From an uncultured Acidobacteriaceae bacterium (GTDB lineage: Bacteria; Acidobacteriota; Terriglobia; Terriglobales; Acidobacteriaceae): a stretch of DNA of 64,000 nucleotides. Below, piece after piece: positions 1 to 64,000 of the stretch; positions within the stretch are counted from its first letter, which is position 1, and every line of letters starts with the position of its first letter. The notes beneath the pieces are model-generated. The model worked only from the letters and a program-made list of their open reading frames with translations. It did no database searches and was not told where the DNA came from. The position numbers were made by a program, and so were the translations under genes. The stretch covers positions 1 to 64,000 of the forward strand of contig CAIVDV010000057.1 in assembly GCA_903904755.1 (NCBI GenBank). The letters are read 5' to 3'.

Positions 1-176
1 CGCGAAGCGGCCTGAAAACAGGCTGTGGAAGTATGGAAATCGCAAAGAACGCGATTCCCACACTCCCACAGCCTCGACGACTACGGGGTTATCCCCTCAA
101 CCCCAGAGCATATGGGGTACGCATTCTGAGGGCAAGGTCATATATTCCCTATACTCAATCACCTGGAGCGATATAC

Positions 177-539
177 ATGACAACGCTATCACTCGCTCAT
201 AGGACAAACAAAGGGGCGTGGATTAGTGTTGGCCCTTTCTATGATGTTCCATCGGAAACGGCGAAGACTCTTAAACCAGGTGCAACAGTCAATCTCGTTG
301 AGGAGTTCTCTGATCCTTCCCTAGCAATTCTTGCAGACGCTCAGCCAGGCAAGCAGAGGGTCTTCCTGGCACTTCATGGTCAGAACAAACTCAAGATCCG
401 CTATTTCTCTAAAGCGAGTGATTGGGAGAGGTGGTTGGAGGCTGAAAAGACGGGCAGAAAGAGAATGAATGGTGAGAGTCTCCCTTCCCTGGAGGTTGCA
501 TACTCGGCAGAATTTGACATCCCAATCACCGGCAAATGA
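177..539 (+). CDS. Hypothetical protein, possible immunity protein of an upstream RHS cassette
   Basis: I do not recognise a family. The 120-residue product has no signal peptide or membrane segment and looks soluble and mixed alpha/beta. The ATG at 177 has a GGAG about 9 nt upstream. The frame is open to the left edge and has another ATG at 33, but that extension is Pro/Arg-rich and looks untranslated. The gene is followed directly by a repeat of about 230 bp that also follows the small membrane gene at 2053-2454. By position it could be the immunity gene of a preceding RHS cassette lying outside the window. That role is inferred from layout only. Confidence 0.5.
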   Translation: MTTLSLAHRTNKGAWISVGPFYDVPSETAKTLKPGATVNLVEEFSDPSLAILADAQPGKQRVFLALHGQNKLKIRYFSKASDWERWLEAEKTGRKRMNGESLPSLEVAYSAEFDIPITGK

Positions 540-562
540 CGAAATCACCCGGCCCGACAGCA

Positions 563-794
563 GAATGCCGCGCAAACAGGCGGGTAGCTAACCCTTAGCC
601 CGAAAGCCAATTTGGATGTCCTGCAGCCTTCTTTCGGAAGGGTCGGACGCTCTGAGCCAACCGTTCACGCCCTTCTCTTTTTGCGGCACCTCAAACCGCC
701 CCAATCCCCCAAATAGTTCGAAAATCGTCTGCCAGGGCCGACCATGAGTTTTCCAACCCTTTCAGCCGTTGGCTGGAGGGGTTTTGTGTTTTTG
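563..794 (+). repeat. Direct repeat copy A, ending in an intrinsic terminator
   Basis: This is an imperfect direct repeat of 2462-2690. Shared blocks, in the same order, are GAATGCC, AAACAGGCGGGT, CGAAAGCCAAT, AGTTCGAAAATCGTC and a terminator that is nearly identical in both copies. The middle is divergent. The two copies bracket the RHS fragment and its downstream membrane gene. Confidence 0.8.
757..793 (+). terminator. Intrinsic terminator in repeat copy A
   Basis: CCCTTTCAGCC and GGCTGGAGGGG form an 11-bp stem (with G-U pairs) around a GTT loop, followed by the T-rich tail TTTTGTGTTTTT. It ends transcription from the gene at 177-539. Confidence 0.75.
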
Positions 795-834
795 GGAATT
801 TGCGGTACGTTGGTTGCAAGTATCAGCCTGCCCC

Positions 835-1962
835 ATGACCGAAACCAACGCATCCCGCGCCGTCCAGCACGTCAACGTCTTCAGCGGACCGCATTTGATT
901 GGGACCTGGAATCCGGCGGCGGGGAAGGTGTATTACGCCTACTCGGACTGGCTACCACCCCATGGACGAAGACCTGTCCATGGGGGCCCCGAGTTGGGGA
1001 CGAAGCGGTACGAGGCCGACGGCTCGGGAACCTATGTCAACTCGTGGACCAGCCTGCCCTTTGGCGACAACGAGACGGCGCTCGGCACCGGCACGGATGC
1101 GACGGAGCACCACTTCACCGGCAAGGAGCATGACGCGGAAAGTGGGCTGGATTACTTCAAGGCGCGGTATTATCAGTCGCAGACGGGGCGGTGGTTGTTG
1201 CCCGACTGGAGCGAGACGCCGGTACCGGTGCCGTATGCCACCTTCACCAATCCCCAGTCGCTGAATTTGTATACGTATGTGGGGAATAACCCGGTGAATG
1301 CGGTAGATGCGGATGGGCATGCTTTTCAGAATGGTCAGGATGGCAGCAGTCGAACGGGTGAGGGTGTCACGCAGCCTCAAGCATGTGGGACGCAAAATGC
1401 CGACGCGGTTACCAGCAACAACAGCGTTTGCGTCGTCGTGCAGGATGGCACGACGACGCCAACCGCAAGTCCCAGCCAGGCGGCGGCGAACAACCAGGTG
1501 GCCCCACCGCAGGATCTCAGTGCGGATTCGAAGGAGCAGAAGGCAGAAAGGGCTGAGCAAGCCTTGGAAGGTACAGCAAATCTTCTTGACGCTTCTCTTC
1601 GTGCAAAAGCGCTTGGCGGTGCGGTTGCGGCCCTTTCTGAGGCTCCTCCTGCAGCGGCCGTCGTTGCCGTGTATGGGGTGGTCAGCATTTTCGGACAAAC
1701 GATAACGGGAACAGCACAAATCACGGAGGCCTTTACAGGCAACAATTCAGGAGTCGCACACAAAGCGGAGCAAGTCGGGAATATTCTTTCGGGGCCGGCT
1801 GCTGGGCTCATAACCGCCGCTAAAACGCGCAATTTGAACAAAGCAGCGACGGCGGGCAACGTGGAGAGCCTCTACACGGCTGGCACTGGCCTCGTGGACA
1901 AGTCCATTCCATTCCTCCAAAGAGCCGTTGAATTCGGAATGAGTCTACTTGGGGTTCACTGA
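835..1962 (+). CDS. Orphan C-terminal RHS fragment with variable (putative toxin) tip
   Basis: This is the end of an RHS-repeat protein without its shell-forming core. The RHS-associated core motif is clear (HHFTGKEHD, then GLDYFKARYY, then LNLYTYVGNNPVNAVDADG), covering roughly residues 90-165 of 375. After the conserved DADGH comes an unrelated Ala/Gln-rich C-terminal domain of about 210 residues with a hydrophobic stretch, the position where RHS proteins carry exchangeable toxin tips. I could not name a toxin fold. The ATG at 835 is the first usable start beyond the terminator at 757-793, but no good ribosome site is visible, so it may be a silent cassette. A 42-bp palindromic segment interrupts the DWLGTKR motif. 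The next gene is a small membrane protein that may give immunity. Confidence 0.7.
   Translation: MTETNASRAVQHVNVFSGPHLIGTWNPAAGKVYYAYSDWLPPHGRRPVHGGPELGTKRYEADGSGTYVNSWTSLPFGDNETALGTGTDATEHHFTGKEHDAESGLDYFKARYYQSQTGRWLLPDWSETPVPVPYATFTNPQSLNLYTYVGNNPVNAVDADGHAFQNGQDGSSRTGEGVTQPQACGTQNADAVTSNNSVCVVVQDGTTTPTASPSQAAANNQVAPPQDLSADSKEQKAERAEQALEGTANLLDASLRAKALGGAVAALSEAPPAAAVVAVYGVVSIFGQTITGTAQITEAFTGNNSGVAHKAEQVGNILSGPAAGLITAAKTRNLNKAATAGNVESLYTAGTGLVDKSIPFLQRAVEFGMSLLGVH
958..985. repeat. Perfect inverted repeat inside the RHS fragment
   Basis: CCCCATGGAC (958-967) and GTCCATGGGG (976-985) are perfect 10-bp arms around 8 nt. The palindrome lies in about 42 bp of in-frame sequence separating Asp-Trp from Leu-Gly-Thr-Lys of the RHS repeat motif, so it looks like a small insertion. 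Confidence 0.75.
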
Positions 1963-2052
1963 TCTGAGGTTGTGTTTAAGCCTTAGGAGAGCATTCCCCG
2001 AAGTAACTATGCAAACTGCATTGAACGAAGATCAATGAGAAGGTGCCCTTTC

Positions 2053-2454
2053 ATGCGCGGAATCAGAGGACTGTCAATTACGTTTTTCGCGATAATGACA
2101 CTCGTCCTATTTGCCTTTCTTTTGGGCAAATTGACGATTACGGGAATGGCTTTCGCATACATGATACTAATGTGTCTTGGCGTGGTGGTTCTCGCTTTGA
2201 GCATTAAAAACCCTTCAAACGGTAGACGGATTCCTCCTCCAATCCCAAGACCATTTATGTTGACGAGGGCCAGACTCAGCACGCCCTTTCTCAAAGCCAT
2301 AATAATTCTAAGTATCGGTACACTTGTATTTGGAATCTGGTCAAGCCACGATTTGCCTCTTTTGCCGCGCGCAACTGGCATTACGGCAAATGTCTGCATC
2401 ACGGCCGCATTTATCATCGCTCTGCGAAAATCCAAGCGAGAGTCGCAGAAGTAG
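2053..2454 (+). CDS. Small four-helix membrane protein, candidate RHS immunity protein
   Basis: The 133-residue product has about four hydrophobic segments (approximately residues 8-28, 31-52, 83-105 and 112-128) and a basic C-terminal tail (RKSKRESQK). No family is recognised. The ATG at 2053 has AAGGTG 7-8 nt upstream and is preferred over the ATG at 2035, which has no clear ribosome site. It lies 90 bp downstream of the RHS tip on the same strand and is followed by repeat copy B and its terminator. Lower GC than the rest of the window suggests transfer. Immunity is inferred from gene order; an unrelated small membrane protein is the alternative. Confidence 0.5.
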   Translation: MRGIRGLSITFFAIMTLVLFAFLLGKLTITGMAFAYMILMCLGVVVLALSIKNPSNGRRIPPPIPRPFMLTRARLSTPFLKAIIILSIGTLVFGIWSSHDLPLLPRATGITANVCITAAFIIALRKSKRESQK

Positions 2455-2461
2455 GCGAGTT

Positions 2462-2690
2462 GAATGCCAAACAGGCGGGTGGCGCACCCTTCACTCGAAA
2501 GCCAATCTGAGCGTCCAACCCCTCCTTGTTCTGGATGGGTTGGACGAGCCAAGGCCAACGCCGTCCTCAGTGCTTGCACCTCGCCGCTCAGGCCTCAAGC
2601 CTCTCCACCCACAATAGAAGTTCGAAAATCGTCCGCTAGCAGTTTTACCGAACCCTTTCAGCCGTTGGCTGGAGGGGTTTTGTGTTTTTG
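2462..2690 (+). repeat. Direct repeat copy B, ending in an intrinsic terminator
   Basis: This is the second copy of the repeat at 563-794. It starts 8 bp after the stop codon of the membrane gene. The ends are best conserved, including AGTTCGAAAATCGTC and the hairpin. Confidence 0.8.
2652..2689 (+). terminator. Intrinsic terminator in repeat copy B
   Basis: The CCCTTTCAGCC/GGCTGGAGGGG hairpin with GTT loop and TTTTGTGTTTTT tail is the same as in copy A. It ends the RHS cassette. Confidence 0.75.
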
Positions 2691-2775
2691 CGGCTGCCCC
2701 GGACCGGCATTTCAGGCCAATCACCGCGCAACGCTCTTGCAGCCCGCTCTCCCATCGATGGCCTGAGCACCCGCC

Positions 2776-4044
2776 TCAGTGCCGGGGCGTGGTTGCCAGC
2801 AGTTTGAGATCGATGGCGGCGGCCATGGCGGCATACCCTGCATCGTTGGGGTGCAGGTGGTCGCCGGAATCGTATGCGGGCGAGAGTTGCGTGGGGTGGC
2901 TGGGGTTGCGCAGTGCCAGGTCAAAATCGACGACGCCGTCGAAATTTGCGCCGCTGCGAATCCAGCGGTTCAGGGCCTGGCGTGTGGCCTCGCCCGTGGG
3001 CGAGTAGTAGGGCTCGCCGGAGTTCTCGAAGGGTGTCAGGGTTGCGCCGAGGATGCGGATTCCTTTGGCGTGGGCGCGCTCAATCAACTGGGCGAGCGCG
3101 GCGATGAGGTCTGCCGCGCCAACGGACTCTGCCGGGGTATGGAAGATGCTGGGCAGGCCGATGTCGTTGATGCCCTCAAGCGCGATGACGTGCGTAACGC
3201 CGGGTTGGGCGAGGACGTCGCGATCGAAGCGGGCCAGCGCGTTGGGGCCGATGACGTCATGCAGCAGTCGATTGCCGCTGATGCCCTGGTTGAGCACTGC
3301 CATTGCCGGGTGGGAGCCGGGCCCGGAGATGCGCCGCGCCAGGTCGTCGGGCCAGCGATGGAAGGCGTCGGGCGTGGAGGCGTAGCCGTCGGTAATGGAG
3401 TCGCCGAGGGCGACCACGGCCCCTGTGCTGCCGGGCGCGGTAACCTCAATGCCGGCAAGCAGATAGAGCGAAGTGGAGGTTGCGGCACCGGGCAGCGACG
3501 GCGCGGCGGTAGCATCGCCTGCGGCCGAGAGATAGGTGGTTTGCGTGCCCAACTGGTGCCAGGTGAGCGGCCCGGTTGCCTGCGGCAGATAGATGCTGAC
3601 GGCCAGGGTTGCGAACGGGGTAACGTCCATGGCAACGGGGTCGCTGAGCATGGGTGCGCCGACCGGGATGACTACGGAGGGGCTGCCGTGGAAGGTGAGC
3701 GCGTGGTCTGACCCGGGCACGATGGCGGAGCCGCCGGCAGAAAGCGCGAGATGGACCGGACCAACAGCCAGCGGCGCTGCGCCATAGGCATTGGAGAGGC
3801 GCACACGCACACGCTGGCCGCCGATGCTGACGTGCGCCGTTTCGCGGATTGTCTGGTTGGCAAAGCCGGTGTTTTGCCCGTCGGGCAGTGCGTTGGCGGG
3901 CATGGGGCTCATCGTCCAGGTGGCAACCCAATGGTCTTCGGGAATGGTCTGCGCCGGGGATGTGCGCGCAGCAATCAGGCCCATGGCGGCCGATGTAACA
4001 AGAAGGATGCCAGCCCGCAGACGCCGCATTTTGGTTGTGCTCAT
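2776..4044 (-). CDS. Secreted SGNH/GDSL-family esterase
   Basis: This is a secreted esterase/lipase of the GDSL superfamily, resembling the XynE-like branch acting on acylated polysaccharides. The 422-residue protein has an N-terminal signal peptide (about 1-31), a beta-sandwich-like domain (about 35-200), then the SGNH domain. The motifs are GDSITDG (nucleophile Ser216), NQGISGNR, EGINDIG (Asn293) and DHLHPND (Asp395/His398). The ATG at 4044 was chosen because the signal peptide follows directly; AAGGA lies about 12 nt upstream. The exact substrate cannot be read from sequence; deacetylation of plant cell-wall sugars would fit the other hydrolases in the window. Confidence 0.85.
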   Translation of the reverse strand: MSTTKMRRLRAGILLVTSAAMGLIAARTSPAQTIPEDHWVATWTMSPMPANALPDGQNTGFANQTIRETAHVSIGGQRVRVRLSNAYGAAPLAVGPVHLALSAGGSAIVPGSDHALTFHGSPSVVIPVGAPMLSDPVAMDVTPFATLAVSIYLPQATGPLTWHQLGTQTTYLSAAGDATAAPSLPGAATSTSLYLLAGIEVTAPGSTGAVVALGDSITDGYASTPDAFHRWPDDLARRISGPGSHPAMAVLNQGISGNRLLHDVIGPNALARFDRDVLAQPGVTHVIALEGINDIGLPSIFHTPAESVGAADLIAALAQLIERAHAKGIRILGATLTPFENSGEPYYSPTGEATRQALNRWIRSGANFDGVVDFDLALRNPSHPTQLSPAYDSGDHLHPNDAGYAAMAAAIDLKLLATTPRH

Positions 4045-4284
4045 GGGTGAACCCATTCCTTCGCCAGGCAGCATTTGGCCGCAGCCGGCCAGGTGCCTGA
4101 CACCGGATTTGAGATGCTGCGAACAAGAATACGGCCTTGCGGGAAGGCTCGTCGCCGGGAAGAGTTGCTTCTGTCCTGCGATGCACTTCCTCCTCAAATG
4201 CCGAATTGGATGACTTGGGCAACTCAATCCGGCTAGAATCGTGATTCAAATCCCTGAGGCGAGCCCCCGGATGGAGAACAACGG

Positions 4285-5016
4285 ATGACAGCCGTACTGG
4301 AAACCATCGACATTGTTTTGCCTGTGCATAATGAGGGCGCGTCCATTGGTGCCACCCTGCGCGAGTTCCATCGGGTGGTGATGCTGGAGGGCGGCCAGCC
4401 AATCCGCTTTGTGGTGTGCGAAGACGGTTCGAGCGACGACACGGTGCCGGTTCTGCAGGCGCTGACCAGAGAACTGCCGCTGAAGCTGATTTCAGACCCT
4501 GTGCGGAAGGGCTACTCGCGCGCCGTGATTGATGGCTTCCTGGGCACCGATTCAAGCTGGGTGGGATTCATTGACTCGGACGGGCAATGTGACCCGGCGG
4601 ATATGCTGCGACTGGCAGCGCTGCGAACCGAGGGCGTGGACTTTGTGATGGGCTGGCGGAATCCGCGCCGGGACGTGTGGATTCGCAAGGCGATGTCGGG
4701 TGCCTTCGGCATTGTCTACCGGATGTTTTTCGGTGTGACGGCGAAGGACCCATCGTGCCCGTATCTGCTGATAAGCCGGGCTGGGCTGGAGAAGATTCTG
4801 GGCGGCAACGTGGGCATTCTGAAGCAGGGTTTCTGGTGGGAGTTTCTGGCGCGGGCGGTGGCGGCCCGGCTGCGCATTGTGGAGACGCCGGTGCGGCATC
4901 GCCCACGCGCCGCCGGGGAGACCCAGGTTTACCGGCCGACAAAAGTGCCCCGGATTGCCGCCGAGCACTTGATCGGCCTGGTCCACCTGCGACGGGAACT
5001 CGATGGCCGCAAGTAG
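4285..5016 (+). CDS. Family 2 glycosyltransferase (dolichol-phosphate-mannose-synthase-like)
   Basis: This is an inverting GT-A glycosyltransferase of 243 residues. The N-terminal nucleotide-sugar fold shows DIVLPVHNEG, VCEDGSSDDT and the metal-binding DSDGQ (DXD-like). There are no membrane helices, so it resembles soluble DPM1-type synthases that load a sugar onto a polyprenyl phosphate. It overlaps the next gene, a polytopic membrane protein, by 14 bp. This suggests a two-gene unit in which this enzyme makes a lipid-linked sugar donor and the membrane partner uses it. The donor sugar is unknown. Confidence 0.85.
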   Translation: MTAVLETIDIVLPVHNEGASIGATLREFHRVVMLEGGQPIRFVVCEDGSSDDTVPVLQALTRELPLKLISDPVRKGYSRAVIDGFLGTDSSWVGFIDSDGQCDPADMLRLAALRTEGVDFVMGWRNPRRDVWIRKAMSGAFGIVYRMFFGVTAKDPSCPYLLISRAGLEKILGGNVGILKQGFWWEFLARAVAARLRIVETPVRHRPRAAGETQVYRPTKVPRIAAEHLIGLVHLRRELDGRK

Positions 5017-6616
5017 CGCAGGCTGGCGGAAGGTGCTGGCGGGGCTATGGTTTGCCTTGTGCGCGGCGGTGGCTGCTGCGGCCCATCTGGCGGCTGCGCT
5101 GGGCGGTTACTTTTCCATGGGCCCGCTGGTGCGCCCGCTGGACTTTGACTATCCGCTGCGCATGCTGGAAGTGATCTACGCGGCGCGCGGGCTTACCCCC
5201 TATCGCGACTTCGGATTTGTCTATCCGCCGGGGCAGGTGTGGCTGTATGGCAAGGTGCTTGGGCTGCAGCAACCGGGCTCAGTCACCGCTGCCATTGCCG
5301 TCGCAAGCCTGCTGCTGTGGGCTGGGTGCGCGTGGCAGTTGGCGCGGCTTGTGCCTGCCGCGTGGCGCTGGTTCGTGGCTGGAGCGGTTTTGCTTGTGAT
5401 GGGGGGCGCGGCGCCATTCCTGTGGGGATACGTGCCGCTCACCGAGCCCATTCCGCTGCTGGCACTTGCCACGCTGCTGGTATTTGCTGAGGTTGAGAGC
5501 GGCCCAAACCGGGCCAGGCTGGCGGCCCTCGCTGCCGTTGCGGCTGTGGAAGCGCTGCTGCGCTGGGACTGGATTCTGCTGTTTGTGTGCCTGCAGGCAG
5601 GGTTGGCCGGGGTGCTGTGGCTGCCGGGCCGGTGGCTGGATGCGGCCGGGCCGATGCGGATTGGCGCGGCACGGCTGGTTCGCGCTGCCGGGGCTGCCAT
5701 TGCCGGAATGACCATCGCCATGGCTGCCATTGCCGCGGTTGCGCTGGCTACGGGCAGTTGGGACAGCGCGCGGTTCTTCATCTTTTACCTGCCGCTGCAT
5801 ATCTCCGGCTATCGGCACCTGCCGCTGGCGGCGGGGGCAGCACTGCCGTGGCTGTTGACGGCGTCTCTGATGGCCGTTGTTGCCGTAACACTGGCTGCGG
5901 CTTCTGCCTGCAGCACCAACCGCCAGGGCTTCGTCCCTTTCCTGAAGGCCGGGGTGCTGATTGCGCCGTGCCTCGCTCTGGTTCCCTACGCCATGGGCCG
6001 TGCAGACTCAGACCACTTCCTGCCGCTCTCAATGATGGGGATGGTGGCTCTGCTGGCTGCGTTTGCGCTGCGCCCTGGCCGCGGAGTGCGGGCGCTGCTG
6101 CTGGTGGTGCTGGCCATCAATGCCACCCCGGCCCTGACGGGACTCATCAGCCTGGCGCCGGTGGCAGGCATCCAGCCCCCGGACCGGGAACTGAGCCGGC
6201 TTCACCAGGCGACAGAAGCCTGCACCCGGCTGTTTCCCGAGGATGCTCGTTCCCTGTTTGTGGGCCAATCCTCGTACGACCACTTCCTCATCAACACACC
6301 CGGCTTTTACCTGATGCGGCCTGACCTGCAACCGGCGACACCGTTCCTCAGCGATGAGCCGGGCGCGCAGAATACCTGCGAACTGGGATCGCGGGTGGCC
6401 GCTGATTTGGCGAAGGCTCCGCGGCCGACCGTGCTGGTGCTGGACACTGCCACGCAAGGGTGGGAGGCGAACCTGACCCGCACCATGACCAACTGCGGGC
6501 GAGTGGAAGCCGCGATTGCCGCAATGCACGCGCAGGCCCTGGGCAGTTGCCAGGTGCCGTACGACTACGTTCCAACGGCGAAAAAGCGCAACTTTGAGGT
6601 CTTGGTGGCGCGCTGA
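5003..6616 (+). CDS. Polytopic membrane protein, possible GT-C-type glycosyltransferase
   Basis: The 537-residue integral membrane protein has roughly ten to twelve hydrophobic segments up to about residue 390 and a soluble C-terminal region. The first loop carries acidic and aromatic residues (PLDFDYPLRM, then PYRDFGFVYPPG), as expected for the catalytic loop of GT-C enzymes using lipid-linked donors, but no exact family signature is recognised. The ATG start lies inside the end of the GT2 gene, indicating translational coupling. The C-terminal part (about 395-530) contains several Cys and may be periplasmic. The function is inferred from topology and neighbour. Confidence 0.6.
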   Translation: MAASSAGWRKVLAGLWFALCAAVAAAAHLAAALGGYFSMGPLVRPLDFDYPLRMLEVIYAARGLTPYRDFGFVYPPGQVWLYGKVLGLQQPGSVTAAIAVASLLLWAGCAWQLARLVPAAWRWFVAGAVLLVMGGAAPFLWGYVPLTEPIPLLALATLLVFAEVESGPNRARLAALAAVAAVEALLRWDWILLFVCLQAGLAGVLWLPGRWLDAAGPMRIGAARLVRAAGAAIAGMTIAMAAIAAVALATGSWDSARFFIFYLPLHISGYRHLPLAAGAALPWLLTASLMAVVAVTLAAASACSTNRQGFVPFLKAGVLIAPCLALVPYAMGRADSDHFLPLSMMGMVALLAAFALRPGRGVRALLLVVLAINATPALTGLISLAPVAGIQPPDRELSRLHQATEACTRLFPEDARSLFVGQSSYDHFLINTPGFYLMRPDLQPATPFLSDEPGAQNTCELGSRVAADLAKAPRPTVLVLDTATQGWEANLTRTMTNCGRVEAAIAAMHAQALGSCQVPYDYVPTAKKRNFEVLVAR

Positions 6617-6639
6617 TTTTTTCTGGAGAATTTGCCGGC

Positions 6640-7128
6640 TCAGGCCGCTTCAGGCAACTGCGGCGCGGTCCTGGTGATTCTGCGGTACTCCAGCAGCATG
6701 GTCACACGCCAGCGAACAATCATCCCGAAGGCCAGGATGAAGAAGAGTCCCCCCGACTGTTCCACGGTAAGCACGGTATCCAGATACCCGCGAGCCGCAA
6801 TGCGGATGACGGCAAGGACAATCAGCACCAGGAAAAATGCGTTGGAGCGCTGCATCATCACGGAGTCGCCGACAATGGTGAGTTTTGAGGTGCGCAGAAT
6901 GGGGTAAGCCAGCAGCAGCGCACCCACCAGGAACGCAGCAACTGCCCACAGCAGCGGGATGCGGAACATGGGCGCGATAAACATGCAAAAGCCGGTCGCC
7001 ATGCCCAGCGGGGGGATGATGATTTTGCGGATGGTGACGGCGGTGCGCCCCTCGCGAATGCGCCATGCCATGACGGCAAAAAAGCCGGCAATCGAGCTCA
7101 AAATCGACATTCCAGGAGGAATCAGCAC
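6640..7128 (-). CDS. CcdC-like (DUF1453) membrane protein
   Basis: The 162-residue protein has about four to five membrane helices. The stretches IRKIIIPPLGMATGF and AYPILRTSKLTI are characteristic of the CcdC/DUF1453 family, first described near cytochrome c biogenesis genes in Bacillus. No Cys thiol motif is present and no cytochrome maturation genes lie next to it, so a role in cytochrome biogenesis is not supported by context. The start appears to be GTG at 7128 with AAGGG 7 nt upstream; an in-frame ATG at 7110 is the alternative. It converges on the membrane gene ending at 6616. Confidence 0.7.
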   Translation of the reverse strand: MLIPPGMSILSSIAGFFAVMAWRIREGRTAVTIRKIIIPPLGMATGFCMFIAPMFRIPLLWAVAAFLVGALLLAYPILRTSKLTIVGDSVMMQRSNAFFLVLIVLAVIRIAARGYLDTVLTVEQSGGLFFILAFGMIVRWRVTMLLEYRRITRTAPQLPEAA

Positions 7129-7363
7129 GGTTCAGCCCTTCGCTTGGGAGTATTGGCACGCTAGCTCGCCAACTGTATTTTATCAGGGGGCGGAGTTTCG
7201 CCAATTGGGCAGAGCCGACGGGTTTTACGCTGTCGGAAGAGGGGCAATAAAGCGGTGGCTGCAGGCACGGGGCAAAGCGGGTGGAATGGGCGTGGCGCGG
7301 CTGAATAAATCGGTTTATTATGGAAACCGCCCGCAACTCTCCCTTTTCTGAAAGGCCCTGACC

Positions 7364-9349
7364 ATGAAGCGATTCCTCCTGCTTGCCGTGCTGGCTTCAG
7401 CCTGCTGCTGTGCCGCCCAGCCCACTCCGGGTACTGCGACGAGTGCCGTTGCCGCCAAGCCCCTGCCCTTTGTCAGCCCCATCTTTGGCGACAACATGGT
7501 TCTACAGCGTGGCAAGCCGGGCACGATTTGGGGATGGTCTGAGCCGGGCGACCGAATCACGGTCCAGCTTGAGCAGAAGTCCGCAGTTGCCACAGCAGGG
7601 CCAGACCATCGCTGGCAGGCCACGATCGATTTGCCTCCGGCTGGAGGACCCTACACGGTGCGCATCACCGGCCGGCAGACGGCGGAGCTGAAGAATGTCC
7701 TGGTGGGGGATGTCTGGCTCTGCGGCGGGCAATCGAATATGCAACTTACCCTGGACCGTGCGCAGAATGGCGCCGAGGAGGTGAAGGCCGCCTACCAGCC
7801 GGAAATCCGATTCTTCAGCGTCGTGGGCCATGCCGCGTACCACCGGACGGAAGTGGTGGAGGGAAGCTGGAAGGCGGTTACGCCGGAAACCGCCGGCACC
7901 GTCTCCGCCGTCGGCTACTACTTTGCGCGCAGGGTTCAGCAGGAGACGCATATTCCCATTGGGCTCATTGTGGACGCCCTGGGTGGCACCCCGGCTGAGG
8001 CCTGGACCAGCGCCGCCGCGCTGCGTCCGATCCATGACTTTGACGTGCCGCTGGCTGAGCTGGAGAAGCTGACTGCTGCAAGCGCGCCCGAATACGGCAA
8101 CTACGTGATGCACTGGTACGACGAGTTTGACCGCGGGCTGAAGGCGGGCTGGCAAGCACCGGGGCTCGATGACTCCGCCTGGAAGCCGGTGACAATCCCT
8201 GGCGGCTTCGGGGAACTTGGCGTTCCCGAGACACCGGCAATCGCGTGGTTCCGCCGGGATGTGGTGCTTCCCGATCCCCTTCCGGCTGGAATTTCGCTGC
8301 TTTTCCTGGGGTCGATTGAGCGCATGGATACGGCCTGGGTGAACGGGACGCAGGTTGGCGCCAGCGCCTGGGTCGAGAATCCGAGGGTCTATTTCCTGCC
8401 GAACGGCGTGCTGAAGCCGGGCCATAACACGGTGGTGCTGCGGGTGCTGAAGACCAAACCGGATGGCGGATTCCTGGGCAAGCCGGAAGAGCTGCACTTG
8501 CTGCTTGGGGACAAGACGACGATTCCGCTGGCCGGTGAGTGGAAGGCACAACTGAGTCTGGACGCCAAGCCGCCGCAGTCGCTGCCGATTGGCTATGAGA
8601 ACTGGCCCGTAATGCCGACGGTGCTGTATGAGGGGATGCTGCGTCCGCTTGCGCCGCTTTCGATTGCAGGGGCCTTGTGGTACCAGGGCGAGCAGAACTC
8701 TGAGCGTGGCTGGCACTATCGCAAGGTGCTGCCCGCAATGATTGCCGACTGGCGCAGGCTCTTCGCGCAGGGCGATTTCCCGTTCTATATCGCGGGTCTG
8801 CCCGCCTTCAAGCATCGCAGCAGTGAGCCCGTTGCGGGCGATCCCTGGGCAGAGACGCGCGAGTCGCAGGCGGTTGCGGCCGCTTCCGTTCCCAACTCCT
8901 GCCTGGCCGTCACCATCGATACGGGCGAGGCCGACAACATTCACCCGAAGGAAAAGCTGCCCGTGGGCGAGCGCCTTGCCCGCTGCGCGCTGGCCGGATA
9001 CTACGGCAAACCGGTGTTGACTTCAGGCCCGACCGTAGCTTCCGTTGAGCGGCTTCCAGGCGAGATCCGCATTCACTTTGCCCATGCCGACGGCGGGCTG
9101 GCGGTGCATGGCGAGCGGCTTGCGGAGTTCTCCGTTGCGGGAGAGGACCATGTGTGGCACTGGGCCGAGGCACGGATTGAGGGCGATACGGTTGTGGTCT
9201 CCAGCAAGGACGTGCCAGCGCCGAAGGAGGCGCGATACGCCTGGCAGTCGAATCCGGTAGCCACACTGTTCAACGGCGCAGGCCTGCCGGCCGGGCCGTT
9301 CCGGACAGACAACTGGCCAACGATGACGGAGAGCCAGCGGCCGTATTGA
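7364..9349 (+). CDS. Sialate O-acetylesterase-like secreted esterase
   Basis: This is a secreted carbohydrate O-acetylesterase of the SASA family (sialate or plant acetyl-ester type). The 661-residue protein starts with a signal peptide (about 1-18, with a Cys cluster). The serine motif GGQSNM (Ser124), ALGGTPAEAW and GALWYQGEQN are hallmark blocks; DNIHPKEK supplies the C-terminal Asp-x-x-His. A jelly-roll insert of about 130 residues sits between the two halves of the esterase domain (about 255-395), as in other long family members. AAAGG lies about 10 nt before the ATG. It is monocistronic; the substrate is more likely acetylated plant glycan than sialic acid in a soil bacterium. Confidence 0.85.
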   Translation: MKRFLLLAVLASACCCAAQPTPGTATSAVAAKPLPFVSPIFGDNMVLQRGKPGTIWGWSEPGDRITVQLEQKSAVATAGPDHRWQATIDLPPAGGPYTVRITGRQTAELKNVLVGDVWLCGGQSNMQLTLDRAQNGAEEVKAAYQPEIRFFSVVGHAAYHRTEVVEGSWKAVTPETAGTVSAVGYYFARRVQQETHIPIGLIVDALGGTPAEAWTSAAALRPIHDFDVPLAELEKLTAASAPEYGNYVMHWYDEFDRGLKAGWQAPGLDDSAWKPVTIPGGFGELGVPETPAIAWFRRDVVLPDPLPAGISLLFLGSIERMDTAWVNGTQVGASAWVENPRVYFLPNGVLKPGHNTVVLRVLKTKPDGGFLGKPEELHLLLGDKTTIPLAGEWKAQLSLDAKPPQSLPIGYENWPVMPTVLYEGMLRPLAPLSIAGALWYQGEQNSERGWHYRKVLPAMIADWRRLFAQGDFPFYIAGLPAFKHRSSEPVAGDPWAETRESQAVAAASVPNSCLAVTIDTGEADNIHPKEKLPVGERLARCALAGYYGKPVLTSGPTVASVERLPGEIRIHFAHADGGLAVHGERLAEFSVAGEDHVWHWAEARIEGDTVVVSSKDVPAPKEARYAWQSNPVATLFNGAGLPAGPFRTDNWPTMTESQRPY

Positions 9350-9420
9350 CCTTGTGTGGGTGCGTTTCTGGATTGGGTGATTTTCGGAGCGCGAAGAAGT
9401 TGAGGCTCGCGGAAGAACAT

Positions 9421-9498
9421 TGGCGTCCCCGACGGGATTTGAACCCGTGTTATCGCCGTGAAAGGGCGGTGTCCTGGGCCGGGCTAGACGACGGGGAC
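9421..9498 (-). tRNA. tRNA-Glu (anticodon UUC)
   Basis: Read on the minus strand, the 7-bp acceptor stem GTCCCCG/CGGGGAC closes the cloverleaf. The anticodon loop CTTTCAC carries UUC, the T arm contains GGTTCAAATCC, and discriminator G is followed by an encoded CCA (9421-9423). Confidence 0.95.
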
Positions 9499-9687
9499 GC
9501 GGTTCGCTTCACCGGGTGGCCCCGGGATGCGCGCACTTTTTTGAGACTATCAACTTCAGAGGCGGCTGTCAAAGTTGGCGGCGGCCCAACGGGCGGGCCG
9601 GGCACGGACTGGAACGGGCGAAAGGCGGCGGCTGACCCGGAAAATCCTGCCTCAACACGGCCGGAAGAGGCGTCGCGATGCGGGCCG

Positions 9688-10377
9688 ATGCACGGTAAAC
9701 TGGTCACTGTGACTCAACGTTTTCGCTATCTCGATACGCTCACCATCGGCTTTGTGGTGGTTCTGCTGGTTTCAAACCTGATTGGGCCCAAGGTCTGCCA
9801 GGTGGGCCCGCTGATTATTTCGGGGGCGGAGCTGCTGTTCCCCATCACCTATATCTGCGGGGACATTTTTACTGAGGTATATGGGTATGCGGCGAGCCGG
9901 CGGGCAATTTGGCTGGGGTTTGGCGGCATGGCGCTGCTGACGCTGATGGGACAGTTTGCCGTGTGGCTGCCGCCGGCGCCGGGCTGGCACGACCAGGAAG
10001 CCTTTGCCACCGTCTTCGGGCTGGTGCCGCGTTTTGCCATCGCCAGCCTGATTGCCTACTGGGCAGGCGAGTTTACCAACAGCTACACGCTGGCCAAGCT
10101 GAAGCTGTGGACCGGCGGCAAACACCTGTGGACGCGGACCATTGGCTCCACAATCACGGGCCAGTTTGTGGATACCGTCGTTATCATCGTGATTGCCTAC
10201 TGGGGCCAAATCCCCGCGTCCAAAATCCCCGTCATGGTCGCTTCCGCCTACGGCATCAAGGTGGCGTATGAGACGCTGGCCACCCCGCTCACCTATGTGG
10301 TGGTGCGGCGGCTGAAGGCGGCCGAGGGCGTGGATACCTTTGACCGGGGAACGAATTTCACCCCGTTTGCGTTCTAG
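9688..10377 (+). CDS. yhhQ: Queuosine precursor transporter (YhhQ/VUT family)
   Basis: This inner-membrane ECF-like protein takes up queuosine precursors (preQ0/preQ1). The 229-residue product has about six helices and the family blocks NLIGPKV, TYICGDIFTEVYGY, FTNSYTLAKLK and RTIGSTITGQFVDT. The ATG at 9688 is chosen because the first helix follows about 15 residues later; a GTG at 9709 is possible. The frame stays open further upstream across the tRNA-Glu gene, but that part is not coding. No preQ1 aptamer was seen in the 190 bp upstream. Confidence 0.85.
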   Translation: MHGKLVTVTQRFRYLDTLTIGFVVVLLVSNLIGPKVCQVGPLIISGAELLFPITYICGDIFTEVYGYAASRRAIWLGFGGMALLTLMGQFAVWLPPAPGWHDQEAFATVFGLVPRFAIASLIAYWAGEFTNSYTLAKLKLWTGGKHLWTRTIGSTITGQFVDTVVIIVIAYWGQIPASKIPVMVASAYGIKVAYETLATPLTYVVVRRLKAAEGVDTFDRGTNFTPFAF

Positions 10378-10615
10378 TAGCGACATTTGCGGGCTGGGGT
10401 GGGGCAAATTGTATCCTCACGCCGCCCGCGTACATCCAAATACAGCAAGCAATGGGCGGGTAACGTTCGCGGAGTAGAATCGCTAAAGTCCCAGATGAGC
10501 GATCTGCCACCACGCGGGCCCGCTTTTACAGCCGGTTTCGCAGGACGCGCGTTCCGCTCCCGTTCCCTCTCCGCGATAGAGGGGGAATAATTCGACTTCA
10601 AGGTGAGGTAGTTCG

Positions 10616-11707
10616 TTGAAACGTCTTCTTCCCGCATTTTTTGTAGCGGCCGTGATGCTGACCGGCATTGCCGGCTGCAAGAAGCAGGCTGCTGAAGCTG
10701 CTCCCGCCGCCGGTATGCAGGCCATGCCCGTAGCTGTTTCGGTGATCGCCGAGCAGCCCGTGGAACAGAGCACTGACTACGTTGCCACCATCAAGAGCCG
10801 CCGCTCGGTAACGCTGATGCCGCAGGTGGATGGCACCATCACGCAGATTCTGGTGCACTCGGGCGACCATGTGCGGGCCGGGCAAACGGTGATCACGATT
10901 GACCCGCGCCGCCAGCAGGCCACCGTGGATGCCCAGGCCGCGACGGAAATGCAGAAGAAGTCGCTGTACGACTACAACGTGCTGCAGGTGGAGCGCCAGC
11001 GCAAGCTGTTTGAGGCCGGCATTGTCAGCCGCGACGCGCTGGACCAGGCCGAGCAGGCCTTCCGCAACACCAAGGCCGACTGGGATGCCGCGATTGCCAC
11101 CCGCAAATCGCTGGAAGAGCAGTTGGCTTACTACAAGATTCAGGCGCCCTTTGACGGCATTATCGGCGACGTTCCGGTGCACGTGGGCGACTATGCCACC
11201 CCGGCCACGGCACTCACCACTCTGGACGAGAACAAGGATCTGGAAGCCTACATTTATGTGCCCACCGAGCGCAGCGCGGATGTGCACAACGGGATGACGG
11301 TTCGCCTGCTGGACACCAACGGCAAGGTGCTGGAAACCACCGCAGTGGACTTCCTCTCCTCTCAGGTGGACAACAACCTGCAGGGCATTCTGCTGAAGGC
11401 TCCGGTACATGCGGCCAACGACGCGCTGCGCACCTCGCAGATTGTGAATGCGCGCCTGACGTGGCGGACTCAGTCGCAGCCGGTGATTCCGATTCTTGCG
11501 GTGGTGCGGCAGGGCGGGCAGCCCTTTGTCTTTGTCGCCGCGCAGCAGCCTGACGGCCACTTTGCCGCGCAGCAGACCTCGGTGACGCTGGGCGAGACGG
11601 TGGGCAACGGGTATGCGGCCACCAGCGGCATCAAGGCCGGCGACAAGGTCATCACCTCGCGCACGCAGTACCTGGTAGACAAGATGCCCATTGTTCCGAT
11701 GGGCTAG
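10616..11707 (+). CDS. RND efflux periplasmic adaptor (membrane fusion protein), lipoprotein
   Basis: This is the adaptor subunit linking an inner-membrane RND pump to an outer-membrane channel. The 363-residue protein begins with a lipoprotein signal ending in GIAGC (Cys21). Next come a beta-barrel strand, a biotinyl-lipoyl half motif (VDGTITQILVHSGDHVRAGQ), an alpha-helical hairpin of about 75 residues, and the second half (IQAPFDGIIGDVPVHVGDY). The start is TTG at 10616 with GAGGT 7 nt upstream; no in-frame ATG fits the signal peptide. It forms an operon with the pump gene 114 bp downstream. No TolC-like gene is nearby. Confidence 0.9.
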   Translation: MKRLLPAFFVAAVMLTGIAGCKKQAAEAAPAAGMQAMPVAVSVIAEQPVEQSTDYVATIKSRRSVTLMPQVDGTITQILVHSGDHVRAGQTVITIDPRRQQATVDAQAATEMQKKSLYDYNVLQVERQRKLFEAGIVSRDALDQAEQAFRNTKADWDAAIATRKSLEEQLAYYKIQAPFDGIIGDVPVHVGDYATPATALTTLDENKDLEAYIYVPTERSADVHNGMTVRLLDTNGKVLETTAVDFLSSQVDNNLQGILLKAPVHAANDALRTSQIVNARLTWRTQSQPVIPILAVVRQGGQPFVFVAAQQPDGHFAAQQTSVTLGETVGNGYAATSGIKAGDKVITSRTQYLVDKMPIVPMG

Positions 11708-11821
11708 CATTCGGTTCGGCCGGACTCCGCAAACCTGCGGCGCCGGCCATGCACTTGCCTCAGCCCGCTGCCGGCAGCAAGCCACCCGCGCAGCCCGGCT
11801 TCTCAGGAAGGAAGATTCGCC

Positions 11822-14800
11822 TTGTTTGTCAATTTCTTTATCCACCGCCCGGTCTTTGCCACGGTCTCTGCGCTGCTGATTATTCTGGCCGGCGCAATCT
11901 GCATCCCCACGCTTCCCATTGCGTTGTATCCGCAACTGGCTCCGCCGCAGGTCATGGTAACGGGCGTGTACGTAGGCGCCGATGCCGAGACGGTGGAGAA
12001 GGCTGTTACGCTTCCGCTGGAAGAAGCCATCAACGGCGTGCAGGGGATGCACTACATCAGCTCCTCCAGCACCAACAGTGGTGTGAGTTCGATTACGATT
12101 ACCTTTGAAACCGGCTACGACCTGGACATTGCCGCGGTAGACGTGCAGAACCGCGTTGCCTCAGTCTCTGGCCGCCTGCCTGCCATGGTGAATGCCGCCG
12201 GCATCAGCATCACCAAGGCCAACAGCAACTTCGTCTTCGGCGCGGGCTTCTACGACACCAGCGGCCGCTACACCAACGAGTTCATGTCGAATTATCTCGA
12301 CGTCTACGTGAAGGACGCGCTGAAGCGCGTCCCGGGTGTGGGAGATGTGGAGATCTTTGGAGAGCGCAAGTACGCGATGCGCGTTTGGCTTGACCCCTCT
12401 CGCCTGGCAGCGCACAGCATTACCGCCTCCGACGTGCTGGGTGCCCTGGCCGAACAGAACGTTGAGATCCCCGCAGGTCAGTTGGGCCAGCCGCCTTCTG
12501 ACAAGAACCAGAACTACCAGGTTGCCATCCGCGTGAAGGGCCGCCTGACCGACGCCAACCAGTTCAACGAAATCATCGTCAAAAGCAACGCGCAGGGCAT
12601 CGTCCACCTGAAGGATGTGGGCCACGCCGATGTTGGCGCAGAGAGCTACAGCTCAAACCTGAAGTACAACGGCATGAACGCAGTTGGAATCGGCGTGCAG
12701 CAGTTGTCGAATGCAAACGCGCTGGAAGTGGACCGCGCAGCCAAGGCGATGCTGGAGAAGCTCTCAAAGAACTTCCCGCCGGGAATCAAGTACCAGGTTG
12801 CGTTTGACTCGACCACCGTTGTGGGCGACAGCATCCGCGAAGTGCTGGTTACCCTGGGCGAAGCAATCGCCATCGTCATCGTGGTCATCTTCCTCTTCCT
12901 GCTGGACTGGCGCGCCACCATCATCCCGGCCGTCACCATCCCGGTTTCGCTCATCGGCACCTTTGCCTTCATCAAGCTCTTTGGCTTCAGCATCAACTCG
13001 CTGACGCTGTTCGGTATCACCCTGGCGACAGGCCTGGTGGTGGACGACGCAATCGTCGTCATTGAGAACGTGCAGCGCCACATTGCTGCGGACCACTCGA
13101 ATCCGCATGAGGCCACCTCCACGGCCATGGGCGAAGTGACGAGCGCGGTTATCGCCACCTCGCTGGTGCTGATTGCCGTGTTTATCCCGGTCAGCTTCTT
13201 CCCCGGCACCACGGGCGTGCTGTATCGGCAGTTCTCGCTGACAATTGCCTTCTCCATCGCGATTTCGGCGTTCAACGCGTTGACGCTTTCGCCCGCACTG
13301 GCCGCGATGTTCCTGCGCGGAGAAGAGGCCAAGTTCCACCAGCTTGACCACCTCGGCATTCCGCCGCTGGCCCGCGCCTACTCGGCCTTTGCCCATGGGG
13401 TGGATGACCTGCTGATCTGGATTGCCCGCAGCTATGCACGCATCATTCACTTCGCGCTGGGTATGCGCTATGTGCTGCTGCTGCTGTTCTTTGCGGGCCT
13501 GGGCGCCACGGTGTGGATGTACCGCTCAGTACCCACCGCCTTCCTGCCGCAGGAGGATCAAGGCTTCCTGATGGTGATTATCCAGGCACCGCCGGGAGCT
13601 TCGCTTTCCGATACGACTGCTATCTCGGATCGAGCCCAGCTTGTTCTCAAGGATGAGCCGGACATTCAGGCTGCATTCTGCGTAACCGGCTTCAGTTTCT
13701 CCGGTGCCTCGCCGAATGCCGGCATGATTTTTGTGAATCTGCGGCCGGAGGACGAGCGCAAGGGCCCCGGCCACTCCGCTGCAGAGATCACCGCGCGGCT
13801 GACGCCGAAGCTCTTCATGGTTCCCGGTGGTACGGTGTCGATGTTCCAGCCGCCGGCGGTGCAGGGGCTGGGCACCTTTGGTGGTTTCCAGTACCTGCTG
13901 CAGGACTCCGGCCAGAACTCGCTCTATGACATGGACCGCGTGGCGCATACCATCGTGGGCGCCAGCCGCCAGAGCAAGCAGTTGACCAACCTCTTCACCA
14001 GCTTCTCTGCCGCCGACCCGCAACTGCTGGTCAACATCGACCGCGAGAAGGCCAAGGCGATGGGCGTCAGCCTGAACGAGATTTCCTCCACGCTCAACGT
14101 CTTCATGGGCTCGGAGTACGTGAACGACTTTGACTACAACAACCGCACCTATCGTGTGTATGTGCAGGCCGATGAGCCGTTCCGCATGACCGAGCGCGAT
14201 CTGCACTCCTTCTATGTGCGTTCGGCCACCACCAACCAGATGATTCCCATCGACAACCTGGTCACAGTCAAGGGTTCGGCCGGGCCCCAGGTCATCTCGC
14301 ACTACAACCTCTTCCGCTCCGTGGAAATTGACGGTTCGCCTGCACCCGGGGTGAGTTCGAGCGAAGGCATTGCCGCGATGGAAAAGCTGGGCAACAGCCT
14401 GATGATGCCTGGCATGCAGTACAGTTGGACGGGCATCACCGAGGAAGAAATCGAGTCTTCCGGCAAGGCCATCATCATTTTTGCACTGGGCATTCTGGTG
14501 GTGTACCTCACGCTCTCGGCGCAGTATGAAAGCTTTGCGCTGCCCTTCATCATTCTGCTGTCGGTTCCAATGGCGGTGCTGGGTGCGCTGGGTGCTGTCT
14601 CAGCCCGCGGCCTGGCCGACGATGTCTACTGCCAGATCGGACTGGTGATGCTGATTGGCCTTTCCGCGAAGAACGCGATTCTTATCGTGGAGTTTGCCGA
14701 GCAGTTGCGCGCCAAGGGCCGGTCGATTGCCGAGGCCGCGATTGAGGCTGCCGAGCTTCGTCTGCGGCCGATTCTGATGACATCGTTCGCCTTTATCCTG

Positions 14801-14998
14801 GGCGTGCTGCCGCTGGTCTTTGCCACCGGCGCGGGCGCGCTGGGTCGCCACTCCGTGGGCACCACGATTGTCGGCGGCATGCTGCTCTCAACCGTGCTGA
14901 ACCTCATCTTTATCCCGGTGCTGTACGTGATTCTGTCGGGCCTGCTGGCCGGCATGAAGGGCAAGCCCCGCGCGGCCGCCGCCGAGCACACCGCATAA
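11822..14998 (+). CDS. RND multidrug efflux transporter, AcrB/MexB (HAE1) type
   Basis: This is the proton-driven inner-membrane pump subunit, at 1,058 residues the usual length. It has the N-terminal FFIHRPVFA block, two periplasmic porter loops (about 40-330 and 560-870) and twelve membrane helices. The proton relay is visible as GLVVDDAIVVIENV in helix 4, and GLSAKNAILIVEFA lies near the C-terminus. Translation starts at TTG 11822 behind an AGGAAGGA ribosome site. It is co-transcribed with the adaptor upstream. The substrate is unknown; the HAE1 family typically exports hydrophobic or amphiphilic compounds. A strong terminator follows. Confidence 0.92.
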   Translation: MFVNFFIHRPVFATVSALLIILAGAICIPTLPIALYPQLAPPQVMVTGVYVGADAETVEKAVTLPLEEAINGVQGMHYISSSSTNSGVSSITITFETGYDLDIAAVDVQNRVASVSGRLPAMVNAAGISITKANSNFVFGAGFYDTSGRYTNEFMSNYLDVYVKDALKRVPGVGDVEIFGERKYAMRVWLDPSRLAAHSITASDVLGALAEQNVEIPAGQLGQPPSDKNQNYQVAIRVKGRLTDANQFNEIIVKSNAQGIVHLKDVGHADVGAESYSSNLKYNGMNAVGIGVQQLSNANALEVDRAAKAMLEKLSKNFPPGIKYQVAFDSTTVVGDSIREVLVTLGEAIAIVIVVIFLFLLDWRATIIPAVTIPVSLIGTFAFIKLFGFSINSLTLFGITLATGLVVDDAIVVIENVQRHIAADHSNPHEATSTAMGEVTSAVIATSLVLIAVFIPVSFFPGTTGVLYRQFSLTIAFSIAISAFNALTLSPALAAMFLRGEEAKFHQLDHLGIPPLARAYSAFAHGVDDLLIWIARSYARIIHFALGMRYVLLLLFFAGLGATVWMYRSVPTAFLPQEDQGFLMVIIQAPPGASLSDTTAISDRAQLVLKDEPDIQAAFCVTGFSFSGASPNAGMIFVNLRPEDERKGPGHSAAEITARLTPKLFMVPGGTVSMFQPPAVQGLGTFGGFQYLLQDSGQNSLYDMDRVAHTIVGASRQSKQLTNLFTSFSAADPQLLVNIDREKAKAMGVSLNEISSTLNVFMGSEYVNDFDYNNRTYRVYVQADEPFRMTERDLHSFYVRSATTNQMIPIDNLVTVKGSAGPQVISHYNLFRSVEIDGSPAPGVSSSEGIAAMEKLGNSLMMPGMQYSWTGITEEEIESSGKAIIIFALGILVVYLTLSAQYESFALPFIILLSVPMAVLGALGAVSARGLADDVYCQIGLVMLIGLSAKNAILIVEFAEQLRAKGRSIAEAAIEAAELRLRPILMTSFAFILGVLPLVFATGAGALGRHSVGTTIVGGMLLSTVLNLIFIPVLYVILSGLLAGMKGKPRAAAAEHTA

Positions 14999-15020
14999 CA
15001 AACCGGACGCGAAACAAAGC

Positions 15021-15062
15021 AATGGCGCTGCGGGGATGCTCTCCCGCAGCGCCATTTCTTTT
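15021..15062 (+). terminator. Intrinsic terminator of the RND operon
   Basis: TGGCGCTGCGGG (15023-15034) pairs perfectly with CCCGCAGCGCCA (15043-15054) in a 12-bp stem, followed by TTTCTTTT. The converging dehydrogenase gene ends 18 bp further on. Confidence 0.9.
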
Positions 15063-15079
15063 GCTGGGCACAGGCGCGG

Positions 15080-16060
15080 CTACTGCCCAGCCTTCACCAC
15101 ATTGACCAGCGGTTGGCCGGCGAGCAGGCGGCGAACCTGGTCTGCCGCGATGCGCACGCTGCGCGGGCTGAACTCAGGCGTGGAGCCGGCCACATGCGGA
15201 GTCAGCAGCAGGTTGGGGCACTGCCACAGGGGATGCTCGGGGGGCAGCGGCTCAGGGTCTGTCACGTCCACGGCGGCGCGGATGCGGCCAGAGTGCAGCG
15301 CCGCGACCAAATCGCCGGTGACGACAATCGGCCCGCGCGCTGCGTTGACCACCAGCGCACCCTGGGGCAGCAGGGCAAGCTGGCGCTCGCCGATAAGGCC
15401 GTGGGAATCTGGCGTAAGCGGCAGGATGAGCACCAGAATCTCAGCCTCAGGCAGCAGCGCATCCAACTCTGAAATCGCGTGAACCGGCGCGCCGTTGGCC
15501 GCGGTACGAGCGCTGCGGGCCACGCGGGTCAGGTGCACTCCAAAGGCGGTGAGCAGGCCCTCGATGGTCTTGCCTATTTCGCCGTAGCCCACCAGCAGCA
15601 CGCGCTTGCCGTGCAGCTCTTCCTGCAGGACAGGCGGAAACTGCGGGCGGTCATCCTTGTGGATGGCGGCGTAGTGGTCACTGGCGGCGGCGCGGCCTTT
15701 CCAGTCTGCATGCAGCTGCAGACCGGCGTAAAAGGGGATGTACTTGAGAACAGAGAGGATGGCCGTTACCGTCCACTCTGCGGTGGAGATGTTGTGCGCT
15801 CCGGCGGCGTTGCACACGGTCACCTCAGGGCCCACCAGGGGGAGAATCCACTCCGTGCCGGCCATCAGCGATTGCACGGTTTTGACGCCGCGAAGGAAGG
15901 GCCACACCCGCTGGCCCAGTTGCGGCGCCGGCGGGGGAATCCAGAAGTCGATCTCGATCTGTTCTTCGGGCCGGGAGGTGATGGGTACCATCTCCACTTC
16001 CGGCGGAAACTGCGCCAGCAACTCCGGCGCAAGATGGTTTGGATAGCCGACACGCAACAT
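15080..16060 (-). CDS. D-2-hydroxyacid dehydrogenase family protein
   Basis: This is an NAD(P)-dependent D-isomer-specific 2-hydroxyacid dehydrogenase (phosphoglycerate dehydrogenase superfamily), cytoplasmic, 326 residues. The Rossmann motif GYGEIGKTI is at about 155-163. The catalytic residues are Arg in NAARGPIV, Glu in DPEPLPPEHPLW and His in LTPHVAGST. There is no ACT/regulatory domain, so it is unlikely to be the main SerA. ATG 16060 follows GGGGAG with about 10 nt spacing; an ATG at 16087 lacks a ribosome site. It is divergent from the FUSC gene. The substrate is not determinable; a glyoxylate/hydroxypyruvate reductase is one option. Confidence 0.85.
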   Translation of the reverse strand: MLRVGYPNHLAPELLAQFPPEVEMVPITSRPEEQIEIDFWIPPPAPQLGQRVWPFLRGVKTVQSLMAGTEWILPLVGPEVTVCNAAGAHNISTAEWTVTAILSVLKYIPFYAGLQLHADWKGRAAASDHYAAIHKDDRPQFPPVLQEELHGKRVLLVGYGEIGKTIEGLLTAFGVHLTRVARSARTAANGAPVHAISELDALLPEAEILVLILPLTPDSHGLIGERQLALLPQGALVVNAARGPIVVTGDLVAALHSGRIRAAVDVTDPEPLPPEHPLWQCPNLLLTPHVAGSTPEFSPRSVRIAADQVRRLLAGQPLVNVVKAGQ

Positions 16061-16234
16061 AATCGCAGCACTCCCCTTCTGCTCCATCCTAAACGGCGCG
16101 CCCAGGCTGCGCCGCCTCCCACCATGTGAAGACGAATCACTCCGGAATGGTTATCCGTCACCGACATCGTGTTACGCCCCGGCGATAATGGTTCCAGCAA
16201 TTGCTCCGGCGCAACTGCCCGGGAGAGAGTGCTT

Positions 16235-17386
16235 ATGAAGATAGCCGCCCGCAAAACCTGGTCGAACCAAACCCTGAGCGCGCGCCTGCATGTAGACGGC
16301 ACGCACCAGCCGGGCTGGCTGAACCAGGAGAAGCGCCGCCTGCTGCTGCTGGCCGCCAAAACCACCTTTGCCGCCGCGCTCTGCTACTGGATTGCAAACC
16401 TCATCGGTATGAAGGACGGCTACTGGGGCTCCATCACCGCGATTATCGTGATGCAGTCGAACGTGGGCTCAACCATTACCGCCTCGCGCGACCGGCTGAT
16501 AGGCACGCTGATCGGCGCCAGCTTTGGCGCGGTTTTCTCGCTGCTGGGCGACGGGCTGGGCCCCTACATTCTCGCCGTCATCGTTGCCATGTCCGCCTGC
16601 AGCCTGCTGGGGCTGAAAAACAGCTCGCGTCTGGCCGGTGTGACGGTAAGCATTCTCATGCTGGTACACCACGGCGGCTCCAGTTGGATATTGCCCATGC
16701 ATCGCGTCCTCGAAGTGCTTTTGGGGATTCTGGTGGCGCTGGCCGTCTCCACGCTGGTCTTCCCTTCCCGCGCGCGAACCCGCCTGCGCGACTCGCTGGC
16801 ACAGCAGTATCTGCTGATGGGCGAGCTCTTTGCCGCGGTCATGCAGGGCTTCCGCGGAGTGCCGGCGAACAACCTGGACAAGCTGCGGGCCGATGTTGCG
16901 GCCAGTGCGGCGGCCAATACGCAACTGCTCTCTGCCGCGCGCAACGAGCCCACCAGCGGGCGGGAATCGCTGGAAGGCCTCTCGCTCCTCTACCAGTTCG
17001 GCGCGTCGCTTGAGGATGCGCTGCACGCCATTGAGCTGAGCGTGCGGGGCAGCGATCGCGACCTCTTCGCCGCGCACCTTGAGCCGGAGCTGGAGAAGCT
17101 GGCGCTGGATATCCACTCTGGCTTTCAGCACGTGGCCGGGTGCATCCACAAGTGGGATTTCCGCCAGGAGCCGCCGAAGTTCCGGCTGGAAGATGACATT
17201 GCCCACCTGGAGATGCGCATGGCAGAGCTGCGGCCTGCCGGGCTGGGGCTGGAGTTTCCGCAGACGGAAATCCTGCGCGCCTATGCGCTGCAACTGCACC
17301 TGAAGCACCTGGCGCGGCTGCTGCGGGCCAGCCGGGTAGAGACCAACCAGACGGTTGCCACTGCCGGGGCGGGCAACCGGGAGTAA
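16235..17386 (+). CDS. FUSC-family membrane protein (aromatic acid exporter-like)
   Basis: The 383-residue inner-membrane protein has a six-helix bundle at about residues 32-175 (GYWGSITAIIVMQSNVGSTITASRDRLIGT is the family core region; it should be read as two consecutive motifs) and a cytoplasmic helical C-terminal half rich in Glu/Arg. This architecture matches FUSC/ArAE proteins, which export aromatic carboxylates or related compounds. The ATG at 16235 sits 9 nt behind GGGAGAG. It is transcribed away from the dehydrogenase and ends at a bidirectional terminator. The substrate is unknown. Confidence 0.8.
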   Translation: MKIAARKTWSNQTLSARLHVDGTHQPGWLNQEKRRLLLLAAKTTFAAALCYWIANLIGMKDGYWGSITAIIVMQSNVGSTITASRDRLIGTLIGASFGAVFSLLGDGLGPYILAVIVAMSACSLLGLKNSSRLAGVTVSILMLVHHGGSSWILPMHRVLEVLLGILVALAVSTLVFPSRARTRLRDSLAQQYLLMGELFAAVMQGFRGVPANNLDKLRADVAASAAANTQLLSAARNEPTSGRESLEGLSLLYQFGASLEDALHAIELSVRGSDRDLFAAHLEPELEKLALDIHSGFQHVAGCIHKWDFRQEPPKFRLEDDIAHLEMRMAELRPAGLGLEFPQTEILRAYALQLHLKHLARLLRASRVETNQTVATAGAGNRE

Positions 17387-17404
17387 GGGGTTTGAGCCAA
17401 AAAG

Positions 17405-17437
17405 AAAGGGCCGGCAGGGGAATCCCCGCCGGCCTTT
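17405..17437. terminator. Bidirectional intrinsic terminator
   Basis: GGCCGGC-A-GGGG pairs with CCCC-GCCGGCC around a short loop, flanked by A-rich sequence on the left and T-rich on the right. It serves the converging FUSC gene and the aminotransferase gene. Confidence 0.85.
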
Positions 17438-17451
17438 GGTTTGTTGCAAGA

Positions 17452-18621
17452 TTACGCGAAGAACTTCTTCAGCGCTTCCACCGCGGCTTCGATCTCTTCC
17501 ACGCTGATGGCGTAGCCAAAGCGCAGATGGCCTTCGCCCTGTGCCCCGAAGACCGACCCGGGGATGGTGGCGATGTGCGCCTGCTCCAGCAGGATTCCGG
17601 CGGCTACCTTGCTGTCTTTGTGGATCTTCTCCACGTTGGGGAAGGCGTAGAAGGCGCCGGCGGGCGGGTCGCAGTCCAGGCCGACAGCGTTCAGCCCGGC
17701 CACCAGCAGGTCGCGGCGCTTGCGGTACTCTTCGCGGCGCATCGCCAGCTCGCTCTCCGGGGTCTTCAGCGCTTCCACCATGGCGTACTGCACCGGGGTG
17801 GTCACGCCGTTGGTGGAGTAGAGGACAATCTTGCGCAGCGCGGTCATAAACGGTTCCCCGGCGACGGCATAGCCACCGCGCCAGCCGGTCATGGCGTAGC
17901 TCTTCGAGAAGGTGAAGCAGGTGATGGTGCGCTCGGCCATGCCGGGCAAGGAGGCGATGGAGAAGTGATCGCCGTCGTAGACCAGGTCTTCATAGGCCTC
18001 GTCGGCCACCACAACCAGGTCGCGGTCGATGGCAAAGCGGGCCACTTCCTCAGCCTCCGCGCGGGTAAAGACCAGCCCCGAGGGATTCTGCGGCGTGTTG
18101 TAGTAGATGCAGCGCGTCTGCGGCGTGGCAAAGGTGGCCAGCGTCTCGTAGATGCCGTTCCGGCGCGCCATGGAGGTGGGCACCAGCAGCGGACGCCCCT
18201 CGGCTCCGCGGATGAGGTCGCCGATGGGGGTCCAGTAGGGCGAGAACAACAGCGCGTCGTCGCCGGGGTTCAGGATGCACTGGAATGCGGCATAGAGCGC
18301 CTGCGAACCGCCCACGGTGGCAATGACCTGATCGACCGTGGTGGGGATGCCGTTCTTCGCTGTGACCTTGGCGGCCAGCGCCTCGCGCAGCGGAGCAATG
18401 CCGCTGGAGGGCGCGTAATGGGTCTGGTTGGCCTTCAGCGCGGCCGTCATCGCATCCTTGATGTTGTCGGGGGTCTCAAAATAAGGCTCGCCGCCGTGCA
18501 GGGGATAGACCTGCTTGCCTTCCGCCTTCAGCGCCATCACCTTGTTGCGAATCTGCACAATGTCAGAGAAACCCACTTCGTCCAGCCGCTTCGCCACGCG
18601 AAGCCCAACCCGTCCGCTCAT
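17452..18621 (-). CDS. Class I/II pyridoxal-phosphate aminotransferase
   Basis: This is a fold-type I aminotransferase of the aspartate-aminotransferase superfamily, 389 residues, cytoplasmic. It shows NTPQNPSGLVF, ADEAYEDLVYDG and the PLP lysine block SKSYAMTGWRGGY, plus the C-terminal Arg region LRFGYAISVEE that binds substrate carboxylate. The ATG at 18621 follows AAGGAATC in a GGAGGAG-rich leader. It is separated from hisA by 180 bp and is probably an independent unit, although it lies directly downstream of the his operon on the same strand. The exact amino donor is unclear. Confidence 0.88.
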   Translation of the reverse strand: MSGRVGLRVAKRLDEVGFSDIVQIRNKVMALKAEGKQVYPLHGGEPYFETPDNIKDAMTAALKANQTHYAPSSGIAPLREALAAKVTAKNGIPTTVDQVIATVGGSQALYAAFQCILNPGDDALLFSPYWTPIGDLIRGAEGRPLLVPTSMARRNGIYETLATFATPQTRCIYYNTPQNPSGLVFTRAEAEEVARFAIDRDLVVVADEAYEDLVYDGDHFSIASLPGMAERTITCFTFSKSYAMTGWRGGYAVAGEPFMTALRKIVLYSTNGVTTPVQYAMVEALKTPESELAMRREEYRKRRDLLVAGLNAVGLDCDPPAGAFYAFPNVEKIHKDSKVAAGILLEQAHIATIPGSVFGAQGEGHLRFGYAISVEEIEAAVEALKKFFA

Positions 18622-18803
18622 GATTCCTTGCTCCTCCCGTAAATATCTGAATGTTTTGCTGTATCCAATCAAGGATAACGGATGGGAAATGAGGAAGTGG
18701 TGGGGGATGGGGGAAATCATGCGGCGTCAAAACGCGATTCACCACCCGGCATGGTCCATTCCCCGTGGCTGATCCGTAACTGATCTCTGAGAGCTGATCT
18801 CTG

Positions 18804-19490
18804 TCACACCGCCAGCAAATTGGTATAAACGGCCATGCCGGCGACGGCGTCGATGCCTAGTTCGGCGAGGGCGTCGATCTCCTGCTGCGCGCGAATGCCG
18901 CCGGCGACGATGAGCTGGCGCTGCGTCAGTGGCTTGAGGCGGCGGGCGATATCGATGGGGAAGCCGCCGAGGAGGCCTTCGCCGTCGATGTGCGTGTAGA
19001 GGAATGCGCCGACGTGGGGCTCGAGGGCGGGGATGGCGTCGTCCGGGGTGAGGGCGACCTGGGCCTTCCAGCCCTTGATGGCGATGTTGCCGCCCTTGGC
19101 GTCGATGCCGGCGACGACCTGCGCGGCACCGACTGCGGCGGCCAGCTCAACTGCGAACTCGGTGTTCACGTGGCCCGCTCCGTCGCGCTCTGCAAAGAGG
19201 CTGGAGCCGACGATGACGCGCTGTGCTCCTGCCGCAAGCACGCTTTGAGCCCGGGCAACGGTGCCGATGCCGCCCCCGACCTGCACGGGCAGGCGGCGGG
19301 AGATCTGCTCGACGAGGGCGGTGTTTTCGCCCTGGCGCATGGCCGCGTCCAGGTCAATGAGCTGGACGAGCGGGTATTTGGAGAACTTCTCAATCCAGTA
19401 TTCGAAGTCGTCAAAGGCGAGGCGGAGCTTTTCGCCCTGCACCAGTTGCACGATTTGCCCGCCGAGCAGGTCAATGGAAGGAATCAGCAT
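18804..19490 (-). CDS. hisA: ProFAR isomerase (HisA)
   Basis: HisA catalyses the Amadori isomerisation of ProFAR to PRFAR, the fourth histidine step. The 228-residue TIM barrel has the catalytic Asp in [11 protein letters not shown], the phosphate loops VGGGIG and AGGIRAQ, and the second acid region at GIDAKGGN. It is the last gene of the his operon and overlaps hisF by 7 bp. Confidence 0.95.
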
Positions 19491-20263
19491 GGGAGCCTCA
19501 CGGGGATGCCGGCCTGGGCGAGCTCGCCCTTGAGCTGGCGGCTGGTGGAAACGCCGAAGTGGAAGATGCTGGCGGCCAGAGCTGCGTCGGCCCGGCCCCG
19601 GCCGAAGACGTCGGCAAAGTGGGCGACCGTGCCTGCGCCGCCTGAGGCGATGACGGGAATCTGCACGGCCTCGCTGACGGCGGCGGTCAGCGCGCAGTCA
19701 AAGCCGGCGCGGGTGCCGTCGGAGTCCATGCTGGTCAGCAGGATTTCGCCTGCGCCGCGGGATTCAGCCTCGCGCGCCCACTCGAGCACACTGCGGCCAC
19801 TGTCGCGCCGGCCACCGTGGGTGAAGACGTGGGCCTCGCGGACGGGGTCAGCGGCGGCGGGATTACGGCGAGCGTCAATGGCGACAATGACGGCCTGCGC
19901 GCCAAAGCTGGCGCCGATTTCCCCGATGAGGGCCGGGTTGGCGAGGGCGGCGGAGTTGACGCTGACCTTGTCGGCCCCGGCGTCGAAGACGGCGGCTGCA
20001 TCGTCGGCCGTGCGGATGCCGCCACCAACGGTGAACGGGACGAAGAGTTGCGCGGCGGTGCGGCGGACGGTGTCGAGCAGGGTGGCGCGGCCCTCGTGCG
20101 TCGCGGTGATGTCGAGCAACACGATTTCGTCGGCTCCACCGGCGGCATGGCGGTGGGCCAGCTCGGCTGGGTCGCCGGCGTCAATAATGTCGACAAACTG
20201 GATGCCCTTGACGACGCGGCCGTCGCGGACGTCGAGGCAGGCGATGATGCGTCTGGTTAGCAT
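19484..20263 (-). CDS. hisF: Imidazole glycerol phosphate synthase, cyclase subunit (HisF)
   Basis: With HisH, HisF converts PRFAR plus glutamine-derived ammonia to imidazole glycerol phosphate and AICAR. The 259-residue TIM barrel has Asp11 in [22 protein letters not shown], Asp in [10 protein letters not shown] and ASGGAGT. It starts one nucleotide after the stop of the YcxB-like gene, which separates it from its partner hisH; its stop overlaps hisA. Confidence 0.96.
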
Positions 20264-20264
20264 G

Positions 20265-20789
20265 TTATTTCTTCACCTTGTTGCGGTTTACAATTGCCTG
20301 GATTTCATCGATCTGCGCCTGTGTTAAGTACCGCGTTGGAATGGTGGTAAATCGTCCTTTTGCCATAACCAAAATCAGAGCCTGCTCGTCGTGAGCTACA
20401 TCTATATTTTGATTCCAGAAATATTTCCCCTCGCTTACACCAGGAACAAGTGTTCGTACCGATTCTTCGGCAACTTCAAGCTCAATGATTCGCTCTTTGC
20501 CTGAATCGGTAAATACTTGCTTGTATGCTTGTCGAGTCTTGTAGAAGTAGCAGAAAATGGAATACCCCGAGAGCACGGAGAGGCCACATTCTATCCCAAA
20601 AAGAATCGCAGCGTACTCGGTCAGCTTACTCATGTCAAATACCAGAAATAGTATGCTTCCCGCTATCGCCAGCAAAGGCAAGATTATGAACCAAAGAGCA
20701 AAGTTAAGTCGCCGTGTCAAGCGCAGAGATCGATAAAGCCGATTGGCCGCTTTAAAGTCAGCGAAGGTGACTGTGTACGAGAAAATCAT
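20265..20789 (-). CDS. YcxB-like membrane protein inserted in the his operon
   Basis: The 174-residue protein has two hydrophobic segments (about 31-52 and 57-80) and a C-terminal beta-rich YcxB-like domain ending in [18 protein letters not shown], where a conserved FxxIP(T/K)R-type motif is typical of the family. The function of the family is unknown. GC is visibly lower than in the flanking his genes. It is nevertheless fully integrated: its ATG overlaps the hisH stop as ATGA, and hisF begins 1 nt after its TAA. It therefore must be co-transcribed and coupled. No histidine-related role is evident. Confidence 0.75.
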
Positions 20790-21388
20790 GCCGGCAGCTC
20801 CAGGAAGTTCTTGAGGATTTTCAGGCCAGTTTCGCCGGATTTCTCCGGGTGGAACTGGGTGCCGAAGACGTTGCCGCGCTCGACGGCGGCGGCGAAGGGC
20901 TGGATGTACTCAGTGACGGCGCTGGTTTCTGCCGTAACGGGGCCGCGCCAACTATGGGTGAAGTAGGCAAACTCCCCCGGAGCGACGCCGGTGAAAAGCG
21001 GGCTGGCGAACGGGAAAGCGAGCTGATTCCAGCCCACGTGGGGCACCTTCTCATGCCCCTCCGGGAAGCGCTCGACAAGCTGGGCGAAGTGGCCGAGCCC
21101 CGGCTGTTCCGGCGCCTCCGTGCTGCCCCGGTAAAGCCATTGCATACCCACGCAGATGCCGAGGAAGGGTACGTCTCGGGCGATGATTGCGCGAATGGCA
21201 TCGGTGAGGCCGGTCGAGTCGAGCCGGGATGTGGCGGCAAAGTGGCCGACGCCGGGCAGGATGACGCGGCTGGCCTCAGCCAGCGGGCCGGGCACGTCAG
21301 TAACGGTGACCTGCGCGCCGAGATGCCGCAGCGACTTGACCACGCTGGTCAGGTTGCCGGCCTTGTAGTCGATGACGGTGACCTTCAT
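20786..21388 (-). CDS. hisH: Imidazole glycerol phosphate synthase, glutaminase subunit (HisH)
   Basis: This is the class I glutamine amidotransferase subunit that supplies ammonia to HisF. The 200-residue protein has the nucleophile Cys in GICVGMQWLY, the oxyanion strand region PGVGHF and the His-Glu pair in FHPEKSG. The start overlaps the hisB stop by one base (TGATG arrangement) and the stop overlaps the YcxB-like start. Confidence 0.95.
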   Translation of the reverse strand: MKVTVIDYKAGNLTSVVKSLRHLGAQVTVTDVPGPLAEASRVILPGVGHFAATSRLDSTGLTDAIRAIIARDVPFLGICVGMQWLYRGSTEAPEQPGLGHFAQLVERFPEGHEKVPHVGWNQLAFPFASPLFTGVAPGEFAYFTHSWRGPVTAETSAVTEYIQPFAAAVERGNVFGTQFHPEKSGETGLKILKNFLELPA

Positions 21389-21987
21389 CAGAGCAACCCC
21401 TTGGTGGAGGGCAGCATCTCGGCCAGTTGCGCATCCCTGCTGCAGGCCACCCGCATGGCGCGGGCAAAGGCCTTGAAGATCGCCTCAATCTTGTGGTGAT
21501 TGCTGCGGCCGTACATCGTCTTCACGTGGACATTGGCGCGTGCGCCGCGGGCAAATCCCTCGAAAAAGTCCGTCACCAACTCGGATTGCAGGTCGCCGAC
21601 GAGGCGGGTACGGACCTTGGTGTCGACAACAAACGCGGCGCGTCCGCTGAGGTCCACCGCCGCAATGGCCAGGGTCTCGTCCATCGGCATCAGGAAGTAG
21701 CCAGCGCGATTGATGCCTTTTTTGTCGCCCACCGCCCGGTCAAAGGCCTCGCCGAGAGCGATTCCAATGTCTTCCACGGTGTGGTGCTGGTCCACGTCGA
21801 GGTCGCCGTTGCAGGTCAGCTCCAGGTTGAAGCCGCCATGGCGGGTAAACAGCTCAAGCATGTGGTCAAAGAAGCGGATGCCGGTGGAGACCGTGTACTG
21901 GCCGGTGCCTTCGAGGGTGAGCTTCAGGGCGATTTTGGTCTCTGTGGTGTTGCGCAGAATCTCTGCCTGGCGGATGGGGCTGGTCAT
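21388..21987 (-). CDS. hisB: Imidazoleglycerol-phosphate dehydratase (HisB)
   Basis: HisB dehydrates imidazole glycerol phosphate to imidazole acetol phosphate. The 199-residue protein is the dehydratase only, without the histidinol-phosphatase domain of enteric HisB. It carries the two metal-binding motifs [14 protein letters not shown] and the C-terminal SNHHKIEA. The ATG at 21987 forms an ATGA overlap with the hisC stop and is preceded by AGGAG. A separate histidinol phosphatase must be encoded elsewhere. Confidence 0.95.
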
Positions 21988-23066
21988 GCACGGTCTCCTG
22001 ACTTGCACTGAGCGAGGTAATTTTCAATGGCGATGGATGCGCGGCGCATCTGCTCGCGGGTGCCGATGGTGATGCGGACCAGCCCCTGGCAGCCGGGGTC
22101 GGCGGAGCGGTCGCGAACCAGAATGCCGGCCTGGCGCATGTGCTCCACAAAGCCGCGATGGTCTGCGCCGATATCTACCAGGACAAAGTTGGCCTGGGTG
22201 GGCCAGATGCGCAGGTTGAGCCCGGTCAAGTCCAGCAGAAACTCCATGCGGGCGCGCTTGACCTCGGTCACGTAGGTTTCCAGATAAAGCTGGTCGTCGA
22301 GCGCCGCAGGCAGCGCGGCCAGGGCGACCGAGTTCACGCTGTAAGGCGAGAGGACGCGGCGGATCCAGCGCATGTTTTCCGCCGAGCTGGCCAGCAGGCC
22401 CAGGCGCAGGCCGGCCAGCCCATAGGCTTTTGAGAAGGTGCGGGCGACTGCGAGATTGGGGATTTGTCCCACAAGGTCGATGACGGTTTCGCCAAAGAAG
22501 TGGAAATACGCCTCATCGGCAAGAACGATTGCCTGGGGAGCGGCAGCGCAGATGGCCAGAATCTGCTCGCGCGTGGTGACGGAGCCGGTGGGGCTGTTGG
22601 GGTTGGCAATGCAGATGAGCTTGGTGCGGGGGGTGATGGCGGCCAGCATGCGCTCATACGGGAATGCGAAGTCTTCCCCCGCCTGCACGGTGACCAGCCG
22701 GGCATCGGTCTGCGCGGCGTAGATCTCGTACATGGTGTAGGTGGGCACGGGGAGGAGCAGTTCGTCGCCGGCCTCAAGGAATGCCTGACACAGCACGTGA
22801 ATGGCCTCGTCCACGCCGTTGGTCAGCACCACCTGCTCCGGATCCAGGCGCAGATGCGCCGCTGCCCTGGCTTCCACCGTGCCGCGCTCGGGGTACTTGG
22901 TCAGCCGTTCGCAGGTGAGCAGGCGAATGGCCTCGGCAACGCGTGGCGAACAGGCGAGCGTGTTCTCGTTGAAGTCGAGGCGGGTGAGGTCGCGATTGCC
23001 CAGGGGCGGATGATACTCCGGCATGGCGGCTACCCGCGCGCGGGGTTTCACTGCTATTCCGGTCAT
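21984..23066 (-). CDS. hisC: Histidinol-phosphate aminotransferase (HisC)
   Basis: HisC transaminates imidazole acetol phosphate with glutamate to histidinol phosphate. It is a 360-residue fold-type I PLP enzyme. It has the N-terminal [32 protein letters not shown], the PLP lysine in [14 protein letters not shown] and the C-terminal phosphate-binding Arg region. The ATG overlaps the hisD stop (ATGA). Confidence 0.94.
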
Positions 23067-24328
23067 GCCATTCTCCTGAGCCGGGTCTGGATTGCCTCGG
23101 CGTGCCCCAGCAGCCCCTCGGCATTGGCCAGCGTGACGGCGCTGGGGCCGAGCTGGGCAAGGGCTTCCGGGGTGTACTGCTGAACGGTGATGAGCTTGAT
23201 GAAGTCGTTGACGCTGAGGCCGCCGCGCAGGGTTGCCAGGCCGCCGGTGGGCAGCGTGTGGTTGGGGCCGGAGATGTAGTCGCCCATGGGCTGCGGCGAG
23301 TGCTCGCCGACAAAAACCGAGCCGGCGTTGCGCACCCAGCTAAGGTCATCGTTCTCGTCCACAGTCAGGTGCTCTGGAGCAAGGCGGTTGGTGAGTTCGC
23401 GAGCCTCCTCTGGGGTTGCGGCAACGAGGATGACGCCGTTGGCCGCCAGTGCCTCGGCTGCGACGGGATTGACGGCTGCGCGGCGGTCGGTTTCAGCCAG
23501 TACCGCAGCGGCCAGGTCGGCCTGGGTGGTGACAAAGACTGCAACAGCGTTGGGGTCGTGCTCGGCCTGGGCGACCAGATCGCTGGCGATGCCCTCGGGG
23601 GTGCCCCGGTTGCTGGCCACGACGATTTCCGTGGGGCCGGCCAGCATGTCAATAGCGCAGGAGCCCTCAGACGAAACCTGGCGCTTGGCTGCGGTGACGT
23701 AGAGGTTGCCGGGGCCGACGATTTTGTTCACCGCAGGAATGGTTGCAGTGCCGTAGGCGAGGGCGGCCACAGCGTGGGCTCCGCCGATGCGGTAGAACTC
23801 GGTAACGCCGAGCAGGTGCGCGGTGGCGAGCGTCTCTGGCGCAGGGTTGGGAGAGACGACCACAATGCGGCCGACACCCGCAACCTGCGCCGGGATGACC
23901 GTCATGAGCATGGTGGAGGGCAGCGGATGACGCCCGCCGGGGACGTAGCAGCCCACGGCATCGATGGCCCGGACAATTTGCCCGGTGACCAGACCCGGAA
24001 TGGGCTCAAAGGCCCAGCTTTGCGGCAACTGGCGCTCAGCAAAGCTGCGGATCTGGCCGGCTGCGGTCTCAAGAGCCGTCTGGAGCGCGGGATTCAGCGC
24101 ATTCCATGCCGCCTGCGTTTCGGCTTCAGTTACGCGCAGCGCTGAGCCTGCAGCGAGCTTGTCAAACCGCTCGGCATAGCTGCGCAGGGCGGTGTCGCCC
24201 TCGCTGCGAACGGCCTCCAGCATCTCCGCAACGGTAGCCTGCACGGTTCCCAGGGAAACTCCGCCCCGGCTGAGTAACGTGGCAATCGCCTGCTGCCCTG
24301 CCGGTGAGTCTGTCTGAAGCAATTTCAT
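23063..24328 (-). CDS. hisD: Histidinol dehydrogenase (HisD)
   Basis: HisD carries out the last two oxidations, histidinol to histidine, using NAD and a zinc ion. The 421-residue protein contains CYVPGGRHPLPSTMLM, GVTEFYRIGGAHAVAALAYGT, SCAIDMLAGPTEI and GDYISGPNHTLPTGG, all diagnostic. The ATG at 24328 is taken because homologues start close to KLLQ; further upstream sequence forms the intercistronic hairpin at 24361-24386. It is separated from hisG by 120 bp, the only large gap within the operon. Confidence 0.95.
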   Translation of the reverse strand: MKLLQTDSPAGQQAIATLLSRGGVSLGTVQATVAEMLEAVRSEGDTALRSYAERFDKLAAGSALRVTEAETQAAWNALNPALQTALETAAGQIRSFAERQLPQSWAFEPIPGLVTGQIVRAIDAVGCYVPGGRHPLPSTMLMTVIPAQVAGVGRIVVVSPNPAPETLATAHLLGVTEFYRIGGAHAVAALAYGTATIPAVNKIVGPGNLYVTAAKRQVSSEGSCAIDMLAGPTEIVVASNRGTPEGIASDLVAQAEHDPNAVAVFVTTQADLAAAVLAETDRRAAVNPVAAEALAANGVILVAATPEEARELTNRLAPEHLTVDENDDLSWVRNAGSVFVGEHSPQPMGDYISGPNHTLPTGGLATLRGGLSVNDFIKLITVQQYTPEALAQLGPSAVTLANAEGLLGHAEAIQTRLRRMA

Positions 24329-24360
24329 GGTTTGTCCCCAAATCTCCGGGTGTCGGGTGC

Positions 24361-24386
24361 CCCCGGTCTCGCTTCTGAGACCGGGG
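24361..24386. repeat. Intercistronic palindrome between hisG and hisD
   Basis: CCCCGGTCTC (24361-24370) and GAGACCGGGG (24377-24386) are perfect arms around a 6-nt loop. No T-run follows on the minus strand, so it is not a simple terminator. It may modulate mRNA stability between hisG and hisD. Confidence 0.75.
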
Positions 24387-24448
24387 AACCACCCGTCCAC
24401 CGTGTGAACCAGCCAGCCACAACCTGGTCGCTGGCAGCAGGTCGCTTC

Positions 24449-25324
24449 TTACAGAACCACCTTGTTCAGCGGATACTCCACGATGCCGGTTGCGCCGGCT
24501 GCCTTCAGCTTGGGCACAACTTCGCGCACCACGGTCTCTTCCAGAATGGTGTTCACGGCCACCCAGGAAGGATTGGAGAGCTGCGAAACCGTCGGCGAGT
24601 TGAGCGCGGGCAGGATCGACAGCAACTGCTCCAGATCCTGCTTCTTGGCGTTCAGCATCAGGCCAACCTGCGACTGCGCATCGATGGCGGCGCGCAGCAT
24701 CAGGGCAATCTGCTGGATCTTCTCCAGCTTCCAGGCATCTTCCGACGCGGCCTTGCTGGCGATCAGGTGGGTTTCGCTCTCCATCACCGTGTCAATGATG
24801 GTCAGGCGATTGGCCTTCAGGCTTGAGCCGGTTTCCGTCACTTCCACAATGGCGTCGGCCAGCATCGGCGGCTTCACTTCCGTTGCGCCCCAACTGAACT
24901 CCACCTTCACGTTGACGCCCTTGGCGGCGAAGTAGCGCTTGGTCACTTCGACGAGCTCGGTGGCGATGATCTTGCCCTCCAGATCCTCAGCCTTGGTAAA
25001 GCCGGAACCCTCCGGCACGGCCAGCACCCAGCGCACCTTGCGGCGGCTCTGCTTGGCATAGGTGAGCGAGGTGATGGAGTTGACGGTGAGGCCGCTTTCA
25101 ACCACCCAGTCAATGCCCGTCAGGCCGGCATCGAGAACGCCGTGATCCACGTAGCGGGCCATCTCCTGCGCGCGGATGAGCATGCACTCGATTTCCTTGT
25201 CGTCGATGGAGGGGAAGTAGCTGCGGCCGTCGGCATAGATATTCCAGCCGGCGCGCTTGAAGAGGGCGATGGTGGCGTCCTGCAGGCTGCCCTTGGGAAT
25301 TCCGAGACGAAGTTTGTTAGCCAC
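24449..25324 (-). CDS. hisG: ATP phosphoribosyltransferase, long form (HisG)
   Basis: HisG is the first committed enzyme of histidine synthesis, condensing ATP and PRPP. At 291 residues it is the long form, with a C-terminal regulatory domain, so it needs no HisZ and is probably feedback-inhibited by histidine. It has [11 protein letters not shown] at the start, the [10 protein letters not shown] block and the PRPP-binding region near [15 protein letters not shown] take GTG 25324 as start: it has AGGAGGTG just upstream and homologues begin at LRLGIPKG. It overlaps the end of hisI by 8 bp. Confidence 0.93.
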
Positions 25325-25694
25325 GCTGCACCTCCTGGGCGCCGGTTGTCGAGCTTGGGTTGACGGGGATCTTCTTGGTAAAGCAGCTGACCGTGCCTTC
25401 GTGGCAAACCAGTCCATCGCCCTCCACCACCACCTTGAAGACCAGGGTGTCGTTGTCGCAATCCGTTGCGGCGGAGACGACGCGCAGGCGGTTGCCGCTG
25501 GACTCGCCCTTCATCCACAGCTTTTGCCGCGTGCGGCTCCAGAAGGTGACAAACCCGGTTTCCAGGGTCTTGGCATAGCTGATTGGATTCAGGAAGCCGA
25601 GCATGAGGATTTCCCCGCTGGCTGCGTCCTGGACGACGCCCGGGACGAGCCCGTCCATCTTGTCGAAATCAATTGTGGGTGTTGCCTGGGTCAT
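25317..25694 (-). CDS. hisI: Phosphoribosyl-AMP cyclohydrolase (HisI)
   Basis: HisI opens the adenine ring of phosphoribosyl-AMP, the third histidine step. The 125-residue protein is the cyclohydrolase only, without the HisE pyrophosphohydrolase domain. It has [28 protein letters not shown], the zinc/metal segment [11 protein letters not shown] and CHEGTVSCF. The ATG at 25694 is the first gene start after the attenuator terminator, which ends about 59 nt upstream. No hisE is present in this operon, so it must be elsewhere. Confidence 0.93.
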
Positions 25695-25752
25695 GACTCT
25701 CTCTGTTTCTGGTTTGGGGCTGATGTTGAGCCTTGAAGAACTCCGGCGCAGC

Positions 25753-25783
25753 AAAAAACCCGCTGGCGGAGTTCGCCGGCGGG
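25753..25783 (-). terminator. Attenuator terminator of the his operon
   Basis: On the minus strand CCCGCCGGCG (25783-25774) pairs with CGCCAGCGGG (one mismatch, 5-nt loop) and is followed at once by TTTTTT. It lies between the His leader peptide and hisI. Its 5' arm is also complementary to leader positions 25843-25835, giving a 9-bp alternative (antiterminator) helix. Confidence 0.85.
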
Positions 25784-25815
25784 CCTGTGTAATCTGGTGA
25801 TGTTTCTTGGCCTTC

Positions 25816-25893
25816 TTAGCTCAGGCCACAGCACCCCGCCGACATGGTCATCCCATGATGATGGTGGTGACGATGATGGAGGTGGGTCTGCAT
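25816..25893 (-). CDS. hisL: his operon leader peptide (HisL-type)
   Basis: This short minus-strand ORF of 25 codons (ATG 25893, TAA 25816) encodes eight histidines, seven of them within the run HHRHHHHH (residues 6-13) and one at residue 4. Such His runs are the sensor of translation-coupled attenuation in enteric his operons. Ribosome stalling at the His codons would leave codons 17-20 (GTCGGCGGG) free to pair with the terminator 5' arm and let transcription continue into hisI. No Shine-Dalgarno precedes the ATG, but the predicted promoter places the RNA start 0-4 nt before it, so it may be leaderless. A small TGGCCT/AGGCCA hairpin surrounds the stop codon. Confidence 0.88.
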   Translation of the reverse strand: MQTHLHHRHHHHHGMTMSAGCCGLS

Positions 25894-25902
25894 CTGGATT
25901 TA

Positions 25903-25932
25903 AAGCTATCGAAGCTGCCGGGGGCGTGTCAA
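25903..25932 (-). promoter_or_regulatory. Predicted sigma-70-type promoter of the his operon
   Basis: A perfect -35 TTGACA (25932-25927) is followed after 18 nt by TAGCTT (25908-25903) as -10. The predicted RNA start near 25896 falls at the leader-peptide ATG. Confidence 0.6.
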
Positions 25933-25962
25933 CCTTCACCACGTGAAAAACTGGCGAAGTCC

Positions 25963-26265
25963 ATGAAGCTGGCGCACAATGTTGCCATGCCCCCACGCGT
26001 GTTTGCCACTGCCCTGCTGATGGTTTCTCTGTTCTTTGCCGGCTTGACGCTGCTGGCGGAGACGAAGTCCGCCGGCCCCGTCGACATCAACCACGCCGCC
26101 GTTGCTGAGATTGAGAAAGTGCCGGGCATGACGGCCGTATGGGCTGCCCGCATCGTGCGCTTCCGGCCCTACCGCGCAAAGTCTGACCTGGTAGAGAAAG
26201 GCATTGTGCCTGCCGAAGTCTACGCCCGCATCCGGGACGGAATTGTTGCCCGCAAAAACGAATAG
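25963..26265 (+). CDS. Small helix-hairpin-helix protein (ComEA-like)
   Basis: The 100-residue protein has an N-terminal hydrophobic segment (about residues 9-28, signal or anchor) followed by a helix-hairpin-helix domain: VDINHAAVAEIEKVPGM, then RIVRFRPYRAKSDLVEKG. ComEA-type HhH domains bind DNA at the cell surface during competence, but single-domain versions also occur without competence genes, and none lie here. ATG 25963 gives the natural signal peptide; ATG 25987 is possible. It is divergent from the his operon, with only 30 bp between its start and the his -35 box. Confidence 0.75.
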   Translation: MKLAHNVAMPPRVFATALLMVSLFFAGLTLLAETKSAGPVDINHAAVAEIEKVPGMTAVWAARIVRFRPYRAKSDLVEKGIVPAEVYARIRDGIVARKNE

Positions 26266-26312
26266 GGCCAGAGAGTGGGACGACTTCCCTCCTCTCTGGC
26301 TCCTGAGTTTTC
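26266..26312 (+). terminator. Possible terminator between HhH and S10 peptidase genes
   Basis: GCCAGAGAG-TGGGA pairs with TCCC-TC-CTCTCTGGC, followed by a weak T-rich tail (GAGTTTTCC). It lies between convergent genes. Confidence 0.55.
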
Positions 26313-26318
26313 CAGTTG

Positions 26319-27917
26319 CTACTTGGCTGATTCGGTCTTCTCGATAAACGCAGCCACATCATCGTGGAACTGCTTCAGGATGGCGTCGTTCACATAGATC
26401 ATGTGTCCGGCGGCGTAGTAGCGGTAGCTGATGTTGGCCTGCAGCGCGTCGGGAATGGGCAGGTGGTGCATCTCAAACTTGCCCTCGAAGTACGGCGTGG
26501 CCAGGTCGTAATAGCCGCCCGTCAGCAGCACCTTGGTCTTGGGGTTTGACTTCAGCTTCTGCGCCAGATCGGGCATCACATTCTGCCCGCCCTCCACGCG
26601 CCGAAAATCCCAGTGGAATCCGGGCTCGCCGTAGGCGCTGGGCTTGTAGGTCCAGTCCGCGCCAAACTTCAGCTCTGTCCGCAGGTAGTGGTTGATGGCC
26701 GTCGTATATGCCGAGGAGATGGCATCACTCTGCGGGTCATACTCGGCATCCTTGCTCAGCGGATCCATATCGGGGCCCTTGTAGCGAGTATCGAGACGGC
26801 CCACTGTGGTGCCATCCGCAGACTCAAGATTCTTCGAGAAGGAGCCACCCTCCACGCGGAGGTTGCTCTTCAGCAGGTACTCGACTGGCAGGCCGGTGTA
26901 CTGGTGCAGCTTTTCCGCCACGGCCTGCTTGCGCGCGGCCGGCAGCTCTGAGCCCTGCAGCAGCGCGCTCATGTATTCGCCCAGCGCGTACTGCTCCACC
27001 TCTGCCAAAAACGGCTCCAGCTTGGCAGGGGGATTTTCAAGCTTCTTGTGGTACCACGCGGTGGCAGCGTAGGTGGGCAGCGCCAGCGCATAGGCCTGGT
27101 CCACGCCGGGGTTCAGCGAGGGCTCATCCACAGAGTTGTCAAAGCTGAGAATCGCCGAAAGCAGGATGATTCCGTTCAAATCCACATTCTGCAGGTCCGA
27201 GGCCAGCACCGCCGAGCGCGGCGTGCCGTAGCTCTCGCCAAACAGGTACTTGGGCGAGTTCCAGCGCGAGTACTTGGTGAGGAAGCGGCGAATGAAGCGC
27301 TCGAAGGCGTGTGCGTCGGCATCGATGCCCCAGAAGGCTTTCTCCTTGTCGCGGCCGAAGATGCGGCTGAAGCCGGTGCCCGGCGCATCGATGAAGACCA
27401 GATCGCTCGCGTCGAGCAGGCTGTAGTCGTTGTTCACCAGCTTGTAGGGCGCGGCGGCTTCGTGTTCCGTATCGGCCGTGACCACGCGGCGCGGGCCAAA
27501 GGAGCCCATGTGCAGCCACATCGTCGAGGAGCCCGGGCCACCGTTGTAGAGGAAGGTGACGGGACGGCCCTCGGCCGGCGCGCCCTTCTTGAAGTAGGCG
27601 GTGTAGAAGATGCGGGCGGTTGCCGGGCCGTCTTCCAGCTTGTCCTTGTCACCGATGCCGGCCTCGGGAAGCCACTTGCCGTCCAGCGTCAGCAACGCGT
27701 CCTGGCTGTTGTTGCCGGCCACGGTCAGCGTTCCCGCCACGGCCTGGTAGGCAATCTGCTTGCCGCCCACGGTAACCACGCCCTCGGTTGTCGAGTCAGC
27801 CTGCACAGCCACATCGGGCTTTTTCTCGGCACCGGCGGCAGGCTTATCCTGCGCGCCGGCAAAACTCACAGTCAGTACAACCAATCCAAACACCATTCCA
27901 CGACGCATCATTTGCAA
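26319..27917 (-). CDS. Peptidase S10 family serine carboxypeptidase
   Basis: This is a secreted serine carboxypeptidase-like protein of 532 residues with a signal peptide (about 1-23). The S10 fold is marked by LYNGGPGSS (oxyanion), IDAPGTGFS, the nucleophile motif FGESYGT (Ser229), Asp in GGYYDLATP and His in YYAAGHMIY. The first codon would be TTG 27917, at good distance from GGAGAGG; ATG 27911 is the alternative. It lies 91 bp downstream of the TonB receptor on the same strand and may share its TPP-controlled transcript. Why a peptidase should be linked to thiamine is unclear. Confidence 0.88.
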   Translation of the reverse strand: MQMMRRGMVFGLVVLTVSFAGAQDKPAAGAEKKPDVAVQADSTTEGVVTVGGKQIAYQAVAGTLTVAGNNSQDALLTLDGKWLPEAGIGDKDKLEDGPATARIFYTAYFKKGAPAEGRPVTFLYNGGPGSSTMWLHMGSFGPRRVVTADTEHEAAAPYKLVNNDYSLLDASDLVFIDAPGTGFSRIFGRDKEKAFWGIDADAHAFERFIRRFLTKYSRWNSPKYLFGESYGTPRSAVLASDLQNVDLNGIILLSAILSFDNSVDEPSLNPGVDQAYALALPTYAATAWYHKKLENPPAKLEPFLAEVEQYALGEYMSALLQGSELPAARKQAVAEKLHQYTGLPVEYLLKSNLRVEGGSFSKNLESADGTTVGRLDTRYKGPDMDPLSKDAEYDPQSDAISSAYTTAINHYLRTELKFGADWTYKPSAYGEPGFHWDFRRVEGGQNVMPDLAQKLKSNPKTKVLLTGGYYDLATPYFEGKFEMHHLPIPDALQANISYRYYAAGHMIYVNDAILKQFHDDVAAFIEKTESAK

Positions 27918-28008
27918 AAGAATCCTCTCCGTTTCACAAATCCAATAGACGCAACTCTAGACGAAATGCTCAGGAATCTCCACCCCAAACCGCCGGGCGG
28001 TCCCTGAC

Positions 28009-30342
28009 CTAGAAGTGATACTGCGCGGAAAGCCGCACCGTGGTCGGCGCTCCCAGGTGCACAAAGGTGTCGCCGTAGTTGGCGCCAGTGTCCTTCCAGT
28101 AGCGCTTGTTCAGCACGTTGTCCGCAAACAGGCGGATGCTGAGGCGCCCGCCGTCGCCGCCGGGGGCGTACTTCAGGCCCAGGTTGAAGAGGTTGTACCC
28201 GCCCACGCTCACCAGATCGTCCCGGGTGGCCTGCTTGCGGCCTGTCCAGCTCCAGCCGGGCAGCAGGTGTAGGTCGTGCAAACCAGCGGCAAAGCGCGCC
28301 GGCACAGCAATATCCGCAAACGAAGCCACCTTGAGCCGGGGCTGGTTGATGACCTGCTTTCCGTCGTAAGCCGGGGTGCCGGTATTGTTGGCAGTGGCCT
28401 TGATTGCCGCTGCGGAGGCGGAGATGCGCACCCACCCGGCGGCCTTGCCCTGCGCGCCCAACTCCAGCCCGTCGTGGGTTTCGCGGCCTTCCGAGACGAA
28501 GGTGAGGTTGCCGTTTGCGTCCGGCCCCTGCGGATAGAAGAACGGCGCGCGCATGTGGAAGAGCGCCCCGGTCAGCAGGATGCGGCGGCCGGGCTCGAAT
28601 TTTGCGCCCACCTCAACCTGGCGGGTGAAAAACGGCGCCAGGTAGTAGCCGCCCGCCCAGAACGGCGCCTGCGGCCCCAGGCCCAGCAGCACACTGTAGG
28701 TGGAGTAGAGGGTAAGCGCCGGCCTCGGCGTCCACGAGGCAGCATAGCGCGGCAGCCAGAGCAGCTTGTTGGTGGCCAGCTCGGCAACGGATCCATCGGG
28801 CTGCGGCTGGGCGAAGTTGTGGTCGCGCAGGCTGTCCATCCGCCCCCCAACCGTGAGCTGGAATCCCCCGGGCAGGCTCACGCGATCTTCCGCCAGCAGC
28901 GCCGTCTGGTGGTTATCCTCAGTCAACTGAACCGGGCCGGCGGTGTCCTGGGCAGTCACATCGGGATAGACGATGTTGGGCTGGTAGATGTTTTCCACGC
29001 CGATGGCCAGGTAGACGGCTCCGTTCTGCACGGTGGAAGGTGCGTTGGCCGGGGCCGGGCCGGGCAGTTGCACCGCACGCGCAAAGAGATTGGCTCCCAG
29101 CGCGAGGTTGTGGGTGACGGCGCCGGTCTTCAGGCGCCCTTCCACAACCGCCTCGGCAGTTGCGTCGGTGCGCAGTTCGCCGGGGCTGCGGTAATCGTAG
29201 ATCTCGTAGCTGCCATCCGGGCAGAAGAACCAGTACGGCGTGTCGCAGAGCTGGTTGCCGGTGGCCGGGTCGTAGGCTGCGCCATAGGGATAGATGACGT
29301 TGTCGTCGATGAGCGAGCGGCTGAGGCCCCCGGCGGCAAAGGCGCGCCACCCGGCAAGCAAACCGTGCTCACCCAGCCCCGTGTCCAGCCGAACGCTGGT
29401 GTTCACCGTGTCAAAGGTGTTCGGCTTGGACCAGGGCTGGTCGCCGAGCATGTTTGACGCATAAGCCGGGAACGGAACGGTGGTGCCGCCCAGCAACTGA
29501 TAGCCCGCCACAGAGCGCTGCACCTTGTGCTGGTATTCGAAATCCCCGCTGAGCGTGGTGTCGGGCGCAAGCTTCCAGTCCCCCGCAAACCCCGCCGCGC
29601 CACGCACCCCATTGGCATCGCGAACGTAGGTATGCGCGTCTTCGCCGGTCAGGTTCACGCGCACGCCAAACCGCTTGCCACCGCCGACATTTCCGCCAAA
29701 AAGCGTCCCCAGATCGAGCGTTCCGTAGCTGGTGCCGCGGTGGTCGGTGGCCATCTCCAGCGTCTTCACCAGCGCCGGCCGCCGCGTGACAAAGTTCACC
29801 AACCCGCCTGCCGCCGTCACTCCGCTCGCCAGGCCAGGAATGCCTTTCAGGAACTCCACCCGCTCCTTGTTTTCCAGCGCCACATCCTGCTCGCCGGCGA
29901 CGGTGAGCCCGTTGATTTGCAGCGCTGTGGCAAGGTCCAGCGAGAAGCCGCGGATGGCGAAGTCGCCGTAGTAACCCACCGGGGCGTAGTCCTCGCCGAC
30001 TGAGGCATCGTTCTTCACTACGTCGGATAACACGCGGGAAAACTGGTCTGTCATCAGGTCCCGCGGCACCACGGTCACAGCCACCGGCGCCTCAGCCAGC
30101 GGCAGTCCACCCAGGTTGCCCACACCCACCTCGGTGGGCAGATAGTCGTTCTGCACCTTGTCGTGGACGATGACCGTCGTCGTGACCGGGGCAATCTTCT
30201 GCTGCGGCGCGGGACTCTGCGCGGAGGCCTGCCCGCTGGCGGCGCGGGACAACGCCAGCACCAGCAAGACCGCAAAAAACGTGGCATTCGAGCGGCGAGC
30301 GAGCAGGGAGGAAAGCGAAGAGGAGCCGGTTGCGACAGACAT
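28009..30342 (-). CDS. TonB-dependent outer-membrane receptor, probable thiamine/TPP transporter
   Basis: The 777-residue TonB-dependent receptor has a signal peptide (about 1-38), plug domain (about 75-210, with GDFAIRGFSLD and GVTAAGGLVNFVTRRP) and a C-terminal beta-barrel ending in the aromatic strand VRLSAQYHF. By family it resembles siderophore receptors. The 5' leader, however, carries a TPP aptamer and a hairpin that hides its ribosome site, so the likely cargo is thiamine, its phosphates or a precursor. AAGGGG (30355-30350) lies 7 nt before the ATG and is paired in that hairpin. The cargo is inferred from regulation, not from binding residues. Confidence 0.88.
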   Translation of the reverse strand: MSVATGSSSLSSLLARRSNATFFAVLLVLALSRAASGQASAQSPAPQQKIAPVTTTVIVHDKVQNDYLPTEVGVGNLGGLPLAEAPVAVTVVPRDLMTDQFSRVLSDVVKNDASVGEDYAPVGYYGDFAIRGFSLDLATALQINGLTVAGEQDVALENKERVEFLKGIPGLASGVTAAGGLVNFVTRRPALVKTLEMATDHRGTSYGTLDLGTLFGGNVGGGKRFGVRVNLTGEDAHTYVRDANGVRGAAGFAGDWKLAPDTTLSGDFEYQHKVQRSVAGYQLLGGTTVPFPAYASNMLGDQPWSKPNTFDTVNTSVRLDTGLGEHGLLAGWRAFAAGGLSRSLIDDNVIYPYGAAYDPATGNQLCDTPYWFFCPDGSYEIYDYRSPGELRTDATAEAVVEGRLKTGAVTHNLALGANLFARAVQLPGPAPANAPSTVQNGAVYLAIGVENIYQPNIVYPDVTAQDTAGPVQLTEDNHQTALLAEDRVSLPGGFQLTVGGRMDSLRDHNFAQPQPDGSVAELATNKLLWLPRYAASWTPRPALTLYSTYSVLLGLGPQAPFWAGGYYLAPFFTRQVEVGAKFEPGRRILLTGALFHMRAPFFYPQGPDANGNLTFVSEGRETHDGLELGAQGKAAGWVRISASAAAIKATANNTGTPAYDGKQVINQPRLKVASFADIAVPARFAAGLHDLHLLPGWSWTGRKQATRDDLVSVGGYNLFNLGLKYAPGGDGGRLSIRLFADNVLNKRYWKDTGANYGDTFVHLGAPTTVRLSAQYHF

Positions 30343-30349
30343 AAGAAAA

Positions 30350-30381
30350 CCCCTTGTCCCAAAAACGTCGGAAACAAGAGG
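30350..30381 (-). promoter_or_regulatory. Shine-Dalgarno-sequestering hairpin of the TonB receptor mRNA
   Basis: On the minus strand CCTCTTGT (30381-30374) pairs with ACAAGGGG (30357-30350), 8 bp with one G-U. The second arm contains the AAGGGG ribosome site. It is the likely expression platform of the TPP riboswitch, acting on translation. Confidence 0.65.
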
Positions 30382-30429
30382 CGCTTTCGTAACAGTCGGC
30401 CCCGGTCATCCCGGCTGGCCCACGTTTCG

Positions 30430-30509
30430 GAAACTTCCCACGCCGGTATTATCCGGTTCGGGTTCGAAGGGTTTCTCTCAGCCCCGCACTCGCGAAGCAC
30501 CCCTGTTTC
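30430..30509 (-). ncRNA. TPP riboswitch aptamer (THI element)
   Basis: The minus strand shows the conserved THI core: P1 arms GAAAC (30509-30505) and GTTTC (30434-30430), AGGGGTGC, then GGGGCTGAGAG, ACCCTTCGAACC, and CCGGATAATACCGGCGTGGGA. CTGAGA and the CGGATAATxCCGGCG element are the pyrimidine and pyrophosphate sensor parts. A TAATAC hexamer at 30525-30520 could be the -10 box. The aptamer is 87 nt upstream of the TonB receptor start. Confidence 0.93.
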
Positions 30510-30632
30510 TGTTACGAGGGTATTACAAACGCGGGCCTGTGAAACATGGCCCGCACAATATTCCTTTAACCGGCTCAAATCGCGGTACATGCTCCGAGCT
30601 AAAACTATCCCGGCGCGGCCGTCCGCTCACCC

Positions 30633-32012
30633 TCAGCTCTGCTCCACAGCCTTTACCAGCAGGTTCAGCGTCCCCTTGGCATCGCCGTACAGCATCCGCG
30701 TCCGCTCCTTGAAGAACAGCGGATTCTCCAACCCCGAAAATCCCCTGCCCTGCCCGCGCTTCAGCACAATCACGCTCTTCGCCAGGTCAACTTCCAGAAT
30801 CGGCATCCCGGCGATCAGCGATTTCGGGTTATCCCGCGCATCCGGATTCACCACATCATTCGCGCCAATCACCACCACCACGTCCGTCTCCGGGAACTCC
30901 GGATTAATCTGGTCCATCTCGTACAGCGCGCTGTAGGGCACATTCGCCTCGGCCAGCAGCACGTTCATGTGCCCCGGCATGCGCCCCGCCACCGGGTGAA
31001 TGGCATATTTCACCGTCACCCCGCGCTCTTCCAGCAGCTCAGCCAGCTCGCGAACAGCGTGCTGCGCCTGTGCGGTAGCCAGCCCATATCCAGGCACAAA
31101 GATGACCCGCTTGGCGTACGCCAACTGTATCGCCGCGTCATCCAGCGGAATCTCCCGCATCGTCCCGCCCGCATTGGAGCTGGCCTCCGCCACCGTCGCG
31201 CCAAATCCCCCAAACAGCACGTTCGTGATGGAGCGGTTCATCGCCTTGCACATCAAAATCGACAGAATCAGCCCCGAGAACCCATCCAGCGTTCCGGCGA
31301 TAATCAGCACGTTATTGCCCAGGACAAAGCCGGTCGCGGTCGCCGCCAAACCCGCGTAGCTGTTCAGCAGGCTCATCACCACCGGCATGTCCGCCGAGCC
31401 AATCGGGATAACCATCATCACGCCAAAGGCCAGCGCCAGCCCCACCATCGTGTAGAAGGCCACCAGAATCGCCGGATTGATCCAGAAGGTGACAAAGCAG
31501 CCCACCATCCCCAGGCCAATCAGCGCATTCAGTACCTGCTGCCCCTTGAACTGCACCGGGGTCCCCTTGATGACCCCCTGCAGCTTGCCCGCCGCAATCA
31601 GAGATCCGGTCGTCGTCAGCGCGCCCAGCATCACCTCAAAGCCCAGCGCCCCGCGCGTGAAAACCGACATCTCCGCAGCGTGCACGTTAAACTCGGCAAT
31701 GCCCACCAGCGCCGCTGCCATCGCGCCAAAGGCGTGCGACAGCGCCGTCCGCTGCGGCATCGCCGTCATCGGCACGGTAATGCCCATCCACGCGCCAATC
31801 GCCGAGCCCAGCAGCAACCCGGCCACAATCCACACCCAGGTCACAATATGCTGGCCAATCAGCGTGCCGATAATCGCCGCAGCCATCCCCGCTTCCGCGT
31901 AGAACATCCCGCGCCGCGCCGTGTCAGGGTGGCTCATCGCCTTCAGCCCGAGAATGAAGAGAATCGATGCGACCAGGTAAGTCGCTTCCATCAGCAGGGT
32001 TGCCGGGCTCAT
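30633..32012 (-). CDS. pntB: NAD(P) transhydrogenase subunit beta (PntB)
   Basis: This is the beta subunit of the proton-translocating transhydrogenase that drives NADPH formation from NADH. The 459-residue protein has about eight to nine membrane helices (to about residue 260) followed by the NADP-binding domain III, with VPGYGLATAQAQHAVREL, VAGRMPGHMNVLLAEA, VVVIGANDVVNP and VLKRGQGRGFSGLENPLF. The start overlaps the preceding subunit by 4 bp. Confidence 0.95.
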   Translation of the reverse strand: MSPATLLMEATYLVASILFILGLKAMSHPDTARRGMFYAEAGMAAAIIGTLIGQHIVTWVWIVAGLLLGSAIGAWMGITVPMTAMPQRTALSHAFGAMAAALVGIAEFNVHAAEMSVFTRGALGFEVMLGALTTTGSLIAAGKLQGVIKGTPVQFKGQQVLNALIGLGMVGCFVTFWINPAILVAFYTMVGLALAFGVMMVIPIGSADMPVVMSLLNSYAGLAATATGFVLGNNVLIIAGTLDGFSGLILSILMCKAMNRSITNVLFGGFGATVAEASSNAGGTMREIPLDDAAIQLAYAKRVIFVPGYGLATAQAQHAVRELAELLEERGVTVKYAIHPVAGRMPGHMNVLLAEANVPYSALYEMDQINPEFPETDVVVVIGANDVVNPDARDNPKSLIAGMPILEVDLAKSVIVLKRGQGRGFSGLENPLFFKERTRMLYGDAKGTLNLLVKAVEQS

Positions 32013-32323
32013 CGCTTCACCGCCTTCGCCGTATTCGGCTCCCGCTTCTTGAACATCTTGAGCATCCGGTCCGTAATCCAGAATCCGCCCACCACGTTGA
32101 TCGTGGCCGTCGTCACCGCCGCAAAGCCCAGCAGATGCGCCACCAGCGGATAATGCGCCCCCGCCATCACCAGCGATCCAATCAGCGAAATGCCGCTGAT
32201 GGCGTTGGTGGCCGACATAAGCGGAGTGTGCAGCAACGGCGGCACACGGCTGATCACCTGGTAGCCCAGAAAGGCTGCCAGGGCAAACACGTAAACAGAA
32301 GCGATAAGTACGGCTGGGTTCAT
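32009..32323 (-). CDS. pntAB: NAD(P) transhydrogenase subunit alpha 2 (PntAB, membrane part)
   Basis: The 104-residue small membrane subunit has three helices and corresponds to the C-terminal membrane part of E. coli PntA (PPLLHTPLMSATNAISGI is the typical block). The split-alpha, three-subunit arrangement is common in alphaproteobacteria and acidobacteria. It overlaps pntB by 4 bp. Confidence 0.93.
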   Translation of the reverse strand: MNPAVLIASVYVFALAAFLGYQVISRVPPLLHTPLMSATNAISGISLIGSLVMAGAHYPLVAHLLGFAAVTTATINVVGGFWITDRMLKMFKKREPNTAKAVKR

Positions 32324-32402
32324 GGTCTCCTGCCTGATAAAACGTTGCTTGCGGCCGAGCCGCGAAAACGGGTGAAAACGATGGGGCGGGGGAAGCCAGG
32401 CC

Positions 32403-33542
32403 TCAGGTTTGCGGGGCCAGCAGCGCAGCCACCCGCGGATTCACAGGCTTGCCCTGGTGCGCCACGCACGACCCCGCAACCACCTCATCCGCAAGGTCAA
32501 TCGCCAGCTCGCCCTTTTTGACAATCAGCCCCAGAAAATTCACGATATTCCGCGCATACAGTTGGCTTGCGTGCACCGGCACCTGCGCCGCCAGATTCAT
32601 CGGTGCCAGCAGATGCACCCCGTTCAGCACCTGCGTTTCGCCGGGCTTTGTCAGTTCGCAGTTCCCACCCGCGGGCGCGGCCAGGTCCACCAGCACGGAT
32701 CCGGGCTTCATCCCCTCCACCGCAGCCCTGCGAATCAGCAGCGGCGCCGGCCGCCCCGGCACCTGCGCCGTGGTAATCACTACATCCGCCTTCGCGCAGG
32801 TTGCGGTAATCAGCGTCCGCCCGCGTTCCAGCGCCTCTTCCGTCAGCTCGGCGGCATAGCCTCCGCCACCTTCTGTGTTGATCCCGCCCAAATCCACGTC
32901 CAGGAACTTCGCGCCCAGTGATCGCACCTGCTCCCCGGCAGCCGCGCGCACGTCATACGCCTCCACCACCGCGCCCAGCCGCCGCGCCGTGGCAATCGCC
33001 TGCAAGCCCGCCACGCCCGCGCCAATCACAAAGACCTTTGCCGGCGCAATCGTTCCCGCCGCCGTCATCAGCAGCGGAAACAGCCTCGGCAAAAGATTCG
33101 CTGCCTCAATTACCGCCTTGTACCCGGCCACCGTCGCCATCGAGCTCAGCGCGTCCATCGCCTGCGCGCGGGTAATGCGCGGCACCAGCTCCATCGAAAA
33201 CAGCGTCGCCTGCGCCTCAATCGCCGGCACCAGTGCCTTCGGCGCATCCAGCGGGCGGAAGAACCCAATCAGCACCGTCCCCGGCTGCAACGTCGCCTGC
33301 TCCGCGGCCGAAAGCGGCTGCACGATGGGCAACACCTGGCTGCCGGCAACAATCGCCCGACGGTCCGCAGAAACAGTCGCTCCCGCATCCACATACGCCT
33401 GGTCGCTGGCCCCGGCGCTTGCTCCCGCCCCCGCCTCCACCACCACCGCAATGCCCTGGGCGAGAAAGCCCTTCAGGTTTTCCGGCAAAAGCGCCACGCG
33501 GGTCTCCCCGCTCTGGGTTTCCTTCAAGATTCCGATTTGCAC
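32403..33542 (-). CDS. pntAA: NAD(P) transhydrogenase subunit alpha 1 (PntAA, NAD-binding)
   Basis: This is the soluble NAD-binding domain I of the transhydrogenase, 379 residues, related to alanine dehydrogenase. It shows IGILKETQSGETRVALLPEN at the N-terminus, the Rossmann motif GAGVAGLQAIATARRLGA and VVITTAQVPGRPAPLL. GTG 33542 is chosen as start, with GGGGGAAG 6 nt upstream. It is the first gene of the pntAA-pntAB-pntB operon; the gap to pntAB is 79 bp. Confidence 0.93.
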   Translation of the reverse strand: MQIGILKETQSGETRVALLPENLKGFLAQGIAVVVEAGAGASAGASDQAYVDAGATVSADRRAIVAGSQVLPIVQPLSAAEQATLQPGTVLIGFFRPLDAPKALVPAIEAQATLFSMELVPRITRAQAMDALSSMATVAGYKAVIEAANLLPRLFPLLMTAAGTIAPAKVFVIGAGVAGLQAIATARRLGAVVEAYDVRAAAGEQVRSLGAKFLDVDLGGINTEGGGGYAAELTEEALERGRTLITATCAKADVVITTAQVPGRPAPLLIRRAAVEGMKPGSVLVDLAAPAGGNCELTKPGETQVLNGVHLLAPMNLAAQVPVHASQLYARNIVNFLGLIVKKGELAIDLADEVVAGSCVAHQGKPVNPRVAALLAPQT

Positions 33543-33654
33543 GGGTACTTCCCCCTGTGTGGAGCCCCGCTGAAGACAGACGGCGCGGCTCCGGTTCCTC
33601 AATCAACCTTAGAGAGTCGCACAGCTATCCGCTTGTGTCCATGGTCACTTCAAA

Positions 33655-34626
33655 CTAGTACGAAAGCAGGTCCCCCGCCTTCAGGAACCACGGGTCCAGC
33701 GTCTTGCGGCAGCTCACAATCTCCGCCAGCGGCGTATGGACCAGCGCACCCCCCTGCACGCCCACCAGCACACCCACATTTCCCGCAAAAAGCTGCTCCA
33801 CCGCCTCCGCACCCAGCCGCGTCCCCAAAATGCGGTCCGCGCACGTCGGCGTCGCCCCCCGCTGCACATACCCCAGCACCGTCGAGCGGAACTCAAACCC
33901 CAGCAGCAACTGCTTGTCGCGGAAGGCCTGGCAAAGCCCCTCGGCGTTGTAATTCGCCCCCTCGGCCACCACGATAATCGCGTGCGGCTTGCCCCGCTCA
34001 TATCCATCCTGGATGCGCTTGGCAATCTGCTCCGGCACCACCTCAACCTCCGGCAGCACTATCGCCTCCGCCCCGCCGGCAATCCCGGCCATCAGCGCCA
34101 GGTACCCGCACTTGCGCCCCATCACCTCCACCAGCAGCGCACGCCGGTGGCTCGATGCCGTCACCTTCAGATTGTCAATCGCATTCAGCGCCACATTCAA
34201 CGCCGTATCCACGCCTATCGTGATGTCTGACCCGCACAAATCGTTGTCGATGGTCGAAGCCACCCCCACCACCGGAAACCCCATCTGGTTGAGCGCATGC
34301 GAGCCCGTCTGCGACCCGTTGCCGCCAATCACAATCAGCCCCTCAATCCCCGCCCCGCGCAGCCTGCGAATCGCCAGTTCCCGGCCCTCTTCCGTCTGGA
34401 ACTCCGGGCAACGCGCACTCCCCAGAATCGTCCCGCCACGCTGGATAATGCTCCCCACATCCCGCGAACCCATCCGTTTGAAGTTCCCCTCAATCAGGCC
34501 GGAGTAGCCCTCCTGCACGCCCCACACCGTCAACCCCTTCGAAATGCCGGTCCGGACAACGGCTCGAATGGCTGCATTCATTCCCGGCGCGTCACCGCCA
34601 CTGGTCAGTACGGCAATACTCTTCAT
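33655..34626 (-). CDS. pfkA: 6-phosphofructokinase (PfkA)
   Basis: PfkA phosphorylates fructose-6-phosphate in glycolysis. At 323 residues it is the bacterial short form. The motifs are LTSGGDAPGMNA (N-terminal phosphate loop), TIDNDLCGSD (catalytic Asp), MGRKCGYLAL and GYVQRGATPTCADR. The nucleotide loop reads GGNGSQTG where E. coli has GGDGS; the Gly of ATP-type enzymes is kept, so ATP rather than pyrophosphate is the likely donor, but the Asp to Asn change at the metal site is unusual. It is transcribed alone. Confidence 0.92.
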   Translation of the reverse strand: MKSIAVLTSGGDAPGMNAAIRAVVRTGISKGLTVWGVQEGYSGLIEGNFKRMGSRDVGSIIQRGGTILGSARCPEFQTEEGRELAIRRLRGAGIEGLIVIGGNGSQTGSHALNQMGFPVVGVASTIDNDLCGSDITIGVDTALNVALNAIDNLKVTASSHRRALLVEVMGRKCGYLALMAGIAGGAEAIVLPEVEVVPEQIAKRIQDGYERGKPHAIIVVAEGANYNAEGLCQAFRDKQLLLGFEFRSTVLGYVQRGATPTCADRILGTRLGAEAVEQLFAGNVGVLVGVQGGALVHTPLAEIVSCRKTLDPWFLKAGDLLSY

Positions 34627-34747
34627 GCAAAAACCCCCTTCTGGCCATCAACTTGAGAATGACAGGGAAACAGGGTAAATGTCGGTGATTCGAGTCACAA
34701 ATTCCGGGCGACGGCCCTATTTGGAAGCAGTTTGGCCGAAAATTGAC

Positions 34748-34791
34748 AAAAAAATGCCGCCCGGCAGGGATTCCCCTTGCGCCAGACGGCA
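34748..34791 (-). terminator. Intrinsic terminator after the molybdenum hydroxylase genes
   Basis: On the minus strand TGCCGTCTGGC and GCCGGGCGGCA form an 11-bp stem (two G-U pairs) followed by TTTTTTT. Confidence 0.85.
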
Positions 34792-34809
34792 GTTGGTTTC
34801 AGGTCTCTC

Positions 34810-37035
34810 CTACGCCAGCTTGAAGCCCGACCGCGCCAGCGGCAGCGTGCGAATTCGCTTCCCCGTTGCCGCGAAAACCGCATTCGCCACAGCCGGCAGC
34901 ACCGGCGGCAGCGCCGGTTCGCCCAGTCCCGTCGGGTCGTAATCGGTCGTTATCCAGTGGATCTCCACCTTCGGCGCCTGCCGAATCCGCAGCAACTGCT
35001 GCTGGGCGAGCATCGTCTGCTTCACCTGCCCGTCCTCGAAGGTAATCTCCTGCTGCATGTGCGAGATGCCCTCCAGGATGCTGCCTTCCACCTGCGCCTC
35101 GCCTGCCGATGGATTGATGAGCTGCCGGCCCACATCGCCCACCGCCCACACCTTCTCCACCCAAATCGCGCCGGAGTCATCCACCTTTACCTCGGCCACC
35201 TCGGCAAAATACCCCAAATGGCAGAAGTGGCAGGCAATACCGAAACCATGGCCGTTGCCGGATTTGCGATTCTTCCAGTCGCTCACCTCGGCCACCTTGC
35301 GCAGCACATCGGCCAGCCGCTTCCCGTTCAGCCAGTCCGGCGTTCCAGCCAGTTTCGCGGCAGGCGTACCCGGCGTCGCTTCCCGCTGGATAACCGAAAG
35401 CTGAAACTCCAACGGATCAATCCCCGCAGCGTGAGCCAGCTCATCCAGGAAGGAATTCACCACCCACGCATGTGCATTCGATCCCGGTGCGCGCAGCCAC
35501 CCCGTCCGCTGCCACAGCGGCTGGGTGCTGCTGGCAAACTCAAAGTTCGGAATCCGGCCCGACGGGAACTCCGACGCATCAATATCCGCTCCCGGAGCAT
35601 ACTTCTTCCCCTCGCCAAAGGTCACCAGCCGGTGCTGCCAGGCAACCAGCGCGCCCGAGCTGTCCACGCCGGCCTTCAGGAACTGCGTTCCCCCCGCACG
35701 GAAGCAGTCGCCCACAATGTCATCCTCGCGCGACCAAATCAGCTTCACCGGCGCCGGAACCTGCTTTGCAATCGTCGCCACTTCCACCATGTTCTCGTTC
35801 ATCAGTCTGCGGCCAAATCCGCCGCCCGCGCGCAGCATGTGCAGGCTCACGTCGGCCTCAGCCAGCCCCAGCGCCTTGGCCACCATCGTCCGACCGCCAC
35901 CCGGCATCTGGCTGCCCGTCCACATCTCCATCTTTCCGTCGTGGAACCACGCCGTCGCGCCCTGCGGCTCCAGCGTGTTGTGCGCCAGAAACGGATAGCT
36001 GTACACCGCCTCCACCGTCTTCGCCGCCCCGGCCAGCGCCTTCACCACATCGCCCTGCGCATGCAGAACATCGCCCGGCTGCGCTGCCAGCTCGTGCGCG
36101 CGCTTTTCCATATCCTCGCTGTTCGGCACGGGATGCTCCGGCATCTCCCACTCCACCTTCAACTGCCGCCGCGCCCGCTGCGCCTGGTACCAGTGGTCGG
36201 CAACAATCGCCACGCCGCTCGAAAGCCCCGGCTCCTCCGGAACCACCGCGCTCGGCTGAATCGCTCCCGCAATCACAAAGCAGTAGCGGATGCCCGGCAA
36301 CTTCAGAATCTCGTCCGTATTCGCCGTCTTCACCCGCGCGCCAAAGACCATCGGCTTGTAGAAAACCGCATGAAGCATCCCCGGGAGCTTCACATCAATG
36401 GCAAACAGCGGCTTGCCCGTCACAATCGCGCCATTGTCACGCCCCGGCCGTCGCTTGCCCAGCAGTACATACTCTTTCGGGTCCTTCAGCTTCACCGTGG
36501 TCGGGTTCGGCGCGGGCAGCTTCGCCGCGTCATTGGCCAGCTCGCCATACGTCAGTGACCGGCCGGATGCCGCGTGAGTCACCCGGCTCTTGCTCGTGGT
36601 CAGTTCGCCAACCGGCACCTTCAGCCGGTTCGCCGCGGCCTGCACCAGCACCGCTCGCGCCGCAGCACCCACCTGGCGCATCGGATTCCAGCTCACCGGC
36701 GTCGTCATCGACCCGCCGGCCCACTGCGGCCCAAACTTCGCCTCATCAAAATGCGCCTGCTCCACCTTCACCCGCTCCCAGTCGGCGTCCAGTTCCTCGG
36801 CAATCAGCAGCGGCAGCGACGTGCGAATGCCCTGGCCAATCTCCGCACCGCGGGCAACAATCGTTATCACGCCATCCGGGGCAATCTGGACAAAGGCAGA
36901 AGGGGTAAGAATCGGTGCCTCAGGCATCTGCGCAAACGCGCGCACCGGCAGCGAAAGACCAAGGGCAAACCCTCCGCCGGCAAGCGCGGAAAGCTGGAAG
37001 AAATCGCGTCGGGAAAGGGGCTGTGTCAGCGACAT
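34810..37035 (-). CDS. Molybdenum hydroxylase large subunit (IorB/xanthine dehydrogenase family)
   Basis: This molybdopterin-binding catalytic subunit has 741 residues and is exported by the Tat path (SRRDFFQLSALAGGGFALG at the N-terminus). It resembles isoquinoline 1-oxidoreductase beta subunits. Visible blocks are GQGIRTSLPLLIAEE, GGGFGRRLMNENMVE, LRAPGSNAHAWVVNSF and the C-terminal GLGEPALPPVLPAVANA, whose Glu is the expected catalytic base. It lies 2 bp after the 2Fe-2S subunit gene. There is no FAD subunit, so electrons probably go to a periplasmic carrier. The substrate (N-heterocycle or aldehyde) is unknown. Confidence 0.9.
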   Translation of the reverse strand: MSLTQPLSRRDFFQLSALAGGGFALGLSLPVRAFAQMPEAPILTPSAFVQIAPDGVITIVARGAEIGQGIRTSLPLLIAEELDADWERVKVEQAHFDEAKFGPQWAGGSMTTPVSWNPMRQVGAAARAVLVQAAANRLKVPVGELTTSKSRVTHAASGRSLTYGELANDAAKLPAPNPTTVKLKDPKEYVLLGKRRPGRDNGAIVTGKPLFAIDVKLPGMLHAVFYKPMVFGARVKTANTDEILKLPGIRYCFVIAGAIQPSAVVPEEPGLSSGVAIVADHWYQAQRARRQLKVEWEMPEHPVPNSEDMEKRAHELAAQPGDVLHAQGDVVKALAGAAKTVEAVYSYPFLAHNTLEPQGATAWFHDGKMEMWTGSQMPGGGRTMVAKALGLAEADVSLHMLRAGGGFGRRLMNENMVEVATIAKQVPAPVKLIWSREDDIVGDCFRAGGTQFLKAGVDSSGALVAWQHRLVTFGEGKKYAPGADIDASEFPSGRIPNFEFASSTQPLWQRTGWLRAPGSNAHAWVVNSFLDELAHAAGIDPLEFQLSVIQREATPGTPAAKLAGTPDWLNGKRLADVLRKVAEVSDWKNRKSGNGHGFGIACHFCHLGYFAEVAEVKVDDSGAIWVEKVWAVGDVGRQLINPSAGEAQVEGSILEGISHMQQEITFEDGQVKQTMLAQQQLLRIRQAPKVEIHWITTDYDPTGLGEPALPPVLPAVANAVFAATGKRIRTLPLARSGFKLA

Positions 37036-37037
37036 GG

Positions 37038-37511
37038 CTATTTCCCTCCCTTCGCGGCAGGCTGGCCGGCCGCTTCATGGATAGCTGCCCGAATGCGGAC
37101 ATACGTCGCGCAGCGGCAAAGCACCCCGCTCATCGCAGAATCAATATCCTCGTCGGTGGGGTGCGGCGTATTCTCCAGCAGCGCCGCGGCGGTCATAATC
37201 TGCCCCGCCTGGCAGTACCCGCACTGCGGCACATCCATCGCGTCCCAGGCCTTCTGCAGCGGATGATCCCCATGCAGCGACAATCCCTCAATCGTCACAA
37301 TCGGCTGGTCGCCCACCGCAGAAACCGGCGTCAGGCACGACCGCACCGGCCGCCCGTCCAGCAGCACCGTGCACGCCCCGCACGCACCCTGCCCGCACCC
37401 AAACTTGGTGCCCACCATGCCCAGGTAGTCCCGCAGGACCCAGAGCAGCGGCGTTTCCGGCGCGGCGTCCACCGTGTGAACTTCCTTGTTGATGTGTAGC
37501 GATAGCGACAT
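37038..37511 (-). CDS. Molybdenum hydroxylase [2Fe-2S] subunit (IorA-like)
   Basis: The 157-residue electron-transfer subunit has two clusters. The plant-ferredoxin-like N-terminal domain has FGCGQGACGAC and the distal Cys in VRSC. The C-terminal helical domain has CGYCQAGQ and LCRCATYVRIR. ATG 37511 follows GGGAGGG by about 9 nt. It is the first gene of the two-gene unit and has no signal peptide; it probably rides with the Tat-exported large subunit. Confidence 0.92.
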   Translation of the reverse strand: MSLSLHINKEVHTVDAAPETPLLWVLRDYLGMVGTKFGCGQGACGACTVLLDGRPVRSCLTPVSAVGDQPIVTIEGLSLHGDHPLQKAWDAMDVPQCGYCQAGQIMTAAALLENTPHPTDEDIDSAMSGVLCRCATYVRIRAAIHEAAGQPAAKGGK

Positions 37512-37682
37512 ACTGCGGGGCCCTCCCATGTGACAGAATCCAGCCTATCCCAGCGCTGGCCAGCCTGCCAACGATTCTTCTGCCAAAGGCTTTGACCGCA
37601 TCAGAGCCGCGCCTGCTGTCACCACCCAGCCAGCACCCGACAGGCCCCGGAGGGCCGGTTTATGTCACAATAGAGACGGGTT

Positions 37683-37770
37683 GGAGAGCTGGCCGAGTGG
37701 TTGATGGCACCGGTCTTGAAAACCGGCGAACCGAAAGGTTTCGTGAGTTCGAATCTCACGCTCTCCGCCA
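37683..37770 (+). tRNA. tRNA-Ser (anticodon UGA)
   Basis: The acceptor stem is GGAGAGC/GCTCTCC. The anticodon stem CCGGT/ACCGG encloses loop CTTGAAA with UGA. It has the long class II variable arm (GAACCGAAAGGTTTC), T arm GAGTTCGAATCTC and an encoded CCA. Confidence 0.96.
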
Positions 37771-38123
37771 CACCCTTTCAAAGCAGCGCCACGCGGTTCG
37801 ATACCTTTCGGACCTCCGCACAGCTGCGTGGGGCAGCCGGCAGCGGAATCCAAGACACTTACCGCGTGGAATCGAAGGTCGCTGTGCCCGCGCATCCGCA
37901 ATCGCGCGCTGCCCGGCCAGGCTATCCGGTCGCGAGCTACTTATACGCCCAGGCCGCTACCAGGCACCTATCTATCTTCCCCGTTTGCTATTCCGTCTCC
38001 GCATCCTGGAAAGCAGTGGTTATCTTATATTCGGAATCTGTGCGTCGAGAAATATCCTGAGGCCGGCATGGAGCTGCTCTCATACACATTCTTCCCAACC
38101 CGGGAAGGTGGATAAGCAGCCCT
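37771..38123. other. Gene-free stretch after tRNA-Ser
   Basis: I see no convincing gene, tRNA or terminator in these 353 bp. Open frames through it have no ribosome site and lack normal codon bias. It is a common position for integration next to tRNA-Ser, but no attachment-site duplication of the tRNA 3' end is visible. Confidence 0.4.
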
Positions 38124-38783
38124 CTAAGCCAGCATCGGCATCAGGATGGTGTCATCCACCATCAGAGTACTCATCGACTGCCGCACCACAACCTGGGCAA
38201 GGATTCCGAGAATCGTCTGCTCCACATTCAGCGAAGGCGCATCGGCGGCCTCCAGCCAAACCTCCAGCGCAATCCGGATCGGGCTCAACGCTCGCTCCAG
38301 CCGCGCCCGTAAATCCTCCGCCGGGAACGGGCCGCCTTCCAGAAACGAGTACTGAAGCAATCGCCCAACCAACGGGGACAACGCCAGCGTGTTCTCCATC
38401 GCCTTCAACGCGTTCGAAATCGCTTCCCTCACATTTCGGGATTTGCTGATTTGCGTCAGAACTTCATCCCGAACTTCCAGCTTGTCCAACTGGCTGGTGA
38501 CAACCGCCCGGTAAATCTCTACCTTGTTGGGAAAATGGCGGAACAGCGTCACTTCATTCACCTGGGCCTCGTGCGCAAGTTCCCGCGTGCTCACGCCGTG
38601 GTAGCCGCGCAACGCAAACTGGACCGCGCAGGCGGCCAGAATCCGCTCGCGGCTCTTCAGTATCCTCGAACTTGGCAGCCCTTCCCCCTGGTTCCGTCCC
38701 GCGAAACCCTTCCTCGGCTTCGCAGCTTCCGACCCCACTTCCGGAACGGGTGCCTTGCCAGTCAATGAAATCCCTTTTTGCAT
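38124..38783 (-). CDS. TetR/AcrR-family transcriptional regulator
   Basis: The 219-residue regulator has the TetR DNA-binding domain at about residues 44-92: RERILAACAVQFALRGY, STRELAHEAQVNEVTLFRHF and NKVEIYRAVV. The C-terminal ligand domain is variable and unassigned. The basic N-terminal tail of about 40 residues is longer than usual. ATG 38783 is chosen; GGAG lies 6-7 nt upstream. It is divergent from the winged-helix/TPR gene (252 bp apart), which may be its target or unrelated. Confidence 0.85.
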   Translation of the reverse strand: MQKGISLTGKAPVPEVGSEAAKPRKGFAGRNQGEGLPSSRILKSRERILAACAVQFALRGYHGVSTRELAHEAQVNEVTLFRHFPNKVEIYRAVVTSQLDKLEVRDEVLTQISKSRNVREAISNALKAMENTLALSPLVGRLLQYSFLEGGPFPAEDLRARLERALSPIRIALEVWLEAADAPSLNVEQTILGILAQVVVRQSMSTLMVDDTILMPMLA

Positions 38784-39035
38784 TCCGTACTCCAACCTGC
38801 AGACGGTACGCCTTCGGGATACAAGGCGTCCTTGCACGTTCGTTCAAGCCTGCCGGCCTGCGCCAGGAAGCGCATTTTCATGCAAGCGGTTGCTTACTTA
38901 TCTGGTACGGTCGTGCTGTACTTTCCCTCTTTACTACAAGAGCGTCGTACGGGATACAAGCCCCCTCTTCCCCCCGAAAACCTCCCCGTTCAACTCATTG
39001 ACATAAAAGTTGATAGGTCCTATCTTTGGGAGGTG

Positions 39036-41958
39036 ATGCCGACTAACAAAGCGGAGGAAAACCGGACACAAACTTCAGTAATTAGAGAAAGGCTGAAGTT
39101 CGCCTCTTTCGCCTTGGAGCCGCACACCGGAATCCTTACCAGGTATGGTGTGCGCAAGAGATTAGAACGGCAGCCGGCGCGAATACTGGAGGCTCTGCTC
39201 TTAGCGCGCGGACAGATGGTCTCGCGCCCTGAACTAATCTCTCTCCTTTGGCCAACTGAAGCGGCTGGGGACTTTAATCGCCGCCTCGACAAAGCCGTGG
39301 CCAAGCTTCGCGCAACGCTGAATGATAGCCCCACCTCTCCCCGCTATTTTGAGACCCTGAAAGGGCGCGGCTACCGGTTTCTCATGGAAGTAGAAATCGA
39401 AGTGCTTCCCGCAACCGGGGCGGGAGAGGCGCCGGGTGTCGAAGCCGCAGTTACTCCCCCGCCGCCACCCACGCCGACGGACGATCTTTCCCCAGGCCCC
39501 GGTCCGAAGCCGCCGCGTTCGGCTCCCGCTCCCCCCCCCGGCCACGGTCTGGACCCGCCGCAATCTCCTGCTGGGCGCGCTTGCCTTGGCCGTGCTCGCG
39601 ATTGCGGGATGGTCTACCTTCCGTTCCCAATCCAATCACGGCGGTCGGCCCACCATTCTCATCCTCGGCTTTCGAAACAGCTCCGCACCTACCCAGGACC
39701 TCTGGATCTCCCGCTTCCTGACCGACTGGCTCACTGCCGACCTCCGCCTCTCCCCGGATGCCCAGGTTCTGTTCGGCAGTGGAACCCCGGAGATGCGCCC
39801 CTGGACGCTGGAGCAGGGCTGTGGAACTCCGCCTGAGAGCGCCCTCCGTTCGGCCGCGCGGGACTACGACGCCGACATGGTGCTCTACGGAGACTATGCC
39901 GCAGCGGCTACTGCCGAAGGCACCAACCGATGGCAGCTCACACTTTGCCTGGTACCGGCCCACGGCCACAAGGCTCCTGTATCCGCCACCGTGACGGAGG
40001 CTCGGGATGATTTCCCGCTCCTGATTGCTGAGGCGGGCGACCGGTTACGCGCCGCTGCCGGCTTCAAGCCCATCCCGGCTGCGGCGCTCGCCAGCCTGCG
40101 CGCGGAGTTCCCGCATACGCCAGACGCCACCCGCGCCTACTCTCAGGGAGTCATCGCACTCGACCACTTTGACTACGTCGCCGCAAGCATCTTCCTCACC
40201 ATCGCCGCGCAGCTTGAGCCAAAGTGCGCTGCTGTCCACGCCGCCCTGGCAAAAGCCTGGGCCGATCTCGGCACTTCTGAACCGAGCCGCGAAGAGGCCC
40301 AGCTGGCCGTGCAGCAGGCAAGCCTTTTATCCCCGCAGCAGCAACTGCGATACGCCGCTTTCAACGCGGAAGCCCGGCAGGACTGGACAACCGCCGCCGA
40401 CTTCTACCGGCAAATGCAGCAAGCCGACCCCGGAAACTTTGAAAATGAACTGGCGCTGGCGCGGGCTGAGTTCCGGGCCGGCCAAACTCGCCAGGCTCTG
40501 CAAACCGCACAAGGTGTGCAAAGCCCGCTTTCTGCAATTCATGATGACCCCCGCATGGAACTCGTTCAGGGAGTCGCGAAATCTGTCCTGGGCGATTTCA
40601 AGGGCGAATTGGAGGCTGCGCAGCGGGCCGAGCGGGAAGCCGCAGTTCGGGGCATGGACGAGCGCCGCGCCAATGCCCTCATGGAGGAGGCCGACGCAGA
40701 GGAGATGCTGGGAAACTGGCAGGAGGCGCAACGGCTCTGGATCCTGGCCAAGCAGGTCTTCGCTTCCATCAACGCCCAGGACGAAGTGATTACCGTTCTG
40801 CACCATCAGGCGCTTTCCGCCTGGAACCGGCACGACGTCACCACGGCCGAAGAGCGCATCCAGGAGGCGATTGCCGGTGGCCAAAGCCGCGATGAAGCCG
40901 CTGAAATTCAGGAGAGCCTGGAAGCCCGCGCGGCCGTGCAGATCGGTTTCAGGGCCACCAATCCGCTCGGCGTCCGGCACCAGGACCAGCAGTTGGACAT
41001 TGCAGAAGACCCCACCCCCGGCCGCAACGCGCTGGAAGAAGCCCATCTCTTTGAGATGTTCGGCTCCCTGCAGATGCGCCAGGACCAGGACCGCAGGGCG
41101 CAGGAGTATCTCCAACAGGCTCAGCGGCACTGCACAGCCGCAAGGAATCAGGCCTGCCTGGCGGATACCGCATTGAACCAGGGTATGCTCGATGAGGAAA
41201 TCGGCCAGATGAAGGAAGCCGAAGCGGAGTACCAGCAATCTGCCTCCTGGTTCCAGGCAGCGGGCGACCCCGGCGGCGTTGCCCTCAGCGCAGGCCGGCT
41301 GGGCTGGCTGCTCTTTGAAGAAGACCGCCTCGACGAATGCCGAAAGGTCTTCTCCGATGCCCTCGCGCAGACCGCCGACCTCGCCAACCGGATGCGGCAC
41401 TACGAACTCGAGGAACAGTTGATTGATATCGAACTCCAGGCCGACCCCGACCGTGGCCAGAAGCTGGCGCAGCAATCGCTCACCGAGAACGCCGCGATGC
41501 TCAATACCTTCCCCATCGGGCGGCTGGTGACCTTCGCGGACCTCGCCGTTGCCGAATACCTGACCGGCGGGGAACGCCAGGCCCAGCGGGATATCGCGGT
41601 GCGGTTTTCGCTCGGCAACTCCGTGCTGCCAGACCATCAGTTGGCAAAGGTTCTCCTGGCCCGCGGCACCCTCAGCATCTACTCCCAGAACTACCCGGAC
41701 GCTGAGCAAAATCTGCAGGCTGCGGAGCATCTTGCCCGTCAGCAGCGGCTGCTCAGTCTCGATTTTCAGGCGCGTCTGGCCCTGGCCCTGTGCCACACCG
41801 CGCAGCATCTGCCCACTGCCCGGGCCGAGTTGGACGCGCTGCGGGCCGAGGCGGAACACCGGGGCTTCGCGTTCTTCCTCCGCAAGATTCAGGAACTGGA
41901 GCGGGCGCGGGAGCGCGGCGAAAATCCCATGCGCACCAGCGCCGCGGGAAGGTCGTAG
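39036..41958 (+). CDS. Membrane winged-helix/TPR regulator, frame broken at a C9 tract
   Basis: The design is an OmpR/ToxR-type DNA-binding domain, proline-rich linker, one membrane helix and a long TPR-like periplasmic region. Frame 1 (39036-39836) carries the winged helix (about residues 20-115, with LLARGQMVSRPELISLLWP and YFETLKGRGYRFLMEV) and the linker. Frame 2 (readable to 41958) carries the helix LLLGALALAVLAIAGW and the TPR region. They meet at nine C residues at 39531-39539; one C fewer fuses them exactly (PPP-ATVWTRR). The break may be a sequencing error, slippage or a true frameshift. GGAGG precedes ATG 39036 by only 2 nt. The next gene starts 3 bp after the stop. Confidence 0.8.
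39531..39539. repeat. C9 homopolymer at the frame break
   Basis: These nine consecutive C residues lie in the proline linker of the winged-helix/TPR regulator. The upstream frame and the downstream frame differ by one base exactly here. Confidence 0.85.
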
Positions 41959-41960
41959 CC

Positions 41961-43493
41961 ATGCCGGAACGCAGTTGCTCCGTCTGCCAGGCACCCCTGC
42001 CCCCCGGGCAGGACTCCTGCGGCAACTGCGCGCCGCCAACAGCACCTCCACCAGCGGCCGCTCCCGGCCTCGGCGCCTCCGCCGCAACCTGGTGGCTGCG
42101 TAACTGGTTGAGCGCACTGGTACTTACGCTGCTGGCTTCGGCCACCGTATGTCTGCTCCTTTCGGTAGACGTCACGGCAACCCGTCGCATCCTGATTGAA
42201 AGCCTCAACCGGCTGGTGGTCTATCTGAACCAACCAAACGCCCCCGCAGGCGCGGGACTGGCCGGGACGGTTGCCCTTGGAGCCGACTCCGACCATGGCG
42301 CCGCAGTTGATTTCGGCCCCATCAAGATCGGTTCCCACTCCACAACCGCGGTTTCCGTCACCATCCTTACCGCCGGAGTTCTCGATACCGTCTCGGTCGT
42401 TACCCAGGGTGTTGCAGACCTGGACTTTACCAATGCCGGCAGCGGTACCTGCACACCCGGGGTCTTCTACCCCGTCAACTCCACATGCACCGTCAACGTC
42501 ACCTTCTCGCCCAAGCTCTCCGGCGCTCGCTACGGCGCGGTGGTGCTCCAGGATGCCGCTGAAGAAGCCATGAAAACCCGCCACATCCCCATGGCCACCG
42601 GCTATCTCACTGGAGTCGGCAAGGGCGCTCAGCCCATCCGCAGTGAGTCCCCCATTCTGCGCATTGGCACCGGCTGGATCTTGCCCTGGGGCATTGAGCT
42701 GGACAGTGCCGGGAACATCTACGTCGCAAACTATCCCCGGGAACCCTACGAAAGCGGCGGATCGGTCATCCGGGAAACACCGGTCGCCGGCGGCTACAGG
42801 CAGACAACCATCGGCAGCGGCTTTGTCGGCCCATCGGGTATAGCCGTGGACGGAGCCGGCAACATCTACGTTGCGGATGCCAGCCTGCAGATCATCTTTC
42901 GTGAAACTCCCTATCAGGATGGCTATGTGCAAAGCCAGATTCCTGCTCCCGGCCTGGGCTGGCCGCTCGCCGTGGCCGTCGACGCCGGGGGCAACGTCTA
43001 CGTCACCGACGGCCCCAACCGGCGCGTCCTGAAAGAGTCGCTCTTCGCCGGACAGTACCGCCAGACCTCAATCCCCACCTCGCTCGAGTATCCCATCGGC
43101 CTCGCCGTTGACCGGGTGGGGAATATCTACGCCGCCAACGGAGATGTGGTGAAGGAAACACTGGAAGGCGCCACCTATCGCGAGAGCAAAATTGCCACCG
43201 GGTATGGCGGAGTCAAGGGCCGGGGCGCGGAACTCACCATTGACCCGGAAGGCAACCTGCTGATCGCCGCCACCGCGCAGAATCAGATCATCATGCTCCC
43301 GGCCCAGGGAGATTCCTTCGGAAGGCCAATCGTCCTGGCATCCGTCAGCCATCCCTTCGCCGTAGATAGCTCAACCTCGGGCGACCTCTTCTACACAACC
43401 GACATCCCCGGCGACGTCGGCCTGTGGCGCATGCCCATCCCTGCGCCCGGCCATGACCCCAATGACAACCCTGCAAACCACCCTCGCCGCTAA
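41961..43493 (+). CDS. Zinc-ribbon, membrane-anchored NHL-type beta-propeller protein
   Basis: The 510-residue protein has an N-terminal zinc ribbon (CSVCQAPLPPGQDSCGNC, about residues 6-23), one membrane helix (about 50-72), an Ig-like domain (about 100-220, choice-of-anchor type with CTPGVFYPVNSTCTVNVTFSP), then NHL-like repeats (GIELDSAGNIYVAN, GIAVDGAGNIYVAD, AVAVDAGGNVYVTD, GLAVDRVGNIYAAN). The last part is probably periplasmic and binds a protein or ligand. ATG 41961 follows GGGAAGG and lies 3 bp after the regulator gene, so the two form an operon. A sensory partnership with the TPR regulator is inferred. Confidence 0.75.
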   Translation: MPERSCSVCQAPLPPGQDSCGNCAPPTAPPPAAAPGLGASAATWWLRNWLSALVLTLLASATVCLLLSVDVTATRRILIESLNRLVVYLNQPNAPAGAGLAGTVALGADSDHGAAVDFGPIKIGSHSTTAVSVTILTAGVLDTVSVVTQGVADLDFTNAGSGTCTPGVFYPVNSTCTVNVTFSPKLSGARYGAVVLQDAAEEAMKTRHIPMATGYLTGVGKGAQPIRSESPILRIGTGWILPWGIELDSAGNIYVANYPREPYESGGSVIRETPVAGGYRQTTIGSGFVGPSGIAVDGAGNIYVADASLQIIFRETPYQDGYVQSQIPAPGLGWPLAVAVDAGGNVYVTDGPNRRVLKESLFAGQYRQTSIPTSLEYPIGLAVDRVGNIYAANGDVVKETLEGATYRESKIATGYGGVKGRGAELTIDPEGNLLIAATAQNQIIMLPAQGDSFGRPIVLASVSHPFAVDSSTSGDLFYTTDIPGDVGLWRMPIPAPGHDPNDNPANHPRR

Positions 43494-43575
43494 ATTCACC
43501 TCGCGCCCCCTGCCCGGATGCGGGAATCGCATCGTGCGGCTAAGATGCTAGGGGACCGACAAAGGGGGCCCCTGG

Positions 43576-45684
43576 ATGATGCGAATTCTGAAACTTGCAG
43601 CGGTGTTGGCTATCGGTTGCGGTTGTGCTGCGCAGTTGGCAAGCGCAAAGGCAACCGGCAAAACAGCACCAACCGCAGGAAGTGTGGCCGTCAGCATCGA
43701 CAGGCAGACCGGTTCCTTCACGCTCCGTTGGGCAGACGGCACCAGCATCGGCCCAGCCGCCGCCTCCGTCGATCTCACCAACGGCCAACGCTGGGGCACC
43801 TCAGACTTCCCCAGGCACACAGTCACCTCACACGCGGCAGCTCCCGCGGGGTTGAAGGCCGCGGGAACGCGCATGTGGGAAATTCGCTCCTTCGGCCGCG
43901 CCGACGCGCCGGAACTGGTGCAGCGCATCTACCAGGCGCCGGGCAAGCCATACATCCTTGTGGAGCTGGACGCGGTGGGCAAATCGCCACTCAGCTCTCG
44001 GCACATCTCGCCCCTCAAACTCGCCACCGGCGGCAGCGCCACCTTTGCCGTCAAAACCAAACCCACCGTCGTTTTTGTCCCCAACGACAACGACATGTGG
44101 GTGCACTACAACGAGCCGATTGACCCCGCAAAAGACCCCGACAGCTACGAGGTCACGGCCGTCTTTGACAACACCAGCCGCAAAGGCATGGTGCTGGGTT
44201 CGGTGACGCACGACCTGTGGCGCACCGGTGTGCTGGCGCGCGGCCTGGGCGAGGGAAGCGCAAGCAACGTCGAGCTCTACGGCGGCGCAACCGGCCAGTG
44301 GACCCACGACGTAGACCCGCACGGCGTGGTGACTGCCTCCACCATCCACTCCCCGCTGGTCCTCGTTGGCTACTACGCCGATTGGCGCAACGGCATGGAA
44401 GAATACGCGCAGGTGAATGCGCAGATTCATCCGCCGCTGGCGTGGAGCGGCGGCGTGCCTTTTGGATGGAATAGCTGGTCAGCCTACCTGATGAACATCA
44501 ACACCCAGAAGTATCTCGGCGTCGCCGATTTCATCCACACCGAACTGGAACCACGCGGATTCAAGAACGACGGCACAACCTACGTGAACTGGGACGGCGG
44601 CTGGAGCCTGTTGAAGCAAGAGGAAATCATCGCGGACGCCAGGCATCTCCACGCGCAGGGGCAAAAGGCCGGCATCTATTTCACCCCATTCTCGTACTGG
44701 TCCGACGATTTCACCAAGCCCGTCGAAGGCACCGACGGCAAATACAAGTACAGCGACATTCTCCTGCGCGACTCCAGGGGAAATCCCCTGCCCAAGATTG
44801 ACGGCACCCACCCCCTCGACCCCACGCACCCGGGCACCATCGCGCGCATCGACTACGAACTCGCCCGCTTTGTCGCATGGGGCTACGACTCAGTCAAACT
44901 TGACTTCCTCAACTGCGGCTCGCTCGAGGGCATGCACCACGATCCCGCAATCACCACCGGCGTTGCCGCATACGCCTACGGCATGCAGCGGATTGAAGAT
45001 GACCTGGCACCAAAAAAGATTGGCCGCCCCTTCTTCATCAGCCTTTCCATCGCCCCGCTCTTCCCTGCCTACGGTCACAGCCGGCGCGCCTCCTGCGATG
45101 CCTTCGGCCGCATTGAAGACAGCGAATACATGCTCAACGCAGTCACCTTCGGATGGTGGACCAACGGCACTCTCTACCGCTTCAACGATCCCGATCACAC
45201 AGTCATTGCCCGCGACCTCGACCCCTACCACGACCAGTCTCCCAAGGGAAGCATACAGACCGATGAAGAGGCCCGCAGCCGCGTCACTGCCTCCGTCATC
45301 GCGGGCACAGTACTCATCGACAGCGACGACCTGCTCGACGCCCGAGGACAAGCCCGCGCAAAGTCTCTGCTCACAAACACTCAGGTGCTCGACGTAGCTC
45401 GCGCCGGCCGCAGCTTCCGTCCTGTGGAAGGCGACGCCGGTCTGCGCTCAGCAAGTGTATTTGTACGCAATGAACCGGATGGAAGCCTGCTGCTGGCAAT
45501 CTTCAACTTCAACGGAGTCGCAGGCACAAACCTGATAGTCGATCTCTCCCGCATTGGTTTGGACGCGACGCGCAGCTATTCCGTGGACGACCTGTGGACC
45601 GCCGAGAAATCCAGGGCTCACGGCTCTCTGCCCTTCGCACTCGGGCCAGGCCAGTCAAAACTTCTCCGCCTGACTGCAAAATAG
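43576..45684 (+). CDS. Secreted alpha-galactosidase-like glycoside hydrolase (clan GH-D, GH27/GH36 type)
   Basis: The 702-residue enzyme has a signal peptide (about 1-24), an N-terminal beta-sandwich (about 35-285), a TIM barrel (about 290-610) and a C-terminal beta domain. GWNSW at 297-301 and the strand YDSVKLDFLNCG, with Asp443 as likely nucleophile, are the clan D signatures. It probably removes alpha-galactosyl or alpha-N-acetylgalactosaminyl residues; the exact family (GH27 or GH36) cannot be fixed by eye. Two ATGs in tandem form the start behind GGGGGCC. It is monocistronic. Confidence 0.8.
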   Translation: MMRILKLAAVLAIGCGCAAQLASAKATGKTAPTAGSVAVSIDRQTGSFTLRWADGTSIGPAAASVDLTNGQRWGTSDFPRHTVTSHAAAPAGLKAAGTRMWEIRSFGRADAPELVQRIYQAPGKPYILVELDAVGKSPLSSRHISPLKLATGGSATFAVKTKPTVVFVPNDNDMWVHYNEPIDPAKDPDSYEVTAVFDNTSRKGMVLGSVTHDLWRTGVLARGLGEGSASNVELYGGATGQWTHDVDPHGVVTASTIHSPLVLVGYYADWRNGMEEYAQVNAQIHPPLAWSGGVPFGWNSWSAYLMNINTQKYLGVADFIHTELEPRGFKNDGTTYVNWDGGWSLLKQEEIIADARHLHAQGQKAGIYFTPFSYWSDDFTKPVEGTDGKYKYSDILLRDSRGNPLPKIDGTHPLDPTHPGTIARIDYELARFVAWGYDSVKLDFLNCGSLEGMHHDPAITTGVAAYAYGMQRIEDDLAPKKIGRPFFISLSIAPLFPAYGHSRRASCDAFGRIEDSEYMLNAVTFGWWTNGTLYRFNDPDHTVIARDLDPYHDQSPKGSIQTDEEARSRVTASVIAGTVLIDSDDLLDARGQARAKSLLTNTQVLDVARAGRSFRPVEGDAGLRSASVFVRNEPDGSLLLAIFNFNGVAGTNLIVDLSRIGLDATRSYSVDDLWTAEKSRAHGSLPFALGPGQSKLLRLTAK

Positions 45685-45730
45685 CCGGCGCAACAACCCG
45701 CGGCGACGGCTCTATCCAACGAGCCTCCCC

Positions 45731-46747
45731 TTACTGCCCCGCAATCGCCAGCGGAACGGCCTCATATGCCACCGTCCCCAGCCCTCGGTCCGCAGCCATG
45801 CCCAGATACGGCAAATGCTCGGGGTCCAGATTCCACCACGACTTCGCCACCCACGCATCCAGAGCCACCGGATCCGTTGAAGCAACCACGGTCTTCTTCG
45901 TCGCCACGTCTTCCAGGCTGCCGCCCGTCGGCCCGTTCCGCAGCAGGATGCGATACCCGTCCAGAATCGTCACCGTCGGCAGCATAAAGTTCGCCAGGTC
46001 CACCAGCGACTGGTTAATCTGCTGGTGCAGCCTGTTCCTCTGCCCACCCAGTATCCCGTACCAGTTCTTCATCCCAATCGTCACGCCGAGCAGGCTGTGA
46101 TGCTTGGCAATCGGCAGATTTATCACCTTGTCCGCCTCAAGAAACGGCGTAAACACCGGCCACGTCTTCAGCACCACGCCGCCCAGTTCCACTTCGCGAA
46201 ACAGCTCCGGGTCCGGCAGTATCACCTCAGCCCCTGCCGCCAGCGCAGCCGCCTGAATCCCCGACCGCTGGAAGCACCGTCGCGGCTCGTTGCAGCTCAC
46301 ATCCGTCACCACAACCCGCTTGGCCCCGGCCTGCCAGCACTGCCGCACCACCTCAGCCACCAACTCCGGATTGGTATTCGCCGCCTGCTCCGGCGTGCGG
46401 TCCCAGGCAATATTCGGCTTGATTACCACCACATCCTGCCGCGAGACAAACCGGCTCATCCCGCCAATACCCTCCACTGCGCGACGAACCAGATCCGCCG
46501 GCTCACCCTCCTGCGCCACGCTCATATGCGGGAGCCGCGGATCCGCAGCCACCCGATGATCCCGTCGAGCCTGATCGGGCCGCGCCGCCACTGGCCGCAC
46601 GCTGTGCCGGCTCAGCCAAAGTCCAGCGCCACTGGCCACCACGCCTGCCCCGCCCAGGCGCAGCAACTGGATCATCGCCTCGCGCCGCGTCACCCCCGCA
46701 GGCACAGGCGCTTGCGCTATCGGCCCAGGATGCAATTCACCGCTCAT
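45731..46747 (-). CDS. DUF362 domain protein, exported
   Basis: The 338-residue DUF362-family protein has a Tat-like N-terminus (TRREAMIQLLRLGGAG followed by a hydrophobic stretch). The family core VVIKPNIAWDRTPEQAANTN, then AKRVVVTDVSCNEPRR and INLPIAKHHSLLGVTIGMKN is present. The biochemical role of the family is unknown. ATG 46747 follows GAGGAG by 7 nt. It is the last of four tightly spaced genes (polyferredoxin, DUF6599 lipoprotein, DUF362, DUF362). No ferredoxin-type Cys motif is present in it. Confidence 0.8.
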   Translation of the reverse strand: MSGELHPGPIAQAPVPAGVTRREAMIQLLRLGGAGVVASGAGLWLSRHSVRPVAARPDQARRDHRVAADPRLPHMSVAQEGEPADLVRRAVEGIGGMSRFVSRQDVVVIKPNIAWDRTPEQAANTNPELVAEVVRQCWQAGAKRVVVTDVSCNEPRRCFQRSGIQAAALAAGAEVILPDPELFREVELGGVVLKTWPVFTPFLEADKVINLPIAKHHSLLGVTIGMKNWYGILGGQRNRLHQQINQSLVDLANFMLPTVTILDGYRILLRNGPTGGSLEDVATKKTVVASTDPVALDAWVAKSWWNLDPEHLPYLGMAADRGLGTVAYEAVPLAIAGQ

Positions 46748-46768
46748 CTCGTTGCTCCTCAATGCCGC

Positions 46769-47779
46769 CTACACTTCCGCCAGGTGGATGCGGTTGGGGT
46801 CGTTCGTGCCCAGCCCGTGCGCTGCATCGGCAGCGGTGGCAATGTAGCGTGGCGGCCGTCCCGCAGCCTCAAACGTCCCCATGCCCACCTCGGCGCGCTT
46901 CCGCTCCAGCATCTGCCACGCGGTGTGGTCCACAGCAACCCGGTCTTCGCCCACAATCAGCGCATTCGGCTGCCACAGCCGCTCCGGCTTGAATCCCGGC
47001 CCGCCATCGTAAACCGACGACAGCGCATCGCCGATGGTAAACCGAACCTTCTGCCGCACCACCGCAATCGCATTCAAATCGGCCACGCACGGATTGCACC
47101 CGCCCGCATGAAGCTCAAACGGCTTCTGCACCACGCCGTACATATTCTTCATCGCAAAGGTCACGCCGGCCATGCTGTGATCTTTCAAAATCGGCAGGCC
47201 AATCACCATGTCGCACTCGCGCGTCAGAATCTTCGACAGCAGCACATTCACCGCCGCGCCAAAGCTCTCCGGCTTCTCCTCGTACCCTGCCATGTCTGAC
47301 CCGTAGCAGCGCACCTTGCTCTTGTCCGTCTGGATTGTGAATCCGCAGGCCTCCAGGTCGCGCTGGTTCCGGTCCCAGATCACAATATTCCCCGCCTTGA
47401 TGCCCACCTGCTGCAGCCGCTCGGCCACCGCCATCGCCAGCACCGCGTGGGTCGAAATGCCCTTGCCGCCCAGCCCATTCGTCTTCAGCCCAATCACTTT
47501 GTCCGGCCCCAGGTCCTTGCCCAGGATGCGCTTCCAGCCCTCGGCCGGCTTGTCTTTCCCGGTCCACGTGGCCACCGCGCGGTCCAGCAAATCCAGCACG
47601 CGCTTCTCATCCAGTTGCCCATTGGCCCCGTGTACCGCCGCATCCCGCGCCACCACCACGTGTGCCTTCCCCGCCGGCACTTCGCTCGCCGCCAGTGCCT
47701 GCAATCCCATCGTCTCCGCCCCGCCCAGCACCAGGGCTCCAGTAGCTGCTGTCTTCAGGAAATCCCGTCGATTCTTCAT
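46769..47779 (-). CDS. DUF362 domain protein, Tat-exported
   Basis: This is the second DUF362 protein, 336 residues, with a clear Tat signal (MKNRRDFLKTAATGALVLGG). Shared family elements are IGLKTNGLGGKGISTH, NIVIWDRNQRDLEACGF and MVIGLPILKDHSMAGVTFAM. Cys residues occur at four scattered places, including a CNPC pair in HAGGCNPCVADL, that could bind a metal. It is 36 bp after the DUF6599 gene and 21 bp before its paralogue; both are in the same operon as the polyferredoxin, suggesting a periplasmic redox role. Confidence 0.82.
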   Translation of the reverse strand: MKNRRDFLKTAATGALVLGGAETMGLQALAASEVPAGKAHVVVARDAAVHGANGQLDEKRVLDLLDRAVATWTGKDKPAEGWKRILGKDLGPDKVIGLKTNGLGGKGISTHAVLAMAVAERLQQVGIKAGNIVIWDRNQRDLEACGFTIQTDKSKVRCYGSDMAGYEEKPESFGAAVNVLLSKILTRECDMVIGLPILKDHSMAGVTFAMKNMYGVVQKPFELHAGGCNPCVADLNAIAVVRQKVRFTIGDALSSVYDGGPGFKPERLWQPNALIVGEDRVAVDHTAWQMLERKRAEVGMGTFEAAGRPPRYIATAADAAHGLGTNDPNRIHLAEV

Positions 47780-47815
47780 CCTCTTGCTCCATTCCCCGCC
47801 GTCTTTACGGCCGTT

Positions 47816-48307
47816 CTAGAGTTTGTCGGCAATCGCCAGCGCCAGACTCTTCAGCGCCTGCGGAGTGTCCGCACCCGCCTGGTACGCCACAATCCGCACC
47901 AGCACCGCTCCCTTGCGGAAGCTCAGGCTCTGCGCGTACTGGATCGATTCATCCCCTACCTGCGCCGCCTTGCCGTCCGGCGCCTGCCCCGAGGTCAAAA
48001 TCCTGTGCGCACCCGCCTCATCCTTCATCGTGTGCACATCCACCACGGCTTCCAGCGCGTTGTTGTACTTGTAGTCGGCCGTCGAGGTCGTCACCACCCC
48101 CGCAGCCACATACTGCTCGGCATCGCCGTCAATGTACTGCCACAAATCCTTCGCGGCAAAGACGCGCGTCTCCCCGCTCTTCTGCCAGCCCGCCACCGCG
48201 CCTGTAGCCGGCAGCGGGTCCACCTTCTTCTTGCATCCCGCCACCGCAACCGTCAGCAACGCAACCGCAACCAAAGCAAGCATTCCAATCGTCAAACGAA
48301 TTCGCAT
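47816..48307 (-). CDS. DUF6599-family lipoprotein
   Basis: The 163-residue protein has a lipoprotein signal ending in AVAGC (Cys25). The remaining domain contains KDLWQYIDGDAEQYVAAG, typical of a small family seen mostly in acidobacteria and often next to DUF362 proteins; its function is unknown. It starts 12 bp downstream of the polyferredoxin gene in a four-gene unit. Confidence 0.75.
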   Translation of the reverse strand: MRIRLTIGMLALVAVALLTVAVAGCKKKVDPLPATGAVAGWQKSGETRVFAAKDLWQYIDGDAEQYVAAGVVTTSTADYKYNNALEAVVDVHTMKDEAGAHRILTSGQAPDGKAAQVGDESIQYAQSLSFRKGAVLVRIVAYQAGADTPQALKSLALAIADKL

Positions 48308-48319
48308 CGAGTCATTCCT

Positions 48320-49966
48320 CTATTTCCTGCTGAGCAGAATCTGGGCTGAGGGCGAGCGGCTCTCGCCAATACTGGTCACATACACCGCAGGATGCTCCTG
48401 CAGCGGGCACGCATACTCGCAGGCGCCGCAGCCCACGCACCGGCTCGGGTCTACCCGCGGCTGCTTCAGCGTCTTCACGTTGCCCGTCGAGTCAATCACC
48501 TGCGCCTCCTGCACATAAATCGCCTTGGGCGAAACCGGGCACCACTCTTCGCACACAATGCATTCTGTCGCCAGCGCCCACGGCAGGCACCGCCCACGGT
48601 CGTAAAAGGCCGTCCCCAGCCGCACCGGCTGCGCCGTTTGTCCCGGCTGGCCCACGCCCACAACCCAGCCCTTTTCCTTCGGCGTGATCTGCCAGATCGC
48701 CCCCGTCGGGCACACCTCGCTGCACAGCACGCAACTTGGCTCGCAGTAGCCAATCCGCGGAATCAGCGTCGGCGACCACAGACCTTCCAGCCCAGCCTCC
48801 GTCAGCGTGGGATGCAGCGCCGTGTTCGGGCAAACCTTCATGCACTCCCCGCACCGGATGCACCGCGACAGAAAATCCGGCTCATCCAGCGAACCCGGCG
48901 GCCGCAGCAGCCGCTCATTCCGGCTCTTGCCCAGCCCCGTATTCGCGCGCATCAGCGGCACCACGGCCGCACCCGCCGCCAGCCCCGTAATCGTGCGTCG
49001 CCGCCCAATATCCGGCGAGGCCACTTCCTTCTCGTTGCGGAAGAACTTGAACTCCAGCGACGAGTGCGGGCACGCGCCAACGCAGTTCATGCACATCAGA
49101 CATTCAGATTTCCGCCACGGCACCCCGCCAATCGGGTCGTCTCCGCCCTGGCAGTGCATCAGGCAGCGGTTGCACTTGTCGCAGCTCGCCGGGTCCTTGT
49201 GCAGCCCCAATATCGACCACCGCGACACCGCCCCCAGCAGCGCCCCCAGCGGGCAAATCGCCCGGCACCAGATGCGCGTAACCCGCAGCCCGGCCACCAG
49301 CACAAGCACAAACAGAACTCCCAGAAACAGCCCCTGCGCAAAGTGTGGCTGCCGAAAGTCCAGCACCGTATTCTTCATCGCCGTGTGCAGCAGCCCGCCG
49401 GTCATCTTCACCCAGCCAACCTGGCTCTGCTCCAGCGGCATCACCAGCGCCCGCATCGCAAAGTTGAACGCCGGCAGCAGCGCCAACCCAAACGACCGCA
49501 CCAGCAGGCTGAACGGGTCAAACCACCCAATCGCCGCAGACCCCGTCAGCGCCGCCACCAGCCCCGCAATCAGCAGCACATACTTGCCCGTCTGCCAGCG
49601 CCGGTAGCGGTTGGAGTCAATCCTCTGCTTGCCGCGCTTGCTCTCCGAGTGCCAGCTCCCAATCCACTGCTGCAGCGTCCCCATCGGGCAAATCCACCCG
49701 CAGAAGAACCGGCCAAAAAACATCGTCTGCACCAGAATCAGCAGGCTCCACAGCAGCCCGCGATACAGCGCGTGCCCGGCCAGGGCATTCACCACCGCCA
49801 CCAGCGGATCCCACTCAAAAAACAGCCGCACCGGAGCGCGCAGATGAATGTCACTGCTCGCCGACTCCGACGGGCGCAGCGATGTAAAGAACAGGAGCCC
49901 GAGGAAGAGCGCCAGGAAGAACACCTGCGAAATTCTGCGCAGCAGCGGCAATCGAGACCGGGCCAC
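48320..49966 (-). CDS. Membrane polyferredoxin (NapH/NosR-like 4Fe-4S protein)
   Basis: The 548-residue integral membrane iron-sulfur protein has about five helices in the first half. Conserved CxxxCP signatures follow helices (FFCGWICPMGTLQQW and WCRAICPLGALLGA), as in NapH. Then come 4Fe-4S motifs CDKCNRCLMHC and CLMCMNCVGACP, an internal Tat-like twin-Arg segment (RRRTITGLAAGAA), and further clusters CIRCGECMKVCP, CEPSCVLCSEVCP, CIVCEEWCP and CVGCGACEYACP. It looks like a fusion of NapH- and NapG-like parts. It probably moves quinol electrons to periplasmic partners, the DUF6599 and DUF362 proteins encoded next. Confidence 0.85.
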   Translation of the reverse strand: MARSRLPLLRRISQVFFLALFLGLLFFTSLRPSESASSDIHLRAPVRLFFEWDPLVAVVNALAGHALYRGLLWSLLILVQTMFFGRFFCGWICPMGTLQQWIGSWHSESKRGKQRIDSNRYRRWQTGKYVLLIAGLVAALTGSAAIGWFDPFSLLVRSFGLALLPAFNFAMRALVMPLEQSQVGWVKMTGGLLHTAMKNTVLDFRQPHFAQGLFLGVLFVLVLVAGLRVTRIWCRAICPLGALLGAVSRWSILGLHKDPASCDKCNRCLMHCQGGDDPIGGVPWRKSECLMCMNCVGACPHSSLEFKFFRNEKEVASPDIGRRRTITGLAAGAAVVPLMRANTGLGKSRNERLLRPPGSLDEPDFLSRCIRCGECMKVCPNTALHPTLTEAGLEGLWSPTLIPRIGYCEPSCVLCSEVCPTGAIWQITPKEKGWVVGVGQPGQTAQPVRLGTAFYDRGRCLPWALATECIVCEEWCPVSPKAIYVQEAQVIDSTGNVKTLKQPRVDPSRCVGCGACEYACPLQEHPAVYVTSIGESRSPSAQILLSRK

Positions 49967-50284
49967 AAGGCTCCTTCCACTCAGTACGGCAAGCTCAACG
50001 GGCCACGGGAATCACGGAATCGCGCGGATCGCTTGCCTCCGGCGCACCCTTCCAACCCAGCAGCACGAAATACACAGCCTCTTTCGGATGGGCTTTCGCT
50101 CGCAGGGAATCATCGCCACTCATGCCCATTTCACGCGGTGACCCGCATCACAACCAGCGTGCCACCGGCAGAAACAGGCAAGCAATCGCGAGGATTATGC
50201 AAGGCGCAAAAAGGCAAAGCCCGCAGGATTGGGTGCTTCCCCATCCTGCAGGCTTCTCTCATTGCGATTGTCTTGTGCCGACCG
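49967..50284. other. Gene-free stretch between GH51 and polyferredoxin genes
   Basis: No gene is seen. The left part must hold the promoter of the polyferredoxin operon, which I cannot assign. The right part contains the GH51 terminator described separately. Confidence 0.4.
50208..50262 (-). terminator. Terminator of the GH51 gene
   Basis: On the minus strand GCCTGCAGGATGGGG pairs with CCCAATCCTGCGGGC (imperfect) around AAGCA. It is followed by TTTGCCTTTTTG. Confidence 0.65.
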
Positions 50285-51865
50285 CTACTCCAGCGCCAGC
50301 ACCGTCACCGACTTCGGCGCAACCGTAATCGACACCCTGCCATTCTTCACCGTGCCGGCAATCGCTGTGGGCACCACCACCCCCGGCGCGGCAAACGTAT
50401 TGATGCTGTCCACCGCCGGCGCCGTCAGCGTCTCTCCCTTCGCCGTCTTCGCCGTCACGCCCGCAATCGCCACATCAATCTGCGCCGGCTTCTCCGCATC
50501 CAGGTTGGTTATCTCCAGCCACACCTTGCCGCTCACATCCCGCGCGGCAATCGCATCCACACGCGGCAAACTCACATCCCCATGGGTGTAGCTGCCTGCA
50601 TCGAATGTCACCGGCAGCAGCGTCGCATCCTGGAACGGCACATACATCTTGAAGACGTAGTACGTCGGCGTCAGAACCATCTTCTCCTGGTCCGTCAATA
50701 TCATCGCCTGCAGCACATTGATCATCTGCGCAATGTTCGCCATCCGCACCCGGTCCCCATGCCGCGCAAAAATATTCAGATTCAGCGATGCCAGAATCCC
50801 GTCACGCAAACTGTTCTGCTGCACCAGAAAATCCTTGTTGGTCCCCGGCAAGGGAGCCAGCCACGCACCCCATTCATCCACCACCAGCGCCACCTTCTTC
50901 TCCGGGTCGTACTTGTCCATCACCGCTTCCTGCTTGCGCAGAAACTCTTCCATGAACAGCGTCGACTTCAGCGTCTTCGCATAATCGTCCACCCCAAAAT
51001 TCAGCGACGGCAGCGAGGGCGGCCAGCCCGTCGGCACCGTGTACCAGTGCAGCGAAACCCCGTTGAAATCCCAGCTCCAGTCGTGGCTCTTCCAGCCCTT
51101 CATCATCGTCTCGGTCCACTCCGTCTCCGGCACCCCTGGGCCTACCGCAATCTTCAGCATCTGATTCGCGCCCGTCTGCTGCGGATTGTCGTTCGTCACA
51201 AATCGGCTGTAGATCTTCAACTGGCTCAGGTAATACTCCGGCGTCATGTCCCCGCCGCAGCTCCAGCTCTCGTTCCCAATCCCCAGGAAGCCCACCTTGT
51301 ACGCCTCGGGATGTCCGTTCGCCGCCCGCTCTTTCTGCAGCGCAGTCGGTGCAGCCGCCGTCATGTACTCCAGCCAGTCAGCAGCCTCAGCCGGCGTGCC
51401 CGATCCCACATTCACGCTCACATACGCCTCGCTGCCAATCTGGTGGATGAAGTCCATGAACTCATCCGTGCCGAAGCTGTTGTCATCCACCACGCCGCCC
51501 CACGCGGAGTTCAGCGTCGCGGGCCGCTGCGCCACCGGGCCAATCCCCTTCCGCCAGTGGTACTGGTCCGCAAAGCACCCGCCCGGCCAGCGCACGTTGG
51601 GCACCTTCAGCGCACGCAGCGCCTCCACCACATCCTTGCGGATCCCGCGCGTATTCGGAATCTTCGAATTCGGCCCAACCCAGATGCCCCCGTAAAGTCC
51701 ATGCCCAAGATTCTCCGCAAACTGCCCGAAGAGGTTGCGGTCAATCTTCGCGCCCGCTTTGGACGCGTCAATGGTGAGGTGCGTCGGCTCCTGGGCCACG
51801 CCGGGAAAGGGAACCGCCAGCAGCAGTGCGGCGGGCAGGGCAAATCGAAGACAGCGAATGCGCAT
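50285..51865 (-). CDS. Secreted alpha-L-arabinofuranosidase (GH51)
   Basis: This enzyme removes alpha-L-arabinofuranosyl side groups from arabinan or arabinoxylan. The 526-residue protein has a signal peptide (about 1-24), a TIM barrel with acid/base Glu199 in LGIGNESWSCGG and nucleophile Glu331 in VVDEWGAW, and a C-terminal beta-sandwich (about 425-526). NVRWPGGCFAD is the family substrate-loop block. It is exported, unlike many intracellular GH51 enzymes, so it may act on polymeric material. It is monocistronic. Confidence 0.92.
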   Translation of the reverse strand: MRIRCLRFALPAALLLAVPFPGVAQEPTHLTIDASKAGAKIDRNLFGQFAENLGHGLYGGIWVGPNSKIPNTRGIRKDVVEALRALKVPNVRWPGGCFADQYHWRKGIGPVAQRPATLNSAWGGVVDDNSFGTDEFMDFIHQIGSEAYVSVNVGSGTPAEAADWLEYMTAAAPTALQKERAANGHPEAYKVGFLGIGNESWSCGGDMTPEYYLSQLKIYSRFVTNDNPQQTGANQMLKIAVGPGVPETEWTETMMKGWKSHDWSWDFNGVSLHWYTVPTGWPPSLPSLNFGVDDYAKTLKSTLFMEEFLRKQEAVMDKYDPEKKVALVVDEWGAWLAPLPGTNKDFLVQQNSLRDGILASLNLNIFARHGDRVRMANIAQMINVLQAMILTDQEKMVLTPTYYVFKMYVPFQDATLLPVTFDAGSYTHGDVSLPRVDAIAARDVSGKVWLEITNLDAEKPAQIDVAIAGVTAKTAKGETLTAPAVDSINTFAAPGVVVPTAIAGTVKNGRVSITVAPKSVTVLALE

Positions 51866-52145
51866 AAGGACTCCTGAAAATTTCGCTCGCGGTCACTCGC
51901 CCATCTCCCGGCACACCTTGCCGGGCGCGCAGGAAATCGGGCAATGGCGGAATCGCGAAAACGTTCTCTGAGAGACGAACTATACATCCTGAAATTGACG
52001 GCATGCAAGCGAAATAAATCGCTTTATCCATCACTATCACCCCGCCCGCCCGTAAAACAGCTAAGCCCCCGCCAGCTCCCGGAAGTTACCCGGTTCCTGA
52101 CGGAGGCTCCTCTGTTTCCTGCTATCCCGCGGTTGCCCGCGCCAT

Positions 52146-58171
<6,026 letters not shown>

Positions 58172-58175
58172 CCCC

Positions 58176-59057
58176 TTGCCCCTGCCGCCCGCCGATCTCG
58201 AATGCCTCGCCGATTACGCCTGCAAAACCGGCGAGAATCCCCTCTGGCACCCGGGCGAGCAGTGCCTTTACTGGGCCGACATCCCGGGTGGCCGCCTCTT
58301 CCGCTACCACCCGGCCTCGGGCCAGCATCAGCAGGTCTACTCCGGCCGCCCCGTCGGCGGCTTTACCCTCCAGGCCGACGGCGCGCTCCTCCTCTTCCAG
58401 GACCGCGGCACCATCTCCCTCTGGCGCGACGGCCATCTCACCCCCATCCTCCCCGGCCTCCCCACCGAGCTCGACTCCCGCTTCAACGACGTCATCGCCG
58501 ACCCAGCCGGCCGCGTCTTCTGCGGAACCATGTCCACCCCCGACCGCAGGGGCCGCCTCTACCGCCTCAATCTCGACCGCTCCATCACCCTGCTCCTCGA
58601 GGGCATCGGCTGCCCCAACGGCATGGCCTTCACCCCCGACCGCAAAGGCTTCTACTTTACTGACTCCTTCACCCGAGAAATCTACCTCTTTGACTACGAC
58701 CAGGCCAGCGGCAACATCACCAACCAGCGCGTCTTCGCCCGCTTCCCAGAGTCCTTCGGCTTCCCCGACGGCTGCACCCTCGACGCGGCCGGCCATCTCT
58801 GGGTCGCCTTCTGGGACGGTGCCTTCGTCGCCCACCTCGACTCCACCGGCCAGCTCACCGACCGCATCCCCATCCCCGTCCCCAAGACCGCCAGCATCAC
58901 CTTCGGCGGCCCGCTCTGCCGCGACCTCTACATCACCACCGCCGGCGGACACGAGAAAGCCACTGAAGCCCCCCTCGCCGGAGCCCTCTTCCGCCTCAAA
59001 AACGCCGGCCAGGGCCTCCCGGAGTTCCCCTCCCGAATCCAAATTCCCAAAGAATAA
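58176..59057 (+). CDS. SMP-30/gluconolactonase family lactonase
   Basis: This 293-residue six-bladed beta-propeller lactonase of the SMP-30/LRE family is cytoplasmic. It shows the N-terminal metal ligand Glu in TGENPLWHPGEQCLYWADI, the Asn/Asp sites in SRFNDVIADPAGRVFCGTM and IGCPNGMAFT, and the C-terminal DGCTLDAAGHLWVAFWDG. It starts with TTG at 58176, 4 bp behind the GH106 stop, so translation is coupled. Given its partner, the substrate could be L-rhamnono-lactone in the non-phosphorylated rhamnose pathway; gluconolactone or another sugar lactone is equally allowed by sequence. Confidence 0.85.
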   Translation: MPLPPADLECLADYACKTGENPLWHPGEQCLYWADIPGGRLFRYHPASGQHQQVYSGRPVGGFTLQADGALLLFQDRGTISLWRDGHLTPILPGLPTELDSRFNDVIADPAGRVFCGTMSTPDRRGRLYRLNLDRSITLLLEGIGCPNGMAFTPDRKGFYFTDSFTREIYLFDYDQASGNITNQRVFARFPESFGFPDGCTLDAAGHLWVAFWDGAFVAHLDSTGQLTDRIPIPVPKTASITFGGPLCRDLYITTAGGHEKATEAPLAGALFRLKNAGQGLPEFPSRIQIPKE

Positions 59058-59075
59058 TCCCGAGACGCAGAAAAG

Positions 59076-59102
59076 CCCGAACCCATCGGTCCGGGCCCTC
59101 CC
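59076..59102 (-). terminator. Terminator of the TPR gene pair
   Basis: On the minus strand GCCCGGAC pairs with GTTCGGGC (one mismatch) and is followed by TTTTCT. Confidence 0.65.
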
Positions 59103-59119
59103 GTCATTCACCCATCCTG

Positions 59120-59770
59120 CTACTTGGCCTTGCCGCCGGCCTGGTGCTGCTTCACCTCAGCCACCATCTGCTCCACCTGCCCGCGACCCTCATACTGCGG
59201 TGCCGTCGCCAGCAGCTTGTTCCAATCCGCCAGCGCACCATCCCCATCCGACTTGCCCTGCCACCGCACCATGCCCCGGTTGTAAAGCGCATTCGGGTAG
59301 TTCGGCGAGTCCTTCAGCGCCTGGTTAAACTCCGCCAGCGCCCGGTCCGCATCCCCCATAAACCAGTACGCCGTTCCCATATTCGTACGCACACCGGCCA
59401 CCGTCGGCTTAATCTTCAACGCCTGGCCATAGTAGTCCACCGCCGCCGAATATTGCTTGGCGTCGTAATACAGGTTGCCGATATTGGTCAGCAGATCCGC
59501 GTTGTTCGGGCTGGTCTTCAGTTGCGCAATCATCGGTGCCGCCAGGGCATCCGCCGCCTGCTTCAGCTCCGCCGCGGTCGGTTGAGCCGCTGGTGCCGCC
59601 GCACCGGGCTGCAACGCCGGCCCTGCCGCCGTTGCCGGGGCCGCTTCCGGCTTCTGCATATCCCGCAGAAACCATCCCCCAGCCACCCCAACCGCCAGAA
59701 ATACCAGCGCCAGCAGCACCGCCTTGTTCATCGTCCACTGTTGATTCGGTGTTTGGCTCATTTCGCTCAT
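59120..59770 (-). CDS. Membrane-anchored TPR protein
   Basis: The 216-residue protein has one N-terminal membrane helix (about 17-36), an Ala/Pro-rich linker and three to four TPR units (about 75-190, for example NIGNLYYDAKQYSAAVDYYGQAL and NMGTAYWFMGDADRALAEFNQAL, each a canonical 34-residue repeat start). It is probably periplasmic and acts as a protein-protein scaffold, similar to CcmH-type TPR domains. The start overlaps the stop of the upstream paralogue by 4 bp (ATGA). Confidence 0.82.
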   Translation of the reverse strand: MSEMSQTPNQQWTMNKAVLLALVFLAVGVAGGWFLRDMQKPEAAPATAAGPALQPGAAAPAAQPTAAELKQAADALAAPMIAQLKTSPNNADLLTNIGNLYYDAKQYSAAVDYYGQALKIKPTVAGVRTNMGTAYWFMGDADRALAEFNQALKDSPNYPNALYNRGMVRWQGKSDGDGALADWNKLLATAPQYEGRGQVEQMVAEVKQHQAGGKAK

Positions 59771-60459
59771 TTGCTGCCTGCCCCTCCTGCCGCGAAGTGA
59801 TCCGCAGGCATCTTTTTCACTTGCGTAATCAGTTTCTGCACCGCCGCCTTGCGATCCGCCGCTAACTGCGGATTGCTCTTCAGCAGCAGTTGCCAGGCCG
59901 CCAGTGCCCCCTTCGGGTCCTGTTTGCCCTGCAACTTCACCATGCCCAAGTCAAACAACGCATTCGCATCCTTCGGGTCATATCCCAGCGCAGTATTCAG
60001 TTGGTTCACCGCACCATCCGCGTCCCCGGCCCGGAACAGGCTCGCAGACAGCTTCACCCGGTACGCCACATTCTTCGGATCGGCCTGCACCGCACGGCCG
60101 TAGTACGTCTCCGCATCCTGATATTGATGGAACGCGTGATAAATCGCCCCAATCTGCACCAGCAGCGCGCCATCAGTCGGGGTCGCCTTCAGCTTGTCCA
60201 GCAGCGGCGCAGCCTTCGCGTTGGCCGTCGCCTTCATCTCTTCCGCTGTCACCACGTGCCCGCCGCCCATCCCCGGCTTCAGCGTTGGCGGCGCATGCAC
60301 CACCGCCTTGGCCGGAGCTGCAACCGTGCTCCCCAGCTCCGCGCGCAGCAAATACCCAATCCCCAGGCCGGCAGCCAGGCAAATGGCCGCCAATCCATAC
60401 ACTTGCACCGGCTTCAGCAGCCGCATCGCCCCCGCGCCAGTTGTTGTTTCCATTGCCAT
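59767..60459 (-). CDS. Membrane-anchored TPR protein, paralogue of its neighbour
   Basis: The 230-residue protein has the same design as the next gene: a membrane helix (about 20-40), linker, then TPR units (QIGAIYHAFHQYQDAETYYGRAV and KLSASLFRAGDADGAVNQLNTAL regions) and a basic tail. I start it at ATG 60459, 5 nt after GGGGAGAG; a longer open frame upstream is not conserved-looking. It is the first gene of a two-gene unit diverging from the tetraheme cytochrome. CRP-like palindromes lie 173 and 320 bp upstream. Confidence 0.8.
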   Translation of the reverse strand: MAMETTTGAGAMRLLKPVQVYGLAAICLAAGLGIGYLLRAELGSTVAAPAKAVVHAPPTLKPGMGGGHVVTAEEMKATANAKAAPLLDKLKATPTDGALLVQIGAIYHAFHQYQDAETYYGRAVQADPKNVAYRVKLSASLFRAGDADGAVNQLNTALGYDPKDANALFDLGMVKLQGKQDPKGALAAWQLLLKSNPQLAADRKAAVQKLITQVKKMPADHFAAGGAGSK

Positions 60460-60624
60460 GCCTGCTCTCCCCGGGGCCAACCGCTCACCCGCAACCCGCC
60501 CGCTCACATCATTCTCTACCTTAATAGATGACGATGTGCGCTCAAGACCCACCAAACATGCCCTGAGTCTCATACACTGTACCGGGATATCGATTCCCTT
60601 CCTCACCCAACTGTCACGCCAAAT

Positions 60625-60640
60625 CGTGACCGCGGTCACA
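60625..60640. promoter_or_regulatory. CRP-like palindrome 1
   Basis: CGTGA-N6-TCACA matches the CRP consensus TGTGA-N6-TCACA at nine of ten positions. Its inner 14 bases form a perfect palindrome, GTGACCGCGGTCAC. Confidence 0.55.
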
Positions 60641-60771
60641 GGAAGAGTGCCCGACGTACCCCATGCCCGGTTTTCGGACACTTTCCGCTCACCCTGCAGG
60701 TACCGGAGTGTGACCCCTGGGTAATTTGCCGCCGCACTCGCCCCAACCGCGTGTCGCACGTCCATAAGCCC

Positions 60772-60787
60772 TGTGATAGAGGTCACA
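60772..60787. promoter_or_regulatory. CRP-like palindrome 2
   Basis: TGTGA-TAGAGG-TCACA is an exact match to the E. coli CRP half-site consensus. The centre is 147 bp from palindrome 1, close to fourteen helical turns. Confidence 0.6.
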
Positions 60788-60975
60788 TAAACCGATTCGT
60801 TCCGTAGTCCAAACTCCATACAGTCTTAGAAGTCTCTCAGGATTTCTGACCGCCACACATGGGCTGAACACCAACCAGGTGGCTACAGAATCTCCAGATG
60901 CTCCTGAGCACGGGTTTGAATTCGCGTAACACGATTTTGTGAGAAATTGAACGGTGAAAGCTGAACTGAAGGGTC

Positions 60976-61169
60976 CCCTCTTCTGTCAGGCAGTTGGGCA
61001 AGAGGGAAAGCAAGCGGTATCAGTGGTTCAGGAAGTTTCTTCACATCAACCACTTACGGGCTCGACCAGAACAGGGTAGATGCCCCCAACACGGCACCCA
61101 ACGGTGCCAGGCTACTGGAAAATCTGATTCCGACGTCACGGCCAGACCGGCCGACCTTACGGAATCAGA
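60976..61169 (+). other. Stem-loop-rich leader upstream of the tetraheme cytochrome
   Basis: Four separate hairpins can be drawn: CCCTCTT/AAGAGGG (60976-61006), AGTGGTT/AACCACT (61022-61054), GGCACC-CAAC-GGTGCC (61093-61108) and a 10-bp perfect stem TCTGATTCCG/CGGAATCAGA (61123-61169) enclosing an inner GGCC/GGCC hairpin. No known riboswitch class was matched. Confidence 0.5.
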
Positions 61170-61206
61170 AGGGCAATTCAGAGTGTGCACTAGGAGGCTC
61201 TACTCA

Positions 61207-62115
61207 ATGAAACGGACTCTTTCAATCGCAATCATGTTCCTGGCCACGGCTGGTGTAGCGATGGCCCAGATCGGCGCGGCTCCCACAACTGACGTTCTCG
61301 GCGCCCACCTTAACTACGGCCGCGGCTGTACCGGTTGCCACGCTCCTCACAGCGGCGCAAACGGCAACGGCGTTGCTTCCGCCACCGATGCCACCTCCGG
61401 CAACGTCGCTCTCTGGGGCGAGGATGTCAAGGCTCTCTACGGTCAGACCCTTCTCTTTGGCGACGGCGGAGAATTCTCCGAGACCCTGCCCTCCACCCTC
61501 GCCCAGACCCTCCCCGATGCGGGCGGTATCCTGGTTTGCCTCAGCTGCCACGATGGCAACCTGGCCAAGGGCGCGATGATGCAGAACGCGGTCTTTGAGA
61601 CCCTGCCTGCCACCTACGGCACCAAGAACGTCATCCCCACCCTGCTCGGCAACGACCTTACCGGCACGGGCAACTACCTCAATGACCACCCGGTGGGCAG
61701 CAACGCCACCATCGGCTGCGGCGGCTATAGCTGGGATTGCACGATCTCCGCTACCGGCGCCATCCAGCCCGGCCCGCTCATGAGCCAGTTCATCAACAAC
61801 TACGGCTTCTTCGTCAAGCCCGGCGTGATGAACAACCAGCCTGTGGTCCTCTGCACCACCTGCCACAACCAGCACTTGATGAACGTCGTCAAGGTCACCA
61901 AGAAGGCCTTTACCTACACCGATGGCACCAAGGCCCTCTCGGGTACGCAGACTGGTCTCGCCACCGGCTACTACTCCACGATGTTCTTCATTCGCGCTCC
62001 CTACAACCCGGCCAGCGGCACCACCGGCACCAACCAGGCCGCCCAGTTCTGCCGCCAGTGCCACGGTGGCGAAGCGAACGAATTCAACAACAGCTCTGCC
62101 GTTACCATCTGGTAA
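61207..62115 (+). CDS. Periplasmic tetraheme c-type cytochrome
   Basis: The 302-residue exported protein has a signal peptide cleaved after AMA (about residue 20). Four haem-binding motifs are present: CTGCH (41-45), CLSCH (111-115), CTTCH (216-220) and CRQCH (282-286). The spacing resembles the doubled CxxCH class of periplasmic electron carriers. Candidate distal His residues are HAPHSG and HNQH. ATG 61207 has AGGAGG 9 nt upstream; the frame is open further upstream without coding character. It is followed by a hairpin with a T-rich tail and then by a PpiC-type isomerase and an outer-membrane barrel. Confidence 0.9.
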   Translation: MKRTLSIAIMFLATAGVAMAQIGAAPTTDVLGAHLNYGRGCTGCHAPHSGANGNGVASATDATSGNVALWGEDVKALYGQTLLFGDGGEFSETLPSTLAQTLPDAGGILVCLSCHDGNLAKGAMMQNAVFETLPATYGTKNVIPTLLGNDLTGTGNYLNDHPVGSNATIGCGGYSWDCTISATGAIQPGPLMSQFINNYGFFVKPGVMNNQPVVLCTTCHNQHLMNVVKVTKKAFTYTDGTKALSGTQTGLATGYYSTMFFIRAPYNPASGTTGTNQAAQFCRQCHGGEANEFNNSSAVTIW

Positions 62116-62134
62116 TCTCAGACTCTGCATCACC

Positions 62135-62169
62135 GGGGAGGGGGGCCACAACCTCCCTCCCTAATTTTT
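62135..62169 (+). terminator. Probable terminator or attenuating hairpin after the cytochrome gene
   Basis: GGGAGGGGG (62136-62144) pairs with CCTCCCTCCC (62152-62161), followed by TAATTTTT. It would separate, or reduce read-through, between the cytochrome and isomerase genes. Confidence 0.6.
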
Positions 62170-62181
62170 ACCGGAAACAGG

Positions 62182-63222
62182 ATGTTGCAAATGACTTTTA
62201 AGCTTTCCATCTGTGGGACCCTGCTGCTCGCTGCCGCTTCCGCCGGCGCTCAGGTCGCCTCCCACGCTCCCACGGCCGTCAACCCCGCTCCCCAGGGACA
62301 GGCCGCTTCCCCTCAGCAAACGCCTGGAAAGCCCGTAGTTCGTGTCAACGGAACAGTCTTTACTGAGGTCGATGTCCTTCGCGAAGAGTACGCCATCTTC
62401 CCTTACGGACGGCAGCACAACGGCATCCCCAAGGACCTCGAGCCCGGCATCCGCGCCGGCGCCCTGAAAATGATGGTTTTTGAGGAACTGGTCTATCAGG
62501 AGGCCCTGCGCCGCAAGATGGTCATTCCTGCAGTCAAGCTGCAGCAGGCCGAGGCCGCCTACCGCAAGACCTTCTCCTCACCCGACCAGTTCAAGGCCTT
62601 TATCCAGTCCGACTTCCACGGCTCCCATCAGCTCCTGCAGGAAAAGATCCGGCGCTCCCTGCTCATCGATGAGCTCATGAAGCAGGAAGTGGAAAACAAG
62701 GCCACCGTCTCTCCCGCTGAGATCAAGGCCTATTACGACAAAAACCTCAAGCTCTTCACCTTCCCTGAGTCCTTCACCTTCCAGACCATCTCCATCATGC
62801 TGCCCGCTGACGCAAAGGGCACGCCGGAAGAGGTCAAGGCCCAGAAGGCACGCGCCGAGACTGCAATCAAGCGCGCCAAGGCAACCAAATCTGCAGATGA
62901 GTTCGGCCTGCTGGCAGAAAAAATCTCCGACGACGACTACCGCGTCATGATGGGCCAGCACAAGCCCGTCCCGCGTGAGGAAATTGCCCCGCAAATCGTC
63001 AAAGCCCTGTTGGCGCTGCCCGTCGGCGGCGTCAGCGATCTGCTGCAGGTAGACGACATTTACACAATCGTGCGCTTCCAGGCTCATACCATGCAGGGAA
63101 CCCAGAAGCTCGAAGAGGTTCGCGCAAAGATCGAGAAGCAACTCAAGGAAGACAAGACATCTCAACTTCGTTCCGCCCTGGACGCCAAACTGCACCAGGG
63201 AGCAAAGATAGAAAAGCTCTAG
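62182..63222 (+). CDS. PpiC/SurA-type peptidyl-prolyl isomerase
   Basis: The 346-residue periplasmic folding factor has a signal peptide (about 1-24), a SurA N-terminal-like helical chaperone domain (about 50-185, starting VVRVNGTVFTEVDVLREEY) and a parvulin isomerase domain (about 190-320, TFPESFTFQTISIML onwards with the GGVSDLLQVDD core). ATG 62182 is used; ATG 62191 with AGGATG upstream is an alternative. Its neighbours are a cytochrome and an outer-membrane barrel, so it may help fold the barrel. It lacks the second parvulin domain of SurA. Confidence 0.85.
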   Translation: MLQMTFKLSICGTLLLAAASAGAQVASHAPTAVNPAPQGQAASPQQTPGKPVVRVNGTVFTEVDVLREEYAIFPYGRQHNGIPKDLEPGIRAGALKMMVFEELVYQEALRRKMVIPAVKLQQAEAAYRKTFSSPDQFKAFIQSDFHGSHQLLQEKIRRSLLIDELMKQEVENKATVSPAEIKAYYDKNLKLFTFPESFTFQTISIMLPADAKGTPEEVKAQKARAETAIKRAKATKSADEFGLLAEKISDDDYRVMMGQHKPVPREEIAPQIVKALLALPVGGVSDLLQVDDIYTIVRFQAHTMQGTQKLEEVRAKIEKQLKEDKTSQLRSALDAKLHQGAKIEKL

Positions 63223-63331
63223 CCCCGCCATCGCACAAACGATGGCAAACCGGCCGTAAAGCATGGCAAATCCCCTCGGCAACGGCGCAACACAGCGAAA
63301 TAGGACGAGATAGACCGGCGAAGGACAGGCA

Positions 63332-64000
63332 ATGTTTAAGGGTTCAGTGCAACGCGCATGTTGGGTAATCGCCTGCTTGCTGCTGCTTGCCTCCACGGCA
63401 AAGGCCCAACTGAGTTTCGGAGAGTTCACCAACAAGGCCAGCGGCACTGTCGCCGCCGGATACACGGCGGACTTTGGAAACCTCACCGCCTCAGACCACG
63501 GCTGGACCGTCGGCGGCGTGGCCAACATCACCGGCGACTTCTACAACCCCAGGTTCATCAACTACAACATCTCGCCCTACGCCAATCAGTCCCGCGCAAA
63601 CTCCGACTTCCAGTCCATCTCCAATACCAGCGGCGTCAGCATGAGCGCCAACCTCTTCGCTGGCACCCGCTTCCCCGGAACCTTCAGCTACAGCAAGGCC
63701 TACAACAGCAACGGCAGCTACAACATCCCCGGCCTCTCCAACTACGTCACCCACGGCAACAACGACGACATGGCCATCGGCTGGAGCGGCGAATTCGGGA
63801 ATTTTCCCACCTTGAGTACCGAGTTCCAGCACGGCAACAGCAGCTACTCCGTCTATGGAACCAACCTCGAAGGGGCTGACCACTTCAACACCTTCTCCGC
63901 TCATTCCACCTACCATATCGACGGGTTGAACGCCAGCGCCTTCTATAACCTCGGGACCTCACGCGCATCGATTCCTGAGCTGCTTTCCACCGCCACAGTT
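63332..64000 (+). CDS. Outer-membrane beta-barrel protein, 3' end outside the window
   Basis: The first 223 residues are visible, with no stop before the window edge. A signal peptide (about 1-25, ending AKA) is followed by alternating polar/hydrophobic strands rich in Tyr, Asn, Ser and Gly (NITGDFYNPRFINYNISPYA; GTFSYSKAYNSNGSYN; EFQHGNSSYSVYGTN), the look of a beta-barrel of amphipathic strands. The ATG at 63332 has AAGGA about 10 nt upstream. With the cytochrome and isomerase it resembles a porin-cytochrome type gene order, but barrel type and partner are unproven. Confidence 0.75.
   Translation, partial: MFKGSVQRACWVIACLLLLASTAKAQLSFGEFTNKASGTVAAGYTADFGNLTASDHGWTVGGVANITGDFYNPRFINYNISPYANQSRANSDFQSISNTSGVSMSANLFAGTRFPGTFSYSKAYNSNGSYNIPGLSNYVTHGNNDDMAIGWSGEFGNFPTLSTEFQHGNSSYSVYGTNLEGADHFNTFSAHSTYHIDGLNASAFYNLGTSRASIPELLSTATV

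What the first reader, a model, noticed from the sequence alone, without database searches (positions are those of the whole stretch)
563..2690. RHS C-terminal cassette bounded by direct repeats that each end in a terminator
The orphan RHS tip plus membrane gene lies between two ~230-bp imperfect repeats with identical hairpin ends; the gene before copy A may belong to a preceding cassette. Repeats at cassette junctions could support homologous exchange or deletion, as known for RHS and CDI tip arrays.
Basis: partly seen in the sequence, partly recalled or inferred. Interest (0 to 1): 0.6.

Follow-up and report, generated by a model that had tools for sequence, protein, structure and literature searches.

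The report
Toxin-tip cassette at a tRNA-proline site
The two repeats around this toxin-tip cassette each hold one half of a DNA landing site that, in many related soil bacteria, marks the far end of mobile gene cassettes inserted next to proline tRNA genes, so the repeats are probably scars of a specific cut-and-join enzyme and not merely places for chance recombination.

Summary
Observation confirmed. Copies A (573-794) and B (2468-2690) are about 70% alike, end in an identical 40-nt terminator, and flank an orphan RHS tip plus a membrane gene. The interpretation changes. Each repeat is composite: (1) an ordinary hairpin element found elsewhere in the genome; (2) a 32-nt motif, here called psi (713-744; damaged in B, 2617-2641); (3) the terminator that otherwise follows this genome's tRNA-Pro genes. 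Psi is restricted to Acidobacteriota in the scan made: 71 of 398 family genomes matched; 51 of 51 exact-pattern loci were Acidobacteriota. Wherever a tRNA-Pro lay within reach it was upstream of psi on the same strand: 18 of 32 fetched sites, about 0.2 expected, none otherwise. Psi looks like the attP half-site of a large serine recombinase (LSR) using the tRNA-Pro 3' end as attB: the GTTCRA motif lies 24 nt from the end in tRNA-Pro and 29 nt in psi, the 5-bp shift published for LSR sites; LSR genes adjoin tRNA-Pro here and in relatives. Cassettes of 0.6-2.3 kb without a recombinase stack behind tRNA-Pro. Relative G013 has the assembled analogue. Recombination and toxicity are untested, and the window contig ends before any tRNA-Pro.

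The parts
1..140 (+). Right end of an IS3-type insertion element; contig break
   Evidence: Identical at C57, C76, C3, C75 and C73 contig ends; 91-93% copies in G008/G009; transposase-like C-terminus read by eye in L044
177..539 (+). 120-aa gene, no family; probably cargo of the preceding cassette
   Evidence: no family
572..659 (+). Copy A, part 1: dispersed hairpin element (model R1)
   Evidence: R1 finds 13 places with E<1e-3 in the own genome, 4 of them its own training sequences
713..744 (+). Copy A, part 2: psi, putative LSR attP half-site, 1 substitution from consensus
   Evidence: consensus
745..794 (+). Copy A, part 3: terminator, as after tRNA-Pro
835..1962 (+). Orphan RHS tip: core 1057-1320, variable C-terminal part 1324-1959; likely start ATG 835
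   Evidence: C-terminal part without relatives in 299 other family genomes apart from one match judged spurious
955..991 (+). 37-nt core of an in-frame palindromic insert (PAL) in the RHS core
   Evidence: absent from C4, C83 tip 1 and C71
2053..2454 (+). 133-aa membrane protein, candidate immunity gene (unproven)
2467..2556 (+). Copy B, part 1: dispersed hairpin element (R1)
2617..2641 (+). Copy B, part 2: psi that lacks about 7 nt of its 3' end
2642..2690 (+). Copy B, part 3: terminator, closest to the one behind tRNA-Pro(GGG) on C64

Best explanation
The RHS tip and its neighbour are the cargo of a small cassette without a recombinase of its own, belonging to a family of elements that insert at the 3' end of tRNA-Pro genes. 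Psi, inside each repeat, is the P half of the attachment site of a large serine recombinase; the tRNA-Pro T-arm and 3' end is the B half; crossover lies in or beside the shared CCGACCA. Insertion leaves tRNA-Pro, then cargo, then psi, then what used to follow the tRNA; in this genome that is the tRNA terminator, which is why both repeats end in one. The recombinase is supplied in trans, for example from the LSR element at tRNA-Pro(CGG). Repeated insertion, helped by homologous recombination in shared start sequences, stacks cassettes and swaps toxin tips. Shown: the anatomy, the psi family, its linkage to tRNA-Pro, LSR genes at tRNA-Pro, arrays. Inferred: that this LSR acts on psi, action in trans, and tip swapping.
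For: Psi matches in 71 of 398 family genomes, own included, one of them (G020) only in the terminator half. 51 of 51 exact-pattern loci from a scan of 84,980 species genomes are Acidobacteriota. Unrelated flanks. 9 additional degenerate copies against 0 in the reversed control. tRNA-Pro upstream on the same strand in 18 of 32 fetched sites, about 0.18 expected, 0 otherwise; in the scan set 7 of 9 tRNA genes are tRNA-Pro, all 7 upstream on the same strand at 0.8-3.2 kb. Arrays of 2-3 units. GTTCRA to 3' end: 24 nt in 18 of 18 distinct tRNA-Pro, 29 nt in 73 of 76 psi sites; 5-bp ZD shift in PMC3783163 (passages). LSR with Resolvase, Recombinase and Zn-ribbon domains next to tRNA-Pro in own C43, G013 and G253, and directly right of psi in L150. 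G253: tRNA-Pro, LSR, 16 kb, psi. G013: all three tRNA-Pro carry a psi-ended unit, one with LSR, one with an RHS tip.
Against: The window holds no recombinase and no tRNA-Pro; its linkage to one rests on C4, C64 and relatives. Psi in B is damaged. 14 of 32 fetched psi sites show no tRNA-Pro in the fetched upstream stretch, 9 of these with 13 kb or more. Tyrosine integrases, not LSR, adjoin tRNA-Pro in L231 and L240 (57.5% alike) and in L218. The other half of attP (P') resembles inverted psi at about the 3% shuffle level or better in only 3 of 7 ends. The P' sequence is missing behind tRNA-Pro in several small units. Identity between psi and tRNA is only CCGACCA plus GTTCKAA. The 29-nt spacing is partly built in, because most sites were fetched with a fixed-length pattern. 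The G013 duplication (96% over 279 bp) could come from homologous recombination alone.
Confidence: 0.7

Rival explanations
1. Psi is an attachment site at tRNA-Pro, but of tyrosine integrases; LSR elements merely share the hotspot.
For: Tyrosine integrases end 71-91 bp from tRNA-Pro in L240 and L231, both psi-ended islands, and another adjoins tRNA-Pro in L218.
Against: Only 7-9 nt are shared between psi and tRNA, whereas such sites usually share a longer tRNA end (recalled). The exact 5-nt offset and the LSR genes at tRNA-Pro or psi fit LSR better.
Confidence: 0.17
2. The repeats spread by tandem duplication and homologous recombination at a tRNA-Pro-linked RHS locus; site-specific recombination is no longer active.
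For: Tandem units share S plus RHS start: 96% over 279 bp in G013, 85% over 216 bp between C4 and window; S, the stretch right after the tRNA, is repeated behind psi beyond shuffles in 7 of 18.
Against: Psi recurs in unrelated flanks with unrelated cargo across the family, which local duplication cannot give.
Confidence: 0.25
3. The repeats are ordinary intergenic repeats plus terminators with no role in mobility.
For: The 5' half is a dispersed intergenic element; terminators are ordinary.
Against: Psi-tRNA-Pro linkage 18 of 32 against 0.18 expected.
Confidence: 0.05

Closest known systems
Large serine recombinase (serine integrase) elements
   Same: LSR gene beside the junction; GTTCRA-type motif 5 bp further out in psi than in tRNA-Pro, as published for attP versus attB (PMC3783163, passages)
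   Different: attB is a tRNA 3' end shared by three isoacceptors; many units lack a recombinase and stack in tandem; activity unproven
Orphan rhs-CT/rhsI modules (PMC3150448 and PMC3967940, passages)
   Same: RHS core fragment, variable C-terminus, small gene behind it, repeated modules
   Different: Separated by terminators and attachment half-sites behind tRNA-Pro; no full-length main rhs seen in this fragmented assembly; immunity unproven
Integron gene cassettes
   Same: Mostly 0.6-2.3 kb, one or two genes, shared 3' site, tandem stacking
   Different: Psi is not a long folded attC (by eye); the linked enzyme is a serine recombinase; the anchor is tRNA-Pro. No search for IntI was made
tRNA-targeted islands with tyrosine integrases (tycheposons recalled; only a search listing seen)
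   Same: tRNA anchor, islands with marked ends
   Different: Psi differs from the tRNA 3' end except for CCGACCA and GTTCKAA, and is 5 nt longer

Membership tests
Large serine recombinase element | Gene with Resolvase, Recombinase and zinc-ribbon domains beside the junction | tested here: met
   Own C43, G013, G253, L150, L235; none in the window itself
Large serine recombinase element | ZD-type motif 5 bp further from the centre in attP than in attB | tested here: met
   29 nt (73 of 76 psi) versus 24 nt (18 of 18 tRNA-Pro); rule in PMC3783163; psi spacing partly fixed by the search pattern
Large serine recombinase element | attP made of two inverted half-sites | tested here: inconclusive
   Inverted similarity reached by at most 14 of 500 shuffles for 3 of 7 P' ends
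Large serine recombinase element | Recombination of attP with attB | not testable with these tools
   Needs an assay
Orphan RHS toxin-immunity module | RHS core fragment plus variable C-terminus | tested here: met
Orphan RHS toxin-immunity module | Cognate immunity gene directly behind | tested here: inconclusive
   Membrane gene present, but its 7 relatives have no convincing RHS neighbour
Orphan RHS toxin-immunity module | Toxic C-terminus | not testable with these tools
   No family in Pfam, NCBIfam, PHROGs or PADLOC
Orphan RHS toxin-immunity module | Full-length main rhs to recombine with | tested here: inconclusive
   Five RHS core places, open frames at most 404 aa, but contigs break in RHS
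tRNA island of a tyrosine integrase | Element end repeats the tRNA 3' part | tested here: not met
   Only CCGACCA and GTTCKAA shared, offset 5 nt
Integron cassette | IntI and attC | not tested
   No search for IntI or attC was made

The most novel reading that the evidence does not exclude
Acidobacteriaceae run an integron-like cassette system on a serine recombinase: tRNA-Pro genes are the platforms, psi is the universal cassette end, and one LSR in trans captures, stacks and exchanges small recombinase-less cassettes, RHS toxin tips among them.
Probability: 0.4. Interest if true: 0.86.

Novelty: new variant of a known kind. Interest (0 to 1): 0.64.

Why it matters
If right, a single 32-nt motif marks the far ends of mobile cassettes and islands throughout a dominant soil family, gives a ready way to map their cargo, and explains how orphan RHS tips gather and move. 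It would also give a natural LSR whose attB is the 3' end of a tRNA, shared by three isoacceptors.

Tried and rejected
Psi as a tRNA or known RNA: rejected (ARAGORN 0 of 19 loci; Rfam 0 in 8 loci). Psi as a private tRNA remnant of this genome: my first idea, overturned. Empty site at the neighbouring GDSL gene: relatives are not syntenic. RHS as the main cargo of psi units: rejected, RHS found in only 2 of the psi loci searched, L217 and L200. Psi in IMG/VR viral contigs: 0. Terminator pattern in genome contigs: 0. C-terminal-part relative in G211: lies in what I read as a TonB-type receptor gene, judged spurious. Literature; no listing described this site, but most subscription papers are not held. 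Not used: structure prediction.

Dropped before counting: L244 (its match was terminator only, no psi); sites seen twice under two ids were left in separate sets, not added together (for example L181 = L232).

Full report
1. Check. The finding is real. Window copies A (573-794) and B (2468-2690) match in three ungapped blocks (80, 72 and 100%) and at 70% over 222 bp in a whole-genome search. The last 40 nt are identical and form a terminator-like hairpin. Between them lie an orphan RHS tip (TIGR03696, E 4.4e-19) and a 133-aa membrane protein. The window is the start of contig C57 of an 83-contig assembly. Its first 140 bp are an IS3-type end shared by five contig ends, so the left side cannot be followed.

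2. The repeat is composite. (a) Its 5' half is a dispersed hairpin element: a covariance model from four copies finds 13 places at E<1e-3 in this genome, nine beyond the training copies, most without RHS nearby. (b) Its 3' end equals the terminator behind this genome's tRNA-Pro(TGG) on C4 and tRNA-Pro(GGG) on C64. The same-genus tRNA-Pro genes examined (TGG and CGG) are not followed by it. On C4 the tRNA and terminator run straight into a second RHS tip; C4 and the window agree at 85% over 216 bp through terminator and RHS start. (c) Between them is psi, consensus AAAGTTCKAAAATCGTCYDCYAGGGCCGACCA.

3. Psi is a family-wide feature. A DNA search with the C75 copy matched 71 of 398 family genomes (31 of 79 genera; own included; G020 only in the terminator half), nearly all over psi alone. 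An exact pattern scan of 84,980 species genomes gave 51 loci with 52 distinct sites, all in Acidobacteriota records. Flanks are unrelated. ARAGORN calls no tRNA in 19 loci and Rfam has no match in 8. In the 51 loci, 61 copies were found with up to 6 changes against 0 in reversed sequence; 52 of the 61 are there by selection.

4. Psi is tied to tRNA-Pro. In the 51 scan loci ARAGORN found nine tRNA genes: seven tRNA-Pro, all upstream of psi on its strand at 0.8-3.2 kb, plus one tRNA-Met and one tRNA-Thr. In 32 psi sites fetched with 0.1-37.5 kb of upstream sequence, 18 have tRNA-Pro (TGG, GGG or CGG) upstream on the same strand at 0.57-36 kb, none in another orientation; three tRNA-Pro per genome would give about 0.18 by chance over the 589 kb searched. 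Fourteen sites have none in the stretch fetched: five have under 2.5 kb of sequence, one (13.4 kb) reaches the contig start, eight have about 17-37 kb. The two sets overlap in a few places and were not added. Arrays occur: tRNA-Pro followed by three psi (L223), two psi (L204), and two with the second degenerate (L197). Small units of 0.6-2.3 kb carry mostly one or two genes with unrelated families (phosphoesterase, lactonase, VWA, response regulator, TonB, PIN, TPR).

5. Mechanism. Eighteen distinct tRNA-Pro genes have GTTCRA exactly 24 nt from the 3' end; 73 of 76 psi sites have 29 nt (for many sites this length was fixed by the search pattern). A 5-bp outward shift of the zinc-domain motif in attP relative to attB is the published rule for serine integrases (PMC3783163, passages read). 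LSR genes with Resolvase, Recombinase and zinc-ribbon domains adjoin tRNA-Pro(CGG) in this genome (C43), tRNA-Pro(CGG) in G013 and tRNA-Pro(GGG) in G253, and stand directly right of psi in L150. G253 shows tRNA-Pro, LSR, 16 kb, psi. Six of seven tRNA- or psi-adjacent left ends examined share a conserved sequence (TTCTT at the start, GATCA or similar and TCGAA or similar further in); its inverted likeness to psi beats most shuffles in three of seven. Against: tyrosine integrases adjoin tRNA-Pro in L231, L240 and L218.

6. The assembled analogue. In G013, same genus, tRNA-Pro(TGG) is followed by an RHS tip (362 aa), a 193-aa gene, psi, and a second, interrupted RHS start that repeats the first at 96% over 279 bp. 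Its tRNA-Pro(CGG) carries an LSR unit ending in psi 2.9 kb on, and its tRNA-Pro(GGG) a 6.1-kb unit. This is the arrangement proposed for the window: C4 supplies tRNA-Pro and the first tip, C43 the LSR. The link between C4 and C57 is not shown.

7. The pair itself. The C-terminal part has no family and no relative in 299 other family genomes (one match judged spurious). Other tips of this genome look like peptidoglycan enzymes: C71 matches Peptidase_M15_3; C83 tip 1 looks L,D-transpeptidase-like by eye only. The membrane gene belongs to a weakly conserved small-protein family seen away from RHS, so immunity is open. No promoter was found in front of the tip, and the terminator before it would block read-through, so the tip is probably silent until moved (inference). 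In E. coli EC93 an orphan module is instead co-transcribed with the upstream genes (PMC3150448, passages), and in Salmonella an orphan tip is deployed after recombination with the main gene (PMC3967940, passages).

8. Verdict. The repeats most likely are ends of tRNA-Pro-anchored cassettes of LSR type. Strong: psi family and tRNA-Pro linkage. Good: LSR assignment. Open: activity, action in trans, toxin and immunity.

Noticed in passing
window 955-991; also C83, C26, C3, C13 and C10 of the own genome; L217:6927-6963; L095:298-334: A 37-nt palindromic element (CCACCCC..GGACCTGTCC..GGGGGCCCCG) occurs at 8 own-genome places, 0 in the control. It sits in RHS genes, apparently in frame, at two or more sites, also in G013; it resembles Rickettsia palindromic elements (recalled).
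   Followed up: partly
L257:1326-2816 with tRNA-Pro 2754-2830; also L219, L092, L150: The LSR reading frame ends inside the antisense strand of tRNA-Pro (or runs through psi in L150), so its C-terminus is encoded by the attachment half-site and may change on insertion.
   Followed up: no
G013, L217, L218, L205: All three tRNA-Pro genes of one genome are occupied by psi-ended units, one with LSR, one with an RHS tip.
   Followed up: partly
L231:11895-16149: Three tyrosine-recombinase-like genes in a row next to tRNA-Pro, perhaps a recombinase trio.
   Followed up: no
L040 ~9905, L039, L041, L035, L019 ~1490: The motif TATACCGGGGTAGGGTAT or close variants precede several RHS fragments in this genome, and one copy lies on C48.
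   Followed up: no
G008:C16:8080-8129, G009:C5:471205-471261, G011:C40:5005-5055: Stretches of 50-57 nt, 96-98% identical to the tRNA-Pro(TGG) 3' part, lie away from the gene, perhaps scars of a second, tRNA-repeating kind of island.
   Followed up: no
L039 (C71) and L040 (C83): Other orphan RHS tips of this genome: M15-peptidase-type, and L,D-transpeptidase-like (by eye) with a small gene behind it.
   Followed up: partly

Follow-up and report, generated by a model that had tools for sequence, protein, structure and literature searches.

In the enteric his attenuator (HisL; Rfam family RF00514), a run of His codons within a short open reading frame (ORF) is followed by an antiterminator/terminator choice, an intrinsic terminator and the his operon, and the leader folds by a five-segment scheme (A:B, B:C, C:D, D:E and E:F). 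The trp attenuator works with the pairings 1:2, 2:3 and 3:4. Leader ORFs of attenuators can also be leaderless, as mapped for leuL, trpL, ilvL, metL and thrL of Streptomyces lividans (PMC8079986) and for trpL of Sinorhizobium meliloti (PMC7298713). In Bacillus, His leader peptides have been predicted before hisS and hisZ, and among the attenuators predicted in acidobacteria almost none have associated functions (PMC2965389). About 13% of acidobacterial genes are predicted to be leaderless (PMC3160421). No report of a his attenuator in Acidobacteriota was found in the literature covered, which included few subscription papers.

The window analysed here, i.e. the whole stretch of 64,000 nucleotides, carries on its minus strand a short ORF rich in His codons (8 of 25) before a full his operon. 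We consider it very likely that this region is a ribosome-mediated transcription attenuator of the his genes, with a leaderless leader ORF and the three-hairpin logic of trp attenuators. It shares with enteric HisL the His-codon run in a short ORF, the antiterminator/terminator choice, the intrinsic terminator and the his operon downstream. In contrast to enteric HisL, however, its leader ORF is predicted to be leaderless, its match to the Rfam model stays below the gathering threshold, three competing helices (P1, B:E and E:F) take the place of the five-segment scheme, the operon begins with hisI instead of hisG, and the C:D hairpin is specific to a clade. P1, B:E and E:F would correspond to the trp pairings 1:2, 2:3 and 3:4, respectively, but the codons are those of His, and the leader ORF itself contains the antiterminator's 5' half, which follows the last His codon at a distance of 14 nt. 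The leaders of S. meliloti trpL and S. lividans resemble it in that the RNA starts at or beside the ATG of the leader ORF; they belong to Proteobacteria and Actinobacteria and are Trp, Leu, Ile/Val, Met or Thr leaders with mapped starts, whereas the present leader concerns His in Acidobacteriota and its start is predicted. The Bacillus hisS and hisZ leaders also place a His leader peptide outside Proteobacteria, but before other genes and in another phylum.

The first structural gene of the operon is hisI, encoding phosphoribosyl-AMP cyclohydrolase (25317–25694, minus strand; PF01502, E = 4.9e-28). It is followed on the same strand, within 18804–25417, by hisG, hisD, hisC, hisB, hisH, an ORF of 174 amino acids, hisF and hisA, in this order, each his gene with its Pfam matches. 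The 174-aa ORF between hisH and hisF (20789–20265, minus strand) has hydrophobic segments and gave no match to a Pfam family. Elsewhere in the window, a thiamine pyrophosphate (TPP) riboswitch (30514–30418, minus strand; RF00059, 69.9 bits) lies directly upstream of a 777-aa ORF resembling a TonB-dependent receptor (30342–28009), which suggests thiamine uptake under TPP control.

Promoter, leader ORF and terminator were each found where the initial annotation had placed them, on the minus strand upstream of hisI. The leader ORF (25816–25893) indeed has 25 codons, eight of them for His, and lies between the TTGACA promoter and the terminator; it encodes MQTHLHHRHHHHHGMTMSAGCCGLS, ends in a stop codon and has no Shine-Dalgarno (SD) sequence. 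That comparing the hisI upstream regions of related Acidobacteriaceae would be informative had been proposed at the outset. We collected hisI loci from named genomes and from relatives of the window's own genome, which left 95 leaders after removal of duplicates. A short His-rich ORF was present upstream of hisI in 107 of the 110 relatives; the three others offered only about 151 nt of upstream sequence each, so that all 107 with enough sequence carry the ORF. The leader element is more than a product of chance, because its minimum free energy (MFE) has a z-score of -2.75, RF00514 aligns with it over the full length of the model and the His-rich ORF recurs in these 107 relatives. The His codons of the relatives' leaders are chosen freely between CAT and CAC (428:277). 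Judged from this free variation, the His run is conserved as codons. Distances behind the run are also kept: in 61 of 94 leaders, 14 nt separate the last His codon from the core of segment B, which is the 5' half of the antiterminator, and in 54 of 94, B is 17 nt from the stop codon. Among relatives of the class outside the family whose operon is led by hisI, the His-rich leader ORF is mostly present. Four relatives of the class outside the family had no His-rich ORF upstream of hisI. In two of these, hisI follows the apparent end of hisF and hence is internal to an operon; one lies on a short contig and one is unexplained.

The predicted promoter (25903–25932, minus strand) consists of TTGACA at 25932–25927, a spacer of 18 nt and TAGCTT at 25908–25903. 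The latter is the best -10 candidate but a weak one, with three of six positions matching the consensus, and from it seven further bases lead to the ATG at 25893, ending in CCAG-ATG. The RNA of the window's leader is thus predicted to start at about A25895, 2 nt 5' of the leader ATG. A strict promoter and terminator scan of the window reported neither the leader promoter nor its terminator, because the -10 element is weak and the terminator stem contains a mismatch. The leader ATG lies about 69 nt from the start of a divergent gene on the plus strand (25963–26265) with an HHH_3 domain (ComEA-like helix-hairpin-helix), and the very short intergenic region is common to the leader promoter and the promoter of this gene.

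The same spacing between promoter and ATG returns in the relatives. In 87 of the 95 leaders TTGAC starts 36–40 nt upstream of the ATG, and in 94 of 95 it starts 34–45 nt upstream. Setting the RNA start 7 nt beyond a -10 element of the TAnnnT type, as found in the relatives' leaders, gives a predicted 5' untranslated region (UTR) of 0–4 nt in most of them. The two bases preceding the ATG favour AG (72% and 76%). SD-like motifs precede only two of the 95 leader ATGs, with about four expected by chance, whereas in these organisms they precede 64 of 95 hisI starts. Furthermore, most covariance-model matches in other families show TTGAC and TAnnnT, with the -10 element ending 8–11 nt before the ATG; the model begins 2 nt before the ATG, so that the promoter lies outside it, and these families were not used in building it. 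Conservation of the promoter spacing in the family and elsewhere in the class, together with the absence of SD motifs, supports the leaderless leader peptide that the initial annotation had suspected, with the 5' end itself predicted. That annotation had also called such a start unusual for an attenuator, a judgement that does not agree with the leaderless starts mapped in S. lividans (PMC8079986) and S. meliloti (PMC7298713).

The same attenuator might instead be transcribed from a start further upstream, with the ORF translated from within a 5' UTR. The weak -10 element of the window and the empty strict promoter scan would fit such a leadered RNA, but we consider it very unlikely, as the distances of TTGAC and TAnnnT to the ATG are kept across some 95 leaders and other families, SD-like motifs, though common before hisI, are no more frequent before the leader ATG than chance would give, and the leader ATG and the start of the divergent gene are only about 69 nt apart. 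A pattern search for leader-like promoter–ATG geometry in the window's genome returned 33 matches, compared with 13 in a reversed control. Some of these matches (e.g. L200 and L201) stand before long ORFs, which might be leaderless genes; no second amino-acid leader was found among the 33.

Downstream of the leader ORF, the intrinsic terminator E:F occupies 25753–25786 (minus strand). Its E arm (25786–25774) and F arm (25768–25756) enclose the loop AACTC, and the stem from 25786 to 25756 consists of 8 bp, a C.A mismatch and 4 bp, with the T6 tail at 25758–25753, in agreement with the first reading of this locus. An intrinsic terminator between leader ORF and hisI is conserved in the aligned leaders, and in an RNAalifold analysis of 61 leaders E:F was the sole helix predicted, with double changes at two pairs. 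Segment B, GTCGGCGGG (25843–25835, minus strand), lies within the leader ORF and can pair with CCCGCCGGC (25783–25775) in the E arm over 9 bp, one of them G-U. This pairing had been noticed from the window alone, and it is borne out by covariation among 61 leaders below about 85% identity. B:E was paired in 90.1% of cells with 33 double changes, whereas only 28–45% were paired when the partners were slid by one to three columns, and its observed score was reached by no shuffle in a control that ignores the phylogeny of the leaders. Moreover, duplexes of B with the E arm of its own leader had a mean energy of -19.6 kcal/mol, compared with -17.5 ± 0.29 kcal/mol for permuted partners, and beat all 2000 permutations. 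B:E and E:F have the E arm in common, so that antiterminator and terminator are mutually exclusive.

A second helix, absent from the initial annotation, precedes the antiterminator. P1 (25843–25857, minus strand) is the hairpin CATGG-GATGA-CCATG; the last His codon forms its 5' strand, and its 3' strand overlaps the start of B. In the relatives it takes the forms CATGG-N5-CCATG or CACGN-N5-NCGTG. P1 was paired in 93.5% of cells with 46 double changes and had a covariation score of 0.375, compared with at most 0.154 for slid partners; as for B:E, the shuffled controls ignore kinship among the leaders. P1 and B:E have three columns in common. Hence, through shared columns or the shared E arm, each of P1, B:E and E:F excludes its neighbour at least partly. 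By this covariation, the CATGG-N5-CCATG hairpin is the conserved protector. The TGGCCT/AGGCCA hairpin C:D (25808–25828, minus strand; arms 25828–25823 and 25813–25808) had been described as enclosing the stop codon, and in the window its loop does contain the TAA; it is, however, a clade-specific accessory outside the conserved core. Of 94 leaders, 51 form a strong C:D-like stem whose loop always holds the stop codon; in the others such a stem is absent, weak or different, whereas in an enteric-type leader it would be present throughout. An A:B pairing between CCGCC (codons 4–5) and GGCGG, taken from the MFE structure of the window, was rejected; it did not covary, and 119 of 500 shuffles reached the observed pairing.

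The core of B occurs in all three frames relative to the leader ORF (85, 7 and 2 leaders), and on this ground B is conserved as RNA. Seven leaders (L009, L011, L025, L038, L041, L055 and L065) change frame somewhere between the His run and the stop codon, with B unchanged or changing together with E; they are natural frameshift controls for conservation at the RNA level. In L065, B is shifted (GCGGGCA) but retains its pairing with the leader's own terminator arm. Alternatively, the ORF might be translated into a small protein with an independent function, e.g. metal binding by its His run and CC motif, whose co-regulation with the his operon would be due to chance; the eight His and two Cys of the peptide would fit this. 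We regard it as extremely improbable: what follows the His run is preserved at the RNA level in three frames (MPADCHGL, CRRTAMA and HACGQP), the Cys are not conserved, the ORF always stands before a his gene, and both B:E and P1 show covariation. Equally improbable is a His-specific T-box, or another riboswitch that binds tRNA or a metabolite. T-boxes regulate his genes in other phyla (PMC9413887), but the Rfam T-box model yielded no match in the window at its gathering threshold, and none in the leader region even at E values up to 10, whereas His_leader aligns there in full length. What is conserved, moreover, is an ORF with a translated run of His codons, and neither a specifier loop nor a T-box sequence. 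Together, His-codon conservation and the covariation of B:E and P1 strongly support the His leader peptide with an antiterminator/terminator choice proposed in the initial annotation.

Rfam's own model recognises this leader poorly. In the window, RF00514 matched with 32.5 bits (E = 0.0017), below its gathering cut-off of 49. The cut-off was reached in none of 121 genomes of the class and in one of 14 control genomes. These results imply that Rfam His_leader misses the whole acidobacterial lineage. A covariance model built from the relatives' leaders, R1, yielded a single convincing site when the window's genome was searched (2.2e-21; the next best had E = 1.9). R1 sites were present in 75 of 151 genomes of the class and in three of 199 genomes searched from other classes of the phylum. 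Two of these three are apparently beside hisI, and one reads as beside hisG. At locus L170, in a genome of another class of the phylum, the His leader MTVIRHHHHHGNKLQDLMLLR stands behind a TTGACA promoter and before an apparent hisG; the switch is therefore not tied to hisI.

We propose the following mechanism. RNA polymerase would start about 2 nt before the ATG, and a ribosome would load on an essentially leaderless, SD-free RNA. When charged His-tRNA is scarce, the ribosome would stall in the His run, melt P1 and leave B free; B would then pair with E before F is transcribed, and transcription would proceed into hisI. When His-tRNA is plentiful, the ribosome would cross B to the stop codon and depart, after which P1 would reform, E would pair with F and transcription would end at the T6. 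Sequence comparison shows the conserved His codons, the promoter spacing and the covarying P1 and B:E; where exactly the RNA starts, that the ribosome stalls and that read-through depends on histidine are inferences. When a His codon occupies its A site, a ribosome shields some 10–11 nt past that codon. With a gap of 14 nt between the last His codon and B, a stalled ribosome would hence melt P1 and leave B free.

Folding calculations were in part consistent with this scheme. When the leaders were folded without F, B:E formed in 85 of 89 leaders with the stalled ribosome masked, compared with 61 of 89 unmasked and 63 of 89 with the ribosome masked at the stop codon. In the full-length equilibrium partition function, the terminator was favoured at every ribosome position, and only the intermediate before F responded. 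Since the terminator wins at equilibrium, the choice would have to be kinetic and made during transcription. In the window's own leader, B:E forms before F with or without a stall (9.2 vs 9.05–9.2 bp), i.e. without discrimination. From folding energetics alone, the switch can be neither proved nor disproved. In most leaders, a ribosome at the stop codon abuts the 3' end of B and does not cover it. When histidine is replete, B would be silenced through transit time, P1 and C:D, which is the least certain step of the mechanism.

The kind of switch is classical; what appears to be new is a lineage-specific form with a predicted leaderless start, conserved across a class of soil bacteria, that very probably senses histidine shortage. 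A bolder reading, which we consider unlikely, is that the leaderless, SD-free start of the ribosome is obligatory in a separate attenuator lineage (the class and some other Acidobacteriota). Initiation at the 5' end would then synchronise ribosome and polymerase, and by analogy with rnTrpL and peTrpL of Sinorhizobium either the His-rich peptide or the leader RNA released at the terminator (about 140 nt) might also act in trans. For an abundant soil phylum, in which attenuators have been predicted but are functionally unassigned, the proposed attenuator would provide a concrete regulatory mechanism across a whole class. With His sensing and a predicted leaderless leader ORF over many genera, it would also be a natural system for studying how ribosome and polymerase are paced from the 5' end of the nascent RNA.
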